Source of the DNA: Acidobacteriota bacterium
GTDB lineage: Bacteria; Acidobacteriota; Blastocatellia; Pyrinomonadales; Pyrinomonadaceae
Assembly: GCA_025463135.1 (NCBI GenBank)
Contig: JAOAPY010000008.1
Span: forward strand, 62,001-126,000
Direction of reading: 5' to 3'
Length of the DNA stretch: 64,000 nt
In this document: positions 1 through 64,000 of the stretch, piece after piece
Layout of the letters: each line of letters begins with the position of its first letter
Position numbering within the stretch: the first letter of the stretch is position 1
Translations under genes and position numbers: made by a program
Notes under the pieces: generated by a model
What the model saw: only the letters and a program-made list of their open reading frames with translations
The model's database searches: none
What the model was told of the DNA's origin: nothing

Positions 1-514
1 CATTCGCAAAACATAAGCAAGCCGCAAATAAAAACGGCACCGCGATACCCCACCGGCTCAGGATGCCTCCTATGGCTGGGCCGAAAACAAAGCCAAGACC
101 AAAAGCGGCGCCCAATAGTCCCATGCCTTTGGCGCGATCCTCTTTGGTAGTAATGTCGGCGATGTAGGCTTGAGCGGTTGAAATATTTCCACCGGTGATT
201 CCGTCCAGAATTCGTCCTACAAAGAGCATCCACAGCGTCGTCGCAAACCCAAGAATAAGAAACCCGATTCCGGTTCCGATAATGGAAATGAGCAGCACGG
301 GCCGCCGGCCATACTTATCCGAGAGCCGTCCCAGGATCGGCGAAAACACCAGCTGCATAATTGAGTAGGAGGCGAACAGCAGACCTACCGTGCGCGGAGT
401 GGCATTAAAGCGAGTGCCTTCAGCATAGAAAGGCAGAACGGGAATGACGATGCCGAATCCGACAAGATCGATAAAAACAGTAGTGAAGATTACGACGAGT
501 GGCGAGCGTTTCAT
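1..514 (-). CDS. MFS transporter, N-terminal part (runs off the window)
   Basis: The reverse strand from an ATG at 512-514 reads about 171 codons to the window edge without a stop. The product is the first half of a major facilitator superfamily pump of the DHA1/TetA-like type, an inner-membrane proton-driven exporter. Helix 1 (VVIFTTVFIDLVGFGIVIP) is followed at residues 62-71 by motif A (GRLSDKYGRR), the loop 2-3 signature of the superfamily, and then by helices 3 to 5. The substrate cannot be told from this part. The gap to the DoxX gene upstream holds a paired short-repeat array, so the pump probably has its own promoter. The family is secure; resistance function is not claimed. Confidence 0.85.
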   Translation of the reverse strand, partial: MKRSPLVVIFTTVFIDLVGFGIVIPVLPFYAEGTRFNATPRTVGLLFASYSIMQLVFSPILGRLSDKYGRRPVLLISIIGTGIGFLILGFATTLWMLFVGRILDGITGGNISTAQAYIADITTKEDRAKGMGLLGAAFGLGFVFGPAIGGILSRWGIAVPFLFAACLCFAN

Positions 515-528
515 GAATCAGAACTATA

Positions 529-649
529 GGTCTTTGGACTTTGGTTTTTGGTCTTTGATTTTTGTCTTCCTAAAAAGGGCGTCAAGGTCTGAAGGTGAAT
601 GCGATACTAAGAAAAAATAAAGACCCAAGACCAAAAACCAAAGGCCAGG
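529..649. repeat. Inverted pair of degenerate 7-bp repeat arrays (array A)
   Basis: The left arm (529-570) is a run of GTCTTTG-like units and the right arm (613-649) a run of the complementary AAGACCA/AAAACCA units. They are separated by a loop of about 40 bp. The right arm stops 2 bp from the DoxX stop codon at 652-654. Drift between units is concentrated at a few positions. Confidence 0.75.
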
Positions 650-651
650 CA

Positions 652-1092
652 TTATCGTCGTCTTCCTCCCGACCCACTGAGTCCCAAATCAACCGAAAGC
701 GCGCCGCCGCCGGAGACGAGCAGTGCGAGGCAACCTGCGAGCAGCACCAGTGGGTACTCAAATCCTTTGGGTGCGAAAAAGATGGGCCAGTGAACGCCGG
801 CAACCGCGACCAACATGGTGCAGGCAAGGAAAAATGCACCTACCCTCGTGAGCAATCCTAATAGCAACAGCAGGCCGCCAATCAATTCAGATACGGCTGC
901 CGCCCCCATCCACAACCATGCGGGCCGCATGAAGGGATAAGGAGCAGATAACGAGGTGAAGCCTTTCAGGCCTGGTCCGCCAAAGCTTCCCAGCACCTTT
1001 TGCGAGCCGTGAGCCAGAAAGATAATGCCCACCGCCAGCCGAAGCGGAACCGTGAACCAGGTCGAAGAAGTAGCGATCAATCTTCTGAACAT
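652..1092 (-). CDS. DoxX family membrane protein
   Basis: A 146-residue integral membrane protein with four hydrophobic segments. The first carries the pattern PLRLAVGIIFLAHGSQKVLG near residues 16-35, typical of DoxX/DoxD-family proteins. Family members are small inner-membrane proteins, in some cases linked to oxidoreductase complexes or oxidative-stress defence, but the biochemical role here is unknown. The C-terminus is Gly/Arg rich and the stop codon lies next to a 7-bp repeat array. The gene is oriented like the MFS gene downstream but separated from it by the array, so co-transcription is uncertain. Confidence 0.8.
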   Translation of the reverse strand: MFRRLIATSSTWFTVPLRLAVGIIFLAHGSQKVLGSFGGPGLKGFTSLSAPYPFMRPAWLWMGAAAVSELIGGLLLLLGLLTRVGAFFLACTMLVAVAGVHWPIFFAPKGFEYPLVLLAGCLALLVSGGGALSVDLGLSGSGGRRR

Positions 1093-1282
1093 CAGCGCAC
1101 CTCTTTAGCAGTTTGTTTCAGGAGCCTCATGATATTAATTTATCTCATGCGAAATGTCGCGCCGTGTGGCGGCCGCTTTGATTAATGACAATTACTCCTG
1201 ACACTTGCCTCTTCTCGATCGTCGCGTATAGTAATCGATTTTTAGAAATCTTCTAGTTCGATAGCGTAGGCAGACTTACACT

Positions 1283-1831
1283 ATGCCCTCAATAGAGACT
1301 GCCAGATTGTATTTGCGAATGTTTCGCGACGAAGATCTCGATCAGCTGGTAACTTTGCTGGCTGACGCCGATGTTGTTCGCTACGTTGGCAACGGCCTGC
1401 CCATCCCGCGCGAGGAGTCAGAGAACGCGCTGCACAGTATCATCCGCCATTGGGACAATCATGGCTTTGGCCGCTGGGCCATCATCGATAAGGAAGCGCG
1501 GGAATTCATCGGCTTTGGAGGCCTGCGATCACTCCTGGGAACTCCGGAGGTGGTCTATCATCTGGCAAAGCGCTACTGGGGCCGGGGGCTGGCTACGGAA
1601 ATTGCCCGAGCGAGTCTGCGCTTCGGTTTTGAAGATCGTAAGTTTGATCGCATTGTCGCGGTCGCCAAACCGGACAACGCAGCTTCGATTCATGTAATGG
1701 AAAAAGCCGGCATGAAGTTCGAAATGAATACCTCCTATTATGATATCGATGTCGTCCAGTACCGTATCAATCGATCGGAATTTTCGATTGATAATTCACC
1801 CTACACTTTGCTGCGCGAAAGCGCTGGCTAG
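1283..1831 (+). CDS. GNAT family N-acetyltransferase
   Basis: A 182-residue protein of the RimJ/RimL-like GNAT group, which transfers an acetyl group from acetyl-CoA to an amine, often a protein N-terminus. The N-terminus (ETARLYLRMFRDEDLDQLV) is the usual start of this group. The acetyl-CoA loop is at about residues 107-122 (YWGRGLATEIARASLRFG), and the C-terminal NAASIHVMEKAGMKFE motif near residue 132 matches the family. The substrate is unknown. It starts about 190 bp from the divergent DoxX gene and is 20 bp upstream of the Uma2 gene, so the two may share a transcript. Confidence 0.85.
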   Translation: MPSIETARLYLRMFRDEDLDQLVTLLADADVVRYVGNGLPIPREESENALHSIIRHWDNHGFGRWAIIDKEAREFIGFGGLRSLLGTPEVVYHLAKRYWGRGLATEIARASLRFGFEDRKFDRIVAVAKPDNAASIHVMEKAGMKFEMNTSYYDIDVVQYRINRSEFSIDNSPYTLLRESAG

Positions 1832-1852
1832 GTTCGGCGAGGGGCTGTTAGA

Positions 1853-2512
1853 ATGCCGCTAACGAAGGAAAACCTGGTCATGAGTCAAGCCTTATTCGAA
1901 CCCATTGTAGAGCCGGCTCAAACTGAATCTTCAGTGATACTCCACCTGCGACCTGCCGTCGATCTCACCGACGACGAGTTTTTCGCTCTGTGCGCGATCA
2001 ACCGCGATCTGCGTCTCGAGCGTACCGCGGAAGGAGACATCATCATCATGCCGCCCACGGGTTTTGCGACCGGCGCTCGTAACACTAATATTACGACCCA
2101 ATTTGGCAACTGGGCGAAACGCGATGGGAGCGGAATAGCCTGCGGGTGTAACACCGGTTTCAAACTACCAAATGGAGCAGAGCGATCTCCGGATGAAGCC
2201 TGGGTCTTACGCAGTCGACTCGCATCACTGACGGCCGAACAGAAACAGAAGTTCCTGCCTCTTGCTCCGGATTTTATTATCGAATTGAAGTCGCCGTCGG
2301 ACCAGTTATCTGGCCTCCTCTTGAAAATGGACGAATATATTGCCAACGGTGTAAACCTTGGCTGGCTCATTAATCCGGAAACTAAGCGAGTACATATTTA
2401 CCGGACCGGTGAGCCGATAGAAATTCTGGAAGCACCGCTGGAAGTTTCCGGTGGGCCTGAACTGCCCGGATTCGTGCTCGACCTGCGTGAGATCTGGGAG
2501 CCAAATATCTAA
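1853..2512 (+). CDS. Uma2 family endonuclease-like protein (DUF820)
   Basis: A 219-residue protein of the Uma2/DUF820 family, which has a PD-(D/E)XK restriction-endonuclease-like fold. Visible blocks are the early FFALCAINRDLRLERTAEGD, the central GFKLPNGAERSPDEAWV with the family aspartate (SPDEA), and PDFIIELKSPSD near residues 143-154, where the E-x-K pair of the nuclease site sits. The cellular role is unknown in most bacteria. Two starts are possible: the ATG at 1853, preceded by GAGGGG, and an ATG nine codons later, preceded by AAGGAA. The AraC gene begins 13 bp downstream, suggesting an operon of GNAT, Uma2, AraC and perhaps the glyoxalase. Confidence 0.8.
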   Translation: MPLTKENLVMSQALFEPIVEPAQTESSVILHLRPAVDLTDDEFFALCAINRDLRLERTAEGDIIIMPPTGFATGARNTNITTQFGNWAKRDGSGIACGCNTGFKLPNGAERSPDEAWVLRSRLASLTAEQKQKFLPLAPDFIIELKSPSDQLSGLLLKMDEYIANGVNLGWLINPETKRVHIYRTGEPIEILEAPLEVSGGPELPGFVLDLREIWEPNI

Positions 2513-2525
2513 ACGGAGATTAGGT

Positions 2526-2963
2526 ATGGTCGCTCCGCTGGAACCCCTTGAATTCGAGCCGCTCGGCAGCGAAGTCTATCAACGCCTCTGTCGCGCGCGG
2601 GCCTTTATCGATCACTGCTACGATCACCCTTTGAGTTTGGACCAGATGTCGAGCCAGGCTTGTTTCTCTCGCTATCACTTCCTCAGACTCTTTCGCCAGG
2701 CTTTTAATAAAACGCCGCACCAGTATTTGATCGAACGCCGGATCGAAAAAGCCAAGGAGCTTTTGGTGGCGGATAACCTGCGCGTGACGGACGTTTGCTT
2801 TGAGGTGGGGTTTCAAAGTTTGGGATCTTTCAGTAGTCTGTTTCACAAGTACGTGGGCCACGCGCCGGTTACTTACCGGCAGCGAGTTAGAGAGCGTCAG
2901 CTGGCCCGGAAACAAGTCCCCGGCTGTTTCCTGGTGATGTATGGACTGGATTCCACGATGTAA
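2526..2963 (+). CDS. AraC-type HTH transcriptional regulator, DNA-binding domain only
   Basis: The start is set at the ATG at 2526, which follows GGAGATTAGGT; a longer reading frame from 2451 lies inside the uma2 gene and is rejected. The 145-residue product is almost entirely an AraC/XylS double helix-turn-helix. The first HTH is near LSLDQMSSQACFSRYHFLRLF, the second near LRVTDVCFEVGFQSLGSFSSLF, ending with the family GHAPVTYRQ motif. It lacks an effector-binding domain, so it may respond to expression level or a partner. Small AraC proteins of this kind often precede a glyoxalase-like gene, as here, and probably control it. Confidence 0.85.
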   Translation: MVAPLEPLEFEPLGSEVYQRLCRARAFIDHCYDHPLSLDQMSSQACFSRYHFLRLFRQAFNKTPHQYLIERRIEKAKELLVADNLRVTDVCFEVGFQSLGSFSSLFHKYVGHAPVTYRQRVRERQLARKQVPGCFLVMYGLDSTM

Positions 2964-3126
2964 TGCAAGCTGTCGCGCGCAAGTCCGCGACCCACTTTCC
3001 CACTAGAATCATTCGCATCCAACTCAGACTGAAGTCTGAGCTGCCAAATTCCCGCAATTTTCGAGAAGGAAAATTTTCCGCAGTCGGTTATCCTTGCGCC
3101 AAATTTCGTAACAGGGAGAATTTTCA

Positions 3127-3552
3127 ATGATCAAGAAAATGTCGCATGCCAGTATTTTTGTCAGCAATCAGGAAGAGGCGCTGACGTTTTACCGTGACAA
3201 GCTCGGATTCAAGGTGCACACCGACGCCATGATCGGAGAGGATTTCCGCTGGCTGACTGTTTGTGCTTCTGATCAGCCCGACTTTGAAATTATTTTGATG
3301 GAACCTAAAGCCGGTATGTTGATGGACGAGGCGTCAGCCACTCAGCTGCGGGCGCTGATTGCCAAAGGAATATTGGGGGCCGGGGCTTTTCACACTGATG
3401 ACTGTCGCGCGACGTATGACGAATTGAAAGGCCGGGGTGTGGTGTTTCTTTCGGAGCCCACCGCACGACCTTACGGAATCGAAGCCGTATTCAAAGATAA
3501 TTCCGGCAACTGGTTCAGTCTCACGCAGCCAAGTGAAGAGCAAAAGCAGTAA
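3127..3552 (+). CDS. VOC superfamily (glyoxalase/bleomycin-resistance-like) protein
   Basis: A 141-residue single-domain member of the vicinal-oxygen-chelate superfamily. It has the two beta-alpha-beta-beta-beta halves. The first half starts KKMSHASIFVSNQEEALTFY with FYRDKLGFKV; the second contains FHTDDCRATYDELKGRGVVF and ends with AVFKDNSGNWFSLTQ, where the C-terminal metal ligand normally sits. The start follows AGGGAGAATTTTCA. Substrate is unknown; related AraC-linked proteins are often antibiotic-binding or dioxygenase-like. The stop codon is followed at once by a degenerate short-repeat array. Confidence 0.8.
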   Translation: MIKKMSHASIFVSNQEEALTFYRDKLGFKVHTDAMIGEDFRWLTVCASDQPDFEIILMEPKAGMLMDEASATQLRALIAKGILGAGAFHTDDCRATYDELKGRGVVFLSEPTARPYGIEAVFKDNSGNWFSLTQPSEEQKQ

Positions 3553-4091
3553 ATCGTGAACCGTAAACAGTGACAAGGAGAAACGGGACACGGAGACGCG
3601 GGGATAAGAGGACGCGGGAAACAAACAACCTATACATGTCTTTACCCTGAAAGTGTTGGCAAATTCTTTCAACATTTGGCGAACACCTTCAGTGTAATTG
3701 CCAGATTATCGTGACTGTCACCCAGGGCGGCGCCCTGGGCTGGAATTGGCGGACGCCTTCGGCGTCAGATCGCTTTCCAAACAATCTCAAACGGCCCGTC
3801 GGCAAACGAACACTTTATGCGTCAGGTATGTTGTTGCGGTTTCAACCGGGTGAACGGCAGCCTATCTGAACTTCCCAAAACCGTTCAACGGTTTTTTCCG
3901 CCCAGAGAATTGAAGACCGTTGAAACGGTTCGAATTCAAAGAGCCGACTTAGTTCAGGGGTTGGAACCGGGTGGAATTAGATTGCCGGCTAGCGCCCAGT
4001 CTCAACAGATATTTCTCCGCGTGCAAAAGCCAACCCAAACGCCTTAAGATAATCTTTCCACAGAGCTACGCTCGGACAGATTGCTTCCCCT
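3553..4091. repeat. Gene-free stretch filled by three repeat types (arrays B, R6, R5)
   Basis: From the VOC stop codon to about 3631 there is a single-arm array of GGACACG/GAGACGC-like 7-bp units. From 3648 to 3767 lie R6 palindromes: an AAGTGTT...AACACCTT pair, CCAGGGCGGCGCCCTGG at 3722-3738 and ACGCCTTCGGCGT. From 3838 to 3973 lies a nested R5 element with four palindromes (AACCGGGT, AACCGTT and their complements). Two short frames on the plus strand (3817-4047 and 3971-4195) fall within these repeats and are not believed to be genes. Confidence 0.7.
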
Positions 4092-4658
4092 ATGAATACC
4101 AAACGAATCAAACCCGCTGTACTGTCACTTATCATCGCGCTCACCGCCGCGGTTGTTCTGGCGCAGACCCGGCCCGACGTTCTACCAAAATATGACGAGT
4201 TGCCAAACTTTCATCGCGTTAATGAAAAAGTCTATCGCGGCGCGCAGCCAAAGAAAGAAGGGCCCAGGCGTCTGTCGCAGCTGGGCATCAAAACAATACT
4301 GAACCTGCGAGAGGCCAATGCCATGGCCCAGCGTGAGGCGACCGAGGCGCGTGCGGCCGGCTTGCAATACTTCAACCTTCCTTTAGGCAGGACCGGTCGT
4401 CCCGCTGATGAACAGGTGGAACGCGCCCTGGCTATCCTGAACAATCCCGCGAATCAACCGGTGTTTGTTCACTGCAAGTTGGGAGCCGACCGCACGGGCA
4501 CGATTATCGCGGTCTATCGCATTAGTCATGACGGTTGGACCAGTGAAAAGGCCAAGGCTGAGGCGAACCGTTATGGTATGCATCTCTGGGAAGCGGGAAT
4601 GAAAGACTACATTCATGACTATTACGAGCGCCGGCAAGCTCTAAGAAAAGGGCATTAG
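4092..4658 (+). CDS. Secreted dual-specificity/tyrosine phosphatase-like protein
   Basis: A 188-residue protein with an N-terminal signal segment (residues 8-24, ending VVLAQ) and a cysteine-dependent phosphatase domain. The P-loop HCKLGADRTG at 127-136 matches HCxxGxxR(T/S), with nucleophile Cys128 and Arg134. The upstream block VYRGAQPKKEG and the LGIKTILNLRE strand are typical of the DSP-like/SiW14-type family. Such exported bacterial phosphatases may act on phosphoproteins, inositol phosphates or other phosphates; the substrate here is unknown. A short GACCAAA-type array follows the stop codon and separates the gene from the M20 gene. Confidence 0.82.
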   Translation: MNTKRIKPAVLSLIIALTAAVVLAQTRPDVLPKYDELPNFHRVNEKVYRGAQPKKEGPRRLSQLGIKTILNLREANAMAQREATEARAAGLQYFNLPLGRTGRPADEQVERALAILNNPANQPVFVHCKLGADRTGTIIAVYRISHDGWTSEKAKAEANRYGMHLWEAGMKDYIHDYYERRQALRKGH

Positions 4659-4712
4659 GATTGGAACAAGATCCAAAGACCAAAGACCAAGATCAAATAT
4701 GGCCCGAAGAGT
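4659..4712. repeat. Short single-arm AAAGACC 7-bp array (array C)
   Basis: Directly after the phosphatase stop codon there are several AAAGACC/AAGATCC-like units, the same unit type as array A near 600. A longer reading frame for the next gene runs through it, but the better start lies beyond the array. Confidence 0.55.
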
Positions 4713-4738
4713 CCCGCCACATACAGGAGACAAAATTG

Positions 4739-6079
4739 ATGCGACACCCATTTACGGCTGCAGCTGTATTACTGCTGTGTCTTGCTGCGACCTCTAGTGC
4801 CCAGCAAACGATCGATCCACTGATTGACCAGCAGATTGGATCGCTGGTCGCAACTTACAAGACGCTGCATGCCGCGCCTGAGCTATCGCATTACGAAGAG
4901 AAGACGTCGATGTTCTTTGCCAAAGAGCTGCGCGCCCTGGGCTATACAGTCACTGAGCGCGTGGGCAAGTATTCAAAACCGGAATGGACCAGCTATGGTG
5001 TCGTAGCCGTGATGAAAAACGGCCCCGGGCCAACCGTCTACATCCGTACCGATCTCGACGCGCTGCCGGTTGAAGAAAGGACCGGTGTTCCCTATGCCAG
5101 CACGGTGCACATGAAGAACGATGCCGGCCAGGAAGTCCCGGTCATGCACGCCTGCGGACATGACATTCACATAACCACGATGCTGGGCACCGCAAAGGTA
5201 CTTGGCCAGTTAAAGGATCAATGGCATGGTACGCTGGTTATCATTGGCCAGCCTTCCGAAGAAATAAGTGGCGGGGCCAGGGCGCTGCTTACAGATGGTC
5301 TGTATGAAAAATTTTCCAAACCGGATTATGTGATAGCGCTCCACGACAGCGCCGATCTGGAGAATGGAAAGGTTACCTCTGTTCCCGGGTACGCAATGGC
5401 AAGCTCGACCTCGGTGGACATAAAGATTCGCGGTATCGGCGGTCATGGTTCGCGCCCGGATGCCACCAAGGATCCCATCGTAGTCGCTGCCCAGGTCATT
5501 CTCGCTCTGCAAACGATTGTCAGTCGCGAAAATTCCCCGCTTGATCCTGCAGTCATTACCGTCGGCTCAATCCACGGCGGCACCAAGCACAACATTATTC
5601 CTGATGAGGTAAAGCTGCAGCTGACCGTGAGAGCTTATCGCGAAGAAGCGCGCCAGAAACTGCTCACCGGCATCGAACGAGTCACCAGGGGAATTGCCCT
5701 GGCGGCCGGCATCCCCAGCGAACTCGCGCCGATTGTCACCTTCGAAAGTGAATATACGCCTGCGATGTACAACGATCCCGCCTTAACAGAACGGCTCAAC
5801 ACAGTTCTTGCGAAAGCGCTTGGTAGTGAAAACGTTGTGAAAGCTGATCCCATCATGGCCAGCGAGGATTTCGCGATGTACTCATTAGAGGGACACAAAA
5901 TCCCCACCATGATTTTCTGGGTTGGCGCCGTCGAACCGGCAAAAGTGAAACACAGCCGCGAGAGCGGCACGCCCTTGCCGTCTTTGCATTCAGCCCTGTT
6001 TGCGCCGGTGCCTGAGCCGACCATCCGCACAGGGATCAAGGCAATGACCGCAGCCGTGCTCGATTTGATGAAGAAATAG
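4739..6079 (+). CDS. Secreted M20 family amidohydrolase
   Basis: The start is placed at the ATG at 4739, preceded by AGGAGA and followed by a clear signal peptide (residues 1-21, ending SSAQQ). The 446-residue protein is an M20 peptidase/amidohydrolase, a two-zinc enzyme that cleaves N-acyl amino acids or peptides. Metal ligands are visible in the IRTDLDALPV block, the MHACGHDIHIT block, the GQPSEEISGGA block and the late MASEDFAMY motif. The middle holds the dimerisation domain (GIGGHGSRPDATKDP). Localisation is periplasmic or extracellular. The upstream neighbour is the secreted phosphatase; a radical SAM gene converges from the other side. Confidence 0.9.
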   Translation: MRHPFTAAAVLLLCLAATSSAQQTIDPLIDQQIGSLVATYKTLHAAPELSHYEEKTSMFFAKELRALGYTVTERVGKYSKPEWTSYGVVAVMKNGPGPTVYIRTDLDALPVEERTGVPYASTVHMKNDAGQEVPVMHACGHDIHITTMLGTAKVLGQLKDQWHGTLVIIGQPSEEISGGARALLTDGLYEKFSKPDYVIALHDSADLENGKVTSVPGYAMASSTSVDIKIRGIGGHGSRPDATKDPIVVAAQVILALQTIVSRENSPLDPAVITVGSIHGGTKHNIIPDEVKLQLTVRAYREEARQKLLTGIERVTRGIALAAGIPSELAPIVTFESEYTPAMYNDPALTERLNTVLAKALGSENVVKADPIMASEDFAMYSLEGHKIPTMIFWVGAVEPAKVKHSRESGTPLPSLHSALFAPVPEPTIRTGIKAMTAAVLDLMKK

Positions 6080-6133
6080 TGCGGTTACATTTTGGAATCA
6101 AGAAATACCCCAAGCGGAAGCTGGGGGATTGCT

Positions 6134-7414
6134 TCACGTCGTCGCGAATACCGGCTCGCGCGTGAGTTGAATGGGCGGCATCAGGTTCTCTTCGCCTTTG
6201 ATGCGTACACGTGAAGTAAAGTCGTTGTCCAACTTACCTTCACGTCGCAACTGGCGAATGGTGTCAGGCGGCAGCGACGGCAAGGCCCGCAGTTCGTCAA
6301 ACGGCGGTGGCATCGGCGCGCCGGCGAGGCGGTCGGGACGCTGCAGATCGATCGGTTTTTTCCGACGCGGCGCCAGGTACCGAATCACTTCGCCTATCCC
6401 TTCTTCAGGATGCGTGACTGCGGTTGATCCTTCGGTGTAGCAGCCAACATGGCAGCGAGCATCGCAGTAGGGAATAGGACCATGCTTCTGTTCGCCCAGC
6501 TCCATCGCTTTGAAGTAGTCGCCAATCTCCAGAAGGTTTCCGGCCACCAGATTCAGCGGTGAGCAGGGATAATAAATGTCGCCGTGCGGGTAGACGATCG
6601 GATGTGTCGTGGGATAGCACTCAAAGCGTTTGAAGTCGCGAATAGTACGCAGCGCTTCCAAATTGCCATACACACGCGCGCCCTTGCGCTTGGCCAGCAT
6701 CACTTCATCGATAAGTTGTTGCCAGCGCGGATTGTCTATCAATCCCGGGTTTGGATATTTGCCCACGATGTAGGGCATCGGTGTCCAATAGAAATCATTT
6801 TCGAGGCAGTACTCAAAGACGTCCCACGCGTCGTCAATCGTCTCCGGGAAAATTACCGTGTTGATGATGAAATCAAACTTCAGTTTCTGCTCTCGGCGGT
6901 AATCCTTCGCCACTTGAATGTTGCGCTTAACGCGTGCCGTCTGCCCGCCCTTGCTCAAGTTGATCAGATCGTCGCTGCGCTCATCGTGCGGCGAATCCAG
7001 ACTGATTACCAGGTAGTCGATGTTGTGAAGAATCGGAAGATGTTTGTCCAGCAGGAAAGCATTGGTGTTGAACGTGACCGGAGAAAACTTCAGTCGTCCG
7101 ATGTTGTCGAAGATTTCTTCGATATCGGGACGCAGCGTTGGTTCTCCTCCGGTGATGTTCAGCCCCGGTGAAGCGCGGGCCAAAATCTCGAGCACCTCAA
7201 TGGTCTTGTCGGTCTTCAATCTCTGTTCGGGAATATCCGGATACATCAATCCAGAGCCGTCATCGCAGTACGTACAGCGAAAGTTGCACTTCATGGTCAC
7301 GTACAGCCCCGCGATCATTGGTTTGACGAGCTTTTTGTTTTGTCCGCGGCCGTACCGCGCGCGAATTACGTTGGCGGTGTACCGCAAAAGGAACTGATAT
7401 GGGATTCGGCGCAT
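6134..7414 (-). CDS. Radical SAM protein with C-terminal cysteine cluster
   Basis: A 426-residue radical SAM enzyme. The [4Fe-4S] triad CNFRCTYC sits at residues 43-50 (CxxxCxxC), followed by the SAM-binding NITGGEPTLRPDIEEIF. A second group of cysteines (YYPCSP, then CDARCHVGC near residues 315-325) suggests an auxiliary SPASM/twitch-like cluster. Such enzymes modify peptides or small molecules. No precursor peptide is visible nearby, so the substrate is open. The C-terminal 70 residues are Pro/Arg rich and outside the catalytic core. It is transcribed alone and converges with the M20 gene. Confidence 0.85.
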   Translation of the reverse strand: MRRIPYQFLLRYTANVIRARYGRGQNKKLVKPMIAGLYVTMKCNFRCTYCDDGSGLMYPDIPEQRLKTDKTIEVLEILARASPGLNITGGEPTLRPDIEEIFDNIGRLKFSPVTFNTNAFLLDKHLPILHNIDYLVISLDSPHDERSDDLINLSKGGQTARVKRNIQVAKDYRREQKLKFDFIINTVIFPETIDDAWDVFEYCLENDFYWTPMPYIVGKYPNPGLIDNPRWQQLIDEVMLAKRKGARVYGNLEALRTIRDFKRFECYPTTHPIVYPHGDIYYPCSPLNLVAGNLLEIGDYFKAMELGEQKHGPIPYCDARCHVGCYTEGSTAVTHPEEGIGEVIRYLAPRRKKPIDLQRPDRLAGAPMPPPFDELRALPSLPPDTIRQLRREGKLDNDFTSRVRIKGEENLMPPIQLTREPVFATT

Positions 7415-7609
7415 GAGTATCTTTCAGAAACCCGGGTCGTTATGTTGGATTGATTTAATGTTCTGGCTCAACTCATCAACAGGGTGGCGGCTATTGTGGA
7501 CTGCCCATGGGCGGTAGTCAATCAGTTTCAGCCCTTCCGGGACTTGGACCCGGCAGAAAAACAGGGGAATTATTTCTGGTTTTCGTATGACGTTGTGGCG
7601 TGGGTGAAG

Positions 7610-7819
7610 CTATGCCGCTTCAATATAGTCGGCGAGACTTGTTGGTCCTGGAATCGAGAGTCCATCCTCGCGCATGCCTTGCAAGTGCAGTTCTACTGCC
7701 TCACTCATGCGTTTTCTTAACTCTTCGATAGTTTTGCCTGTGGCGATGCATCCCGGCAGATCGGGCAAATATGCCGAATAGTTTCGCTCACCTGGCTCAA
7801 TGATCATCGCATATCGCAT
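7610..7819 (-). CDS. hicB: HicB-family antitoxin
   Basis: A 69-residue HicB-type antitoxin, a partial RNase-H-like fold. The diagnostic core SAYLPDLPGCIATGKTIEEL occupies residues 15-34, followed by a helix ending HLQGMREDGL. HicB binds and blocks the HicA mRNA interferase. The partner lies just upstream on the same strand but is frameshifted, so this antitoxin looks orphaned. No C-terminal DNA-binding domain is present. Confidence 0.85.
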   Translation of the reverse strand: MRYAMIIEPGERNYSAYLPDLPGCIATGKTIEELRKRMSEAVELHLQGMREDGLSIPGPTSLADYIEAA

Positions 7820-7830
7820 GGTGCTAACTC

Positions 7831-8018
7831 CTACTTGTTCAATCCCGCTTGCGTCAAGATACTCCTCAGCGTCTTTGGGTGAATATCATCCCGCGGATGG
7901 CCGGAAACCGTGACCCGTCCGGTTTTTGACGGGTGTTGAATTGGCGATGACTACCCACCGTGATGACGAGATACCAGCCATCACTTCTCAGAAGCTTTAG
8001 GACATCTCGAACCTTCAC
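7831..8018 (-). pseudogene. hicA: hicA toxin, disrupted by a single-base frameshift
   Basis: Reading down from a GTG at 8018 gives VRDVLKLLRSDGWYLVITVG followed by SHRQF, the N-terminal half of a HicA mRNA interferase with its catalytic histidine in GSHRQF. The frame is then lost. In the next frame the sequence resumes as HPSKTGRVTVSGHP, DDIHPKTLRSIL and TQAGLNK to a TAG at 7831-7833, a complete HicA C-terminus. The whole is 188 bases, one short of 63 codons, so one deleted base just after the QF codons explains it. The stop lies 11 bp before hicB, the normal hicA-hicB order. Either the toxin is dead or this is a sequencing error in an A run. Confidence 0.8.
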
Positions 8019-8093
8019 CTTGCCTCACATGATAGATGAGCAGATCAAAAATCCAAAGCTCATAACAGATTCAGTTAACTAGAAAAGCATCTC

Positions 8094-8669
8094 TCAAGAA
8101 CCTGTGATAGTGAGCATCCTAAGCAGGGACTCTCTGGCGAAACGTTTCTGGAGCCGGCGGGCCAGGGGATAGCCAAGCTTAACCAGAAATTGATGCGGAC
8201 GCGAAAACGCCAGGATGTCGTACCAGACTGAGTCGTCATGCGGCTGCCATTCAATGGTGAAACGCTCTTCGCCGCACTCGACATGGTTCGTCAACGTGCC
8301 GTAGGCAAAACCAAATTTCCGGATCGGCGCCTGTTCATCAATCAGGTAAACGATGCGGCAGGCGCTGAGTGACCAAAATCCGAAAGTCCTGGCCTTAATC
8401 GCCACCGTGTTACCTGCCTCGAGCGGTGTTGTATCCGGCACGATCCTGATCCAGCCCAGATCAAACTGTTGCCACCGGCGCAGAGCAGCGACAGCATGCT
8501 CGAAAGTCTGCTGTCCCGTACCAAGTTTGATGCGGTTGTGATCGACGACGTAGCCGGCCGGGGGCTCATGCTGAGTGGCGCCCACTGCTGCATAGGTGAA
8601 CGGTTCCTGTCTCTGCGAGGAGATGAAGCGAGTGATCGTTTCCGCGGAAGGTTCAGATATGAAAAACAT
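8094..8669 (-). CDS. DUF1990 family protein
   Basis: The start is placed at the ATG at 8669; a longer frame to 8783 only translates an R4 palindrome. The 191-residue product matches DUF1990, a family of unknown function. Shared motifs are the mid-protein TFGFWSLSACRIVYLIDE block, then FGFAYGTLTNHVECGEERF near residues 123-141, then VWYDILAFSRPHQFLVKLGYP and the terminal RRLQKRFARESLLRML. No signal peptide or membrane helix is evident, so it is probably cytoplasmic. It ends 76 bp from the hicA relic on the same strand. Confidence 0.75.
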   Translation of the reverse strand: MFFISEPSAETITRFISSQRQEPFTYAAVGATQHEPPAGYVVDHNRIKLGTGQQTFEHAVAALRRWQQFDLGWIRIVPDTTPLEAGNTVAIKARTFGFWSLSACRIVYLIDEQAPIRKFGFAYGTLTNHVECGEERFTIEWQPHDDSVWYDILAFSRPHQFLVKLGYPLARRLQKRFARESLLRMLTITGS

Positions 8670-8705
8670 AGCAGTCGGAGACCACTTGCCCAGAGGACGG
8701 AACCT

Positions 8706-8783
8706 TGTACGACAGGCTGGCAGCCTGTCGAGGTCTGGGGGAATGTTGCCAGGGATCTGCAGGCTGGCAGCCCTGCAGTACAA
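8706..8783. repeat. R4 paired palindrome (copy 1)
   Basis: The outer arms read TGTACGACAGGCTGGCAGCCTGTCG and its near complement ending CAGTACA. Each arm is itself a hairpin (CAGGCTGGCAGCCTG). A second copy lies at 57398-57487. The element sits just 5' of the DUF1990 gene. Confidence 0.75.
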
Positions 8784-8846
8784 AAGCGTCCCTCATACCA
8801 ACGCTACGCGTCAAAGACTGTTGCCTAAGAATTTTCGCACCCGACC

Positions 8847-9767
8847 TTACTCATCCTTCTTGTTACTCGCACCAGCCATACGCGAGCGGGGGTGGTGGCG
8901 ATCGTACGCCGCGCGCAGGTGACGGTCGGTGATGTGCGTATAAATCTGCGTGGTGGAGATATCGCTGTGACCCAGCAGGGCCTGGACCGAACGCGAGTCG
9001 GCGCCATGTTGCATCAAATGCGTGGCAAAGCTGTGACGCAATGTATGCGGCGAGACATCTCTTAGTCCCGCCTGCTTCGCATAGCGCTTGATCGCCGCCC
9101 AGGCGAACTGTCTGGACAATGGCCGGCCGGCATGCAGAAACAAGAAAGGCGAAGCGGGGCGACCATAACTCGCCTTTACGGCGGCGTACTGTTGCAGCCA
9201 GTGAATCGCGCTCTTGCCCATTGGCACACGCCGCTCCTTACTACCTTTACCGTGAGCTTTGACCAATCCGGCGTGAAGTTCAATGTCAGTCTCTTTCAGC
9301 GAAATCGCTTCTGAGACTCGCAGCCCCGCTGCATACATCAACTCGAACAACGCGCGATCGCGAATGCCTTGCGGCGTGGAGATGTCGGGCGCCGCAAACA
9401 GGCGATTGATTTCCTCTTCGGTCAGGAACTTTGGCAGGTAAGCAAAACGCTGCGGCGTGTCAAGATCTTCAGTCGGTTGTTGCTTGCGGTGACCATCAAG
9501 CATCAGGAAGCGATAAAAGCCGCGCGCGGCACTCACCGCCCGCGCCACAGACGCAGGAGCCAAACCGTCGCGCGAAAGCTGCGCAATCCACTTTCTCAGA
9601 TCGGGCCGCGTCAAATCCTCAATCGGCGTCCCTGACTTCGCCGCCCAGCGATCCAATCGTTTGAGATCGCGGCCATAGCTCTCGAGCGTGTGGCGCGCGA
9701 GTCCCTTCTCCACCTGAATGTAGGCGAGAAACTCTTTGATCAGATCGCGCTGTGTTTTGTTGGTCAT
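8847..9767 (-). CDS. xerD: Tyrosine recombinase, XerD type
   Basis: A 306-residue site-specific recombinase of the XerC/XerD group, which resolves chromosome dimers at dif with a partner. Residues 1-90 form the SAM-like core-binding domain (EFLAYIQVEKGLARHTLESY). The catalytic domain carries Arg150 (GLRVSE), Lys174 (HGKGSKER), His241 and Arg244 (HTLRHSFATH), His267 (LGHSDIST) and the nucleophile Tyr276 (TQIYTH). All catalytic residues are present and the length is normal. No integrase-linked element surrounds it, so a housekeeping Xer role is likelier than a phage integrase. XerC versus XerD cannot be settled without alignment. Confidence 0.88.
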   Translation of the reverse strand: MTNKTQRDLIKEFLAYIQVEKGLARHTLESYGRDLKRLDRWAAKSGTPIEDLTRPDLRKWIAQLSRDGLAPASVARAVSAARGFYRFLMLDGHRKQQPTEDLDTPQRFAYLPKFLTEEEINRLFAAPDISTPQGIRDRALFELMYAAGLRVSEAISLKETDIELHAGLVKAHGKGSKERRVPMGKSAIHWLQQYAAVKASYGRPASPFLFLHAGRPLSRQFAWAAIKRYAKQAGLRDVSPHTLRHSFATHLMQHGADSRSVQALLGHSDISTTQIYTHITDRHLRAAYDRHHPRSRMAGASNKKDE

Positions 9768-9839
9768 GACTTTGGTTCGATAGGCGGTTAGGGGTGATCA
9801 TGATGTAGTAATCATGATGATTGAAGGATCCGGTCGCAT

Positions 9840-9899
9840 CCACCACCCCAGCCGGGTTGCCCGGCCGGGGACCCCGGTCCGCTCCCGGTTCTGTGGTAG
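9840..9899. repeat. R10 GC-rich hairpin element (intergenic copy)
   Basis: A GC-rich element starting ACCACCCCAGCCGGG and ending GGTCCGCTCCCGGTTCTG. It is about 85 percent identical over some 52 bp to an in-frame segment of the kgd gene at 17303-17360. Confidence 0.7.
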
Positions 9900-9912
9900 T
9901 GGGTCAGTTTGA

Positions 9913-9970
9913 TGTCCGATAAGCTTTATAGCTTGTCGTAACGCCGCGACAAACTAAAGTCTGTCGGACA
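9913..9970. repeat. R1 REPIN-like pair (copy 1, degenerate)
   Basis: Two CGACAAACT...AGTTTGTCG-type palindromes in inverted orientation, flanked by TGTCCGA and TCGGACA. This copy is the most diverged (GATAAGCTTTATAGCTTGTC). Other copies are at 15530, 46903 and 49777. Confidence 0.7.
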
Positions 9971-10096
9971 TTTGCCGCGAAACTGACCGACTACCCGGTT
10001 CTGTATAGCTATTGCGTTTTCACTTTCCCTCAAACTGCACCAGTACCGCCTTTCCGTGAACCCGATAATTTGGTCTTCGAGGCTATGCCTCGAACA

Positions 10097-10230
10097 CTAA
10101 CTGCTCCGCCACTTTATCCGATCCAAATCCATCAGCAAAGGTTCATCTTCGATCATCCACCCATTCCGGTACCTCACGCTCGACCAGCGATAATGGTCAT
10201 CACTAGAGATTATGTGCATGAGGCGCAGGC
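10097..10230 (-). pseudogene. Possible C-terminal remnant of a REP-associated (Y1/IS200-like) transposase
   Basis: The reverse strand reads RLMHIISSDDHYRWSSVRY, RNGWMIEDEPLLMD, then LDRIKWRSS and a TAG at 10097-10099. The block YRWSSVRY, preceded by a Met-His and followed by an acidic LLMD segment, resembles the C-terminus of REP-associated tyrosine transposases, where an NPV motif and a (D/E)(W/Y)xWSS motif occur close together. The NPV part and the HUH catalytic domain are missing, so it is at best a relic. It lies between an R1 and an R2 palindrome. The assignment rests on one short motif and is tentative. Confidence 0.4.
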
Positions 10231-10405
10231 TCACGATCAATACAAAGTGTCATCGGAAAGGCAGTCCTTTCCGCACTGTGCGGCGGCAAAGCCGCGTGGG
10301 TTGCGAGTAACAAAGTGGAATTATTCAGCCGGTGGGTGATTTTGAGTGGGCGAGATTCTACACCTGAGGAATCTTTGTTCAAGTTTTTATTCGGATCGCA
10401 GGTGC

Positions 10406-11731
10406 TTATTCGTACCGCAGACACTCGATGGGATCGAGGCGCGAGGCCTTGCGGGCCGGCCAGACTCCAAAGATCAGACCGACACCTATGGAGACGGTGA
10501 GTCCGGTGATGACGGCCCAGGCTGGAACGGAAGCGGGCAGGCTGGGCACTAACAACATGATGAGCTTGCTAACACCGACCGCCACCAGCACTCCCAGAAA
10601 TCCTCCAAACAATGTCAGCATCATTGCTTCAAACAGGAACTGACGCACAATGTCTTTGCGGCGAGCGCCCAGAGCTTTACGCACACCGATTTCCTTCGTC
10701 CGCTCGGTGACGCTGACCAGCATGATATTCATGACGCCGATGCCGCCGACCAGCAAGCCCAGACAGGAAATGGCGATCGCCACCAGGCCGACCATCGCAA
10801 AGATCGAATCGAACTGCTGGATAAACTTGTCGGCAGTCTTAATGTCAAAATTATCCGGGTCGCCGAATTTCACGTTGCGTCGCCGGCGCAGGATGTCTTC
10901 GGACTGGGTCAATGCCTCATTCAATTGACCTGAGCGGCCACGAATCACCAGCAGGATCCAGCCCCTGGCCGGCGCTACTTTCTGCGCGGTGCGAAAGGGA
11001 ATATAGACCGCGTTGTCTTCCTCGTTTTCCCCAAAAAAGCCGGCCTTTCTCTTTTCCAGCACGCCGATGATTTCAAAGTTGTAACCGCCCATGCGCACCT
11101 GCGTGCCGGCGATACCGCTGGTCTGGCCCGGGAACAGCGCGTCGGCGGCATTGACACCAATCACCATGACGTTGCTGCGCTGCTGGTCATCCATGTCCGC
11201 GATGAAGCGGCCTTCGCGTATGGCAATATTCGTGATGCCCGCGTAATTTGGCGAGACCCCTGAAGTATTTCCCCAGCGATAGTTGTGGCCCTGATAGGTG
11301 ATGTTGTCGTCAAAGGGCCCGCCCGAATAGCCGATGTTTTGCGCCACCCAGGAAATGTCTTCGACGGCCGAGGCCTGCGCGCGAATCGCTTGCGCGTCGT
11401 CCACGGTGAAGGGTTTCCGCAATCGCTCCGCACGATCGACGTTGGTGCGTGGTCCGGTCGACAAGTGGAACGCATAGATGTTGTTGGTTCCGTACTCTTC
11501 GATGATCGCAATTATGCTTTGCCGCATCCCCGTGAGAATCGAAGCGATCACGATCGCCGTGAACACGCCGATGACAATGCCCAGCACCGTGAGAAAGCTG
11601 CGGAACTTATGCCCACGCACGCTCTCAAACGACATGGCCAGCGTTTCTTTCAGCACTGCTCTGGGAAACTTAACCTTCATTTCGCTTGCTGGATTCTTAC
11701 GCGATCTTCCTTTAACGCCGGCCTTGTCCAC
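10406..11731 (-). CDS. MacB/FtsX-type ABC transporter permease
   Basis: A 441-residue permease of the MacB/FtsX superfamily. One transmembrane helix near residues 45-67 ([19 protein letters not shown]) is followed by a MacB-like periplasmic domain of about 230 residues. Three C-terminal helices close it, the first in the conserved [34 protein letters not shown] block. It ends [16 protein letters not shown], the usual family terminus. Such permeases couple periplasmic work to a separate ATPase; none is encoded in the window. The GTG start at 11731 is weak; an ATG 17 codons later (11680) is possible. A similar permease lies 104 bp upstream. Confidence 0.87.
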
Positions 11732-11835
11732 TTGAATTCAAGCTGGAAGTACAAAAGTACTGCTTCTGAATCCATCCACGCTAAACTCTCTTGAAAATGA
11801 CCCTGGTACCAGGAACAAAACACAGGGTTCAAAGC

Positions 11836-13077
11836 CTACGTGTGGGCCAGGGCCACGATGGGATCCAGCCGCGCGGCTTTGTATGCCGGATAGATCCCTG
11901 CGAGCATGCCCACTGCCGTAGAAACAATTAGTGCCAGCAAAATATAGCCAATCGTGATCGTCATGGTGACGCCCGCCAAAGTGGTGATCGTAAAACAAAC
12001 TCCCCACGCCAACAGCAGCCCCAGCACCCCTCCCAGCGCGCACAACAAGCCCGACTCGATCAAAAACTGCATCATGATTTGTCTGCGCGTGGCCCCGACC
12101 GCCTTGCGTAAGCCCACTTCAAAAGTACGCTCTGTGACGCTTACCAGCATGATGTTCATAACCACGATGCCGCCCACCAAAAGAGTAATCGCGGTAATAG
12201 GGACCACGACCGCGGCGATACTGCCGGTGAACTGATCGATCTGTTTGTTCAACTCCTCGACATTTACCAAACCAAAATCGTCTTCCTCGTTGCCCTTCAA
12301 GCGGCGCTTGTTGCGCATCGATATGCGCGCGTCTTCAATGACGGGCTGAAAGATCTCGCGATTCGGCGCCTTGCCGTGGATCTGTAAATTGCCCCGCCCA
12401 AAAATCTGCATATGCGTGGTCACGGGAATATAAATATGCCGGTCGATTGAATCTCCGAAAAAAGATCCGCGCGCTTCTTCGACGCCGACCACGCGCATGG
12501 GCAGGCCGCGCACCTTTAGACTCTTGCCGATGGGATCGACATTGGGAAAATATTTCTCTTTGATGTCGTTGCCCAGCACGACCACCAGCGCCGAACGCTG
12601 GACTTCATCCGTCGAAATGAATCGCCCTTCCGCGATGGTCTTGTCTTCGATATCGACCATGTTCGCGGTCACCCCAAAGACAAGCGCGCCCGGGAATTCG
12701 ATCCCGTCCTGGGAAAGATCAGCCTGGCCCTGCGAGACGGCGCCGATTTCCGCGCATGACGAGCAATGGTCGCGCACCCACTCATAATCGTCCCAGTTCA
12801 CTTGCTTGTTCCGTCGATTCATCTTTTCAAATTCGTCATCAGACAGATGAGCAGAGGAAGCAATGCGCGCCATCATGAAGTGGTTCGCGCCCAATACTTT
12901 GGCCACGCGCTCGACGACGTACGTATTTAGGCCGCTGATCGACGCTCCCACCGCCACCACCGACGCCACCCCGATAATGATGCCAATCAGGGTGAGAAAC
13001 GCCCGCAGTTTGTGCGCAAAGATCGACTGCAAAGCAATCTTCAACGCGTCTGTGTAAAAGGAGAATAAGGCTTTCAT
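11836..13077 (-). CDS. MacB/FtsX-type ABC transporter permease
   Basis: A 413-residue permease of the same family as its neighbour. Helix 1 is at about residues 21-45 ([21 protein letters not shown]), followed by a periplasmic domain. The [35 protein letters not shown] signature and two further helices follow, ending [15 protein letters not shown]. The two permeases are similar but clearly diverged, so they probably form a heterodimer or come from an old duplication. No MacB ATPase or MacA adaptor flanks them; the ATPase must come from elsewhere or lie outside the window. Substrate unknown. Confidence 0.87.
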
Positions 13078-13272
13078 TGCGAGTTAGTGCGCCCTTGCGC
13101 CGTGCAAGTCGCTGTACGACGAACTGGCCGCGAAAGTTTGTAGGGATTTGCGACTTGCAGGGATTTTCGCGAACCAGGTACTAATGCCGCGACTTATCTT
13201 TTCTTGCGCTCTATCCCCGGTGGGATAACGGTGAGATGGCGGACTTATTAACAGTCAACGCAGCCGGACCCC

Positions 13273-14046
13273 TTAGTCCATCAGGATTGCGACCTTTGGG
13301 TCGATGTCTTCTCCGGTGGCTTCCTTATAGGATATTTTCAGACGCTCTTTCCGCGGGAGGTCTGATGAATCTTTCATGTATTCATCAACTATGCGGTCAA
13401 ATTTTGCGCCGCTGAGGAGGCTGAGCGGCCTTACGCGGCGGGCTGCGATTGACGCTTGCTGGGCATCGCCATGAATAATCTCCTCAACCGAATTACTGAC
13501 GAACTGATTGATGCCGATTGAAAGCAATACCGGCATGGCGAATGCCAACAGGCAACCGAGTAGTAGGGAGCCGCCCTGCAAGGGGTCGGCGGCCAGGCCG
13601 CCCTGGCTCTGAAACGCTCGATAGCCATTGCGAAAATAGACAAATGCCGTGATGAAGGGTGTGAAACCCAAAACGCCGATGACTAGTACCAGTCCCATCA
13701 AGCTATAAGGAACCAGCAGGCAACCAAGAACGGCGCAGAAGATGGCTCCACCAACCAGAATGCCACCCACGAAGTTATTAAGAAAATCCAGCCGCGCTCC
13801 CCAGCTTAACCAGAGTATGAGCACCAGGATTTCAAACCCGCTGAATAAATACGCAAAGGTCTGATAGTCCCCCAATAACGGCTTGCCCAGAATACCGCCG
13901 CGAAATGCTACTGGGTCAAAGGCGAAACAGAGAATAGGACCCACTGCGCCGAACAGTACGTCAAAGAGAATCTGATTCTTACCGCCCCTGGGCTGGAATT
14001 GCCGCGCCCAAAATCCCAGCTTGGCCGGTTGCGCTTCCTGATTCAT
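13273..14046 (-). CDS. Uncharacterised multi-pass membrane protein
   Basis: The start is chosen at the ATG at 14046, preceded by GGAGGACGCTACA. The 257-residue product has about five or six hydrophobic segments between residues 30 and 190, the last being LLLGCLLAFAMPVLLSIGI. A soluble C-terminal tail of about 70 residues is rich in Arg, Lys and Asp and ends GEDIDPKVAILMD. I recognise no family. It follows the CreD-like gene with a 59-bp gap on the same strand, so it is probably co-transcribed with it and may act in the same envelope process. Confidence 0.6.
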   Translation of the reverse strand: MNQEAQPAKLGFWARQFQPRGGKNQILFDVLFGAVGPILCFAFDPVAFRGGILGKPLLGDYQTFAYLFSGFEILVLILWLSWGARLDFLNNFVGGILVGGAIFCAVLGCLLVPYSLMGLVLVIGVLGFTPFITAFVYFRNGYRAFQSQGGLAADPLQGGSLLLGCLLAFAMPVLLSIGINQFVSNSVEEIIHGDAQQASIAARRVRPLSLLSGAKFDRIVDEYMKDSSDLPRKERLKISYKEATGEDIDPKVAILMD

Positions 14047-14105
14047 TGTAGCGTCCTCCAATGACGAACTCGCGGGCAGGCACCCGCGCCCGTTGTTACC
14101 AGCTA

Positions 14106-15359
14106 TTAACTCAATTGCGTCGTGGGCTCCGCTGCTTTGACAGCAAACTTCTCGGCCCAGCGAATCCGCCCAGTGACCTGCATGACTACGAACAGAGTGG
14201 TCACCGAGCCAATGGTGATGGCCAGGCCGGTGAAGCCCTTCAGGAAGAACGCATAGGAGAAGAGTACGAGGTAAACGAATTGCGCGACCGCTGCCTCGCG
14301 ACTGGCAAACTGGATCCCGATTACCAGGCGCAGATAACTCACCACCAGAAATACCGAAACCACCGAAGAGATGGCGAAGGCCGCGTGGATCGAAACATGA
14401 TCGACCAAATACGCAAGCAACAAGTGAAAAGCAAAAAATGCCGTAGCCAAAAAGAAGTAATTCATCGGATGCAGCTCGATGCCGCGCATGGTCGTGATGA
14501 TGAACATCAGAAAAAAGAAGAAGAAGAGTGAGACCGGCGCGAAGAGACTAATCTTTCCGGCCAGTGGTCCGGGTTGTAACTTCTCAGGCATGACCATGGC
14601 GATCTGATAGCCCGATAGCAGGTTCTTGTAGGACCAGTTAAGGTCCCAACCGTTGGTCGTTTCGTGCTTTTCAGTCGGTGAAATCGTGTTGTCGGGAAAG
14701 TCTATGTCCTTGAAGTTCGTTTTCATATTGAGGGCAAAGTCACGCACCTGGGCCACCTCGGTACTGCCAAAGCTGTAGCGCCACTCATTCAGACCCTGTG
14801 AGTGATAACCCACCTTCAGCGTTGCCGTCTTGCCGGCAGCCAGTTTCGTAACGCCACTCGCTGAATTCTTTCCATTGGTAATTGTAATTGGCACGTCATC
14901 AATATTGAACACCAGGTCGTCATAGATCGCCTGTGACGCCGGGAAACCCAAAGTAAAGGTCACCAGCTGTTCCTTGTCGCTGGTGTTGTGAAAGCTGTAG
15001 AGGCCGCCGTAATTCACTTTATACGTGCTGTACCAAAGCAGACCCTTCTGCCGGTGTGCAAGGTCCAGTGCCACAGCCACGCGACTGCTGTCGAGCGGCA
15101 AAGGCACTTCGAATTTGTCTTCGACCTTGCGCACTATCTTTTTGCCGTTCTCCAGGCTTTCTTCGTTCCTGGCGTTGACCTGGATAAAGCTGGCTTTGGG
15201 TGGCGTCTGATTTTGCGGAGTGCCCCAGAGTGACTCTACCTCGCCCGAGGAACGATTACTCGAATCGTAAGTACGCGAAAAAATTGTGCCGCCGAGAATG
15301 GCCCAGGCTACCGACGCACAAACGAAGATGAAAGCGATTGCCGTAATACGCTTAACCAT
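14106..15359 (-). CDS. CreD-like inner-membrane protein
   Basis: The start is the ATG at 15359, preceded by AAGGAG; an upstream start at 15416 adds a less plausible leader. The 417-residue protein has one N-terminal helix, a beta-rich periplasmic domain of some 240 residues and a C-terminal bundle of about six helices. The bundle opens with GIELHPMNYFFLATAFFAFH, the hallmark of CreD/Cet-type proteins, which affect envelope integrity and colicin tolerance. A winged-helix regulator gene lies upstream on the same strand, an arrangement often seen with CreD-like genes. R1 and R2 elements sit between the two. Confidence 0.75.
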   Translation of the reverse strand: MVKRITAIAFIFVCASVAWAILGGTIFSRTYDSSNRSSGEVESLWGTPQNQTPPKASFIQVNARNEESLENGKKIVRKVEDKFEVPLPLDSSRVAVALDLAHRQKGLLWYSTYKVNYGGLYSFHNTSDKEQLVTFTLGFPASQAIYDDLVFNIDDVPITITNGKNSASGVTKLAAGKTATLKVGYHSQGLNEWRYSFGSTEVAQVRDFALNMKTNFKDIDFPDNTISPTEKHETTNGWDLNWSYKNLLSGYQIAMVMPEKLQPGPLAGKISLFAPVSLFFFFFLMFIITTMRGIELHPMNYFFLATAFFAFHLLLAYLVDHVSIHAAFAISSVVSVFLVVSYLRLVIGIQFASREAAVAQFVYLVLFSYAFFLKGFTGLAITIGSVTTLFVVMQVTGRIRWAEKFAVKAAEPTTQLS

Positions 15360-15529
15360 GGAGAAACTCCTTGCAGTTGAAAATTCGTTACGTGATTGAG
15401 TGAATGATTCGAGCATTTGTTTTGCCTAAGATTTGTAAACCCGCCGTCGCGGTCCCTCAATGTGGCTACCCACATTAGCTGTGTGTAGCGATCTACATGA
15501 CCCATATCGCCGGCTTGAATGTCCGACAA

Positions 15530-15597
15530 ACTTTAGTTTGTCGTTTGTATCCGCAACGGTCTTCGCGGAAGCCAGCGACAAACTGAAGTTTGTCGAA
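15530..15597. repeat. R1 REPIN-like pair (copy 2)
   Basis: TGTCCGACAAACTTTAGTTTGTCG faces CGACAAACTGAAGTTTGTCGAAC across a short spacer containing CCGCAACGGTCTTCGCGG. It lies in the gap between the winged-helix gene and the CreD-like gene. Confidence 0.85.
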
Positions 15598-15613
15598 CTA
15601 CCATTTCGCCTTA

Positions 15614-15638
15614 CCGCACTGTGCGGCGGCAAAGCCGC
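15614..15638. repeat. R2 double hairpin (copy 2)
   Basis: CCGCACTGTGCGG directly followed by GCGGCAAAGCCGC, forming two tandem stem-loops sharing bases. Full copies also occur at 10271-10295 and 21826-21850; a half copy is at 44684-44697. Confidence 0.8.
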
Positions 15639-15706
15639 GAGGGCTGCCGCCGGGAGTCCAGCAAAGCGCTTTATTTCGCAAAGCATAATGACAAAAAAAG
15701 AGAACC

Positions 15707-16114
15707 CTAGCGCCCACGCATTTGTTTGATCAGGCTTTCCATGTGATTGAGATAGCCTTCGAGGGCCCGACGACCTGGGGACGTCAGCTTGTATTCGGTC
15801 CTGGGCACGCGGCCCTCGAAAAACTTGTTGCAGCTAATGTATCCGGCATCTTCGAGCTTGCGTGCATGGACGCTTAGATTGCCGTCCGTGATATGCATCA
15901 GGTTCTTCAGATCATTGAAAGTCAGCGATTCATTGGCTGCGAGCGCACTGACAATTCCGAGACGCAGCCGTTCATGGATCAGCCGATCCAGTGTCTCCGG
16001 CGCGGCGATCTTTGGTTTGCCCGAGCGAATGTCTTGCGGACCACGGCCGCTCTCGTGCTTGCTCTCCTGCTTTCTTTGCTGCGATTGCTTTAACGCTGAT
16101 GATTTAGCCACCAT
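15707..16114 (-). CDS. Winged-helix transcriptional regulator
   Basis: A 135-residue DNA-binding protein. An N-terminal charged tail of about 40 residues precedes a winged helix-turn-helix. The core RLRLGIVSALAANESLTFND and the recognition helix NLSVHARKLEDAGYI resemble the winged-helix family often paired with CreD-like genes. The wing (FEGRVPRTEYKLTSPGRRAL) is clear. It overlaps the upstream membrane-protein gene by 11 bp, so the two are translationally coupled. It probably regulates its own cluster, including the CreD-like gene. Confidence 0.8.
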   Translation of the reverse strand: MVAKSSALKQSQQRKQESKHESGRGPQDIRSGKPKIAAPETLDRLIHERLRLGIVSALAANESLTFNDLKNLMHITDGNLSVHARKLEDAGYISCNKFFEGRVPRTEYKLTSPGRRALEGYLNHMESLIKQMRGR

Positions 16115-16733
16115 ACCTCCTCGCGATAACTATGCCGAACGTTATGTGCAGCACTCCAAATCCCAGGGCCAGGAACCAGTTCGCCATAAAGGCCGGCGCA
16201 AACAGGGCCGCCGCGCCCAGAGTCATAAAACATAAACCCATGACCGGTACGATGCTCACTGAAAACATGCCGCCGGTGACGACTCCGGTTCCGTATAAGA
16301 GCAGCCATACGCCGGGAATCGCATTCGTAAGCTTTGCGCGATACAGCACCGCAGTCAGCAAGGCGCCGGCAAAAAGCGGCGGCGACAAGCTGAAAGCCAC
16401 TTTGCGTCCCGGGCCGGAAAACAAGGGCATCCGGACCGCGCGTGCCTTTCGATCCATGGACCAGCCGGCTATTAAAAGAGAGAACAAAGCTTCAACGAAC
16501 CAGACCGCCAGCCACGATCTCACGGTGGGCTGCTGGGCCGCCAACAGCGCCGCAGCCAGGGCCGTCACGCCAATGGCGACCTGGCCCCAACCCGAGATCC
16601 CGGTAAACGCAGAGGCGCGTTCCATCGTCTCGCGGATGTAGCGCAGGTTGTCCATCGCCCGCTCATGCAGAGCGGGCGGCTCATCGTGTTCTGAGCGGTT
16701 CGGTGCTGCCGGGGCTACCAGTGTGGTCGGCAT
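16104..16733 (-). CDS. Uncharacterised membrane protein of the CreD-linked cluster
   Basis: The start is the ATG at 16733; the frame extends to 16823 but that part looks non-coding. The 209-residue product has a soluble N-terminus (residues 1-40, with an ERAMDNLRYIRETMERASAF helix) and about five or six hydrophobic helices, starting near GWGQVAIGVTALAAALLAAQ. The final block FGVLHITFGIVIARRYGG ends at the membrane. No family recognised with confidence. It overlaps the winged-helix gene by 11 bp and is the first gene of the likely operon. Confidence 0.65.
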   Translation of the reverse strand: MPTTLVAPAAPNRSEHDEPPALHERAMDNLRYIRETMERASAFTGISGWGQVAIGVTALAAALLAAQQPTVRSWLAVWFVEALFSLLIAGWSMDRKARAVRMPLFSGPGRKVAFSLSPPLFAGALLTAVLYRAKLTNAIPGVWLLLYGTGVVTGGMFSVSIVPVMGLCFMTLGAAALFAPAFMANWFLALGFGVLHITFGIVIARRYGG

Positions 16734-16880
16734 GACTCGGATGATTACATGCGGCGGGATTCGTGTCAAGTACTTTGTAACGTAAAGCCGGTTGCGGACT
16801 GGGAACCCGGCTCGCGTGCGCATTGAAGGCCATTCAACGATCGCAAATTAACGGGTTGCGTTACAAAAGGCAGTTTGCCC

Positions 16881-19800
16881 TCAGGAAAACTCCAGGGCCT
16901 CACGCAGCAATTGCGCCTGCTCGAGTTGATGAATCGCATACGACCCGGTGGCGGGGCTGGCAGAGGCGGCGCGGCCGGCATAGCGTGGACGGTCGAATTG
17001 CGGGAGGAGATTTTCCAGGCGCGGCTCGACAAAGGTCCAGCCGCCCATGTTCTTTGGTTCCTCCTGACACCAGACCAATTCTTTGGCATTGGCATATCCG
17101 CCGATAATTTCCGTCAATAACTTTGCGGGAAAAGGATAGAACTGTTCGAGGCGAATGATTGAGACGCGCTTTTGAGATGAAGGGACCGCATCAACAGCTT
17201 TCTTACGCGCTTCATTTAGATCGTAGTAGACCTTGCCGCTGCAGAGGACGATGCGTTGCACTTCATCACGAGCTCCCTGATCATCGCCACTCAGCCGGTC
17301 GCTACCACCACCCCCGCCGGGCTGCCCGTCGGGGGAACCCGGTCCGCTCCCGGTACTGTAATTTGGATCATCGAGCACGGCATGGAAACCGCCGCTGGTC
17401 AGTTGATCCAATGATGAAGTGGCGGCCGGCAGACGCAGCAAACTCTTTGGAGTCATCACCACGAGCGGTCGTTCAAAGCCCGGCCTTACCTGACGACGAA
17501 GCAAATGAAAATACTGCGCCGGGGTCGTCGGATTGCAGACTGCGAGATTATTTTCAGCACAGAGTTGCAGGTATCTCTCCAGCCTGGCGCTCGAATGTTC
17601 CGGCCCCTGGCCTTCATAGCCGTGCGGCAACAGCATTCCCAGGCGCGCCGTTTGTTTCCACTTGTCTTCTCCGGCTGAGATGTATTGATCGATATCAACC
17701 TGGGCGCCGTTACTGAAGTCGCCAAACTGCGCCTCCCACAAAACCAACGCATCACTCGCTACCACCGAATAGCCGTATTCGAAACCCAGCACGCCTTCTT
17801 CAGAGAGTGAGCTGTCGAAGACATCAAAGCGCGCGTCAGGCTTGACCGTGGAACGCAATTCGGAAAGCGGGGCCCAGGGTTTGCCGGTCTGCGTGTCGTA
17901 AAGAACTGCGTGGCGCTGGCTGAATGTGCCGCGGCCGGAATCCTGACCGCTAAGACGCACACGCGAGCCGTCGACAACCAGCGAGCCAAAGGCCACTGCT
18001 TCCGCAAAGGCCCAATCGAGCGGCAATGCTCCTTCGCCCATTTTTGCGCGACGGGCCAGTTGGCCCACCATCTTGGGATTGATATTGAAGGCTTCGGGCA
18101 CCACCGCGATCTTATGCGCGAGGTCGCGTATAACCTCAGCCTCCACACCGGTCTCGACAACTTCAGAACCATCGAGCTCTTCCAGAGGTGGCGCCAGCTG
18201 TACCGCCGGCTTTTGTGCTACCACCTCTTTGGCGCGCGCCTGCGAGCCTTCGAGTCGGCGGGTCCGTTCGGCCAGCATCTCGTTGAGTTCAGTCTCATCG
18301 ATGACGCCTTCCTTGATCAATTTCTTTGCATAGATGGTGCGGACCCCGGGATGCGCCTTCACACGCGCGTACATCAACGGCTGGGTATAGCTTGGCTCAT
18401 CCGTTTCGTTGTGGCCGAGCTTGCGAAAACCGACGACGTCCAGCACGACGTCTTTGTTGAACTCCTGCCGGTAATCGAACGCGATCTGCAGGACGCGGTA
18501 AGCGGCCTCGGGGTCGTCGCCATTGATGTGAAAGATCGGCAACTGCATCATACGCGCGATGTCTGTTGAGTAGATGGTTGAGCGGCCCGCCGCCGGCGAA
18601 GTAGTAAACCCAATCTGATTGTTGATGATGATGTGAATCGTGCCGCCCGTGGAGTAGCCCCGCAGTCCGGCGAAGTTCAAGGTTTCCATCACCACGCCCT
18701 GTCCGGCAAAGGCCGCGTCGCCGTGTAACAATACCGGCAGGACCCGATCGATAACCTCTTCGCGTGGGGCGCCCGTACCGTGCTCCAGCAGATCCTGTCG
18801 CGCCCGCACCATCCCTTCGACAACCGGATCCACCGCTTCCAAATGACTGGGATTAGGTGAGAGGGTCAGCCTGACTTTGCGGCCGTCGGCGGTATCACGT
18901 TCGCCGACCGCGCCCTGATGATATTTCACGTCACCTTCATCGGCGGGAAACGATGGATGCGTCGAGCCTTCGAACGCTGCAAAGATGCGTTCACAGAATT
19001 GACCGATGACATTCGCCAGTACATTCAAACGACCGCGATGGGCCATCCCCATCGTGATCTCCTCCACGCCGCGCGCACCCGCTCCCTGCACCAACTGATC
19101 GAGGAGTGGAATAATTGTCTCGCAGCCTTCGAGCGAGAAACGCTTCTGGCCCAGATATTTGGTGCCGAGAAAGCGTTCGAATTGTTCGGCGGAGATCAGC
19201 TTCCACAAGAGCTGTTTCCTGATTTCCGGGGCCAGCGGTTCCGGGCTGACAAAGTGTTTGCGGATTGCTTCGCGGATCCAGATCTTCTCTTCTTTGCTCT
19301 GAATGTGGCGATATTCAGTTCCGACTTTGCCGCAATACGCGCGCCGCAGGATGTCGAGAATTTCGCGCAGCGTGGCGCTCTCAGTGCCGCCCAAACCACC
19401 GGTGATGAAAATGCGATCGAGGTCCCAGAGGGACAGGTTATAAGTTTCAATATCCAGCTCGGGGTGATACAGCACCGGCATCGCATGCAGCGGATCGATA
19501 TCGGCAATCAAGTGTCCCCTCACGCGATAGGCATTGATCAATTCCATGACTCGGGCCTGGCGCACGGTTTGCTCGTGCGTTTGATCGCCGCCGAGAAAGA
19601 ACGGATTGCGATCAATGTTCCAGCGCAGCGGAGGGTAGGGAATGGCGAGGTCGGCAAAAATCTCGTCGTAAAAATTGTGCTTGCCTATGAGCAATTCGTG
19701 AACTCGCGCAAGGAACGCGCCCGACTCTGCTCCCTGAACAACGCGATGGTCATAGGTGCTGCTGATGGTAATGGCCTTGCTGATGCCGAGTTGCGATAAG

Positions 19801-20726
19801 GCCACCGGCGCCATGGCCTGATACTCGGCCGGGTATTCGATTGCTCCCGTGGCAATAATCAACGACTGGCCGACCATCAGTCGCGGCATCGAAGCAACTG
19901 TTCCCAGCGTGCCGGGATTAGTCAGCGAGACGGTGGTGCCCTGAAAATCGGCGACCTGGAGTTTTCCTCCGCGCGCGCGCCTGACAACATCGTCGTACGC
20001 GGCCAGAAATTCCGAGAAGCTGAGCACGTTTGCATTCTTGATGTTAGGTACCAGCAACGAGCGCGTGCCATCTTTCTTTTCAAGATCGATCGCCACACCG
20101 AAGTTCACACTGCGACGACGCAAACGAACCGGTGTGCCCTCCCTTTCGTCATAGCCATCGTTGAGTTGCGGGAAATCTTCCAGAGCGCGCAGGATGGCCC
20201 AGGCGATCACATGTGTGTAGGAAGCCTTGCCTCGATCGGCTTCTTCGAGGTGTCGGTTGATGGTGCGACGGTTTTCATCCAGGAGCTTGACCGGAATGCG
20301 TCGCTGCGAGGTAGCCGTTGGCACCTGCAAGCTCGCTTCCATGTTCTCGACTATTTTCAGGGCCGCGCCACGAATTGGGACTGCTTCCACACCATCCTGA
20401 GCCGCCTGTGTGGCGACAGGTTTGCGTTCGGCAGCGGGTGCGGCGGCCGCAGTCGGCGCGGGCGTCAAAACCGCCCCGGCCGGGGCTGACGGCGTTGCAG
20501 TTGCGACGGTTGCAGTGTTGCTTCCATTCTCTGACGGCGCGGGCGCAGTGCTTGTGGCGACATCGGCTTCTTCGCCCAATAATTCCGCGAAATAAGCGCG
20601 CCATGATTCGTCAACCAACTGTGGATTACTGCGAAAGCGGCCTAACAACCCTTCGACGTACGTGGCATTAGCGCCGAAGTTTTCCGCGATCATTTCCGAG
20701 AGATCTTGTGTGTTATTCGTACTCAA
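16881..20726 (-). CDS. kgd: Multifunctional 2-oxoglutarate enzyme (fused E2-E1, Kgd-type)
   Basis: A 1281-residue fusion of a dihydrolipoyl succinyltransferase domain and a thiamine-dependent 2-oxoglutarate dehydrogenase/decarboxylase, the Kgd type known from mycobacteria (about 1230 residues). It acts in the TCA cycle. In order: an OdhA-type N-terminal segment (AENFGANATYVEGLLGRF); an Ala/Pro linker at about 55-110; an E2 acyltransferase domain with TYDHRVVQGAESG near 325; and the E1 domain, with EITMGMAHRGRLN near 570 and the HINGDDPEA cofactor motif. There is no lipoyl domain, as in other Kgd proteins. The start is a TTG at 20726, chosen because GAGGTGA lies 8 bases upstream. Residues about 1123-1141 are a repeat-derived insert (TGSGPGSPDGQPGGGGGS). 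Confidence 0.92.
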   Translation of the reverse strand: MSTNNTQDLSEMIAENFGANATYVEGLLGRFRSNPQLVDESWRAYFAELLGEEADVATSTAPAPSENGSNTATVATATPSAPAGAVLTPAPTAAAAPAAERKPVATQAAQDGVEAVPIRGAALKIVENMEASLQVPTATSQRRIPVKLLDENRRTINRHLEEADRGKASYTHVIAWAILRALEDFPQLNDGYDEREGTPVRLRRRSVNFGVAIDLEKKDGTRSLLVPNIKNANVLSFSEFLAAYDDVVRRARGGKLQVADFQGTTVSLTNPGTLGTVASMPRLMVGQSLIIATGAIEYPAEYQAMAPVALSQLGISKAITISSTYDHRVVQGAESGAFLARVHELLIGKHNFYDEIFADLAIPYPPLRWNIDRNPFFLGGDQTHEQTVRQARVMELINAYRVRGHLIADIDPLHAMPVLYHPELDIETYNLSLWDLDRIFITGGLGGTESATLREILDILRRAYCGKVGTEYRHIQSKEEKIWIREAIRKHFVSPEPLAPEIRKQLLWKLISAEQFERFLGTKYLGQKRFSLEGCETIIPLLDQLVQGAGARGVEEITMGMAHRGRLNVLANVIGQFCERIFAAFEGSTHPSFPADEGDVKYHQGAVGERDTADGRKVRLTLSPNPSHLEAVDPVVEGMVRARQDLLEHGTGAPREEVIDRVLPVLLHGDAAFAGQGVVMETLNFAGLRGYSTGGTIHIIINNQIGFTTSPAAGRSTIYSTDIARMMQLPIFHINGDDPEAAYRVLQIAFDYRQEFNKDVVLDVVGFRKLGHNETDEPSYTQPLMYARVKAHPGVRTIYAKKLIKEGVIDETELNEMLAERTRRLEGSQARAKEVVAQKPAVQLAPPLEELDGSEVVETGVEAEVIRDLAHKIAVVPEAFNINPKMVGQLARRAKMGEGALPLDWAFAEAVAFGSLVVDGSRVRLSGQDSGRGTFSQRHAVLYDTQTGKPWAPLSELRSTVKPDARFDVFDSSLSEEGVLGFEYGYSVVASDALVLWEAQFGDFSNGAQVDIDQYISAGEDKWKQTARLGMLLPHGYEGQGPEHSSARLERYLQLCAENNLAVCNPTTPAQYFHLLRRQVRPGFERPLVVMTPKSLLRLPAATSSLDQLTSGGFHAVLDDPNYSTGSGPGSPDGQPGGGGGSDRLSGDDQGARDEVQRIVLCSGKVYYDLNEARKKAVDAVPSSQKRVSIIRLEQFYPFPAKLLTEIIGGYANAKELVWCQEEPKNMGGWTFVEPRLENLLPQFDRPRYAGRAASASPATGSYAIHQLEQAQLLREALEFS
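17303..17360. repeat. R10 element inside kgd (in frame)
   Basis: A GC-rich hairpin element nearly identical to the intergenic copy at 9840-9899. It is read on the minus strand as a Gly/Ser/Pro-rich loop between the FHAVLDDPNY and VQRIVLCSGKVYYDL blocks of the E1 domain. Confidence 0.75.
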
Positions 20727-21115
20727 CTCGCTGTCACCTCTTCAGAAGTCCAGTCCTTAACCTCTCCAACTCGAAGATTATGAAGACTATCATCTTCGTA
20801 ATTCGTTTGCACTCTAGGGATCGGCGGCTCGTTCACTCATTCTCACCCGGTTTCAACCGGGTGATCAGCGGCCCGTAGGATTTCCAAAACCGTTTCAACG
20901 GTTTACGTCTCCCGCTACTTAGAAACCGTTGAAACGGTTCAAAAATAAAAAGAGCAAATTGGATCGCCCGGTTCAAACCGGGCGAGAATGAGATAAGAAC
21001 TTTACCTGCATCCCGGCGTTCAGTGAGGTCTGCTTCTAAAAACTCTCGAAATAATTTGGCGCTGGTGATATGTTAAACGGCCATTTCAAAGAGAGCAGCA
21101 TCTGGACATTTTCAA
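20727..21115. repeat. Gene-free divergent region with nested R5 palindromes
   Basis: The space between the divergent kgd and histidine phosphatase genes. Its main feature is the R5 element at 20844-20984, made of four stacked palindromes: CACCCGGTTTCAACCGGGTG, AAACCGTTTCAACGGTTT, AAACCGTTGAAACGGTTTC and CGCCCGGTTCAAACCGGGCG. The first and last arms are also complementary, as are the inner two, so larger folds are possible. Promoters for both genes must lie here, but no box is clear enough to call. Confidence 0.75.
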
Positions 21116-21709
21116 ATGGACGAAACGCCCGAACCGCGGACCAGACTCAGAACCATTATCGTCTTTTCCATGTTCTTCGCCGTGCTCGGAGCGGTGGTTG
21201 TCTTTGCGTACTTCGCGACCTTCTCTCATCCGCTTACCACCGTCATTATCGTGCGTCACGCAGAAAAGAATATCGAGCCCAATAATCCCGATCCCGATCT
21301 CAGTCCGGCCGGGCAGGCACGAGCGCAGGAGTTGGTCCGCATGCTGGGCGCCGCGGGCATAAACGCGATCTACGGTACGCAATTCAAACGCACCCAACAG
21401 TCGGCAAAACCCCTGGCTGATAATTTGCACCTGGCCATCAATGTCATGGATGCGAAGAAGACCGGGGACCTGGTCAACAGCATTCTCACCATTAACCGAG
21501 GTCAGACGATCCTGGTGGTCGGGCACAGCAACACAGTGCCTGAGATCATAGCTGCCCTGGGCGGCGGCAGCGTTCCCGAAATTCCTGATAGCGAATACGA
21601 CAATATGTTTATCGTCAATATCTACAAGTCAGGCAGCGCGAAAGTCATGAGGATTAAGTATGGCAGCGCGATTCCCGGAGGCGCAGCCAGTGGACCAATG
21701 ATGCGTTAG
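21116..21709 (+). CDS. Membrane-anchored histidine phosphatase family protein
   Basis: A 197-residue protein with one N-terminal helix (residues 12-35) that is a signal anchor, then a histidine phosphatase domain exposed outside. The catalytic RHAEK motif has His48 as the phosphate acceptor; the partner histidine is in LVVGHSNTVPEII near residue 142. Spacing and size fit the SixA/phosphoglycerate mutase-like branch. The substrate is unknown. The amidase gene follows about 200 bp downstream, with an R2 hairpin between them. Confidence 0.85.
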   Translation: MDETPEPRTRLRTIIVFSMFFAVLGAVVVFAYFATFSHPLTTVIIVRHAEKNIEPNNPDPDLSPAGQARAQELVRMLGAAGINAIYGTQFKRTQQSAKPLADNLHLAINVMDAKKTGDLVNSILTINRGQTILVVGHSNTVPEIIAALGGGSVPEIPDSEYDNMFIVNIYKSGSAKVMRIKYGSAIPGGAASGPMMR

Positions 21710-21825
21710 GTCGGGAAGAACAACTAAGTTTGTCAATCAGGCATAGATCTAAAGAACCAGAGGCCCTTTGGGAGTGTGCGGCTCTGCATCGCGAGTGCAG
21801 GAAGGGTTCTGTATTTGCGGCTTCA

Positions 21826-21850
21826 CCGCACTATGCGGCGGCGAAGCCGC
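21826..21850. repeat. R2 double hairpin (copy 3)
   Basis: CCGCACTATGCGG followed by GCGGCGAAGCCGC in the untranslated region upstream of the amidase start at 21906. A longer amidase frame reads through it, but that extension is repeat-derived. Confidence 0.75.
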
Positions 21851-21905
21851 AGAACCGGCGATGGAATCCTGGCCCGATACAGTAATAGTGAAATCAGGAG
21901 ACGCG

Positions 21906-23732
21906 ATGAAAAAGAAGCGAACTGAATCGAATAAACCAAAGGCCGGCGAGAACGCCAGGGCGGGCGTCGATCGCCGGTCCTTCGTAAAACTCCTGCCCGC
22001 CCTCGGCGTAGCAGGACTCGCGGCTTCGAATCTTCCGCTCACTGCTGTCTCCCAAACACCCACTCCTTCGCCAGTGCCTTCTCCTTCGTCGTCGCCCACG
22101 CCGGCTCCGCGTATCACGAAGGAAATGCTGCATACCGCAGAGAAGCTGATCGGTATTGAGTTGAACGATGCGCAGGAAACAATGGCCCTGCCGGGAGTGA
22201 ATCGGCTGCTCGACAACTATGAGACGGTGCGAAAAATCGAAGTGCCGCTGGATACCGAGCCGGCGATCGCGTTTCATCCGGCGCGGGCGCGCAAAGAGTT
22301 GTACGTTGCGAAAACAAAGTTTCGTTTCGGTAAGGTTGAATTGCCTCAGTTCAAGTCAGTCGACGATCTCGCCTTCGCCACCGTGCCCCAACTGGCCGAG
22401 TTTCTTCGCACACGCAAAGTGTCATCAACTGATCTGACAAAAATGTATCTGGCGCGCTTGAAACGTTATGGACCTAGATTGCTTTGCGTCGTGACGCTCA
22501 CGGAAGAGCTGGCTTTGAAACAAGCCGCGGCCGCGGATGCGGAAATCAAGCGCGGCAAGTATCGCGGTCCGTTGCATGGCATTCCCTGGGGCGCCAAGGA
22601 CCTGTTCGCAACCAAAGGCATCAAGACCACCTGGGGCGCCGAACCTTATCGCGATCAGGTAATCGATTATAACGCGGCAGTGGTCGAGCGTTTGGAGCAG
22701 GCGGGCGCGGTGTTGTTGGCAAAGCTTTCCATGGGGGCCCTGGCCCAGGGACCGAAATGGTTTGGCGGCGTGACGCGAAACCCCTGGGTGCCGGACGAAG
22801 ATCGCCTGGGGTCCAGCGGCTCATCGGCCGGGCCCGCGTCGGCTACTGCGGCGGGCCTGGTCGGGTTTTCGATTGGCACGGAAACGCTGGGCTCAATCGT
22901 TTCGCCGTCTTCCCGTTGCGGCGTGACCGGGCTGCGGCCCACCTATGGCCGGGTGAGCCGCTACGGCGCGATGGGACTGAGTTGGACCATGGACAAGATT
23001 GGACCCATTTGCCGTGGCGTGGAAGATTGTGCGGCAGCGCTTAGCGCCATCTATGGTCCGGATGGCCGCGATGTGACAGTGGGAGATGCGCCATTCAATT
23101 GGGACCCGCAGCGAAAACTTGGTGACATGCGCATCGGGTATTTGAAGACTGAGTTCGATGGCGCCGGCTTTACACCCACGACCGATCAACAGCGCCAGCA
23201 ATTCGAACAGCGACGCGCATTGTACAAGGATGCGATTGACGCGTTAGAAAAAGCGGGAGCCAAGCTGACACCGATTGAGCTGCCGAAGTTTTCCACCGCT
23301 TCGCTGCGTTACATCTTAACAGCAGAGGCAGCAGCGGCTTTTGACGACATCACTCGCGATGGCCGCGTCAATCAGCTTTCCGGTCAGGATGCCGGCGACT
23401 GGCCCAACTCATTTCGCACCTCGCGCTTTGTTCCCGCGGTCGAATACCTGCGGGCACAACGTGCGCGTACTTTGCTGATGCATGAAATGGAAAAGTTGAT
23501 GTCGCAGTGGGACGTGTTTGTTTCGCCCGCGCCCGGCAGCGCCAGTTTGCTGATTACCAATCTCACCGGTCACCCCGCAGTCTGTGTACCCTGCGGCTTT
23601 ATCAACAATCTGCCTCAGGCAATTATGTTCACCGGTGGAGTCTATGACGAAGCCGCACCGTTGCGCGTCGCACTTGCCTACGAGCAGGCTACCAGGTGGC
23701 ATACGATGCATCCGAAAGTCGACTGGGCGTGA
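21906..23732 (+). CDS. Tat-exported amidase (amidase signature family)
   Basis: The start is the ATG at 21906, preceded by AGGAGA; an in-frame start at 21768 would translate an R2 repeat. The 608-residue protein has a twin-arginine signal (DRRSFVKLLPALGVAGLAAS, near residues 22-41), then a Pro/Ser linker. The amidase signature domain shows the Lys block GIPWGAKDLFATKG and the Ser-cisSer-Ser block with GSSGSSAGPASATAAGLVGF. These hydrolases cleave amides by a Ser-Ser-Lys triad. GatA is unlikely because of the export signal and lack of gatB/gatC neighbours. Probably periplasmic; substrate unknown. Confidence 0.88.
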   Translation: MKKKRTESNKPKAGENARAGVDRRSFVKLLPALGVAGLAASNLPLTAVSQTPTPSPVPSPSSSPTPAPRITKEMLHTAEKLIGIELNDAQETMALPGVNRLLDNYETVRKIEVPLDTEPAIAFHPARARKELYVAKTKFRFGKVELPQFKSVDDLAFATVPQLAEFLRTRKVSSTDLTKMYLARLKRYGPRLLCVVTLTEELALKQAAAADAEIKRGKYRGPLHGIPWGAKDLFATKGIKTTWGAEPYRDQVIDYNAAVVERLEQAGAVLLAKLSMGALAQGPKWFGGVTRNPWVPDEDRLGSSGSSAGPASATAAGLVGFSIGTETLGSIVSPSSRCGVTGLRPTYGRVSRYGAMGLSWTMDKIGPICRGVEDCAAALSAIYGPDGRDVTVGDAPFNWDPQRKLGDMRIGYLKTEFDGAGFTPTTDQQRQQFEQRRALYKDAIDALEKAGAKLTPIELPKFSTASLRYILTAEAAAAFDDITRDGRVNQLSGQDAGDWPNSFRTSRFVPAVEYLRAQRARTLLMHEMEKLMSQWDVFVSPAPGSASLLITNLTGHPAVCVPCGFINNLPQAIMFTGGVYDEAAPLRVALAYEQATRWHTMHPKVDWA

Positions 23733-23913
23733 GGAGCCATAAAAACCAAGCGATTAATGAGGCAGTAACATGAGCTCAGGACAGCCTTCTATTCCTGGCC
23801 TATTGGACACAAGTAAGATATCTCAAGTTAGCGCGTGTGTTGTTAACATAGTCTTCGTCATCGACATCAGCTTCATATTTGCGTTCAGGATGATTAACCA
23901 AAATCTTCTTCAT

Positions 23914-24222
23914 CTAAGCGGCTCTTTCATTTAACGGCTTAAGGCGATCATATTCCCTCTGATTTGCTTGCAGCGCATCCCAGATATCAACTGCCTGCTG
24001 GAGTCGTAGCCAAAACTCAGGGGTCGTTTCGAAGAGACGCGACAGTCTGTGAGCCAAATCCGGCGTTACCGGACGGCGTTCGTGAACTAGATCACTGACG
24101 GCGCGTCGCGAGACGCCTAATCGCGTGGCCAATTCGGACTGCGTTAGGGCGGCGGCGGGTAGCGTTTCTTCACGCAACAATTCTCCCGGGTGAGTAGGTC
24201 TTCTCTTTGCTTTGGTACCCAT
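23914..24222 (-). CDS. higA: HigA-family antitoxin
   Basis: The start is the ATG at 24222, preceded by AGGAG; a longer frame overlaps higB. The 102-residue protein has an XRE-type helix-turn-helix (LTQSELATRLGVSRRAVSDL) after the family lead-in RPTHPGELLREE. The C-terminal part LSRLFETTPEFWLRLQQAVD is the usual HigA/VapI end. It neutralises HigB and represses the operon. It begins 10 bp after the higB stop, giving the toxin-first order typical of higBA. Confidence 0.9.
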   Translation of the reverse strand: MGTKAKRRPTHPGELLREETLPAAALTQSELATRLGVSRRAVSDLVHERRPVTPDLAHRLSRLFETTPEFWLRLQQAVDIWDALQANQREYDRLKPLNERAA

Positions 24223-24232
24223 GAGTTCTCTC

Positions 24233-24517
24233 CTAATGATAATCCTCCAGATTAACGTCACTCACCTCGCCCTTTCCGAACTTAAACGTTATTCGCCAGT
24301 TTCCACTGACCGAGATGGCCCACTCGCCGACTCTGTTACCTTTGAGTCGATGGAGGTTGAAACCATGCGCATCAATGTCAGCAAGCTCTTGCGCTGCCTC
24401 CAGCACATCCAAGCGCCTCGCAATCCGGGACGCCAGTTCGGGTGAAATACCACGTCTGCTTCCCGTTTCAAAAAAATCTCGGAGTCCTTTGTGATCGAAG
24501 GACCTAATCATAATCAC
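24233..24517 (-). CDS. higB: HigB-family toxin (RelE superfamily)
   Basis: A 94-residue ribosome-dependent mRNA interferase of the HigB branch. Motifs are IRSFDHKGLRDFFETGSRRG at the N-terminus, then the FNLHRLKGNRVGEWAISVSG block and the terminal WRITFKFGKGEVSDVNLEDYH, all conserved in HigB. The start may be the GTG at 24517 or the ATG two codons later. The gene looks intact. Confidence 0.9.
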   Translation of the reverse strand: MIMIRSFDHKGLRDFFETGSRRGISPELASRIARRLDVLEAAQELADIDAHGFNLHRLKGNRVGEWAISVSGNWRITFKFGKGEVSDVNLEDYH

Positions 24518-24718
24518 ACGAAGCGTAACGCGAACTTATTATGTTATGCAACGCCAACCAGACGTGATCTGAGTTGTCCTTGCATTTGGGTACCAGGGAG
24601 ACTAAAAAATGCCTTCCCGCGGTAGCTGTTTCCTGCTTGAGCCAATCTCGCGAGTAGCGAGTTCAGGCTGTTATACTCTCGCCGTTTCATTTCAGATCTA
24701 TCCCGAAAGGATTATCCT

Positions 24719-25984
24719 ATGCGCGTTATCCTTCTCTTCCTGGTGAGCCTGGTTACTGTTTTTGCTGCTGAGATGAATCAGTCTGCCCAACAACAATCAC
24801 CCCCTTCGAAGGCCCCTGACAGTATCTTCCTCCTCAGGCCTGCGCACATCTTTGATGGCGAGGCGGCGCAGTTGCACGACGGTTGGGTGGTGCTCGTGCG
24901 CGGTGAAAAGATCGCAGCGGTTGGACCAGCCAATGAGATTAAGGCGCCGGCGGATGCGAAGGTGATTGACTTACCGGGGTTGACGTTGCTGCCCGGACTG
25001 ATCGAGGCGCATTCGCATGTACTGCTGCATCCCTACAGCGAGACTCTGTGGAACGATCAGGTGGCGCATGAGTCACTCACCCTGCGGGTCGCGCGCGCCA
25101 CCAATCATTTGCGCAATACACTGCTGGCGGGCTTTACCACCATTCGCGATCTGGGCACCGAAGGCGCCGGTTATGCGGACGTGGGATTGAAACAAGCCGT
25201 GCAGCAGGGAATCATTCCCGGACCACGAATGTTGGTGGTGACGCGCGCGATTGTGGCGACGGGGAGTTATGGTCCAAAGGGTTACGCCGCCGAGTGGCGT
25301 GTGCCGCAGGGCGCCGAAGAAGCCGATGGTATCGATGGCCTGACGCGTGTGGTGCGCGATCAGATCGGTCACGGCGCAGACTGGATCAAGGTCTATGCCG
25401 ACTATCGCTGGGGCACGCAGGGAGCGGCGCCGACTTTCTCGCTCGATGAATTGAAACTCATTGTAGAGACCGCGCGCAGTGCCAATGTTCCCGTATCGGC
25501 GCACGCGACCACCACCGAAGGAATGCGGCGCGCCACACTGGCCGGGGTGGAAACGATCGAGCACGGCGACGGGGGCACACCCGAAGTCTTTCGCTTGATG
25601 AAAGAACACGGCGTGGCGCTCTGTCCCACACTGGCGATTGCCGGCGCCAACGCGGAGCGAAAGAAAACTGTTTTCAAAGCCGCGCTCGCTGCCGGGGTCA
25701 CGATTGCCAGTGGCAGCGATGTGGGCGTCTTCGCCCATGGTGATAACGCGAAAGAGATCGAGACAATGATCGATTTCGGCATGCCAACCATAGACGCCTT
25801 GCGATCGGCGACTTCAGTCAACGCCCGTGTTTTGCATCAGGAGGAAAAGATTGGACGGGTCAGGAATGGACTCTTTGCTGATTTGATCGCCGTCGAAGGC
25901 GATCCCACGCGCGATGTTTCAGCGCTACGCCGGGTGCGCTTCGTGATGAAGGATGGCGTTATCTACAAGAATGGTAGTCAGTAG
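24719..25984 (+). CDS. Secreted amidohydrolase family protein
   Basis: A 421-residue metal-dependent amidohydrolase with a signal peptide (residues 1-17). The TIM-barrel shows the first metal site [16 protein letters not shown] (HxH) near residues 90-105, a lysine candidate in [12 protein letters not shown], then [13 protein letters not shown] and [12 protein letters not shown], and an aspartate in [13 protein letters not shown]. The set resembles the imidazolonepropionase/Xaa-Pro-dipeptidase-like branch. Substrate unknown. The last three codons (Gly-Ser-Gln) and the TAG stop belong to a 7-bp repeat array that runs into the gap. Confidence 0.85.
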
Positions 25985-26160
25985 TCAGTTGTCAGTTGTC
26001 AGTTGTCAGTGGTGTTCTTTGTACTTGGGTCTTTGTAGTTGGTTCTTACTCTTTGAGAAACAAACATTAATCGCAGAAAGAAGGAACAAAGCACAAAGAA
26101 CAAAGTACACAACTGACACTGACAACTGACAACTGACAACTAACTACTGCCTACTGACAC
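25974..26160. repeat. Paired 7-bp repeat arrays between two convergent genes (array D)
   Basis: The left arm has repeated AGTTGTC units, then TTCTTTG/TACTTGG-like units. The right arm has the complements: ACAAAGA-like units, then AACTGAC units. The arms flank a loop near 26060-26080. The array begins inside the amidohydrolase 3' end and finishes inside the 3' end of the CheA-like gene, supplying both stop codons. Confidence 0.85.
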
Positions 26161-28158
26161 CAGTAACGGCAGATCCAGCACTAACGCAAGCGTCCCATCC
26201 CAGAGCTCCGCAGCGCCGACGACGCCCGGCCACAACGCTGCATGCCGGCCGAGACCTCTCACCAGTACTTCCTGGGTTCCTTCGATTGCGTCGACGATGA
26301 TCGCCTGGCGATCATTTTGCGCGGGCTCTCCGTGAGCGGTCTCTTTGGGCAGATCGCAAACCAGAACTGCCCAACGTTGGCTTGACTGCACCGGTGGTTG
26401 CGCCAGCAATCCACGCAGATCACTCAAGGGCATCGTTTCGTTGCGCCAGTGAAATGTTTGCGCGGATGCAAGCTCCTGCTGCACACCGGGATCCATTTCA
26501 CACTGATCCACCAGCTGACTGGCATCGACGCAGTATCGGTGACCATCAGACACAACTACCAGAGCACGCAACACGCCCAGCGATGCCGGCAGGCGAATCT
26601 CAAATTCCGTTCCCTGGCCCACCTGCGTGCGCACACGAACGGCGCCGCCGGCGCGCTCGATGGCCCTCTCAACAATATCCAGGCCCACGCCGCGCCCTGA
26701 CACGTTCGATACAGTTGCCGCAGTCGAAAACCCGGGCCGAAAAATCAAACGCAAACTTTTGGCGCTGCTCAACAACGTACCTGCCGCGATCAGACCCTGT
26801 TTGACGGCCGCCTGCGAAACAACTTCCGGATCAATCCCGCGTCCATCGTCGATCACTACAACCCGCACTCGACCGCCGTGTGAGCTTGCTTCTATGCGCA
26901 CGCGACCCAGCGGGGATTTGCCGGCCTGAACTCGCTCGGTCGGTGTTTCGATACCCTGGTCCACCGCATTGCGAACCAGATGCAATAGCGGATCGGCAAT
27001 CGCGTCACCGGCTACTTTATCGATCCGCATCTTACTGCCGACGATACTGAATTCTATCTCCTTGCCACTGACGCGCGCGGCCACACGTCCGGCGCGCACG
27101 GCCCGCTGCATGACCCGCTCGGGAGAAACCATCCGCAATTGAATGATCTGCTCTTCAAGCGAAACCAGCGATTGCCGGATCTGCGCGTCCAGGTTTTTTA
27201 ATTCCGTCTGAGAATCCGCTGCCAAATTATCTGAGACCAGGTCGAGCGCCAGGACCGTCTGCCCAAAAAGTTCGTGCGAGGCTGAGATCAGACGATCAAG
27301 TTCTTCGATCTCAATGCGTACAAAGCTGGAAGCAGGCGTTGTCGCAGTGACGGCGGGAATTGACTCCGGCGCGAGCGTGCTTGCGTCGCACTGAGCGGCT
27401 GCGCTGGTAACAGGTACCGTGCTGATAACCACCTTCGGAAAAGTCGCCAGCTCGTTCTGTAGATCGGGCAATGCGAGCTCGGATGAATACAGAATGCGAA
27501 AGCCGACTCGGTCCGGGCGCGAACTGTCCGCGCTCGGCATTGAAGAAATAACGGTGCCTTGTTGGGCCAGGATTGTTCTCAGGTCATGGAACTCTTTATC
27601 AAAAACCGCGAGGTCAAAATGGGCGTTGACGAGGTAGATCTTCTCATCCTGGCGTAGCGCCTCCAACAGCGATTCTTTCTCATTCACGTTCAAAGCCGCG
27701 GCAAAGTCGGAAGGTAAGTCAGGCAGCGGCATACCTGTTTGCACCGGCACATTCTGCTGACTCAAATTTTGGATACTTTGCATGAGACTGGTGGAAGACG
27801 CCGGGTCAGTGCCGGCAGCCATCGCACTCAGGCTTTCCGAGATGGCGTTGGCTGCTTCATCGAGCAACTCCACAAACAAGGCGGCAACCGTGACGCGACC
27901 GGAACGGGCCCCATCCAACAGGGTCTCGGTTTGATGGGCCAGTTCACTGACACTATTAAAGCCGGCCGTTGCCGCTACGCCTTTGATGCTATGCACATGC
28001 CGAAAAATACTGGCAAGCAATTCGCGCCGCACTGGTCCCTGAGCTTCCTGTTGACGGAGTTCTTCCGTGTCGGCGAACAGTTGTTCGACCAGTTCTTCGA
28101 GGTCTACCAGGAATTCGCGTTGCGTGCGCAGGTCCACGGCGAAGATAGTAAGGCGCAA
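26140..28158 (-). CDS. CheA-like hybrid chemotaxis histidine kinase
   Basis: A 672-residue protein with CheA-like order. Residues 20-125 are an Hpt domain with the phosphoacceptor in FRHVHSIKG (His56). A linker follows, then a dimerisation helix region, then an ATPase domain with the N box LLHLVRNAVDQGIETP, the VVIDDGRGIDPE box and GRGVGLDIVERA. The C-terminal CheW-like domain is about residues 530-672. No receiver domain is present. It would phosphorylate a CheY-type partner not seen here. The start is uncertain: a TTG at 28158 lies in repeat array E and a GTG at 28137 is the next candidate. The C-terminal VSVGSS and stop codon come from array D. It lies downstream of nusB. Confidence 0.85.
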   Translation of the reverse strand: MRLTIFAVDLRTQREFLVDLEELVEQLFADTEELRQQEAQGPVRRELLASIFRHVHSIKGVAATAGFNSVSELAHQTETLLDGARSGRVTVAALFVELLDEAANAISESLSAMAAGTDPASSTSLMQSIQNLSQQNVPVQTGMPLPDLPSDFAAALNVNEKESLLEALRQDEKIYLVNAHFDLAVFDKEFHDLRTILAQQGTVISSMPSADSSRPDRVGFRILYSSELALPDLQNELATFPKVVISTVPVTSAAAQCDASTLAPESIPAVTATTPASSFVRIEIEELDRLISASHELFGQTVLALDLVSDNLAADSQTELKNLDAQIRQSLVSLEEQIIQLRMVSPERVMQRAVRAGRVAARVSGKEIEFSIVGSKMRIDKVAGDAIADPLLHLVRNAVDQGIETPTERVQAGKSPLGRVRIEASSHGGRVRVVVIDDGRGIDPEVVSQAAVKQGLIAAGTLLSSAKSLRLIFRPGFSTAATVSNVSGRGVGLDIVERAIERAGGAVRVRTQVGQGTEFEIRLPASLGVLRALVVVSDGHRYCVDASQLVDQCEMDPGVQQELASAQTFHWRNETMPLSDLRGLLAQPPVQSSQRWAVLVCDLPKETAHGEPAQNDRQAIIVDAIEGTQEVLVRGLGRHAALWPGVVGAAELWDGTLALVLDLPLLVSVGSS

Positions 28159-28262
28159 AGAGCCAGGAGCAAAGGGCGAAGTGGTAAGGGCAAAGAGCCA
28201 AGGGCAAAGGGCGAACCTCTTTGCTCTTTGCTCTTTGCGCTTAGCCCTTTGCCCTTTGCGCT
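28152..28262. repeat. Paired 7-bp repeat arrays between nusB and the CheA-like gene (array E)
   Basis: GGGCAAA/GAGCCAA-type units (28152-28212) face CTTTGCT/CTTTGCC units (28217-28262) with almost no loop. The array ends at the base before the nusB stop codon and overlaps the predicted start of the CheA-like gene. Confidence 0.85.
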
Positions 28263-28760
28263 TTAGTCCGCGGAATCCGCGGATTCCTGCGGACCATTCT
28301 CATCGTCAGTAGACTCGATACTCTCGTCGACGTTCGTCTGAGGCTGGTGTTCGTCGAGATCGCGCTTGATCGCATCGAGGATGCCGTTGATAAATTGCGT
28401 TGCTTCGTAGGTCGAGAAGCGGCGCGCTATTTCCAGGGCTTCATTAATCGCAACGGTGCGAGGTGTAGGTTCGTGAAGGAATTCGTAGACAGCGAGGCGC
28501 AGGATATTGCGGTCGACAATCGCCATCCGCGAGATACGCCAGTGCTCGGCGCGCAGGCGGATGCGTTCATCCAGTTCCGTGGTATGCGCAAGGGTACCAA
28601 TCGCCAGGCGCGTGGCAAACTCACGCGCCGGCGCTTCAATTTCAGTTTCACCAAGTTCCGCCCAGTACGTCTTTACCAGATCGTCCGGGGCAGTCTGTGA
28701 AACGTCAGCCGCAAAGAGCATTTGCAAGGCGCATTCGCGCGCCTTACGGCGAGAACCCAT
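28263..28760 (-). CDS. nusB: Transcription antitermination factor NusB
   Basis: A 165-residue NusB, which with NusE/S10 binds boxA RNA in rRNA antitermination. The N-terminus GSRRKARECALQMLFAADVS matches the family RNA-binding helix. The later NILRLAVYEFLHEPTPRTVAINEALEIARRFS block is the most conserved NusB stretch. The C-terminal 30 residues are acidic (NVDESIESTDDENG) and extend past the core. It sits 69 bp after ribH on the same strand, the widespread ribH-nusB order. Repeat arrays lie on both sides of the gene. Confidence 0.93.
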   Translation of the reverse strand: MGSRRKARECALQMLFAADVSQTAPDDLVKTYWAELGETEIEAPAREFATRLAIGTLAHTTELDERIRLRAEHWRISRMAIVDRNILRLAVYEFLHEPTPRTVAINEALEIARRFSTYEATQFINGILDAIKRDLDEHQPQTNVDESIESTDDENGPQESADSAD

Positions 28761-28780
28761 AATGCACTAAGGAAACGGAT

Positions 28781-28878
28781 GGAGTGACAGGGAGACACGG
28801 TGACGCGGAGAAACACCAGGACTCTCGCCCTATTTTCTCCGCGTCTCCGCGACTCCTCGTCCCCGTGTCCGCTTTCCT
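28781..28878. repeat. Paired 7-bp repeat arrays, one arm coding for the RibH tail (array F)
   Basis: The left arm (28781-28814) carries GGAGACA/CGGTGAC/GCGGAGA units and the right arm (28832-28878) the complementary TCTCCGC/GTCTCCG/CGTGTCC units. The right arm is translated on the minus strand as the C-terminus of RibH, including its stop codon. Confidence 0.85.
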
Positions 28879-29387
28879 TCATCCTTTTTAAAAACTTCCT
28901 GGTAAAGATTTACTAATTCGACCGCCGTCATCGCGGCTTCGAATCCCTTGTTGCCCTGTTTGGCGCCCGCGCGATCGATGGCCTGTTCCAGCGTGTCGGC
29001 CGTCACGATGCCATAGATCACCGGAACACCGGTCTGCATGCCTGCCTGGGCGATCCCTTTGGTTACCTCGCCGGCTATGTACTCGAAATGCGGAGTTTGA
29101 CCACGAATGACCGTGCCCACACAGATGACCGCGTCGAACTTACGGGACTCTGCCACTTTCAAAGCCAGCAAAGGAATCTCAAACGAGCCGGGAACCTTGT
29201 AGAGTTCGACGTCGTCTTCCGCCGCCCCTAAACGATCGAGACCATCAAGCGCGCCCTCGACCAGCCGCCCGGTAATGAAATCATTCCAGCGGCTGGCGAT
29301 GATCGCGAAGCGAAATCCTTCCGCGTTCAACCGTCCTTGATGTGTAACTGTTGGCAAGTTTGTCTGTCCCTTATGTCCTCTATGCAA
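28830..29387 (-). CDS. ribH: 6,7-dimethyl-8-ribityllumazine synthase with repeat-derived tail
   Basis: RibH condenses 5-amino-6-ribitylaminouracil with dihydroxybutanone phosphate in the penultimate step of riboflavin synthesis. The 185-residue protein has the substrate sites FAIIASRWNDFI, the KVPGSFEIPL block, then CVGTVIRGQTPHFEYIAGEV with its catalytic histidine, and the C-terminal NKGFEAAMTAVELVNLYQEV. A normal RibH of about 155-160 residues would end near QEVFKKDEG. The extra residues KRTRGRGVAETRRK are basic and translated from array F. The tail may sit on the outside of the oligomer; whether it alters function is unknown. The nusB gene follows. Confidence 0.93.
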   Translation of the reverse strand: MHRGHKGQTNLPTVTHQGRLNAEGFRFAIIASRWNDFITGRLVEGALDGLDRLGAAEDDVELYKVPGSFEIPLLALKVAESRKFDAVICVGTVIRGQTPHFEYIAGEVTKGIAQAGMQTGVPVIYGIVTADTLEQAIDRAGAKQGNKGFEAAMTAVELVNLYQEVFKKDEGKRTRGRGVAETRRK

Positions 29388-29490
29388 CGCAACCTGTTAG
29401 TTTGCTATGCCGCGCGCACGCTAACAACTCGCATTACGAGCAGGGCCTTTTCAGTATAGGGGATTGCCAACATGGCCTCAAGTGACCTCG

Positions 29491-29577
29491 GGAGGAAGGA
29501 GCAGAGGGCAGGAGCAGGCGGCAGGAGCAGGCGGCAGGAGCAGGCGGCAGGAGCGGGTGGCAGGAGCAGAGGGCAGG
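29491..29577. repeat. GGCAGGAGCA-type repeat array, left arm (array G)
   Basis: Alternating AGGAGCA and GGCGGC units (7+6 bp), at least five repeats. Its complementary arm lies at 31097-31136 on the other side of the IS256-family element, so the insertion sequence landed in the loop between two arms. Confidence 0.8.
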
Positions 29578-29591
29578 TAGTTCGGCGGGTG

Positions 29592-29600
29592 CAGTCCTGG
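29592..29600. repeat. Target-site duplication of the IS, left copy
   Basis: CAGTCCTGG (9 bp) at 29592-29600 recurs exactly at 31064-31072, on each side of the element. IS256-family elements usually duplicate 8-9 bp. Confidence 0.7.
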
Positions 29601-29671
29601 GAGGGTGTAAATAGTTTTGTGTAAATGGTCATCCAGCGGCTAACCCGCTAAGGTTAGCAACAGGAGACCAA

Positions 29672-30886
29672 ATGACGATAGACAATGAGCTCATTGATAA
29701 TCTGCTGAAGAACTACAAAAAGCCTGAGGATCTAATCGGCGAAAACGGGCTGTTGAAGCAACTGACTAAGCAGTTACTGGAACGGGCGATGGCCGCGGAG
29801 ATGACCGAGCACGTCGGCTATGACAAGCACGACGCGGCCGGAAACAACAGCGGCAACTCGCGGAACGGCAAATCGGCCAAGACGATCAAAGGAACGTTTG
29901 GGGAGTTGGCGCTGGAGCTGCCGCGGGATCGGAATGGGACGTTTGAGCCGCAGATCATCGAGAAGCATCAGACGCGCTTCACGGGTTTCGACGCGAACAT
30001 CATCTCGCTGTACGCGCGCGGGCTGTCAACGCGCGAGATTCAACAACATCTCGAAGAGATCTATCACGTAGAAGTCTCGCCAGGGTTGATCTCGAGCGTG
30101 ACAGATGAAGTGCTCGATGAAGTGAAGACTTGGCAGAACCGGCAGCTCGAGGCGGTCTATCCGATCATGTATCTGGACGCGATCCAGTTCAAAGTGAGAG
30201 ATAGCGGACACGTCAAAAACAAAGCGATCTACCTGGCGATTGGGGTGACGATCGAGGGCTACAAAGAAGTGCTGGGGTTGTGGATCGCGCAAACGGAAGG
30301 CGCGAAGTTCTGGCTGCAAGTGGTGACGGAACTGAAGAATCGCGGCGTAACTGACATCTTTATCGCCTGTGTGGACGGACTGAAAGGCTTTCCGGAAGCG
30401 ATTGAAAGTGTCTTCCCGCAAACGGAAGTGCAGTTGTGCATCGTGCATCTGGTGCGGTACTCGCTGAACTATGTGGGCTGGAAACAGCGCAAGGAAGTGG
30501 CCCGGGACCTGAAGACGATTTACACCGCCGCGACCGACGTCGAAGCCGAGCAACGACTGGCCGAGTTCAGTCTGAAGTGGGACGCGAAGTTTTCGATGAT
30601 CGCGAAGTCCTGGCGCGGCAACTGGACCCGCGTGATTCCGTTCTTCGCGCACCCGCCGGAGATTCGGAAGGTAATTTACACAACCAACGCAATCGAGTCG
30701 CTGAACATGTCGCTACGCAAGGTGACCAAAGCGCGCGGCTCGTTTCCCAACGATGAGGCGGTTTCGAAACTGCTCTATCTGGCTCTGCGCAACATCGCGA
30801 AAAAGTGGACCATGCCGCTCCACGCGTGGAAGGACGCGCTCAATCGCTTCGCCATCATCTACGAAAACCGGCTGCCGGCGAACTAA
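29672..30886 (+). CDS. IS256-family transposase
   Basis: A 404-residue DDE transposase of the IS256/Mutator group, which moves the element through a circular intermediate. The catalytic triad is Asp169 (MYLDAIQ), Asp235 (CVDGLKG) and Glu342 (TNAIESLN). The C-x2-H motif CIVH at 256-259 is the family mark. The N-terminus contains LLKQLTKQLLERAMAAEMTE and HVGYDKHD, as in other members. Length is normal and there is no frameshift, so it is probably active. The start follows ACAGGAGACCAA. Confidence 0.95.
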   Translation: MTIDNELIDNLLKNYKKPEDLIGENGLLKQLTKQLLERAMAAEMTEHVGYDKHDAAGNNSGNSRNGKSAKTIKGTFGELALELPRDRNGTFEPQIIEKHQTRFTGFDANIISLYARGLSTREIQQHLEEIYHVEVSPGLISSVTDEVLDEVKTWQNRQLEAVYPIMYLDAIQFKVRDSGHVKNKAIYLAIGVTIEGYKEVLGLWIAQTEGAKFWLQVVTELKNRGVTDIFIACVDGLKGFPEAIESVFPQTEVQLCIVHLVRYSLNYVGWKQRKEVARDLKTIYTAATDVEAEQRLAEFSLKWDAKFSMIAKSWRGNWTRVIPFFAHPPEIRKVIYTTNAIESLNMSLRKVTKARGSFPNDEAVSKLLYLALRNIAKKWTMPLHAWKDALNRFAIIYENRLPAN

Positions 30887-30928
30887 GCGCGGAGCTGATT
30901 GCGGCATGAACCGACGACACAAAAAACC

Positions 30929-30983
30929 GGGCTATGGAAACCGTGGAAAAACAAACTACATTTTTCCACCGTTCCCACAGCCC
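30929..30983. terminator. Hairpin in the 3' part of the insertion sequence
   Basis: GGGCTATGGAAACCGTGG plus a run of A faces a run of T plus CCACCGTTCCCACAGCCC, with 20 of 23 positions pairing across a short loop. It could terminate transposase transcription or shield against read-in, but there is no clear trailing T-run after the stem. Confidence 0.45.
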
Positions 30984-31096
30984 CTACTGCTGCTGACAAA
31001 TCAGGACGAAAGCAGCCGGACAGAAACTAAAGACGATCGTTTACACAAAATCCTTGGTGCTGCCAGTCCTGGAAGCGAAAGTCTGGCCCAGCTTTT

Positions 31097-31136
31097 GTCC
31101 TGCTTCCTGCTCCTGCCTCCTGCCTCCTGCTCCTTC
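31097..31136. repeat. CCTGCTCCTGCCTCC repeat array, right arm (array G)
   Basis: About six CCTGCTC/CTGCCTC units complementary to the left arm at 29491-29577. The array ends at the base before the murI stop codon. Confidence 0.8.
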
Positions 31137-31892
31137 TTAGACTGTTACCTGGTCCACCCTTTTCAATTTACTTCCAAAGGCCTTGAAAGCAGCAGTTTTC
31201 ATTTTCTGAGGATCGCCGGAAGTGAGAAAGATATCCGCGCCTCCGCGTGTTAATGGCCACCGCTTGATCTTATTCACCAACTCAGCTGCGGGATCGATCA
31301 AGACTGTGTTTGGCGAGACGCACTCTTTTAAGATCGGAAGAACCGCGGGATAGTGTGTACACGCAAGTAAAATGTGCGACGAGTTTTTTATCGGAGCAAG
31401 TATCGCCTGACATTGGCGGCGCAGCGTGTCGGAAGAAACATCGCCACTCTCGATCAAAGCAGAGAGCGGTTGGGCGATGCGCTGTTCGACATTTATGCCG
31501 CGTTTAGCCAGCGCTCTGCGGTAGACACCTGAAAGGACTGTGCGGCGACCTCCAATCAACGCGAGCCGGCGCGGCTGTGTCCTTTGAGTGAGGCGAACAG
31601 CACTTTCGATTATTCCCTCCAGTTTGAGATCGCCGGACTCGAGCAAAGGAATAACGGTGCTGGCCGCGTTGCAGCCGAAAACAACATGGGTTACGCCACG
31701 GGAACGAAGAAAATCTATTACCGCATTCAGGCGTGCTATTAATTCTGCGCGCGACATTCTTCCGTAGGGTGTTACGCCAGTGTCGGAAAAGTAAAGTACG
31801 GGCACATTGCCCAGCCTGGACTTAATCAATTGGTGGATGCCAAGACCACCAATGCCCCAATCGACGATGGCAAGATAAGAGTTCTGTGTCAT
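31137..31892 (-). CDS. murI: Glutamate racemase family protein
   Basis: A 251-residue Asp/Glu racemase-superfamily protein, most like MurI, which makes D-glutamate for peptidoglycan. Both catalytic cysteines are present: Cys74 in GCNAAST and Cys178 in ACTHYP. The SDTGVTPYGRMS block is also typical. The first substrate loop, usually DSGVGG, reads DWGIGG here: the aspartate is kept but the conserved serine is Trp. Residues around Cys also differ (Ala for Thr in GCNxAS, Ala for Gly in xCTHYP). It may be a true MurI or a divergent racemase. It stands alone with palindromes upstream. Confidence 0.75.
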   Translation of the reverse strand: MTQNSYLAIVDWGIGGLGIHQLIKSRLGNVPVLYFSDTGVTPYGRMSRAELIARLNAVIDFLRSRGVTHVVFGCNAASTVIPLLESGDLKLEGIIESAVRLTQRTQPRRLALIGGRRTVLSGVYRRALAKRGINVEQRIAQPLSALIESGDVSSDTLRRQCQAILAPIKNSSHILLACTHYPAVLPILKECVSPNTVLIDPAAELVNKIKRWPLTRGGADIFLTSGDPQKMKTAAFKAFGSKLKRVDQVTV

Positions 31893-31910
31893 GACGCTAG
31901 ACCATAGCCT

Positions 31911-32113
31911 AAACGCCGAGGGCGTTCGCCAATTACAGCCCAGGGTTGCTTCAACCCCGGGATCAAATTCTCAATAGCCAACGGAACTCTGAAAGAGTCC
32001 GCCAGTTTCTTACCCAAGATTCGCCAACACCTTCGGCGTTAAGTCAGTTGATGCTATCTGGACCCAGGGTTGAAGCAACCCTGGGCTGACATTGGCCAAC
32101 GCCCTTTGGCGTA
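31911..32113. repeat. R6 nested palindrome element (long copy)
   Basis: Successive and mutually complementary palindromes: AACGCCGAGGGCGTT, CCCAGGGTTGCTTCAACCCCGGG, then CACCTTCGGCG, CCCAGGGTTGAAGCAACCCTGGGC and AACGCCCTTTGGCGT. The outer half mirrors the inner half across about 200 bp between murI and the methyltransferase gene. A shorter copy is at 3648-3767. Confidence 0.75.
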
Positions 32114-32125
32114 ATACAACCTCAC

Positions 32126-33442
32126 TTACGGATACGACAGTTTCACTTCCACGCCCTCGGCTACGGGCCCGGAATCAAAAGCGACGATGCGCGCATTCCA
32201 ACCGAGATTCAGAATCTCCATCTTTTGTCCGGCAAAGCGGCTTTCGAGGTACCACTTCATTTCATGCTCGGAACGTATCGGGTTGTACTCCAACATTTTC
32301 TTCCAGTCGGGATGGCTGACCAGCTTTTGCAAATTTGCTTTGAAGTCGGGGTTCGTCCGCCGGCCAAACATGGTGCGCAGTTTATCCCTGATCAACTGCG
32401 CATACTCTTTCCTTTTCACCGGGACAGTGACCATGTCCACGATCAAAAATCGCCCATCGGGTTTGAGCACACGACGCACCTCAGTCAACAACGGATCCCA
32501 GTCAAGATAACGAAACGACATCAGCGAGATGACAACATCGAACGTTGCGTCGCCGAAAGGCAAAGCCGGTGAATTGATTTTCGCAAACTCCAGGTTCTTG
32601 TGCGCCGCGTTTCTTTGCCGCGCCTTTTCGAGAATGGCTTCAGACTCATCGACGCCGGCCCCATATTTTATCCGCTCACTTAAGGCATGAAGCAGCGCGC
32701 CATTGCCACAGCCAATGTCCAGCACACTCAGCTCGCTGGTCCCGGGAAGATGCTGGTTGAGCCATTCCCATTCATCCCTTCTCACGGTGATATCCGTGAA
32801 GGCCGCGTCATATAGTGCCGCCACCTTGTTGTATGAAGGATCGCCCGTCAGGGGCCGCGGCCCAAACATCTTCATTTCTTCGGCGGGCATGAAGCCGGAA
32901 AACTTCACCAGCGAAGCAGCCAGACCATGCGATTTCCGACCCTTGCAGCCGATCGTGTAAAGCACTTCAGTGGCTGCCGTGGCTGAAGCATAACGATAGC
33001 GCGTCTTGCTCCGGGAAAAAGTGGTGTACCAGAAAAAGCCGTAGGCGTTCACGCTGAAAGTGCGGGCAAAGTAAGGCGCAAACCAACGTGCCGAGCGACA
33101 ACAGTGAAAATATGCCGAGGCGTCCGGCGCAAAAGGGATCTGCATTGTTTCCCATTCGTAAGGACTGAACTGTTCAGGAAAAGCAACCGTGCCGAACATT
33201 GGTCCATACATTCCCGAATGACCGACAAAGTGGAATTCGCTAATCAACTTTCCCGCGGATTGTAGGGAGGCAAAGATTTCCAGGACTTCGCGTTTGCTTT
33301 CTACAGCGCGCGAGATGATCTCGCCGGCAAAGCCGCTCTTTTTTTTCTCGCGGGCCAGGGTGTTGGCCACGATAGGGAACTGCCTGCCGCCTTTGCGGTA
33401 GAGGGTTGTGTAGACAATTACGATGACGCGGTCCGGGGACAT
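32126..33442 (-). CDS. Fusion of a caspase-like/CHAT-like domain with a SAM methyltransferase
   Basis: A 438-residue protein in two parts. Residues 200-438 are a class I methyltransferase: motif I VLDIGCGNGALL at 240-251, then LPFGDATFDVVISLMSFRYL, and LKPDGRFLIVDMV. Residues 1-190 look like a clan-CD (caspase-haemoglobinase) fold. An opening strand VIVIVYTTLY precedes FHFVGHSGMYGP with His75, then a strand AYFHCCRSARWF with Cys114/115 where the catalytic Cys is expected, followed by AYGFFWYTTF. The linkage is from motif shape only; a papain-like or inactive domain is possible. I know no characterised protein of this architecture. It is monocistronic and diverges from the plus-strand gap beyond it. 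Confidence 0.65.
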   Translation of the reverse strand: MSPDRVIVIVYTTLYRKGGRQFPIVANTLAREKKKSGFAGEIISRAVESKREVLEIFASLQSAGKLISEFHFVGHSGMYGPMFGTVAFPEQFSPYEWETMQIPFAPDASAYFHCCRSARWFAPYFARTFSVNAYGFFWYTTFSRSKTRYRYASATAATEVLYTIGCKGRKSHGLAASLVKFSGFMPAEEMKMFGPRPLTGDPSYNKVAALYDAAFTDITVRRDEWEWLNQHLPGTSELSVLDIGCGNGALLHALSERIKYGAGVDESEAILEKARQRNAAHKNLEFAKINSPALPFGDATFDVVISLMSFRYLDWDPLLTEVRRVLKPDGRFLIVDMVTVPVKRKEYAQLIRDKLRTMFGRRTNPDFKANLQKLVSHPDWKKMLEYNPIRSEHEMKWYLESRFAGQKMEILNLGWNARIVAFDSGPVAEGVEVKLSYP

Positions 33443-33936
33443 CTCTTAAATACTAACAAAGATTGTGATGATCTTGCCGAACAACTACAGATTCGTGATC
33501 GCCGCCAAGATGCACCTCGGCAAGTGTTTGGGATTACTTCACCGGCGGATAGCATTGATTGATGATGGAACAGGTACCAAACGAAAATGACAGCAGTGCA
33601 AGGAGAAAAAGACAGGCATGGTCCTTGCGATGCAAACAAGAAAGTAGTGCAAGAAACTCGTTGACAAGAAACTTGTTGAGATGGGTTCGTTAGAAAGTGC
33701 GCGCCCGGAATCAACTGGCTGTATAGGGAGGAAACCATGTCTTTTCTGGAAACTTTTGTCCTGGCATTCGCGATTACCTTTGGTTCATTCGCCGTCCAAA
33801 GGACTACTGGGCCATCAGGGTCGACGCAGGCTGATCGCGGAAGAAGCGCGAACGGTGCGGTTACGTGTTCAAGTCCTTGTAGGCTTGATGATCCAAAATG
33901 CCGCTGCAATGGACCTGGAAATCCCAAGGAGTAGAA
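33443..33936. other. Gene-poor stretch with small reading frames of uncertain status
   Basis: A reading frame without a start (about 33455-33555, NKDCDDLAEQLQIRDRRQDA) and a 25-codon frame from an ATG at 33587 (MTAVQGEKDRHGPCDANKK) are visible on the plus strand, but neither has a convincing ribosome-binding site or known family. A slightly better small frame is listed separately at 33737. Confidence 0.35.
33737..33934 (+). CDS. Small hypothetical protein, possibly frameshifted
   Basis: A 65-codon frame begins with an ATG preceded by GGGAGGAAACC, a strong ribosome-binding site. The first 20 residues (MSFLETFVLAFAITFGSFAV) form a membrane segment. After about residue 28 the composition becomes Ser/Arg/Cys rich. 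In the +1 frame the sequence reads LIAEEARTVRLRVQVLVG and LMIQNAAAMDLEIPR, which looks more protein-like, so the original gene may have been about 60 residues with a single frameshift. No family recognised. Confidence 0.3.
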   Translation: MSFLETFVLAFAITFGSFAVQRTTGPSGSTQADRGRSANGAVTCSSPCRLDDPKCRCNGPGNPKE

Positions 33937-33937
33937 C

Positions 33938-34034
33938 GTGGCACGGGCGTCCCGCCCGTGAAGTTGCGCAGGGTTCAAGTAAAGAGGAAGCAAGACTGAT
34001 GCGCGAGAAACATGGGCAGGATGCCCATGCCACA
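33938..34034. repeat. R8 paired palindrome (copy 1)
   Basis: Left hairpin GTGGCACGGGCGTCCCGCCC and right hairpin GGGCAGGATGCCCATGCCAC in inverted orientation, about 50 bp apart. The right end lies 6 bp from the M28 stop codon. Confidence 0.75.
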
Positions 34035-34039
34035 AATCA

Positions 34040-35515
34040 TTAACGCGGTAACGGCTGCGGCAGATTCGCCAGCGTATACGCCAGCACGGCCATCGCCGCA
34101 GCGTTTTCGGCGAGCTCGCGAGGCACTACTTTGTCGAGCGTGTCGGCGGCTGTGTGGTGATAATCGAAATAGGTCCTCGTGTCTTGCCACAATCCGAACG
34201 ATGGCACGCCGGCCGTACCCAGTGGAGAAATATCCGTCTCAGTGCCCGTGGTTATCTGCAACAACCCCGCGCCCGACGTTTGCAGTATCGCCGACATTGG
34301 TTGTAAGAGCGGCAGAACCTCAGGCCTGCCTTTCACCTCGAACCCGAGGGGATGTCCCGCGCCTCGATCACTCTCGATGGCCGCGAAGTGATTGGCGATC
34401 TCGCCGGCATGATCCTTCGCATAAGTGCGGCCACCAACTACTCCATTCTCTTCGTTCATCCACGCGATAAAACGAATAGTGCGTTTCGGACGCAGGTGGA
34501 GTTGTTTCAGCAACTGTACCGTCTGCATGGCGATCACCACGCCGGCGCCATCATCGATCGCTCCCGTTCCCAGGTCCCAGGAATCAAGGTGACCGGAAAC
34601 GATAATGATTTGCTCGGGATGCTCGCTGCCCTTGAAGTCTGCGATCACGTTGTAACTTTCCGCATCGGGCAACTGCTTTGGCGTAAGCAGCAGCTGCATG
34701 CGCACGGTTCCCAGCGCGGCGAGGCGCGCGATCAAATCTCCATCTTCAGCGGTTACCGCGGCCGCGGGAATCTTTGGCGCGTCATCGGGATAACGCAACG
34801 CGCCTGTGTGCGGCAGGCGAAATTCCGCGCCCCCGGCTGAGCGATTCAAGGCGGCGACCGCCCCTAAGCGAGCGGCCGCACTGGCGCCGCCGCTGCGGTA
34901 CGCGACGGCTTGCCCGTAGGCCTCGCCACCGAATCCCTCCGCGGCCATTTGGCGATCAAAGCGCGCATTGAAGAGAACGATCTTGCCGGCCACTTTGTCA
35001 CGGCCCAACGCTTTCAGCTCATCGAAGTTGTTGACGACAACAACTTCGGCGTTGAGGCCATCGGGCGCAGTGGGGACACTGCCGCCGAGTGCGGTCAGAA
35101 TGATCTTTTGCGTGGTCCCTTCCGCCTGCCCCGGGTAACGCACCAACGCGGCTGTCTCTTCACCACGCACCCAATGCGGCACCGAGAGTTTCTCGAGTTT
35201 CACTTCGAGGCCAAGCCGCCGCATCTCTTTGGCGATATACTCCACCGCCGCCGCAGCCTGTGGCGAGCCGCTCAAGCGTGGTCCAATGCTGTCGGTCAAG
35301 TGCGCAAGCTGGCGATAAGCGTAGTCGCTGGACAGCGCCGCCTCTTGCAGCTTTCGCAAATCCGCCGAGAGCTGCGCTGGATATGTGGTGACGGGCGCTG
35401 TTTCCTGCGCGCGCTGCGGTTGAGAAGTCGATGGACTCGAGATTAGTAGGCCCACAGTCATTGCCAGAACGAAAACGCGCTTTGCGACTACTGGGGTTGA
35501 TGTTAGTACGTTCAT
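34040..35515 (-). CDS. Secreted M28 family metallopeptidase
   Basis: A 491-residue two-zinc aminopeptidase/carboxypeptidase Q-like enzyme with a signal peptide (about residues 1-35). Residues 145-290 hold a PA domain insertion (ALGRDKVAGKIVLFNARFD). The zinc motifs follow: IIVSGHLDSWDLGTGAIDDG with His and Asp ligands, then AWMNEENGVVGGRTY with Glu, SDRGAGHPLGF and a last histidine in YHHTAADTLDKV. Domain order and length match plasma-glutamate-carboxypeptidase-like M28 proteins. Periplasmic or secreted dipeptide/peptide hydrolysis is likely. Confidence 0.9.
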   Translation of the reverse strand: MNVLTSTPVVAKRVFVLAMTVGLLISSPSTSQPQRAQETAPVTTYPAQLSADLRKLQEAALSSDYAYRQLAHLTDSIGPRLSGSPQAAAAVEYIAKEMRRLGLEVKLEKLSVPHWVRGEETAALVRYPGQAEGTTQKIILTALGGSVPTAPDGLNAEVVVVNNFDELKALGRDKVAGKIVLFNARFDRQMAAEGFGGEAYGQAVAYRSGGASAAARLGAVAALNRSAGGAEFRLPHTGALRYPDDAPKIPAAAVTAEDGDLIARLAALGTVRMQLLLTPKQLPDAESYNVIADFKGSEHPEQIIIVSGHLDSWDLGTGAIDDGAGVVIAMQTVQLLKQLHLRPKRTIRFIAWMNEENGVVGGRTYAKDHAGEIANHFAAIESDRGAGHPLGFEVKGRPEVLPLLQPMSAILQTSGAGLLQITTGTETDISPLGTAGVPSFGLWQDTRTYFDYHHTAADTLDKVVPRELAENAAAMAVLAYTLANLPQPLPR

Positions 35516-35584
35516 TTCTGCCTCTCAACCATCTTCTTATCTTCACGAGGTTCTTTGTGGAAAAATTACTTATGACTGAATCAA

Positions 35585-35715
35585 GTTCTTTTGCGGCGAG
35601 GTTCCGTGCCTTTGCGCTCTTTGCGCCTTTGCGGGAGAGTCAATTTTTGTCGACTCGTCCCACCGGCGAAAAGAGAATCTCCCGCAAAGGCGTAAAGGCG
35701 CAAAGAAAAAGAGGC
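35585..35715. repeat. Paired CTTTGCG-type repeat arrays (array H)
   Basis: Left arm CCTTTGCGCTCTTTGCGCC (about 35607-35637) and right arm CTCCCGCAAAGGCGTAAAGG (about 35679-35702) are near-perfect complements. Units are 8-9 bp here rather than 7. The array lies about 15 bp after the hydroxybutyryl-CoA dehydrogenase stop codon, in the gap to the M28 start. Confidence 0.75.
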
Positions 35716-35730
35716 CTAATCAACCCTTTA

Positions 35731-36624
35731 CTACACCAGATTCATCGGTGTCGGATTTTTTGGATCCGTGGAGTAATCGTAAAAGCCTCGACCGGATTTG
35801 CGACCGTACAGACCAGCCAGCACCATGCGCTTCAACAGAGGCGGCGGCGCGAAACGTTTTTCGCGAAACTCATTGAACATGATCTCGGCAATGTAGTAGG
35901 TGGTATCCAGTCCTACAAAGTCTCCGAGCGTAAACGGTCCCATCGGATACCCCAGACCCAGCTTCATCGCCGTATCAATGTCGGTGATCGAGCCGACCCC
36001 TTCTTCAAGAGCGCGAATTGCATCCAGCATGTAAGGCACCAGCAACCGATTCACGATAAAGCCGGTCTTGTCGCTGGTGCGTACGGTGGTCTTGCCCAAC
36101 TGCTTGCCGAACTCAATCGCCTCTTCATAGATAGTTTCGTCGGTCAGGATGGTGCGGATCACTTCCACCAGTTTCATTAACGGCACGGGATTGAAAAAAT
36201 GCATCCCGATAAATCGCTTTTGTCGTTCCGGCGAAGTGGCCGTCATCATTTCGGTAATAGAGATCGATGACGTGTTGGAAGCAAAGATCGTCTCCGGCTT
36301 ACAAATGCGATCCAACTCGGCGTATGTTTTGCGCTTCTCTTCCAGGTTTTCAATGATCGCTTCGATAATGATGTCGCAATCTGCCAGCGCTTCAAAGGTG
36401 GTCGTGCCGGAGAGCCGGCCATGAATTTCCTGCTGCTGTTCACCGGTGATGGCGCCCTTCTCGGCGAACTTAGCAAGCGATTTTTCGACACCGGCAAAAC
36501 CGCGTTGAATCAAATCATCGGAAACTTCTCTTACTACTGTTTCAAAACCGGCGCTGGCCGCGACCTGCGCGATACCCGATCCCATCAGACCACAACCCAA
36601 CACGCCTACCTTCTTGATTGTCAT
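35731..36624 (-). CDS. hbd: 3-hydroxybutyryl-CoA dehydrogenase
   Basis: A 297-residue NAD-dependent dehydrogenase that oxidises L-3-hydroxybutyryl-CoA (or reduces acetoacetyl-CoA). The Rossmann motif GVLGCGLMGSGIAQV is at residues 7-21. The catalytic histidine is in FIGMHFFNPVPLMKLVEVI near 138-156, with FASNTSSISITEM before it. The C-terminal domain ends YGRKSGRGFYDYS, as in the family. It is a single-domain enzyme, not the fused FadB type. No other beta-oxidation gene is adjacent. A rhomboid gene lies upstream on the same strand after 90 bp. Confidence 0.92.
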   Translation of the reverse strand: MTIKKVGVLGCGLMGSGIAQVAASAGFETVVREVSDDLIQRGFAGVEKSLAKFAEKGAITGEQQQEIHGRLSGTTTFEALADCDIIIEAIIENLEEKRKTYAELDRICKPETIFASNTSSISITEMMTATSPERQKRFIGMHFFNPVPLMKLVEVIRTILTDETIYEEAIEFGKQLGKTTVRTSDKTGFIVNRLLVPYMLDAIRALEEGVGSITDIDTAMKLGLGYPMGPFTLGDFVGLDTTYYIAEIMFNEFREKRFAPPPLLKRMVLAGLYGRKSGRGFYDYSTDPKNPTPMNLV

Positions 36625-36713
36625 TGCTCAATGTTCTCCTCACAAAAAAAATATGAATAGCCTGTGATCAAATGTCTTCGACGTATTAGCCTCTTCAACT
36701 CCGGAATCAGTTC

Positions 36714-38003
36714 CTATTCATAAGCTTTGCCGTTGGTCTTCAACCAGACTTCATATTCTTTTTCCCAGGTCTGGAAGTCGGTGAGCAGCTGCCCCTTGAG
36801 TTTAGGATCAGGTTGCCTGGTGCGCAGCAGCAACGCTTGTAACTTCCGTTTCACCTGGTCAGCTTTGATGTCCGGAGCATCGAGCTTTTCCAAAGTGGCG
36901 ACCGCGGTGTCGACACCACTCGCATCCCCCTTGGCCGCCGCCAGGAAAACGTCCTGTCCTTCATTTATGGCTTTGGCAAATTCCAAAAACTCCAGCGCCT
37001 TGCCCGTGGGGGCCGGCGGCTGAGCTTCTTCGGTGGTCTGATCGAACGGGGTCGGATCGCCGGCGTGCTGAGCCGCGCGCTCGAAACTGAATACCACCAG
37101 CGCCAGTGAAGCCACCTGGAGGACTTGCCAGACCACAGTCGTACTCGAGCGCTCGCCGGGCCGGCGATAACTCACCACCAAAGCCAACACAGCTCCCGAA
37201 AACAGCCCGCCCAGGTGTGCGGCATTGTCAATAAAGCCACGCCCCATGAAACCGATGAAGAGATTGATCATGATGACGGGCAGCAGACCGGTGCCAAACG
37301 CGCGTTTGAAACCTTCCGGTAACTCGCTGCGAAACTTGATGCCAAAAACAAAGAGTACGCCCACCAGACCAAACAGTGCTCCGGAAGCTCCCACCGATGG
37401 ATCGTCATGCGTTTTCAGGAGGAAGCGTCCCAGCGTTCCCAACTGCCTGCCGGGACCGACCACAGTCAAATAGCTCGCCACTACGCCGGCGATGCCGGTC
37501 ACCACCCAGAAGAAGACAAACCTGGCAGAGCCATAGAGTTTTTCGACGTAGGGACCGATCATCCAAAGGCTGTACATGTTCACCAGCAGATGAAGCAGGT
37601 TGCCATGCAGGAACATTGGCGTAACAAAGCGCCACCATTGATGCGGCTGCTGATCAATCAGGACATTCAACTTCGCGCCATAGTGGACCAGCACCGGCCC
37701 CGGGAAAACCCACAAGGCGTTGCCGGTCATGCCACTCGAGCGCCACATCAAAAGAAACAGGAAGAAGTTCGCGATCAGAAGGACTATGGTGAAGATATAA
37801 GGGCGGCCCAGGACTGCGCGTGCAAAGCGCATCGTCTCGTTGTCATAGGTGGTGGTGGCCGGAGTCGTGGCTCGGGCCGGCGCGGCCTTGAGTGGTGCGC
37901 CGCAAACTGCGCAGGCGTCCTGACCGGCGCCGACAATTGCGCCGCAACTGCGACAGACGCTGGGTCGTCCGGGTGGGGATGTCTTTGGCTTGCGTTCAAA
38001 CAA
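36714..38003 (-). CDS. Rhomboid intramembrane serine protease with N-terminal zinc ribbon
   Basis: A 429-residue protein. Residues 17-42 contain two CxxC pairs (CRSCGAIVGAGQDACAVCG), a zinc ribbon. The rhomboid core spans about residues 75-300 with six helices. The loop MFLHGNLLHLLVNMYSLWMI, the nucleophile in GASGALFGLVGVLF and the histidine in DNAAHLGGLFSGAVLAL give a complete Ser-His dyad. The C-terminal 120 residues are soluble and helical, rich in Lys and Glu. Substrates are unknown. A hairpin (38021-38051) lies just upstream of the start. Confidence 0.88.
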   Translation of the reverse strand: MFERKPKTSPPGRPSVCRSCGAIVGAGQDACAVCGAPLKAAPARATTPATTTYDNETMRFARAVLGRPYIFTIVLLIANFFLFLLMWRSSGMTGNALWVFPGPVLVHYGAKLNVLIDQQPHQWWRFVTPMFLHGNLLHLLVNMYSLWMIGPYVEKLYGSARFVFFWVVTGIAGVVASYLTVVGPGRQLGTLGRFLLKTHDDPSVGASGALFGLVGVLFVFGIKFRSELPEGFKRAFGTGLLPVIMINLFIGFMGRGFIDNAAHLGGLFSGAVLALVVSYRRPGERSSTTVVWQVLQVASLALVVFSFERAAQHAGDPTPFDQTTEEAQPPAPTGKALEFLEFAKAINEGQDVFLAAAKGDASGVDTAVATLEKLDAPDIKADQVKRKLQALLLRTRQPDPKLKGQLLTDFQTWEKEYEVWLKTNGKAYE

Positions 38004-38020
38004 GAGAGTCTAAGTGAATA

Positions 38021-38051
38021 AGCGTGATGCCTACCGGGGAAGCATCACGCT
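38021..38051. terminator. Perfect 10-bp stem hairpin between ferritin-like and rhomboid genes
   Basis: AGCGTGATGC and GCATCACGCT pair exactly around an 11-base loop. It lies downstream of the minus-strand ferritin-like gene and 17 bp before the rhomboid start. The stem is followed by TTATTCACTT on the minus strand, a weak T-rich tail. It may be a terminator or a leader structure. Confidence 0.4.
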
Positions 38052-38133
38052 GTGATCGAACACGCGGTTGATTTGAATCGACGAAGGCAACAAGCCGGAT
38101 GGATTTCTTACCGCGGCTTATGTCCGGCTAATG

Positions 38134-38700
38134 TTAACTGACTGCACCTTGCGACAAATCTCGCGGGCTAAATCCTTCCAATAGACTCACAAGGTCGTCG
38201 GCGTGCTCTTCTTCCATTGCCAGGATTCCTTCCAGCATGCGCCGAGTGGTCGAATCGTCATTGCCGACATAATTAACCATGTCACGATAACTGTCGATCG
38301 CAATACGTTCCGCCACCAGATCTTCTTTGATCATGTCGATAAGCGTATCGCCTTCGACATATTCGGCGTGACTGCGGGTCAGGAGGCCTTCAGGCGAGAA
38401 GTTTGGCTCCCCCTTCAGTTGAACTATTCGCGCCGCGATCAAATCAGCGTGACCTTGTTCTTCGTTGGCGTGTATCAAAAACTCGGCCGCCACACTTTCG
38501 GCATTGATGCCCGCAGCCATGAAGTGATGCCGCCGGTAACGCAGCACGCACACAATTTCCGTCGCCAGCGCTTCATTCAGCAACTTGATTACGGTTTCCC
38601 GGTCGCCGCGATAGCCTTCCGTAACTGCACCTTGCTCAATGTGTTTGCGCGCGCGCTCACGCAAAGTCTTAATGTCAGTCAGAAATGGTTTATCAGCCAC
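38134..38700 (-). CDS. Ferritin-like (bacterioferritin-type) protein
   Basis: A 188-residue four-helix-bundle protein of the ferritin-like superfamily. Di-iron ligands are visible in LNEALATEIVCVLRYRRHHF (Glu near 47), HANEEQGHADLIAARIV (ExxH), KEDLVAERIAIDSYRDMVNY (Glu) and GILAMEEEHADDLVSLL (ExxH). A heme-ligating methionine is not obvious. The protein may store iron or detoxify peroxide. The group resembles the DUF892/Dps-like bacterioferritin relatives. No bfd gene is adjacent. Confidence 0.82.
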   Translation of the reverse strand: MADKPFLTDIKTLRERARKHIEQGAVTEGYRGDRETVIKLLNEALATEIVCVLRYRRHHFMAAGINAESVAAEFLIHANEEQGHADLIAARIVQLKGEPNFSPEGLLTRSHAEYVEGDTLIDMIKEDLVAERIAIDSYRDMVNYVGNDDSTTRRMLEGILAMEEEHADDLVSLLEGFSPRDLSQGAVS

Positions 38701-38959
38701 AATGGCCTCCTTGATAAATGAAGTTCCGGGGGTGAGGCGATATTACTCGGCTGGTTCTCGCCTAGCAAGTCGGCCTGTCTGCACTTGCTCAGAATTTGTC
38801 TTGACCTCAACGCATCGGCGGCGTAGAGTCAGTGCTGATTGAAGCAAAATACTCCTTCAAAGTCCTGACCTCAGAAAAGCTCATCCATCGTTAACGACTC
38901 CGAGCGCCCCTCCACTCGCTACTGAAGGCTCGGATCTCATGGAAGAAAAGGAAGAATAC

Positions 38960-40033
38960 ATGACTCACTCGGTATCAGTCTGCCTGACACGTTTCGGGTT
39001 CAGCTCTCTAAAATTCCTCATCGTTGCAATTCTCGCGCTTACCGCACTCCAAACGAACTGGAACGTCTGTGCCCAGGATCAGGACAAGGTCGTTGCGGTG
39101 GTAAACGGGAGCAAAATCACGCAAAGACAGGTCGACGCGTCGGTTACCGCCCAGGTATTTCCGCTCCAGCAACAAATATACGCTCTCCGCATAGCTGCTC
39201 TTGAGGGTCTTATCCTGCGGACAATCCTGGAAGACGAAGCAAAAAAGAGAAACTTCTCGGTTGAGGAGTTGAGCAAACAGCTCACCGCGGGAACGGTAGA
39301 CGTATCAGAGGTTGAGGTGGAAAGGCTTTACGCTGAGAACGCCTCCGCTATGGGAGCCATGAGTCCCGAGGAAGGGAAGGAACGATTGCGGCTTGACCTC
39401 GAAAGTCAGGCGCGGATGAAGAATTATCGAACGGCCCTCCTCCGTTTGCGATCGTCCTCGAATGTGGAGCTGAATCTGGAAGAGCCAAAGTTACCCACCA
39501 GTGAGAACGATCGTTCACCTTCGATTGGACCTGTAGCAGCGATGGTCATAATCACTACTTTCGCGGACTTTCAATGTCCCTATTGCAGGGGATCGCAGGA
39601 ACTGCTGAAGCGGATCCGGGAAGCTTATCCAACTGATGTAAGACTAATTTTCAAAAACCTGCCCTTAGAAATGCACGCGGAGGCCGCTTCGGCTGCACGG
39701 GCCGCTTTTTGCGCGGGACAACAGGGTTTCTTCTGGAAGTATCATGACGCTCTATACGCTGCAGACGACCTATCGCCTGAGGGGCTGAAGAAGATCGGGT
39801 TGGACCAGGGCTTGAATTTGCCGAGATTCGATGCCTGCATGGTTTCCGAGATTTCTCAGGCAGCCGTCCGGCGCGACATAACAGAAGCTAAACGACTTGG
39901 AATTGATAGCACTCCCACATTCATTATAAATGGCAAGCTCGTGCGCGGTGCCATCGGCTTTGAAGAGTTCAAAGTCATTGTTGCGCGAGAACTCAAACTC
40001 GCTCAGAGACCCTCGACCGTCAGCTCGCGTTAG
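38960..40033 (+). CDS. SurA-like/DsbA-like fusion, periplasmic foldase
   Basis: The start is set at the ATG at 38960, preceded by AAGGAAG; another ATG seven codons earlier lacks such a site. The 357-residue protein has a signal segment (to about residue 38). A SurA N-terminal-type chaperone domain follows (VVAVVNGSKITQRQVDASVT, about 43-170). A DsbA/thioredoxin-like domain then runs from about 190, with FADFQCPYCRGSQE (CPYC, residues 206-209) and the cis-proline loop IDSTPTFIINGKLVRGA. There is no peptidyl-prolyl isomerase domain. The next gene, 30 bp downstream, encodes a Cys-rich secreted protein, its likely client. Confidence 0.88.
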   Translation: MTHSVSVCLTRFGFSSLKFLIVAILALTALQTNWNVCAQDQDKVVAVVNGSKITQRQVDASVTAQVFPLQQQIYALRIAALEGLILRTILEDEAKKRNFSVEELSKQLTAGTVDVSEVEVERLYAENASAMGAMSPEEGKERLRLDLESQARMKNYRTALLRLRSSSNVELNLEEPKLPTSENDRSPSIGPVAAMVIITTFADFQCPYCRGSQELLKRIREAYPTDVRLIFKNLPLEMHAEAASAARAAFCAGQQGFFWKYHDALYAADDLSPEGLKKIGLDQGLNLPRFDACMVSEISQAAVRRDITEAKRLGIDSTPTFIINGKLVRGAIGFEEFKVIVARELKLAQRPSTVSSR

Positions 40034-40062
40034 CTTTCGCGAACCCTCATCAAGGAGCATAA

Positions 40063-42060
40063 ATGAAAGACCTCATTGTTCGTCTGACTCTTGCTTGCGT
40101 TTTTTCCTTTGCCTTCGTAAACGGCACCAAGGCCCAGGAGTTCTCCCCAGGACCTCCTTCAGCCAGAGTTCGCGATACCCCTCGTAGCAAGGGGGTCGGC
40201 GGAATGAGCCCTGAAGAAAAGGTAGTCAGGATGGCATATGACAAATTGACTGTGCTGAGCAAGGCGGCACTGCTCATCAAACCCGATCAGGCCGACGCCC
40301 CTCCTGATGAGACTCTGTTCCTGAGATTCGAATTGAGTAATTTTCGGGTAGGGCCAATTCAGGAAATCCTGAAGAGCAAGCAAAGTGAACTAATCACGGG
40401 TTGGTCGGGAGAGCCGACAGTTACCCTTGGGAGGTCGTCGTCGCGACTAAACAAAGAAGAGGAGCACGTGGCCTACACTGCTGAATGGAGCAAGGGTCAA
40501 TATGCCTCAATATACGACCGCCAGTGGACTATTGGTGATTTGTTCGGCTATGAGCCGAACCATTACTTTGATGTTGGTGAATATGCCATGTACAACGTAA
40601 CGGTTTGGTTCAAAGGTAAGACTCGCTCGTATCGCGCGCTTGCGCTTTTTCACAACCAGTATGGCTCGGTCGAAAGCCTCAAACCCTCGTTTTGGGACAG
40701 TGTGGTTGGCTCCGGAGGATCATTGACTGAGGTCTGGAATGATGAACGCCCGCCGGTAGGAAAGAAGATCAGTCCTCCGATCAAGGACGGCTCCCTATCG
40801 CAAAAGGCACATGTCTATTTGCCAGACCCGAGCGCTTCCAGGAGACTAGCGGCCGGTAGAACGGCAGAACCCAAATTGACTCTGAGCCCGATGACGACGA
40901 ATGCGGCCTACACTTCAGAGAGCTACTCTGCGGCGAGCATTGAAAGCGACATCGTCCGAACCACAACCGAAGATAATTCGGAACATAGCGGAGGCTACCA
41001 TGGTGAGCGAGTCGGTTTTCAGGGTGCCTGTACGAACCAGTCGAACACTCAGCAGTTATGTCAGGTTGCAATTACCGATACCTTTACCTACGAAAATGGA
41101 TCGACGACCAACTTGTTTTACGTCCATGTGTATCGGGTGGATAACAAGATCGAAAACGCCACTGGCCCCAGAGGAACGGCGATAACTTGTGACCAGGGCC
41201 GCGGAATCGCTGTCGAGAATTGCCTTAATCCGCAATGTACATACTCGGTTTCGTTATCAGGTTCAGGCTTTGGCATGACAATGTCCGGTGGCGACGTGTG
41301 GAATGGCCAATTGGTCCACAAGCATACCTGCAATATTCCCGCCACACCTGGCTACTGCAATGGGGCTACGTCGTATCCACAATTTTCCAATGGATGCACT
41401 GGCGGATTAGTTGATGTTGGCGGAACCTGTGGAAAGGCCCAATGGTTTGTGAACAAATGCTTCACCGGAAATGAAGGGTACGACCCCACCACTTGCCTTT
41501 GTTTGGCAGAGTCGCCGATTCTGATCGATATCAACGGTGACGGCTTCGCGCTTACTGATGGGGCGGGCGGTGTAACGTTCGATCTACTTAGTAACGGCCA
41601 CCCTGACCACCTCTCCTGGACCGTTTCCGGCTCAGATGACGCGTTTTTGGCGCTTGACCGCAATGGGAACGGCAAAATAGACAATGGGAAGGAACTGTTT
41701 GGGAACATCAGCGCGCAACCCGAGCCTATAGGCGGCGACCAGAAGAACGGATTTCTTGCCCTCGCCGAATTTGATAAACCTGCGAACGGTGGCAACGGGG
41801 ATGGCGTTATTAATCGGAATGATGCGATCTTTTCGTCGCTGCGCTTATGGCAGGACACAAATCACAATGGCATCTCGGAATCGTCTGAGTTACATACCCT
41901 GCCAGAGCTCGGCTTAAAGACTCTGGACCTTGATTATCGAGAATCGAAACGGACTGATGAGTACGGAAACAAATTCAAGTTTCGTGCGAGAGTTAGAGAC
42001 GTGCATGATGCCCAGGTGGGGCGCTGGGCCTGGGACGTTTTTCTTGCTCATGCGCAGTGA
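40063..42060 (+). CDS. Cys-rich secreted protein with EF-hand-like calcium motifs
   Basis: A 665-residue exported protein (signal residues 1-25). I recognise no family for residues 40-390. Residues about 320-485 contain twelve cysteines (for example ENCLNPQCTYS, PGYCNGATSYPQFSNGC, TTCLCLAE). From about 487 there is a C-terminal region with calcium-type loops: DINGDGFAL, DRNGNGKIDNGKELFG, NGDGVINRNDAIF and DTNHNGISESSEL. That C-terminal type is common in large secreted bacterial proteins. Its partner foldase gene lies 29 bp upstream. Surface display or secretion is likely; function unknown. Confidence 0.75.
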   Translation: MKDLIVRLTLACVFSFAFVNGTKAQEFSPGPPSARVRDTPRSKGVGGMSPEEKVVRMAYDKLTVLSKAALLIKPDQADAPPDETLFLRFELSNFRVGPIQEILKSKQSELITGWSGEPTVTLGRSSSRLNKEEEHVAYTAEWSKGQYASIYDRQWTIGDLFGYEPNHYFDVGEYAMYNVTVWFKGKTRSYRALALFHNQYGSVESLKPSFWDSVVGSGGSLTEVWNDERPPVGKKISPPIKDGSLSQKAHVYLPDPSASRRLAAGRTAEPKLTLSPMTTNAAYTSESYSAASIESDIVRTTTEDNSEHSGGYHGERVGFQGACTNQSNTQQLCQVAITDTFTYENGSTTNLFYVHVYRVDNKIENATGPRGTAITCDQGRGIAVENCLNPQCTYSVSLSGSGFGMTMSGGDVWNGQLVHKHTCNIPATPGYCNGATSYPQFSNGCTGGLVDVGGTCGKAQWFVNKCFTGNEGYDPTTCLCLAESPILIDINGDGFALTDGAGGVTFDLLSNGHPDHLSWTVSGSDDAFLALDRNGNGKIDNGKELFGNISAQPEPIGGDQKNGFLALAEFDKPANGGNGDGVINRNDAIFSSLRLWQDTNHNGISESSELHTLPELGLKTLDLDYRESKRTDEYGNKFKFRARVRDVHDAQVGRWAWDVFLAHAQ

Positions 42061-42577
42061 TTTACTATAAGGTCCCGCATGCGGAGGGCGGATGGTGAGT
42101 TTGTTCTCAGGGAATTGAATCCGAGAACGACCAATCCGCCTTCGTCCTTCGCTCTAACAGCGAGCCTCCTGGGGGAAGTTGATCATGCCGAGCGGCCGAG
42201 ACTTGGTCGGCGGTAATTAGTTAGGCCCGAAATTAGATTAACTATGCGCTCGTTTCGATTAGTCTTTTCATCTGTACTGGCCTTAGGGTTGTTGATCTTG
42301 GGTTATCTCACGTCAGGCGGGTTTGACCAGGGACTGGGCCACACATTATTCATAGCCGGAGCCATCATCCTCGCGGGAGTCATCATTGCCTCGGCAATTT
42401 CGGATCGCGAACGAAGGGATTAGGAACTGGCGCCTCTCTCAAACTTGAGGAGCGCTGGCAACGGACTTAAGGTTTGGCTTAGAATTCAACGAAAGATTTC
42501 TTTGCGAGATTCGGTTGGGTATCATGGCCGCTCGGCAGGTTATGCCGCGCGCTCGGCGGTAGCCATCCTCTACACGT
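42061..42577. other. Mostly non-coding gap holding one small membrane-protein gene
   Basis: The stretch from 42061 to 42243 shows no convincing ORF. A 59-codon gene is listed at 42244. From 42424 to 42577 nothing is supported. Confidence 0.5.
42244..42423 (+). CDS. Small two-helix membrane protein
   Basis: A 59-residue frame, MRSFRLVFSSVLALGLLILG at the start and SDRERRD at the end. Two hydrophobic helices (about residues 5-22 and 35-52) are separated by a short Gly/His loop. The start has no strong ribosome-binding site, and no family is recognised. The amino-acid pattern, a clear two-helix topology with a charged C-terminus, favours a real gene. It stands between two unrelated convergent genes. 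Confidence 0.5.
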   Translation: MRSFRLVFSSVLALGLLILGYLTSGGFDQGLGHTLFIAGAIILAGVIIASAISDRERRD

Positions 42578-44665
42578 TCATTCAGTCATAAGTCTTCCCC
42601 CAACCTTGATCTCTAGTGCAGCGCTCGGGTCGCTCGTGACCTCAACCGGAGCGCGCCACGCCAGAGTCTTGATGCGACAGGTGCCGGTGTTGTCTTCGCG
42701 GCAATAGACCAGCGTCAGCTGTATGCGCAACTCCGCGGCGCCGGGCTCGAAGGAATGAAAAGGGAAGCTCAAAGGCAGCTTCAGCTCCTTCTGCGAATGT
42801 TCGACCACGCGATCGTGCCAAATCAACCCGGTGATTGATTCCGAGCCCATGCCCAGTTGCTTCACCCCGCTTTCGATCGAAACTCGATAGCGTTGTGGCG
42901 CCGCTGGATTGAGATGATAGCCCTCCGGAAGAACCACGTTTACAGTCAGTGTGCCTTTAGCGTCAGCGCGGATCCGTTGTACCGGTACCGCGGTCTCTTC
43001 CGTGTTCGGTGCGTTATCGCTGGGGGTCGTTGATAAACCAATGACGGGTGGATTGAGACCCTTAATGTGCAGCGTAGAGGTTAGTTTCGTCTTCAGATCG
43101 ACAACCCGCACGGCATGATTGTTGGTATCGGCAATGTAAAGTTTCCCGTTCGCCGCGCTCAAGCCGCCCGGTTCGTAAAACGAAGGAGAATTGCCGTCCG
43201 CCTGGCCCGGCTTGCCGGTTCCCAAAAACGTCTTGACGGTTCGACTCTTTGGATCGAGTTCTTTGATTTTATGGTTGTAGGTGTCGGCAATCAGCAATTT
43301 ATTGCCGAGCGCGACGATGCCCAGCGGATGTTGCAGCCTTACTGCATCGCCCTGTCCGTCCGTGTCGCCAAACTCAAATAAATCGCCGCCGGCCAGCGTG
43401 CGCACTGCCAGCTTATTCACATCGATCGCGCGGATGATGTTTGCTTCGCTGTCGGCGGTGTAGAGCGTTTGCCCGTCTGTCGTTATCCCCGAGGGCTGCG
43501 CAAAACCGGCCGCGAGCAGCTCGCCATCCAGGCGCGCTTCGCGGCCCGAGCCTGCGAATGTCGAGATGACATTCTTGTCCAGCTCGAGTTGCCAAATCTG
43601 GTGCGGCCCAGCCATCGCGATGTAGATTGTTCGTCCTATCAGTTGCAGGTCCCACGGCGAGTTCAAGCCAATAGTTAGTCCCGGACCCATCTGAAAATAT
43701 TCGTGTGATTGCTTGCCCGTGCCGGCCACCGTCTGCACCATGTTCGTTTTCAAATCGAGGCGTCGAATCAGATGGTTTTCCGTGTCGGCGACATAAAGCG
43801 AATCGCCATCCAGTGCCATTCCCTGGGGTCGGTAAAAACTCGCTGTCGCGAATGGGCCATCAACCGTGCCACGTTTACCCGTGCCGGCGGTTTCCAGGAG
43901 CGTACCGTCAAGTTTCGTTATGACTATCCGATTGTGATCAGAGTCGGCGATGAAGAGGCGGTCCCCTTTGCCGTCGGCGAGGACTTTGCCGGGAAAGGCG
44001 AGCGGCAGATCGCCAATCTTAGCCCGTTCGAGAGAGAGTTTCAGAGGGTCTTCGTTCAACTCGCCGCGTTTGCGAAAATCTTCAATCGTCTGCGCCACCA
44101 CTTTGTCAATCGCGTCATAGTTGCCTTCGCCGGAAACGCCGCCGATAACGTAACCGGCCGGATCAATCAGGACCTGTGTGGGCCAGGCTTGAACAGCATA
44201 GCTATGCCAGACGGCGAAATGAGCATCGTTGTAGACCGGGTGCTCAATTTCGTAGCGCAGAATTATGCGGCGAATGTTTTCCGTCTCCTTTTCATTTTCG
44301 AATTTGGCAGAGTGAACTCCAATGACCGCGAGTTGGTTAGGATACTTGTGCTCCAGCCGTTTGAGATCGGGGATGATATGCATGCAGTTGATGCAGCCAT
44401 AGGTCCAGAAATCCAGGAGCACAATTTTGCCTTTGAGGGCCGCGAGCGAAAGCGGCTTGTCGGTGTTCAGCCAGCCGCGACCCCCTTTTATTTCCGGCGC
44501 GCGCACGCGGGCCTTGTCCTGTATGGGCATGACATATCCTCTATTGAGATCCGCTGGTGATTGCCTCTTGGATTCCGACCAAGCGTTACTCGTAGGGCTT
44601 GCAAGTAAGGCGAGTCCAGCAGCAGCAAGCAAGATTGTAAGGTTGAGCTTCATTCGATATTTCAA
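42578..44665 (-). CDS. Thioredoxin-fold plus NHL-repeat secreted protein
   Basis: A 695-residue exported protein (signal residues 1-28), similar in layout to NHLRC2-type proteins. A TlpA/thioredoxin-like domain (about 55-200) has the CINC motif at residues 91-94 after KIVLLDFWTYG. It is followed by about five NHL beta-propeller blades, seen as repeats of LFIADSDHNRIVI, LYVADTENHLIRRL, LLIADTYNHKIKEL and LYIADTNNHAVRVV. The last 150 residues are a beta-rich domain with a pair of cysteines (YCREDNTGTCRI). Redox or scaffold function is likely; partners unknown. A half copy of the R2 palindrome sits just upstream of the start. Confidence 0.85.
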   Translation of the reverse strand: MKYRMKLNLTILLAAAGLALLASPTSNAWSESKRQSPADLNRGYVMPIQDKARVRAPEIKGGRGWLNTDKPLSLAALKGKIVLLDFWTYGCINCMHIIPDLKRLEHKYPNQLAVIGVHSAKFENEKETENIRRIILRYEIEHPVYNDAHFAVWHSYAVQAWPTQVLIDPAGYVIGGVSGEGNYDAIDKVVAQTIEDFRKRGELNEDPLKLSLERAKIGDLPLAFPGKVLADGKGDRLFIADSDHNRIVITKLDGTLLETAGTGKRGTVDGPFATASFYRPQGMALDGDSLYVADTENHLIRRLDLKTNMVQTVAGTGKQSHEYFQMGPGLTIGLNSPWDLQLIGRTIYIAMAGPHQIWQLELDKNVISTFAGSGREARLDGELLAAGFAQPSGITTDGQTLYTADSEANIIRAIDVNKLAVRTLAGGDLFEFGDTDGQGDAVRLQHPLGIVALGNKLLIADTYNHKIKELDPKSRTVKTFLGTGKPGQADGNSPSFYEPGGLSAANGKLYIADTNNHAVRVVDLKTKLTSTLHIKGLNPPVIGLSTTPSDNAPNTEETAVPVQRIRADAKGTLTVNVVLPEGYHLNPAAPQRYRVSIESGVKQLGMGSESITGLIWHDRVVEHSQKELKLPLSFPFHSFEPGAAELRIQLTLVYCREDNTGTCRIKTLAWRAPVEVTSDPSAALEIKVGGRLMTE

Positions 44666-44683
44666 CGTTCGACTAATTGGTTT

Positions 44684-44697
44684 GCGGCTTTGCCGCT
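44684..44697. repeat. Half R2 hairpin
   Basis: GCGGCTTTGCCGC, the inverted GCGGCAAAGCCGC half of the R2 element, alone upstream of the NHL-protein gene. Confidence 0.5.
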
Positions 44698-44792
44698 AAT
44701 AGCTATTCTGTTTTAGAAAGACTTGTCCGCCGGTTAGCACTAAATCAATCACGGGGCGGCGCACAAGTGCGCTTTCTAAACGGAGGCCGAAA

Positions 44793-45143
44793 TCATTGGG
44801 AGTCGTCGGCCTTATACCCAAGCGCCTCGTCCACGCGTTCGAGTGCGCGCCGCAGGTGCGGAATCGTGATTGATCCGCCAACGACGAGCGCGACGTTAAA
44901 AGCATCGAGAAACTCGGCGTGCGTTACGCCTAAGCCGGCGCATTGTTTGATGTGATAGGTAATACAATCATCGCACCGCAGCACGATCGAAGCCGTCAAA
45001 CCCATCAGCTCTTTCGTGCGTTGGTCGAGCGCGCCCTCTTCATATGCCTGTGTGTCGAGGGCGAAAAATCTTTTGATTCCCAGATGGTTGCTGCCCAACA
45101 GGCGTTCGTTCATTTCCGCGCGATAGCTATCAAATTCATCCAT
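44793..45143 (-). CDS. Carboxymuconolactone decarboxylase/AhpD-like protein
   Basis: The start is placed at the ATG at 45143, preceded by GAGGACATTGAA. The 116-residue helical protein contains the CxxC motif of the AhpD fold in LRCDDCITYHIKQCAGLGVT (about residues 57-76), followed by THAEFLDAFNVALVVGGSI. AhpD-like proteins act as disulfide reductases or peroxidases; other members are decarboxylases. The CxxC plus histidine pattern favours a redox role. A longer start at 45179 is possible but lacks a ribosome-binding site. Confidence 0.85.
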   Translation of the reverse strand: MDEFDSYRAEMNERLLGSNHLGIKRFFALDTQAYEEGALDQRTKELMGLTASIVLRCDDCITYHIKQCAGLGVTHAEFLDAFNVALVVGGSITIPHLRRALERVDEALGYKADDSQ

Positions 45144-45508
45144 TTCAATGTCCTCTGCAGTTGCGTAGGCAACGCACACTCACTCGCAGCATTAGTCGTA
45201 CCTGACCGGATAACCTTACACTGGATTCTATCGTGCGCTGTTGCCGGTTACCAAAAGTTGGAGTTATCTCAGTCATACCGGTTTAACCGGCTGACTGAAA
45301 TCTTTTATGAAACCCATTGTTCATATGAGGAAGTCTAGTAGGCATCGGACAAGTCGGGAAGGGGACCCTGTCCCCGCTTCACGGTGCAGTAAATTCATAA
45401 AGAGGTAAAACCTGAGACTCTGCCAAACGCGCCACGGAGAGCGGGGACAGGGTCCACTTCCCGACTTGTCCGATTGATTCGAGCCTGTGATCGCTCGCGT
45501 GGTTGGTG
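45144..45508. repeat. Gene-free gap with a degenerate R5 palindrome and the R9 element
   Basis: The AhpD-like gene and the CheW gene diverge across this gap. A palindrome CAGTCA-TACCGGTTTAACCGG-CTGACTG lies at 45270-45297. The R9 paired element follows at 45344-45474. Confidence 0.65.
45344..45474. repeat. R9 inverted repeat element (MITE-like, 131 bp)
   Basis: Terminal inverted repeats of about 36 bp, ATCGGACAAGTCGGGAAG plus GGGACCCTGTCCCCGCT, match with a single mismatch around a 58-bp centre. The inner palindrome GGGGACCCTGTCCCC is itself a hairpin. There is no ORF. The element sits 44 bp before the CheW start. Confidence 0.8.
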
Positions 45509-45517
45509 ATGGAAATC

Positions 45518-45988
45518 ATGAGAGATGATTCAGCGATAAAGGCCGTTGATAGCCGGCCAACACGCGCCGTGCGTGTTATGTTTGCCGGCTCGCGATCCAT
45601 CGGACTGTTCGCAGACGATGTTGAAACCATCGCGGACTGGCGCATGCCCACCCCGCTTCCCGGTGCCCCTCCTTCAGTGCTCGGCGTCGTCTGCATTCGA
45701 GGCCGCATCCTGACCCTGTTGGACGCGAACGCTTTGCTCGGCCAGTCCAGCGCTGCCGCGCACACCAGCATTGTGCCGCTGCGCGGCGATGAGCAAATCG
45801 GCCTGGCCGTAACCGGCGCTGGAGATCTGTTGGAGATCGCGGCGAATGAAATGAAAGATCTTTCGGATGTTAATCCTTTGATTCTGGGAGTGATTGAAAA
45901 AGCTGCGCTCCCAATTTCAGTGCTCAATACCCAGCAATTGTTTGCTACCGCCATGCGTGGCCGCGAGCGACGTCGCCGCACCTATTAG
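45518..45988 (+). CDS. CheW-like chemotaxis adaptor
   Basis: The start is placed at the ATG at 45518, preceded by GGTGAT; alternatives are the ATG at 45509 or a TTG at 45503. The 156-residue protein is a CheW-like SH3-type adaptor. The core has VMFAGSRSIGLFADDVETIADW, then PPSVLGVVCIRGRILTLLDA, matching the CheW receptor/kinase interface, and LAVTGAGDLLEIAAN. It would bridge a chemoreceptor and CheA. No receptor gene is adjacent; a CheA-like kinase is encoded at 26-28 kb. MutS2 follows 26 bp downstream. Confidence 0.85.
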   Translation: MRDDSAIKAVDSRPTRAVRVMFAGSRSIGLFADDVETIADWRMPTPLPGAPPSVLGVVCIRGRILTLLDANALLGQSSAAAHTSIVPLRGDEQIGLAVTGAGDLLEIAANEMKDLSDVNPLILGVIEKAALPISVLNTQQLFATAMRGRERRRRTY

Positions 45989-46014
45989 AGATCGGTTTTG
46001 AAACGTATCCAATT

Positions 46015-48615
46015 ATGAATGATCAGTCTTTTACAATTCTTGAATATGCAGAACTGCTGGCCCTGGTCCAGCGCGGCGCACAAACACCGATGGGCCGGGC
46101 GCGGATTGCATCGTTGCAGCCGTTAACTGACCTGGAGAAGCTTCGCCAGTCATTGGCCGCGGTGTCTGAATATGTCGAGCTACGGCAGCGTGGCGCGGTC
46201 TGGTCTTTCGCAGAGTTGAGCGATACCGGCGAGTCGCTGGCGCGATTGCGTATTGCCGGTACGGGTCTTGAACCACTGGCGATCCTGGAACTGGCGCGGC
46301 TGTGCGAACGCGCGCTGGCGGCCCGCGCGGCAATTCTGGCTGAGCGCGAGGTCGCGCCGGTAATCTGGGCGCAGCTGGCAAACCTGCCAGGTGAATTGAA
46401 TAGCCTGGTGGCCCGCATTCGGAACAAGATCCTGCCCAGTGGCGAGCTCGATGATCGCGCGAGTCCGGAACTGGCACGCGTGCGTCACGAGATCGCTCGC
46501 CTGCGTTCAAACATTACGCGCACCCTTGAGAACCTGATGCGGCGATCAGAGGAAGCGATTCAGGACGAGCTCGTCACGGTCAGAAACGATCGCTTTGTGA
46601 TACCCGTGCGATCCGATCATCGCGGACGGGTGCAGGGTGTGGCTCATGGTTTTTCTTCATCGGGGGCCACGACGTTTGTCGAACCACTGGAGACCATTGA
46701 GGCGAACAACGAGCTGCAGAGCCTACGAGAAGTCGAGCTGCAGGAGATAGCCAAAATATTGTTCGCGCTTGCCGAAGAGTTGCGCGCAAATTTGCCGGCC
46801 CTGGAAATGGCTGCCAGTGCTATTGCCGAACTCGATTTCATCGGCGCAAAGGCGGCGTTTCATCAACGGTTCAATTGCGTCGTGCCGGAGATTGGTGCTG
46901 AGTCCGACAAACTTCAGTTTGTCGCTGACGCACGCGAGATGTCGTTTCCGACAGGCGACGACAAACTGAAATTTGTCGGACAGGAATTGAGGGACCACTT
47001 GGAACTAATCGAGGCCCGCCATCCGCTCCTCGAAGAGAACTTGCGCGCTGTTGGTGGTTTCGTGGTGCCGATTTCATTTTTCCTGGGCGCTGAAAAATCT
47101 ACCATGGTGATTTCCGGAGCCAATGCCGGCGGGAAAACCGTCGTCCTCAAAACCGCCGGGCTGCTTTCGTTGATGGCCCTGTCGGGCTTGCCCGTACCGG
47201 CGCGCGCGGCGCGTGTGCCGTTCTATGTTTCGGTCCTCGCGGATATCGGCGATCATCAATCGCTTGCCGCCAACCTGTCCACCTTCACCTCACATGTGGC
47301 CAATATCTCGCGCATGATCGAGCTGTGTGAAGCGCCGGCGCTGGTGCTGTTGGATGAAGTAGGCACCGGCACCGATCCGGAAGAAGGTTCGGCGCTCGGC
47401 GTTGCCGTAGTGGACCACTTTCGCCGCACCTGCGGCGCGCATGTCATGGCCACAACGCATTACGCTGGTCTGAAAATGTATGCGACGAATGATGAAGGCG
47501 TGCTGAACGCGAGCGTCGAGTTTGATGAGAAAACCCTGCGCCCGACCTACAAGTTGCTGGTTGGTCTGGCCGGCTCATCTTCCGGGTTGGAAATCGCGCG
47601 ACGTTTCGGCATTCCTTCACAAATAATCGACCGAGCCACCGCCGAAGTGAAGGACTCGAGTCGTAATGCGGCGGAGTACCTGCGTCGTATCAAGGGTGAA
47701 GCGGAATCGGCGGCGGCACAGCGCCTGGCGCTGGAAGAAGAACGCGCCGCGGTAGCGGAAAAATTTGCCACGCTCGACCGCCAGGCGGACCGTCGCGAGC
47801 TGGAACGCCAAACGACCTTTCAACGCGAATGTCAGAAGACGATTGGCGAACTGGAAAAGCAGTCGCGTGAACTGATTGCCACTATTCAGGATCGTTCTAC
47901 GCGCTTGAAACTCGAACGTGAATCTCAGCGTCGCGTGGCGGAAATGAAACGCGAGGCGAATCGCGCAGCGGACGTTGGTGGTCGCAGAGTGTCGAGCGCC
48001 GGCAAACCAGAGAAGAGCGACGATGCGCGTGGTATTCGCGTCATGCGTGAAGGCACGGTTGTTCCGGGTGCGGGCGCCAAGGCAGCTCCCATCGCTCGCT
48101 CTGGTTCTCCTGACGATGAGCGCTACGTTGCGGCTGAGCCGCGCCCGCTGGCGGTGGGGGACCGCGTCCGCCTGCGTTCGTTCGGATCAATAGGAATCGT
48201 TGATAACATCAAGGAAGACGAAGTCGAAGTGCGGGTGAAATCCCTGCACCTGCGAGAGAAGCTCGAGAACCTTGAACTGGTAGAACCAGCGCCGACGGAA
48301 ACTCGACGGGCTCAGAAGTTGCGTATTTCGCGCGGCACTGAAGTCAAACTCGCGGTCTCGGCGGAGGCAGCCCGCTCGGAACTGAATGTCATTGGTCAGA
48401 CCACCGACGAAGCCGTTGATGCGGTAGACAAATTTCTTGATGCGGCCTCCCTAAATAATCTCAGTGAGTTGCGAATTATTCATGGCCACGGCACGGGCGC
48501 ACTGCGCCGCGCCATCGCCGATCTGCTGGCCGGTCATCCGCACGTCGCGCGCTTTGCTCCCGCCCCTCCGGGCAAGGGCGGCGGCGGCGCAACCGTGGTG
48601 GAGTTGAAGGAGTAG
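46015..48615 (+). CDS. mutS2: MutS2 endonuclease/ATPase with an internal REPIN insertion
   Basis: An 866-residue MutS2, longer than the usual 780-790. MutS2 binds branched DNA or collided ribosomes and carries an Smr nuclease. The N-terminal clamp is residues 1-290. The ATPase has Walker A ISGANAGGKTVVLK at about 366-379, Walker B LVLLDEVGTGTDPEEGSAL and THYAGLK. A coiled coil spans about 540-660 and the C-terminal Smr domain has IIHGHGTGALRRAI. The Smr LDLRG motif reads LNVIGQ, so nuclease activity may differ. Residues about 297-322 come from an in-frame R1 REPIN (DKLQFVADA...DDKLKFVG). Confidence 0.9.
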   Translation: MNDQSFTILEYAELLALVQRGAQTPMGRARIASLQPLTDLEKLRQSLAAVSEYVELRQRGAVWSFAELSDTGESLARLRIAGTGLEPLAILELARLCERALAARAAILAEREVAPVIWAQLANLPGELNSLVARIRNKILPSGELDDRASPELARVRHEIARLRSNITRTLENLMRRSEEAIQDELVTVRNDRFVIPVRSDHRGRVQGVAHGFSSSGATTFVEPLETIEANNELQSLREVELQEIAKILFALAEELRANLPALEMAASAIAELDFIGAKAAFHQRFNCVVPEIGAESDKLQFVADAREMSFPTGDDKLKFVGQELRDHLELIEARHPLLEENLRAVGGFVVPISFFLGAEKSTMVISGANAGGKTVVLKTAGLLSLMALSGLPVPARAARVPFYVSVLADIGDHQSLAANLSTFTSHVANISRMIELCEAPALVLLDEVGTGTDPEEGSALGVAVVDHFRRTCGAHVMATTHYAGLKMYATNDEGVLNASVEFDEKTLRPTYKLLVGLAGSSSGLEIARRFGIPSQIIDRATAEVKDSSRNAAEYLRRIKGEAESAAAQRLALEEERAAVAEKFATLDRQADRRELERQTTFQRECQKTIGELEKQSRELIATIQDRSTRLKLERESQRRVAEMKREANRAADVGGRRVSSAGKPEKSDDARGIRVMREGTVVPGAGAKAAPIARSGSPDDERYVAAEPRPLAVGDRVRLRSFGSIGIVDNIKEDEVEVRVKSLHLREKLENLELVEPAPTETRRAQKLRISRGTEVKLAVSAEAARSELNVIGQTTDEAVDAVDKFLDAASLNNLSELRIIHGHGTGALRRAIADLLAGHPHVARFAPAPPGKGGGGATVVELKE
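46903..46980. repeat. R1 REPIN-like pair inside mutS2 (copy 3)
   Basis: TCCGACAAACTTCAGTTTGT facing ACAAACTGAAATTTGTCGGA, both arms in frame, read as DKLQFV and DKLKFVG. It is 78 bp, a multiple of three. It lies between the N-terminal clamp and the ATPase domain. Confidence 0.85.
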
Positions 48616-48621
48616 AACGTT

Positions 48622-48844
48622 CGACGCATAGCGTCGATATGAATCTAGAGCGGCCTTGACCGTAATCAAAGCTTGTGAAGATGAAAAGATTTCAAGGCCG
48701 GGACAGTTCCACCACTTGTTCGCGTCACGTAGTGACGCCTGAAACTAGAGCTCGCTTCAATCGTCGCTACGCGACGGGAACCGACAACAACCTAATCCCG
48801 GCGTTGAAACGCCGGGCTAAATTCATACCGACGCTACGCGTCGA
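48622..48844. repeat. R7 multi-hairpin region between mutS2 and lysR
   Basis: Palindromes CGACGCATAGCGTCG, GCGTCACGTAGTGACGC, CGTCGCTACGCGACG and CGACGCTACGCGTCG, with a CCCGGCGTTGAAACGCCGGG hairpin between. Mutually related arms (ACGCTACGCGT) recur at 8801-8811. Confidence 0.7.
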
Positions 48845-48870
48845 AGACTTCTTATCGTAAGTCCTCAACA

Positions 48871-49761
48871 CTACACGCCTGCCTTCTGCAGTTCCTTTGC
48901 CACTCGCAGGAACGCGCGTGCGGCATGCGAGAGCGTAGCTCCTTTCCGGTAGATCAAATGCAGCCGTCGCTCCAGCTTCATCTCTCGCACTGTCAGCGCC
49001 GCCAGTTGGCCACGAGCGATCTCTGACTGCGCCGTCAGCCGTGGCACCAGCGCCACTCCCATACCTCGCTCGACAAACCGTTTGATCGCCTCGAGGGTGG
49101 GTAGCTCCATCGAAATGTTCAGCGGCGTCTTGTACTTCTGAAAAGTGCTGATCACCCGATCGCGATACGGAGACGGCACGTTGTGCGCGATAAAGGATTC
49201 GGCGCCCAGGTCGCGCACCGACACCGTTGTTTTGTCTGCCAACGGATGGTCCGGCGCCACGATCAGCGCCAACTCATCCGTCAGCACCGGCAGCGCCGCC
49301 ACGGTCGGATCATTGGGCTTGAACGAGACGATGCCGAGCTCCGTTTCCCGACCAAGAATTTCGGAGGCGATGCGACTCGCCAGACTGCGCTTGACCTCAA
49401 TCTTGATATGCGGATGGCGCGCTCGGAAGACGGGAATAAGCGGTAGCAAATACATCACGGTGTATTCGTTAGCGCTGAGGGTGAGCTTACCGCGATGCAG
49501 GTCCTTTAGTTCCTTGAGCGCTGAGTGCGCATGCTGACGCAGATTTAACATCTGCTGGGCAAAGTCGAAGAGCACGCTGCCCGCGGCAGTGAGTGTGCCG
49601 TCTTTGGACGAGCGATCGAAGAGTGGCTCGCCCAGTTCCGCTTCCAGACGGCGAATGGCCTGGCTCACGGCCGGCTGGGTGCGATGCAAAGTCTCGGCGG
49701 CGCGCGAGAAACTCTTTTCCTGGGCCACCGCGACTACTACCTCAAGTTGATTGATGTCCAT
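48871..49761 (-). CDS. LysR family transcriptional regulator
   Basis: A 296-residue LysR-type protein. The winged HTH is at residues 1-60 ([20 protein letters not shown], then [18 protein letters not shown]). The effector domain is residues 90-295, starting [20 protein letters not shown]. It is transcribed divergently from leuA, with 262 bp between the start codons, which suggests control of leuA or the leu genes by leucine pathway intermediates; this is an inference. An R1 REPIN lies 15 bp upstream of its start. Confidence 0.85.
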
Positions 49762-49776
49762 GTGCCGGCCTCAGAG

Positions 49777-49893
49777 TCCGACAAACTTCAGTTTGTCGTT
49801 ACTCACGAAATCATCTGCTTCTTACCCCATCTTGCCCCGCCACCGATGCGCATTGAATGGACGCTGCGCCAACGACAAACTGAAGTTTGTCGG
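49777..49893. repeat. R1 REPIN-like pair between lysR and leuA (copy 4)
   Basis: TCCGACAAACTTCAGTTTGT and ACAAACTGAAGTTTGTCGG in inverted orientation, about 70 bp apart. Placed in the shared regulatory region of lysR and leuA. Confidence 0.85.
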
Positions 49894-49964
49894 CTTAAAG
49901 TTATCCATTCAGAAGCGGAAGTTATCGTATCACGCAGCGTTATGTTTTCATAGAGATTATAACT

Positions 49965-49993
49965 TTGACTTTCCGGGGGCTGCCGCCTACCAT
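49965..49993 (+). promoter_or_regulatory. Candidate sigma-70-type promoter for leuA
   Basis: TTGACT at 49965-49970 and TACCAT at 49988-49993 are 17 bp apart, with the leuA start 31 bp further. The -35 is good and the -10 moderate. No leader peptide or T-box was recognised in the 30-bp leader. Confidence 0.35.
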
Positions 49994-50023
49994 CCTCTTT
50001 TGGTCCACACAGGAGGAATCGAC

Positions 50024-51244
50024 ATGTCTGCAAAACGAATCGCTATCTTCGACACTACTTTGCGCGATGGCGAGCAGTCTCCGGGCTGTTCAATGGACCT
50101 GTCAGAGAAGGTCCGCATGGCCAAACAGCTCGAAACGCTGGGCGCGGACATCATCGAGGCGGGATTTCCCATTGCCTCAGATGGAGATTTCGCTGCTGTA
50201 GAAGCGGTGGCTCGAGAGTGTCGTGAGGTTACCGTGGCCGCGCTTTGCCGCACGGCTGAACCGGATGTGCTGCGAGCGGCAGCGGCGCTCAGGGATGCTG
50301 CTCACCCGCGCATTCATACATTCGTCGCCACTTCCGACATTCACTTGCAGTACAAACTGAAAAAGACCCGCGCGGAAGTAATCGAGATGACGCGCCAGGC
50401 TGTCGGCTTGGCCCGCAAACATACAGACGAAGTTGAATTCTCAGCTGAAGACGCCACGCGCAGTGATATCGATTATCTTTGCGAGGTGCTGGCAGTGGCG
50501 ATTGAGGCGGGAGCCTCGATTATCAATATCCCCGATACCGTAGGTTATACCCTGCCGACCGAGTTTTCGTGCCTGATCCAGACGATTCACGAACGGGTGG
50601 TTGGCGATCGCGACGTCATCATCAGCGTGCATTGTCACAACGATTTGGGTCTGGCGGTGGCCAATAGCCTGGCTGCCATCGAGGCCGGCGCGCGCCAGGT
50701 CGAGTGCACCATCAACGGCATCGGCGAGAGAGCAGGGAATGCGTCATTGGAAGAAATCGTCATGGCGATGAAAGTGCGGGCCGATCGATTGCCGTTTGAG
50801 ACAGCAATCAAGACGCATGAGCTATATCCCACCAGCCAGCTGCTCTCGTCGATCATTGGTTCGGACGTGCAACCGAATAAAGCGATCGTCGGGCGCAATG
50901 CTTTTGCTCATGAAGCCGGTATTCATCAGCACGGCATGATTAGTAATCCCCTCTGTTATGAAATCATGACACCGGAATCAGTAGGCGTGCCTACCAACAG
51001 TCTTGTGCTCGGTAAACATTCAGGGCGTCACGCGTTGGCTTTGCGTTATACGGAGCTTGGGTACTCTTTGCAGCCGGCCGAAGTTGACGCTGCTTATGAA
51101 AGATTCAGCGAGTTGGCGGACCGTAAGAAGAATATTTACGATCAGGATCTGATCGCTCTGCTAACGGCGGCCACGCGCGCCTCGGGCCCACTGCCGATCG
51201 AGCCGGCGCCGGCAGCACGGTGGGCCAGCCCCAGTTACACTTGA
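50024..51244 (+). CDS. leuA: 2-isopropylmalate synthase, short form
   Basis: The start is the ATG at 50024, preceded by AGGAGGAATCGAC; the longer frame from 49751 crosses an R1 REPIN. LeuA condenses acetyl-CoA with 2-oxoisovalerate, the first committed step to leucine. The 406-residue protein has the catalytic barrel: [12 protein letters not shown] at residues 9-20, [11 protein letters not shown] and [16 protein letters not shown]. It ends shortly after the [15 protein letters not shown] linker, so the roughly 130-residue leucine-binding regulatory domain is absent. It is followed by leuB, then leuC and leuD. Family members of this length include NifV-like synthases, but the SPG motif and the leuBCD context favour LeuA. 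Confidence 0.9.
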
Positions 51245-51280
51245 TATAAAACAGTTCAAGCGCCATCGAAGCAGGCGTTT

Positions 51281-51345
51281 GAGTACCGCCTTCAGGCGGG
51301 CTTTATTATTCTCGCACCGAAAAGCCCGACAAAAAGTCAGTACTC
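51281..51345. repeat. R3 paired palindrome (copy 1)
   Basis: GAGTACCGCCTTCAGGCGGG faces CCCGACAAAAAGTCAGTACTC, arms of two related hairpins. It starts 37 bp after the leuA stop codon. Other copies are at 54815 and 61254. Confidence 0.7.
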
Positions 51346-51387
51346 TAAACACCTGTTGACCACCGCGCACTAAAATCAAGAAAACGT

Positions 51388-52497
51388 ATGCAATTGAAAA
51401 TCACAGTACTTGAAGGCGATGGTATTGGTCCGGAAGTGACGCGCCAGGCGGTCGGTGTTTTGCGGGCCGTTGCCGGAATCTATGGACACCGGTTTGAGTT
51501 TGCCGAACGGCTGATTGGCGGCGCGGCGATCAGGCAGCACGATTCGCCTTTGCCGACCGTGACACTCGACGCCTGTCTGGCGAGCGATGCGGTGCTGTTG
51601 GGCGCGGTCGGCGCGCCTGAGTTCGATGCTCTGCCCGCCCATCAACGTCCCGAAGCAGGTTTGTTATTGCTGCGCCAGGCCCTGGGAGATTATGCGAATC
51701 TGCGCCCCGCCGTTGCTTACGACGTAATTTCCGCAGCGTCTCCCCTGCGCCCGGAGATCGCGCAGGGCGCGGACATCCTGATTGTGCGCGAGTTGCTCGG
51801 CGGCCTTTATTTCGGTGAGCCGCGTGGGGTGACCAGCGACAACGGCCATTCAGTGGCGGTAAACACCATGCGGTACTCCGTGCCGCAGGTTGAACGCGTG
51901 GCCCGGGTCGCTTTTGCAGCCGCGAGCAAACGGCGCCGCAAAGTTACTTCTGTTGATAAAGCAAATGTGCTCGAGACTTCGCAGCTGTGGCGGCAGACGG
52001 TTTCGCGTGTAGCCCGGGATTATCCCGAGGTTACTCTCGACCATCTTTACGTGGACGCCTGCGCGATGCATCTGATTACCAATCCCCGGCGCTTTGATGT
52101 GATCCTGACTGAGAATCTTTTTGGTGACATTCTGTCGGACGAAGCAGCCGTCATCACCGGATCGCTCGGGATGCTGGCCTCAGCCAGTATTGGCGGCGAC
52201 GTTGGCCTATTCGAACCGGTACATGGTTCTGCCCCCGACATTGCCGGACGTGGGACTGCGAATCCTTTCGGCGCCATTGCTTCGGCGGCGCTGCTGCTGC
52301 GTTACAGTGGCGGACTTGAGCAGGAAGCGGAAACTGTGGAAGAAGCGATTCGTTCTGTGCTCAACGCCGGCTATCGCACGCCTGATATCAACGCAGGCAG
52401 TGGCGGGTTCCTGGCGAGCACCGCTGAGATTGGAAAGCTGGTCGCCGAAGCCGTGGCCGAGGTCGCCGACACGCGGCATGCGTATCATGCTGTGTAG
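51388..52497 (+). CDS. leuB: 3-isopropylmalate dehydrogenase
   Basis: A 369-residue NAD-dependent oxidative decarboxylase that converts 3-isopropylmalate to 2-oxoisocaproate. Visible are [13 protein letters not shown] at the start, YANLRPAV near residue 110, REL...[11 protein letters not shown] near 133-145 and the catalytic Lys/Asp region [16 protein letters not shown]. The metal-binding [14 protein letters not shown] and [19 protein letters not shown] follow. Length is normal. The start lies 143 bp after leuA, with an R3 element between. The stop codon is followed at once by repeat array I. Confidence 0.95.
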
Positions 52498-52706
52498 TTG
52501 TCAGTAATTAGTAATCAGTTAATCAATAATTAATAATCAGTTAATCAGTAATCAGTAATCAGCAATCAGTAGACAGGTTTTGTTCTTTGTACTTGGTTCC
52601 TGGTACCTTGTAAAAAAATTGAACCAAGAACAAGAACCAAGTCCTAAGTACCAAGAACAAACTGACTACTGACTACTGACTACTGACTACTGACTACTAA
52701 TTACTT
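52498..52706. repeat. Long 7-bp repeat array between leuB and leuC (array I)
   Basis: From the leuB stop codon: AGTAATC/AGTTAATC-type units, then TTCTTTG/TACTTGG/TTCCTGG/TACCTTG units, a short loop of A residues, then GAACCAA/GTACCAA units and CTGACTA units up to 3 bp before the leuC start. The two halves are complementary overall. This is the longest array of the class in the window. Confidence 0.85.
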
Positions 52707-52709
52707 TTC

Positions 52710-54113
52710 ATGCCAACCTTATTTGACAAATTGTGGTCTGCGCATTTAGTCCGCGAGCCTGAAGGCCAGCCGGCCCTGCTTTACATCGACTTACATCTGG
52801 TTCATGAAGTCACTTCGCCCCAGGCGTTTGCGGGGCTGCGGGCTGCGGGCCGCGGCGTGCGCCGGCCTGAACTGACCGTGGCTACGGTCGATCATAACGT
52901 TCCCACCACTGATCGCAGTCTGCCCATTGACGATCCCATCGCGGCGATACAGATCGAGACGTTGCGGCAGAACTGCCGCGAATTCGAGGTGCGGCTTTTT
53001 GATATTGGTTCTCCCGAACAGGGTATCGTGCATGTCATTGGACCAGAACTCGGGCTGACCCAACCGGGCATGACCATCGTCTGTGGTGACAGTCATACCA
53101 GCACTCACGGTGCGTTTGGCGCCCTGGCATTTGGTATTGGCACCAGCGAGGTCGAGCACGTGCTCGCCACTCAATGCCTGCCGCAGAATAAACCGCGTGC
53201 CATGCTGATCGAAGTTCGCGGAACTTTGCCCGAAGGTGTGACGGCCAAGGATCTGGCGCTTGGTATCATCGGCCGGATCGGAACCGACGGCGCCGGCGGC
53301 TATGTCATCGAATATGCAGGCGAAGCGGTGCGATCGCTATCAATGGAAGGCCGCATGACGCTCTGCAACATGAGCATTGAAGCGGGAGCACGCGCCGGCA
53401 TGATTGCTCCCGATGAAGTTACTTTCGAGTATTTGAAAGGACGTCGCTATGCTCCTCAGGGTCCAGCGTGGCATGAAGCAGTCAGCCATTGGCGGACTCT
53501 CGCAACTGACGCCGGCGCCGAGTTTGATCGGAAGGTGGAGATCGATGCCGGCTTACTGGAGCCTCATGTGACCTGGGGGACAAGTCCGGGCATGGTCGCG
53601 CCTGTCAGTGGTTCAGTGCCCGATCCCGAGGCGATAGAGAACGACGCCGATCGCCAGGCGGCGGAACGGGCGCTGGATTATATGGCGCTCGTTCCACGCA
53701 CTCCTATCGAAGAGATTGCCATTGATCGCGTCTTCATCGGCTCATGCACAAACGCGCGCATTGAGGACTTGCGCGCAGCGGCGCGGGTGGTCCGCGGTTA
53801 CCGGGTGAGCAATTCCGTGCGGGCGATGGTGGTGCCCGGCTCTCAGGCGGTTAAGCAGACAGCCGAAGCCGAAGGTATTGACAGCGTGTTTCGTTCCGCC
53901 GGTTTCGAATGGCGCGAAGCAGGCTGCTCGATGTGCCTGGGGATGAACCCGGATATTCTGCAACCGGGCGAGCGCTGCGCCTCGACCAGTAATCGCAATT
54001 TTGAAGGACGCCAGGGTCGCGGCGGGCGCACCCATCTGGTTAGTCCGGCAATGGCGGCGGCGGCGGCGGTTGCAGGTCACTTCACCGATGTAAGGAAGTG
54101 GCAGTTTAGATAG
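52710..54113 (+). CDS. leuC: 3-isopropylmalate dehydratase large subunit
   Basis: A 467-residue aconitase-family subunit that, with LeuD, isomerises 2- to 3-isopropylmalate using a [4Fe-4S] cluster. The cluster cysteines lie in [14 protein letters not shown] and in [13 protein letters not shown], and [20 protein letters not shown] marks the active site. Its start lies right after repeat array I, with no strong ribosome-binding site visible; translation may depend on a structured leader. LeuD follows 76 bp downstream. Confidence 0.95.
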
Positions 54114-54130
54114 GTTTCAAGTCTGAAATT

Positions 54131-54178
54131 GCGGCACGCGCATCTTGCGCGTGTTCACGGGCGGGGACGCTCGTGACA
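54131..54178. repeat. R8-like palindromes between leuC and leuD
   Basis: ACGCGCATCTTGCGCGT followed by TCACGGGCGGGGACGCTCGTGA. Two hairpins just 5' of the leuD start. Confidence 0.55.
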
Positions 54179-54189
54179 CGGTTAAGCTG

Positions 54190-54798
54190 ATGACTCCATT
54201 TAATAAACATACAGGTTTAGTCGTGCCGCTCGATCGCGCCAACGTCGATACGGATCAGATCATTCCCAAACAGTTCCTGAAGCGCATCGAGCGCACGGGC
54301 TTTGGTGAGTTCCTGTTCTACGATTGGCGCTACCGGCCCGGTGGAGAATTGAACGACGAATTTCCTTTGAATGCGCCGCGCTATCACGGTGCGTCAATCC
54401 TGGTTGCGGGTAAGAATTTCGGCTGTGGCTCATCACGCGAACACGCACCGTGGGCGCTGGGAGATTTTGGCTTTCGAGCAATCATCGCGCCATCTTTTGC
54501 GGATATTTTCGCGAACAACTGTCAGAAAAATGGTCTGCTGCCCGTAGTACTGAGCGACACCGAAGTCGCCGAATTGATCCGCCGCGCCGGCGCAACCGAA
54601 GGATATCAGCTCACCATTGATCTTGAACGGCGGCTTGTCAGCGACGCGGACGGGGTTGCGGCCTCGTTTGCGATCGACGATTTTCAGCGACATTGCCTGA
54701 TGGAAGGGTTGGACGACATAGACCTCACGATGCAGCACGCCGCCGACATTACTGCCTTTGAAACTCGCCCGGGACCGCACGCTTCCAGCGTGCCGTAA
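54190..54798 (+). CDS. leuD: 3-isopropylmalate dehydratase small subunit
   Basis: The start is the ATG at 54190; the upstream frame uses a TTG inside repeats. A 202-residue swivelling-domain partner of LeuC. Motifs are [20 protein letters not shown] near the N-terminus, then [20 protein letters not shown], and [17 protein letters not shown], all conserved in LeuD. The C-terminal residues GPHASSVP and the stop codon come from a palindrome (54772-54795) with a complementary partner at 54973-54996; an R3 element lies between them. Confidence 0.95.
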
Positions 54799-54996
54799 TG
54801 CCAGGAGTCGTTTAGAGTACCGCCTTACCGCCTTACAGGCGGGCTTTTGTGCTGGCGAAAAACCCGACTGAAGTCGGTACTCTGAAGGCCTGTCGCAACT
54901 TGATCACTACTCCGTGTCCCGGGCTATCCAAAGCGATCGCTAAAGGCGTAAACTGAATTCTCCCTAAAGGCCCGGCACGCTGGCAGCGTGCGGTCC
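54772..54996. repeat. Nested repeat: GGACCGCACGC hairpin pair enclosing R3 copy 2
   Basis: The left arm GGACCGCACGCTTCCAGCGT (54772-54795) is coding in leuD. The right arm CGGCACGCTGGCAGCGTGCG (54973-54996) matches it in reverse with one mismatch. The R3 palindrome (GAGTACCGCC ... GTCGGTACTC, 54815-54882) is inside. Confidence 0.8.
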
Positions 54997-55040
54997 CAGG
55001 CCAAGGGGATACCTCCCACTCTACCGAAGGAGTTCCACGC

Positions 55041-56981
55041 ATGAAACGTTTGACACTGCTCCTCGCAGCCACTCTTTGTTTACTTCTGATTGCTTCGACC
55101 GGTCCGGCGGTCTCCGCGAAGGAAACATGGACCAGCGTCCGGTCCAAAAATTTTCTCCTCGTCGGGAACGCCAGCGAGAAAGAAATCAGGCAGGTGGCAG
55201 TGCGGCTGGAGCAGTTCCGCGAAGTTGCCTCGCGACTTTTTGTTAAGGCCAACTTCAATTCGCCCGTTCCCACGACCGTCGTGGTCTTTAAGAACGACAG
55301 TTCTTATCGTCCCTTTAAGCCCAATGCGAACACCGCGGGATATTTTCAGGCTGGTCCCGATGTGAACTACATCACGCTGAAAACGGAGGTGAACGACGAT
55401 CAGAATCCTTTCGGCGTTATCTTTCATGAGTACACGCACTTGCTGATTAACAACACGAACGGGAATGTGCCGACCTGGTTTAATGAGGGCCTCGCCGAGT
55501 ATTACAGCACGTTCAGCATCACCGACGATCGGAAGGTGGTGCTGGGCAAGCCCATTGCCAACCATGTCTACCTTTTGCGTGAAAACAAAATGCTGCCGCT
55601 GCGCACGCTATTCAAGGTGGACCAGGAATCCGCCTACTACAACGAACGCGACAAGCAGAGCATTTTTTACGCCGAATCATGGGCCTTGATGCATTACCTG
55701 ATTGGCAATAACAAAGGTGAACGTCTGGAACAGCTCGGCAAGTTCATCCAGTTGCTGGATAACAATATGGCGATGGAACCAGCGTTCCAACAGGCATTTC
55801 AAACCAGTTTTGAAAACATGGAAAAGGCGTTGCGTGAATACATAAAGCGCGACAGTTATCCCATCACATCCGGCCACTTTGAAACCAAGCTGGCTCTGGA
55901 TACCGAAATGCAGGCAGCGCCCATCAGCGAAGCCGAAGCTCAGGCCTACCTGGGGGATTTGCTGCTGCACAGCCATCGGGCAGAGGCCGAGGGTTATTTG
56001 CAAAAAGCCCTGGCCCTCGATCCGGATCTCGCGATGGCGAATGCGGCCATGGGCATGTTGCTGGTGCGTCAGGGCAAAATTGTTGAAGCCCGTCAGAGTC
56101 TGGAACGCGCGGTGGCAGCCAATTCAAAAAATTACCTGATCCATTATTACTACGCCTTTGCGCTCAGTCGCGAAGGAATGAACGAAAACAAACTGGTGAT
56201 GGGATACTCGCCCGAAACCGCTGCCAAAATCCTCGAAGAAGTCAAAAAGGCGATCGATCTCCGGCCTGACTTTCCCGAATCGTACAATCTTCTTGCGTTC
56301 GTAAACCTGGTAACGGGAACGCAGCTCGATGAATCGATTACCCTGCTCAAGCGCGTGCTGGCGACGTCACCGGGCAGAAACGATCTGCTCTTTACCCTCG
56401 CCCAAATTTACATCCGTAAGGAGGATATTAAGACCGCGCGTCAGATACTCGAACGGCTGAGCCAGAACAACAGCGATCAGCATTTGCGCCAACAGTCGCA
56501 GGGAATACTCAAACAACTAGCCGAACGAGAGGAACAAATTGCGCGCTTCGAGGCCATGCGCAAGTCGTCGGAAAACGCCAATGATTCCGACGCGTCGCGT
56601 TATGTCGTCGGGGCTTCGGGAACCGAAGCGAACGGGCCGCCGCCGGATCCGGCTTCCTATCTTCGCGACGCGCTTAGAGTGCCGGGCGAAGGCGAAAAGC
56701 GGATACAGGGCTCGCTGGTGCGAATTGATTGCGATGCGAAGGGGATCACGTTCGTCGTCAAGGTCGATGATCGCCTGGTGAAGCTGCACACAGAAAAATT
56801 TCAGAATGTTAAGATGACAGCCTTCAGCGTGGATGCGGGTATGGAAGTCACGTGCGGCCCACGCAAGATAGAGAGTTCCGTCATAATCTGCTACCTGCCT
56901 CTCACTGATCCAAAGGCGAAGTTCGAAGGAACGATCAGATCAGTTGAATTCGTGCCGAAGGATTTCAAGCTGAAAGCGTAG
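55041..56981 (+). CDS. Secreted gluzincin-type peptidase with TPR repeats
   Basis: A 646-residue exported protein (signal 1-26). The N-terminal domain (about 30-270) has a zinc protease motif, VIFHEYTHLLINN (HEYTH at 129-133), followed by WFNEGLAEYYS with a third ligand (Glu153); this is the gluzincin pattern also seen in DUF1570-like proteins. About six TPR units follow between 300 and 520 (for example AYLGDLLLHSHRAEAEGYLQ and FTLAQIYIRKEDIKTARQIL). A beta-rich domain of about 110 residues ends the protein. It starts in its own transcription unit after the leu genes; its target is unknown. Confidence 0.82.
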   Translation: MKRLTLLLAATLCLLLIASTGPAVSAKETWTSVRSKNFLLVGNASEKEIRQVAVRLEQFREVASRLFVKANFNSPVPTTVVVFKNDSSYRPFKPNANTAGYFQAGPDVNYITLKTEVNDDQNPFGVIFHEYTHLLINNTNGNVPTWFNEGLAEYYSTFSITDDRKVVLGKPIANHVYLLRENKMLPLRTLFKVDQESAYYNERDKQSIFYAESWALMHYLIGNNKGERLEQLGKFIQLLDNNMAMEPAFQQAFQTSFENMEKALREYIKRDSYPITSGHFETKLALDTEMQAAPISEAEAQAYLGDLLLHSHRAEAEGYLQKALALDPDLAMANAAMGMLLVRQGKIVEARQSLERAVAANSKNYLIHYYYAFALSREGMNENKLVMGYSPETAAKILEEVKKAIDLRPDFPESYNLLAFVNLVTGTQLDESITLLKRVLATSPGRNDLLFTLAQIYIRKEDIKTARQILERLSQNNSDQHLRQQSQGILKQLAEREEQIARFEAMRKSSENANDSDASRYVVGASGTEANGPPPDPASYLRDALRVPGEGEKRIQGSLVRIDCDAKGITFVVKVDDRLVKLHTEKFQNVKMTAFSVDAGMEVTCGPRKIESSVIICYLPLTDPKAKFEGTIRSVEFVPKDFKLKA

Positions 56982-57182
56982 TCATTTCCATTTCTCATTC
57001 GCGGCATTGACAGACTGTTTTGCCACTCGGGCCCAGAGTTGTTCGGTCTTTCAATGACCACCTGAGAAATGTCAAATGAGAAATGAAAAATTCTATCTTC
57101 CCCAGCGGTTATTCCTTCCTCCCCGATCCCAACGAACAAAATCACCAAACCTCTCGTATAGTCCCGCGGAGGTTCATTCACT

Positions 57183-57392
57183 ATGCGCGATCCTGTACTG
57201 GCCGGCATTCTTAGCTTGTTAATTCCCGGAGTGGGTCAGATCTATAACGGCCGGGTCCTGATCGGGATCATCTGGCTGATCGTAACTGGAGTTTCCTGGA
57301 TTGGATCGGCAGGAATGCTCGGCTGGGTCGTCCATCTCATTTCCGCCTGGTGCGCTTACAGCTACGCCAAAGATCACCCCGTGCGCGCGTAG
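57183..57392 (+). CDS. Small membrane protein (TM2-like)
   Basis: A 69-residue protein with two hydrophobic segments. The sequence AGILSLLIPGVGQIYNGRVL is the TM2-domain-like signature, with a G-Q-x-Y-N-G motif near residues 17-23. The second helix is LGWVVHLISAWCAYSYAKD. The start follows GGAGG at 11-bp spacing. Function unknown. Confidence 0.75.
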   Translation: MRDPVLAGILSLLIPGVGQIYNGRVLIGIIWLIVTGVSWIGSAGMLGWVVHLISAWCAYSYAKDHPVRA

Positions 57393-57397
57393 TCACT

Positions 57398-57487
57398 TTG
57401 TACTGCAGGCTGCCGGCTTGCCAGCTTTGCGCACTCTTCCAACTTGAGTCCAACGCACGATACAGCAGGCCGGCAGCCTGCTGTACT
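57398..57487. repeat. R4 paired palindrome (copy 2)
   Basis: TGTACTGCAGGCTGCCGGCTTG and ATACAGCAGGCCGGCAGCCTGCTGTAC in inverted orientation, about 40 bp apart, directly before the SnoaL-like gene's stop codon at 57492. Confidence 0.75.
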
Positions 57488-57491
57488 TCTG

Positions 57492-57950
57492 TTAGAACAG
57501 CGGCTTGGAAACATGCTCGTGAATGATCAACCACTCACCGCCGCGCTTTTCCCAAACGATCGTATGCCGGCAATCAAACTCAAGTGCCGTCCCATCCTTT
57601 TGCTTCGCCGACAAATGAAACGTCAAAGTCGTTAACGCCATATTGCCTCTGCGCACGGTCTTCACATCGTTGTTGGGCGTAAGTGAGAGACTGGTGAAAC
57701 CCGGGGCCACGCTTTTCTTAAAACTGTCGCTGTACTCCTGCCAGTTGCTGTACTTCAAAGGCGCAATATCAAAAAAGATCAGGTCAGCGTCTTTGGCATA
57801 CATCGATGAAACCTTGTCTGGGTTGAGAGTGTTCCATCCGGAGTAATAACGCTTGACCAGCTCATTGAAATCATCTCCGCCTTTTTTCTGCGCCGGCGCC
57901 GGCAGGCAGAGCGCGCTCATGACCAGGGCCACAACCAGAAACCGTTTCAT
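57492..57950 (-). CDS. Secreted SnoaL/NTF2-like (DUF4440-type) protein
   Basis: A 152-residue exported protein (signal 1-20, ending PAPAQKKGG). The remainder is a single NTF2-like cone: an N-terminal helix FNELVKRYYSGWNTLNPDKVS, strands starting YAKDADLIFFDIAP and the terminal DCRHTIVWEKRGGEWLIIHE. Many family members bind small ligands or act as isomerases, but no catalytic residues can be named. Function unknown. Confidence 0.75.
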   Translation of the reverse strand: MKRFLVVALVMSALCLPAPAQKKGGDDFNELVKRYYSGWNTLNPDKVSSMYAKDADLIFFDIAPLKYSNWQEYSDSFKKSVAPGFTSLSLTPNNDVKTVRRGNMALTTLTFHLSAKQKDGTALEFDCRHTIVWEKRGGEWLIIHEHVSKPLF

Positions 57951-58088
57951 TTGAATTCTCCGAATGGGTGATGACAGAGCGGAACGCTTCTATGCGATGC
58001 GATCACGTAAGTCAAGAGTGAGGAGATCCTGGACTATAGCCCATCTCATGAAAAGTCCGATTGTGTCGTGTGATATTTTCATCGTGCT

Positions 58089-58325
58089 ATGATCCAATTC
58101 CGACGGATCGTTCCGCCGATTGAAGTTATTGAAATATTGCCGTCTCACGGCGTGTCAGGGAGCTTAAGCGTTTACGTCGCGTTCATGGCGGAAGGAGATG
58201 GCGCAAAGTGAAAGGCTCGGCATACGTCGAGTTAATCCGGCGAGATTCGATTAGCTGAATTGCATTGGTACGAAGCCCATGGCGTAGGCAAGAAAGAAAT
58301 GAAGATCAAGCGACTCCTGGATTGA
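58089..58325 (+). pseudogene. Uncharacterised small protein gene, broken by two frameshifts
   Basis: From the ATG at 58089 one frame reads IEVIEILPSHGVSGSLSVYV and AFMAEGDG. A second frame then gives KWRKVKGSAYVELI. The first frame resumes with RLAELHWYEAHGVGKKEMKI and ends KRLLD at the TGA at 58323-58325. Joined, the three pieces form one plausible protein of about 75-80 residues. The next gene starts 2 bp later. Either it is a decaying gene or the sequence carries two errors. Confidence 0.55.
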
Positions 58326-58326
58326 G

Positions 58327-58551
58327 ATGCTAAAGATGAGTTTTGCAGTCTGTTTGGACAATGAAGGCTACGAGGTTTCCCTCGAGTTACGTAAGCTTTA
58401 TCAGGTGTTGGCGCCGGCGGCCAACGATCCCAAAGGCTACATTCGCATCGTCGATGAATCCGGCGAAGATTACCTTTACAGCGCAAAGGCTTTTGAGATG
58501 ATCGATGTCCCACCCCGAACTGAACGCAAGCTGATTGCTACCTTGCGGTGA
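58327..58551 (+). CDS. Small hypothetical protein
   Basis: A 74-residue protein, probably soluble and beta-rich (FAVCLDNEGYEVSLELRKLY near the start). It ends YLYSAKAFEMIDVPPRTERKLIATLR. The start may be the ATG at 58327 or at 58336. It directly follows the frameshifted gene, so they were probably an operon, perhaps a toxin-antitoxin-like pair; this is a guess from size and spacing only. I recognise no family. Confidence 0.6.
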   Translation: MLKMSFAVCLDNEGYEVSLELRKLYQVLAPAANDPKGYIRIVDESGEDYLYSAKAFEMIDVPPRTERKLIATLR

Positions 58552-58630
58552 CAAGCTGATTTTGCTGTCACGCTTGGATACCGTCCCATAACCAAAAATT
58601 GGGGGAGGTGAGTAGCCGCGATGCAATGTT

Positions 58631-60640
58631 TCACCGCGGACGCGCCGGTTTCTTTGCGGGCGGCAGGGCCAGCGGGATGTCGCCGTCGTCGGTGATTGCC
58701 GTCTGCACGACGGGCTTCAATTTCGGAGCGCCGCGCATTGCGGGCGGAAGTTTTGGCGTCGAAACTTTTACGGTGGCAATCGGCTCGTTGCGTTTCAGAA
58801 TGGCGCCGCCGCGGCCCGCTACCCAAAAATTCATGCCGCCGCGATAGGCTATTGAAAAGAGTGAAGAACTGGTGATCGATGGCTGTACTTCCCAGGTTTC
58901 ACCACCGTCTTTACTGCGCAGTATTTTGCCATGCTCGCCGGTTACCACCACATCGTCACGACCGGCCACGGCCACGGCAAACAGGTTAGATGTCACATCA
59001 CTTTCAATATCTTTCCAGGTGGCGCCGCCATCATCGGTGCGCAGGATGACGCCTTTCTCGCCTACGGCATAACCGCGCAGTTGGTCGGCGAATGCCAGCG
59101 CGTAGAGCCACTCTTTCAGATTCCGATCGATCCGCTTCCAGTGCTCGCCACCGTCTTCAGTGCGCAAAATCGTTCCGTTTGAGCCGATGACCACGCCGTG
59201 CTTATCGTCAGTGAAATGCAGTTCTTCAAGCCAACTGAAAGTGTTGCTCAGTTGCGCGTGCCAGGTCTGGCCGGCGTCTTCCGTGTGGAGTATCAGCCCG
59301 CGCGCGCCCACGATCCAACCGCGCTCGTGTGTTAGAAACTCGACATCAAGCAGTTCTTCCGGAGCTTCAATTTTAACGGGCTCCCAGGTGACGCCGCTGT
59401 TAACGGTATGCAGTACGATGCCGCGATCGCCAACTACCCAGCCTTCTTTCGCATCGACAAAGGAAATCGAGTTCAGGCGCGCGGTGGTCCCGGATGGTCG
59501 CACGGTCCAGTTACGTCCTCCGGAACTGGTGAACAGGATCTTGCCGCGCGAGCCGACGGCCCAACCACGAGAGTTGTCCAGGAAGAAAATGTGCGCCAGA
59601 TCTTCGCGCCCGCCTTCGGTTAAGCGCCGCCAAGAGAGTCCGCCGTCGTCCGAACGGACCACCAGGCCGTCGCTACCCGCGGCCCAGCCGGTAACTTCAT
59701 CGGCAAAGTAAACCGTCACCAGTCGCGGAAAGGTGCGCACATTAACCGGCAGCCAGATCTTGCCGCCATCACCAGTCGTCAGCACCACACCACTGTCGCC
59801 GGCGGCCCAGCCATGAGTTGCGTCGGTAAAGAAAACTGAGAATAGGTCGGTTGTTTGCAGCGAGTTTATGAGGACCCAATTCGCTCCTCCATCCTCGCTC
59901 TGCAGGATCGTACCGCCATAGCCCACCGCCACTGCCCGCTTTGGATCAGTAAACGCCACATCCGTTAGCGTGTTATCCGTTTGCGTCTGCATGGACCACT
60001 CAGCACCGCCGTCGTTCGTGGTCAACAAAGTGCCTCGGGCTCCGACTGCTATGCCGGATTTCTTGTTGATGAAGGAAACGGAAAAAAGATGAAGGGAAGT
60101 ATGACTCTCTTGTTTCTTCCAGGTAAGGCCGCCGTCCGTAGTAGCGACGATGCTTCCAAAAGTGCCGACCGCCCACCCCAGCAGCGGAGCATCGGGGGCA
60201 AAAGTCACCGCGAACAAATGGTCCCTGACGCCCGTCACACGAGGAATCCAACGTTCGCCGCCATTCGTTGTCGTTAGCACCACACCGCTGGCGCCCACCG
60301 CGACCGCGCGTGCTTTATCTTTGACATAAAGTCCATACAAAGTCGTAGTGGCAGCTGAGATTTGTTCCCTCCATGTAAAGCCCCCGTTGTCGGTGCGCAG
60401 GATCGCGGAATCGGCGCCGACTGCCCAGCCGTGCCGCTTATCTTTGGCAAACCGAATCGCGTTGATAAGATTGCCTTGCGGCCGCGGGTTCTGCCACTCC
60501 CAGCCGCGCAGGTCCTGTTGGGCGCTGATGGAAGTACTCCCGAAAAAAGCCACGCTTATCAATGCCGCCAATCCGAACCACAAGGCGAGGGACCGTCGGG
60601 ATGAGGCAGTAATGGAAATAACTTCTGGCACAGCTTTCAA
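58631..60640 (-). CDS. Secreted Ycf48-like repeat protein
   Basis: A 669-residue exported beta-propeller-type protein with a signal segment near residues 18-40. It consists of about twelve repeats of the form GWAVGxxGxILxTxDGGxTW, as in Ycf48/photosystem II assembly factors and BNR-type proteins. Examples are HGWAVGADSAILRTDNGGFTW near the start and GYAVGEKGVILRTDDGGATW later. There is no catalytic aspartate set of a sialidase. In this non-phototrophic context it is more likely a structural or carbohydrate-binding propeller. Confidence 0.85.
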   Translation of the reverse strand: MKAVPEVISITASSRRSLALWFGLAALISVAFFGSTSISAQQDLRGWEWQNPRPQGNLINAIRFAKDKRHGWAVGADSAILRTDNGGFTWREQISAATTTLYGLYVKDKARAVAVGASGVVLTTTNGGERWIPRVTGVRDHLFAVTFAPDAPLLGWAVGTFGSIVATTDGGLTWKKQESHTSLHLFSVSFINKKSGIAVGARGTLLTTNDGGAEWSMQTQTDNTLTDVAFTDPKRAVAVGYGGTILQSEDGGANWVLINSLQTTDLFSVFFTDATHGWAAGDSGVVLTTGDGGKIWLPVNVRTFPRLVTVYFADEVTGWAAGSDGLVVRSDDGGLSWRRLTEGGREDLAHIFFLDNSRGWAVGSRGKILFTSSGGRNWTVRPSGTTARLNSISFVDAKEGWVVGDRGIVLHTVNSGVTWEPVKIEAPEELLDVEFLTHERGWIVGARGLILHTEDAGQTWHAQLSNTFSWLEELHFTDDKHGVVIGSNGTILRTEDGGEHWKRIDRNLKEWLYALAFADQLRGYAVGEKGVILRTDDGGATWKDIESDVTSNLFAVAVAGRDDVVVTGEHGKILRSKDGGETWEVQPSITSSSLFSIAYRGGMNFWVAGRGGAILKRNEPIATVKVSTPKLPPAMRGAPKLKPVVQTAITDDGDIPLALPPAKKPARPR

Positions 60641-60785
60641 TGTAGGGGTTACGGTTCGGGACCTTCTATGGTGACCTGGCGAATGAATGCGTGGATTATA
60701 AGGGGGGAGAGGCCGTGAAAGCGAATAAACGCGGCTCCGTGGGAGCGTAATGTTTGTAGTTCACCTACTACAAAGACGCAACGTT

Positions 60786-61238
60786 CTAAAACGTTCCCAC
60801 CTGATCGACTGCCTCTCTCAATATTTCAGCGTCAACTCGACCAACTTTGGCAATCGTGCGGGCGGCGCGATCGGCGGCTTCCTGGACGATGTGGCCGGCA
60901 TGCCCTTCGATCCACTCCCAGGTGACCTGGTGAGGGCGAGCGGCTTTATCCAGACGTTCCCACCACGCGTGATTCGTCTTGCGGCGAAAGCGACCACTCA
61001 TCGTCTCAATCACGTATCTCGAGTCCGAGTGCAAGTGAACACGACACGGTTCGCGCAAGCTTTCAAGCGCGATTGCCGCAGCCGCGACTTCGGCCTGCTG
61101 ATTGGTTGCCGAACCCAGGTATTCGCCAAACGCGCGCCACAAGCCTCGATAACCCAACAAGGCGACGGCCGCCGCGCGTGTTTCGGCGCGTCCGTTTCCC
61201 AGGCTCGAGCCGTCACAATATATGGTGACTTCTTTCAT
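60786..61238 (-). CDS. rnhA: RNase H family protein
   Basis: A 150-residue RNase H, which cuts RNA in RNA-DNA hybrids. Metal ligands are Asp9 (IYCDGSSLGNG), Glu50 (NQQAEVAA), Asp72 (HSDSRYV) and the last Asp in EAADRAAR after GHAGHIV. The length and WEWIEGHAGH block match RnhA/ribonuclease HI. The start lies just before R3 copy 3. Confidence 0.85.
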   Translation of the reverse strand: MKEVTIYCDGSSLGNGRAETRAAAVALLGYRGLWRAFGEYLGSATNQQAEVAAAAIALESLREPCRVHLHSDSRYVIETMSGRFRRKTNHAWWERLDKAARPHQVTWEWIEGHAGHIVQEAADRAARTIAKVGRVDAEILREAVDQVGTF

Positions 61239-61253
61239 AGTAAAACAGGTGTT

Positions 61254-61314
61254 GAGTACCGACTTCAGTCGACCTTTTGCTTAATCAAGTAAGACGCGCC
61301 TGAAGGCGGTACTC
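61254..61314. repeat. R3 paired palindrome (copy 3)
   Basis: GAGTACCGACTTCAGTCG faces CGCCTGAAGGCGGTACTC. It lies between the rnhA start and the TPR gene's stop codon. Confidence 0.7.
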
Positions 61315-61340
61315 TAAGCGCCTGACACCGGCGTTTGAGT

Positions 61341-62993
61341 TCACTGCCATAGATCCTTCAGCGTCAACCTGTCGTCGGCATTTTTCCAGGCGAGATCGTA
61401 CTCGCGTTGGACCAGGGCCGCAGCGTAATCTTTCTTTTGCGCTTTCAGGCTCAGCATCAAACCAAACAACGAGCGCCCGTTGCGTTTGTTTCGCTCCAGG
61501 TCAGCACGGAAGACCTGTTCAGCCGCGGCGAAGTCACCGTTCTTGATCAACGCGCCTCCCAGCATTTCGCGCACCGGCAAGAACCAGGTCTGTGGTTCGT
61601 CATAAGCGAGCGAGTCTTCGATCTCCACACCTTTGCGCAGCAATTCGAGTGCGGTCGGGTTATCCCCTTTTGCGGAGGCTATGCGCGCCGACAACACAGC
61701 GTCGGCGATGCTCATTACCTTGCGGGCGGGATTGAGTCCGAAGGACGCGTTCACGGGAATCTTGCTGACTGCTTGGGCAAACGATTGCTGCTGCTCCACT
61801 GCGTGAGCAACATCGCCGGTAGATGCGTAAGCCATACCGCGCGCGAAATGATGGACCGCGGTGAGGCCGAAGAAAGAAGGATCGGGTTGGCGTAACTTCC
61901 GGACTTCTTCCCAACGATTGAAGCGCACGTAAATCAGTGGCGTCACCGTCATGAATCCTTCGAGCATAGGCATCTCTTTGAGCGCCGGTCCGACATTGCC
62001 GTCAAGCAGCTTGGCCGCATTCAACGATTCGATCAGACGTCCTTCCATCGTCTGGGCGATCGCCAGAAAATGCAGGTTGTGGCTGTAGTACATCAGCGGA
62101 TAGATGCCCCGCGCGCCATTCTTTTCCATGTAGGCGCGATCGGCGGCGGCTGCGTCGCGATTGCTTTGCGCAGCATTTTCATAATCGCCGGTGCGCTCAT
62201 AGATGTGCGCGGGCATGTGCACCAGGTGACCGGCGGCCGGCATTAGCTCGCCGAGTTTGGGCGCGTAAGCGAGCGCGCGTTCCGGATAAGGCGAAGCTTC
62301 AATCGCGTGGATGTAGTAATGAATCGCGCCCGGATGATTGGGATTGCGGCGCAACACTGATTCCAGCACAGCGACGATCTCTTCCGTGCCCGGCGCGGGT
62401 TTTCCGTCGGCGGTCCAAAGCTTCCAGGGGCGCAGGTCCATCGCACTTTCCGCATACAAGGTGGCTGCATCCAGATCGTCCGGATAATTTCGGGCGAGCT
62501 CGCTCATGGCGTATTTGTAATCGGCGTCCAGCTTCTTTAGATCCGCCTGCGGATCGATTGCGTAGCGTTTGGCCAGCGCGGCGATATAGGCGCGTTCGTT
62601 CTCGGAGGCGCCGGCAGCGAGGGCTTGCGCCTTTTGCACAGCCTCGCATGCCGCCTTCTCGCGTGCGGGATCTACTTCCATGTTGATGTTAGGTCCGAGC
62701 GCCAATGCCTCGCCCCAGTGGGCCATGGCTAACTTTGGATCCAACTCAGCAGCCCGTTTGAAAGAACGCACGGCTTCGTCATGATTGAAGGCATACACGA
62801 GCGCCAGGCCCTGATTGAACCAGCGCTGCGCTTCTACACTAGTCGTCGTCACCGGATGATGAAGCGAGCCTAGCCCGGACATCAAAGTTTGGGGCTTTTC
62901 CACACTGTCCATCTTCATCGAAGAGTGTTGCGCGAACACGGATACGCCTAGGTAGAGCAGGAAGGGAAGCGTCAATAGCCGAGAAGGTAGCAT
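61341..62993 (-). CDS. Secreted TPR-repeat protein
   Basis: The start is the ATG at 62993, preceded by GAGGAA and followed by a signal peptide (LPSRLLTLPFLLYLGVSVFA); an upstream start at 63092 is rejected. The 550-residue protein has several TPR-like units, e.g. WFNQGLALVYAFNHDEAVRS, then AMAHWGEALALGPNINMEVD near residues 85-105. A central region has YYIHAIEASPYPERALAYAP, and the C-terminal units include GGALIKNGDFAAAEQVFRAD. No enzyme domain is visible. It is probably a periplasmic or surface scaffold. Confidence 0.75.
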   Translation of the reverse strand: MLPSRLLTLPFLLYLGVSVFAQHSSMKMDSVEKPQTLMSGLGSLHHPVTTTSVEAQRWFNQGLALVYAFNHDEAVRSFKRAAELDPKLAMAHWGEALALGPNINMEVDPAREKAACEAVQKAQALAAGASENERAYIAALAKRYAIDPQADLKKLDADYKYAMSELARNYPDDLDAATLYAESAMDLRPWKLWTADGKPAPGTEEIVAVLESVLRRNPNHPGAIHYYIHAIEASPYPERALAYAPKLGELMPAAGHLVHMPAHIYERTGDYENAAQSNRDAAAADRAYMEKNGARGIYPLMYYSHNLHFLAIAQTMEGRLIESLNAAKLLDGNVGPALKEMPMLEGFMTVTPLIYVRFNRWEEVRKLRQPDPSFFGLTAVHHFARGMAYASTGDVAHAVEQQQSFAQAVSKIPVNASFGLNPARKVMSIADAVLSARIASAKGDNPTALELLRKGVEIEDSLAYDEPQTWFLPVREMLGGALIKNGDFAAAEQVFRADLERNKRNGRSLFGLMLSLKAQKKDYAAALVQREYDLAWKNADDRLTLKDLWQ

Positions 62994-63194
62994 TTCAGGT
63001 TCCTCGTTCGTTGGAATCGTGCGGCGAGCGAGCTCGGAGGTAATGGAACCTTGGTTCCCATCGGCCTGTGAACTCCGATTGGTTTTTCCCAAGCCGAGTA
63101 ATCGTCAGCTTCCGCCGTCACGATATCGTCGATTCATCCTCGTTGGGTTTTTTGAACGGCTTATTCATATTGATAAGGCAAACCGAACGCAAGG

Positions 63195-63605
63195 TTAGGA
63201 ATAGTAAACAACATTCAAGTCGGGAAAATTCAAACCGACGTGATCGGAGTCATGCGTGAGAAGAGTGAGCTTATAGTGAGCCGCACTCGCCGCTATCCAG
63301 GCATCCCCGGCTTCCAGCCTTCTACCGATTCGCTTGCAGTGCGTACTAAGCCGTGCCCACGTTTTAGCTAATTCTGGATCGTAGGGGATCACCACGAACT
63401 TTTGTAGAAAGGTTTCAAGACCAGCACGCAGTGTCGTTCCCCAATTGTTCTCTTCTGCCCATGACCACAGCTCGGCAACGCTCTGAAAACTGACAGCCAG
63501 GATTTGGGCCTCCATATGTCTCTCGTACTGAAGGCGCAACGCATCATTCGTTTTCTTTGGGTGGAGCAAGCTAGCGACTGTCGTGTCGAGTAAGACCGTG
63601 CTCAT
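63195..63605 (-). CDS. vapC: PIN-domain toxin, VapC type
   Basis: A 136-residue PIN-domain ribonuclease. The acidic site is Asp7 (VLLDTTV), Glu45 (SVAELWSW), Asp101 (LEAGDAWIAASA) and Asp119/Asp121 (LTHDSDHVG). All four positions are present. The ATG overlaps the stop codon of the upstream antitoxin-like gene (ATGA), the usual coupling in vapBC. Confidence 0.87.
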   Translation of the reverse strand: MSTVLLDTTVASLLHPKKTNDALRLQYERHMEAQILAVSFQSVAELWSWAEENNWGTTLRAGLETFLQKFVVIPYDPELAKTWARLSTHCKRIGRRLEAGDAWIAASAAHYKLTLLTHDSDHVGLNFPDLNVVYYS

Positions 63606-63823
63606 TTGGATTGCTGTTCCTCAGCGTTCAGTTCGACTCGGGCCTGTCGTTCTGAGAGAACGAAGTTCATCAAAGCATCCGGATCATCATCGGCCGGCCA
63701 CAAAGCAGCTAGTTGATCCAGATCGTCAATTGGTGTAACGCCCTGTTCGGCAATTAACCGGACCAAAGTGTCTTCGGCTTTCTGGGCTACTTCATCTTTC
63801 TCCGGCGCATCCACTTTACTCAT
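63602..63823 (-). CDS. Probable antitoxin of the VapC toxin
   Basis: A 73-residue acidic protein that overlaps vapC by 4 bp. No helix-turn-helix or ribbon-helix-helix domain is seen; the C-terminal half, with DDDPDALMNFVLSERQARVE, may be the toxin-binding segment. Some VapC partners of this size lack a recognisable DNA-binding domain. Assignment rests on position, size and coupling, not on homology. Confidence 0.6.
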   Translation of the reverse strand: MSKVDAPEKDEVAQKAEDTLVRLIAEQGVTPIDDLDQLAALWPADDDPDALMNFVLSERQARVELNAEEQQSK

Positions 63824-63873
63824 GTGCTGATATCTCCTTCTTACCGATTATAGTAAGGCACTGTCCGCTGAGG

Positions 63874-64000
63874 TTAAGTATTTGACGAGTTTTGATTGAT
63901 AGATCCGAGTAACTGCGTCCGCGCGCTTTTCTGGCTTTGAACCGCTTCAATCAGAGGCTTGATATCGAGCCGCCAAAAGGATTGTTTGCCGAAGCTCTTT
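63874..64000 (-). CDS. C-terminal end of a gene running off the window
   Basis: Forty-two codons on the reverse strand end at a TAA at 63874-63876 (KSFGKQSFWRLDIKPLIEAV, then QSQKSARTQLLGSINQNSSN). The composition looks coding. I recognise no family from so short a part. Confidence 0.5.
   Translation of the reverse strand, partial: KSFGKQSFWRLDIKPLIEAVQSQKSARTQLLGSINQNSSNT

Follow-up and report, generated by a model that had tools for sequence, protein, structure and literature searches.

To our knowledge, work on bacterial proteins with a caspase fold has treated them chiefly as proteases of cell death, defence and regulation. The caspase motif QACRG places a Cys-Arg pair after strand 4, and the Peptidase_C14 proteins as a group (caspases, metacaspases and MALT1) share with the protein described here the fold as predicted by the model, a GHSG-type His after strand 3 and a Cys-Arg after strand 4. 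The joining of a caspase-fold domain to other domains, as seen here, is likewise known in bacteria, where the multidomain proteins of prokaryotic metacaspases include NACHT-WD40 and FGE-sulfatase partners in the portions of the survey available to us (PMC3501461). Those portions name no methyltransferase partner, 'methyl' occurring in them only as Methylobacterium (PMC3501461), and the literature searched, including the accessible parts of PMC8195603, PMC3501461 and PMC13323088, yielded no description of a caspase-fold/methyltransferase fusion. Such a fusion is encoded within the window (the whole stretch of DNA analysed, 64,000 nucleotides of an Acidobacteriota genome), together with a gene of the Asp/Glu-racemase (MurI) family (Table 1). 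Its N-terminal domain differs from Peptidase_C14 in having no PF00656 match up to E 10, either in the whole protein or in any of 25 members, in its length of about 190 aa, in the extra invariant residues Cys114 and Cys166 and in being fused to a methyltransferase. The fold class and the methyltransferase class are thus known ones, and we rate the combination and its racemase partner as new.

The reading frame and the fusion are confirmed as more than a product of chance. Relatives were found at 29 loci in other genomes, all metagenome-assembled, by a contig scan whose queries were peptide patterns of the window protein and which picks up close relatives only. The labels of these genomes are Acidobacteria or Acidobacteriota, Blastocatellia, Pyrinomonadaceae or Chloracidobacterium, one (L011) being labelled 'bacterium' only. 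All 28 translated matches (L001–L028) are free of stops; frame 1 of the plus strand, across the interval of the fusion gene, contains them. In a 28-row alignment of the window protein with 27 relatives, from which the truncated L023 and L029 were excluded, the relatives are 64–74% identical to it from end to end, and mean column identity is 80%. Of the 190 columns of the N-terminal domain 78 are invariant, as are 100 of the 239 columns of residues 200–438, similar shares that therefore indicate equal constraint on both halves.

Table 1. Features of the fusion gene, its racemase partner and the adjoining transposase gene, in window coordinates
Feature	Position	Strand	Basis or remark
Fusion gene, 438 aa	32126..33442	minus, ATG start	clan-CD-like domain + class I SAM methyltransferase
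N-terminal clan-CD-like domain, residues 1-190	32873..33442	minus	model, fold matches, C14 profile match
Methyltransferase region, residues 200-438	32129..32845	minus	SAM motif LDIGCGNGALL; Pfam
Arg16 codon, loop after strand 1 (YTTxYRxGG)	33395..33397	minus	invariant
His75 codon (GHSG, residues 74-77)	33218..33220	minus	predicted catalytic His; invariant; on C14 GHG His
Cys114-Cys115 codons (HCCRSA, residues 113-118)	33098..33103	minus	Cys115 predicted nucleophile; invariant
Cys166 codon (YTIGCxGRKSHG), between strand 6 and last helix	32945..32947	minus	invariant
Asp/Glu-racemase (MurI) family gene, 251 aa	31137..31892	minus	PF01177; downstream of fusion
Mutator-family transposase gene	29672-30886		adjoins racemase gene; Transposase_mut 421 bits, nearly whole profile

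All 21 Pfam rows of the whole protein fall in its C-terminal part, with Methyltransf_25 at residues 240–330 (71.4 bits against a cut-off of 27) and Methyltransf_11 at 241–334, also over its cut-off, the class I SAM domain spanning approximately 240–334. A SAM-binding domain over the Pfam cut-offs is what the fusion has in common with the Methyltransf_11/25 and UbiE-like group. Within motif I, D242, G244, C245, G246, N247 and G248 are invariant in the 28-row alignment. None of the best 25 of 57 NCBIfam rows reaches its cut-off for this part of the protein, and a conserved C-terminal stretch, SEHEMKWYLESRF, has no family assignment. A sequence-only reading had described a two-part frame with GHSG and HCCRSA motifs and a class I methyltransferase in the rest of the protein; both descriptions are borne out, the first by the 29 other loci, 28 of them stop-free, and the second by the Methyltransf_25 match. 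The structural matches of the methyltransferase are small-molecule enzymes such as CysG(N-16), RebM and phosphoethanolamine N-methyltransferases, and the C-terminal half is probably a SAM methyltransferase of this small-molecule type, predicted to be active. An arsenite methyltransferase was considered and rejected, as ArsM-type NCBIfam scores lie far under cut-off and the methyltransferase part has a single invariant Cys, Cys245 in motif I. A role in defence was also set aside, PADLOC matches being confined to the methyltransferase domain (mad2, 8.1e-17; orphan methyltransferase, 0.0081).

The N-terminal domain of the window protein matches no Pfam family, and the N-terminal domains of 25 members returned four Pfam families, one member each, with best E values of 0.039 to 0.23; a search of PDB sequences with the domain profile gave one chance row (E 6.7). 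The model of the whole protein is moderate (pLDDT 73.3, pTM 0.61), and that of the domain, built on 25 similar sequences, has a pLDDT of 83.2 and a pTM of 0.83. The main strands of the domain model are residues 5–11, 41–46, 66–73, 104–113, 132–135 and 162–165, with His75 directly after the third and Cys114/115 directly after the fourth, an arrangement that we take to be the layout of clan CD. When the domain model was compared with the PDB by Foldseek, no match reached E ≤ 0.001; the best was the MALT1 paracaspase (E 0.028, probability 0.96), with type II dehydroquinases next. Structural re-alignment with VIA gave the SAVED-CHAT filament (8tl0) as its top row (Z 9.4, 146 residues aligned, 4.1 Å), and other matches include Tce1 (9.4), MALT1 (8.5), caspase-6 (8.4), legumain (8.4) and a plant metacaspase (8.2).

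By our reading, rows 1–36 of the VIA comparison are clan CD (Z 9.4–7.9, 138–154 residues aligned), as are 48 of the best 50 of 971 rows with Z ≥ 2, a count that overstates independence because many of them are entries for caspase-3 or -6. The cysteine protease domain of TcdB is, we assume, a C80 peptidase. Tce1 is counted as clan CD because its authors liken it to that TcdB domain, in the part of their report available to us (PMC13323088). The two other rows of the best 50 are flavodiiron proteins that cover only residues 4–163; the first row outside clan CD, at rank 37, is a flavorubredoxin (Z 7.9) aligned over the same residues, whereas clan CD rows reach residue 191. Rows within 1 Z are tied, and therefore only the first two (Z 9.4) are clear of the flavorubredoxin; a Z under 8 may reflect a common arrangement. 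Because the best VIA Z is typically 7–8 where Foldseek gives no clear match, a best Z of 9.4 is suggestive and not decisive. The modelled domain (residues 1–191) is in this sense suggestive of a clan CD fold, nearest to CHAT, MALT1, caspases, legumain and metacaspases.

Sequence profiles were compared with two clan CD families, C14 and CHAT, of which only the C14 set was enlarged, and that after its signal had been seen. Against nine C14 domains of the window's genome, hhalign gave a score of 29.2 (P 0.0011), with 100 block shuffles scoring 24.8 or less. Against 35 C14 domains of the class (Blastocatellia, a name taken from the record titles) the score was 34.7 (P 8.4e-5, probability 60.5); the top score of 200 block shuffles was 30.4, none reaching 34.7, and the methyltransferase and racemase profiles each scored 19.1. 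As a yardstick, CHAT compared by hhalign with the nine-domain C14 profile, a case of accepted relatives, gives P 7.3e-5 and probability 62.6. In the C14 comparison the confidently aligned stretch is residues 5–80, which includes His75 (on the GHG His) and does not extend to Cys115. The extended (mact 0) alignment sets Cys115-Arg116 on the Cys-Arg of the 35 C14 domains, and with the smaller profile the extended alignment likewise sets Cys115 on the catalytic Cys. Cys115 is for this reason the likelier nucleophile as judged from the alignments, with Cys114 occupying the place of the preceding residue. Read as remote homology, the profile match would make the N-terminal domain a divergent relative of Peptidase_C14, lying under the detection of PF00656. 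For CHAT, 8tl0 is the top VIA row, tied with the rows within 1 Z of it, but a profile of 19 CHAT domains from the window's genome found no match in hhalign (P 0.16) and there is no Pfam PF12770 row, and CHAT membership by sequence was rejected.

These comparisons also bear on an alternative that we consider improbable, in which the domain does not belong to clan CD but is a flavodoxin-like Rossmannoid whose Cys114, Cys115 and Cys166 bind a metal or carry out thiol chemistry on the methyl acceptor. The closeness of type II dehydroquinases to MALT1 in the Foldseek ranking, the flavorubredoxin at Z 7.9, the vicinal Cys pair with its third invariant Cys and the unmatched CHAT profile would all suit such a domain; it accounts poorly for the 48 clan CD rows, which cover the whole domain, and for a C14 profile match that exceeds 200 of 200 shuffles and places both residues of the dyad.

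In the 28-row alignment, His75, Cys114, Cys115, Arg116, Ser117 and Cys166 are invariant. Among 33 distinct N-termini, a set that includes loci from whole genomes, His75 is present in 33 of 33 and the Cys114/Cys115 pair in 32 of the 32 that extend there, the 33rd being the truncated copy in genome G357, in which the match is lost after residue 113. Loops at the C-terminal ends of the strands are invariant at 29 of 58 positions, a share that becomes 29 of 40 when the variable loop 144–161 (0 of 18), set apart only after inspection, is excluded; the corresponding counts are 3 of 23 for opposite-face loops, 28 of 59 for helices and 16 of 43 for strands. On the model, invariant positions are thus frequent where the active site of a clan CD protein would lie. 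The position of Arg16 is presumably close to that of the caspase arginine that binds the acidic P1 residue, and by analogy Arg16 is a possible counterpart of that arginine. The sequence-only reading had seen a clan CD arrangement in the N-terminal ~190 residues, had named the fold of residues 1–190 and the conservation of His75 and Cys114/115 as checks, and had called the domain caspase-like/CHAT-like. The best structural matches and the count of N-termini bear out the two checks; the caspase side of the label is supported by the C14 profile (P 8.4e-5), and the CHAT side fails at the level of the sequence profile.

Two further alternatives turn on this pattern of conservation. The domain could be a sensor or scaffold derived from clan CD, in which ligand binding regulates the methyltransferase without cleavage of any bond, and a large part of the conserved surface (Y11–F22, G74–W97 and Y162–G173) could bind such a ligand. 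In its favour, some caspase homologues are non-catalytic, the dyad being intact in 84% of bacterial metacaspases (PMC3501461). We regard this as unlikely: His75 and Cys115 are invariant in all copies that cover them, and we count against it that domains serving only in binding tend towards loss of the nucleophile. The other alternative, which follows the sequence-only reading, makes the domain a protease that acts on the fusion itself, or on a partner protein, and that would by this cut release, gate or mature the methyltransferase. An invariant dyad in a clan-CD-like fold would serve this purpose, the loop 144–161, with no invariant position, is a possible cut site, and self-processing is common in clan CD families, which we count in its favour. 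The caspase intersubunit linker, however, lies between strands 4 and 5, and the variable loop comes after strand 5; such gating would also leave the racemase partner unexplained, and we think it quite unlikely.

The racemase gene product matches PF01177 at 50.6 bits (cut-off 31) and solved glutamate racemases with a best E of 8e-23. Against the MurI equivalog TIGR00067 it scores 95.2 bits and two relatives score 110.7 and 115, all short of the cut-off of 146.65, and MurI is encoded separately in the window's genome (225 bits). Asp11, Cys74, Glu148, Cys178 and His180 are invariant in 24 aligned rows; we take Cys74 and Cys178 to be the catalytic cysteines and Asp11, Glu148 and His180 to be catalytic residues, and because these are invariant the two-cysteine racemase chemistry looks intact. 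The match to PF01177 over its cut-off and both cysteines are common to this protein and the Asp/Glu/hydantoin racemase family. The usual MurI motifs are DSG and CNTAS, whereas the partner racemase has DWG and CNAAS (in DWGIGG and CNAAST), and these departures suggest a substrate other than that of MurI. Partner racemases score 348–436 bits in 33 of 162 genomes of the class, and no other racemase match among those listed for the phylum exceeds 141 bits.

At 29 of 29 loci the fusion is followed downstream, on its own strand, by a relative of this racemase. With start sites picked by script, 18 of 30 loci (window included) have gaps of −1 to 19 bp and the median gap is about 10 bp; the two genes are 233 bp apart in the window and 704–706 bp apart in two loci. 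Within the class, the N-terminal domain occurs in 34 of 162 genomes (22 of 101 of good quality). Matches in 32 of the 34 lie in open frames of at least 287 aa, the remaining two being the truncated copy in G357 and a contig-end fragment in G361, and no stand-alone N-terminal domain was seen among the genomes searched (162 of the class and 396 of the phylum). Some piece of the pair is present in 35 genomes of the class, the 34 with the domain and G364. Fusion and racemase occur together in 32 of these 35, in 31 of them close on one contig; in G355 the pair is divided between two contigs, with the fusion C-terminus directly before the racemase. The exceptions are G361, G357 and G364. At L159, in G357, the fusion is truncated after residue 113 and stands without the racemase beside the usual neighbours; L158, in G364, has the racemase and the usual neighbours without the fusion. 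Since G357 and G364 have lost parts, the module can be dispensed with and the racemase may survive by itself, provided that the drafts are correctly assembled. Pairwise identities across 24 loci correlate at 0.74 between the N- and C-terminal parts of the fusion and at 0.55 and 0.60 between these parts and the racemase, values that are as expected from shared descent and are no proof of interaction.

In samples of the phylum, strong matches to the domain were confined to the class of the window's genome, with 14 among 396 genomes and the same restriction among a second set of 297. Thirteen weak phylum matches (E 0.0126 to 0.66) were rejected as distant stand-alone domains; they are chance-like, several having an internal stop. 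It might be argued from this single-class distribution that the two domains have independent roles, that the gene has descended vertically in one lineage and that the racemase is a chance neighbour, particularly as in one genus many loci share their flanking genes as well, and G364 carries a racemase that lacks the fusion beside it. Yet the pair persists where other neighbours change, is found also in genomes of a second family (G283 and G417) and is mostly tightly spaced, and we hold a chance association to be very unlikely.

Alongside the computed fusion, conservation, fold match, dyad placement and gene pairing, our current working hypothesis, to which we give somewhat less than an even chance, is that the two genes form a metabolic module in which an active Cys/His clan-CD domain, a methyltransferase and a racemase act on an amino-acid-derived or peptide substrate. 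The N-terminal half would act as a cysteine hydrolase or transamidase of clan CD, catalytically competent through a His75-Cys115 dyad; its Cys would form a thioester at a carbonyl, followed by hydrolysis or transfer, the methyltransferase would methylate the released or bound group, and the neighbouring MurI-family racemase/epimerase would set the stereochemistry at the alpha carbon. We infer in this scheme the activity of both domains, a substrate shared with the racemase, the order of the reactions and the class of compound to which that substrate belongs. Because 32 of 35 genomes carry the racemase gene together with the fusion, metabolism is favoured over self-regulation, and we consider the two-gene module more likely than a protease gating its own methyltransferase. 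It is possible, though we are doubtful of it, that the caspase fold here belongs to a cysteine amidase/transamidase-methyltransferase which, with a racemase of altered specificity, makes or degrades a methylated D-amino-acid compound or peptide. If the association of caspase fold, methyltransferase and racemase proves to be of the metabolic kind, the fold would serve metabolism too, and clan CD chemistry would be directed at a small substrate rather than at protein cleavage. The locus would then add a clan-CD-like family undetected by Pfam and offer a compact two-gene system for testing the caspase fold in metabolism, and the pairing in Acidobacteriota hints at a metabolic pathway new to description.

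Beyond the pair, no widely shared biosynthetic neighbours were found in the flanks of the 29 loci. The flanking ORF clusters there include DUF58 (18 loci), SpoIIM (18), META (15), an ABC transporter (13) and Patatin (10), families named from the Pfam matches of individual members at L008 and L004. Neighbours differ in the remaining loci, and in the window the flanking genes encode an M28 peptidase and the Mutator-family transposase. A single cluster of genes of about 582–595 aa lies upstream of the fusion in L004, L009, L014, L019 and L025, the L004 member being a radical SAM protein. A RiPP system, in which protease, methyltransferase and racemase would act on a precursor peptide, was considered and rejected, the 500 bp upstream holding no candidate short ORF; the most shared upstream frames inspected either belong to the DUF58 coding sequence or overlap with it.

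A mobile origin was likewise rejected. Among 1055 plasmid records matched by the whole protein none covers more than 80% of the query, and the 20 matches listed all begin at residue 170 or later; the N-terminal domain matched one plasmid (E ~1) and no phage, and viral contigs held no relative of the fusion.

The window's genome contains 21 CHAT matches (19 over cut-off) and 12 Peptidase_C14 matches. Contigs C51 and C55, where CHAT matches also lie, account for nine of the Peptidase_C14 matches. In genus g3, two of ten genomes have a Peptidase_C14 match; the fusion is carried in that set by G038, G096, G105, G149 and G181, and among these carriers Peptidase_C14 is matched only in G149. A scan for promoters and terminators gave no excess over shuffles. 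Upstream of the fusion, at 33938–33952, lies the 15-mer GGACGCCCGTGCCAC, which occurs exactly once in the window and is a dispersed repeat: the window's genome contains 77 exact copies, and the reversed sequence, taken as a control, has 0.
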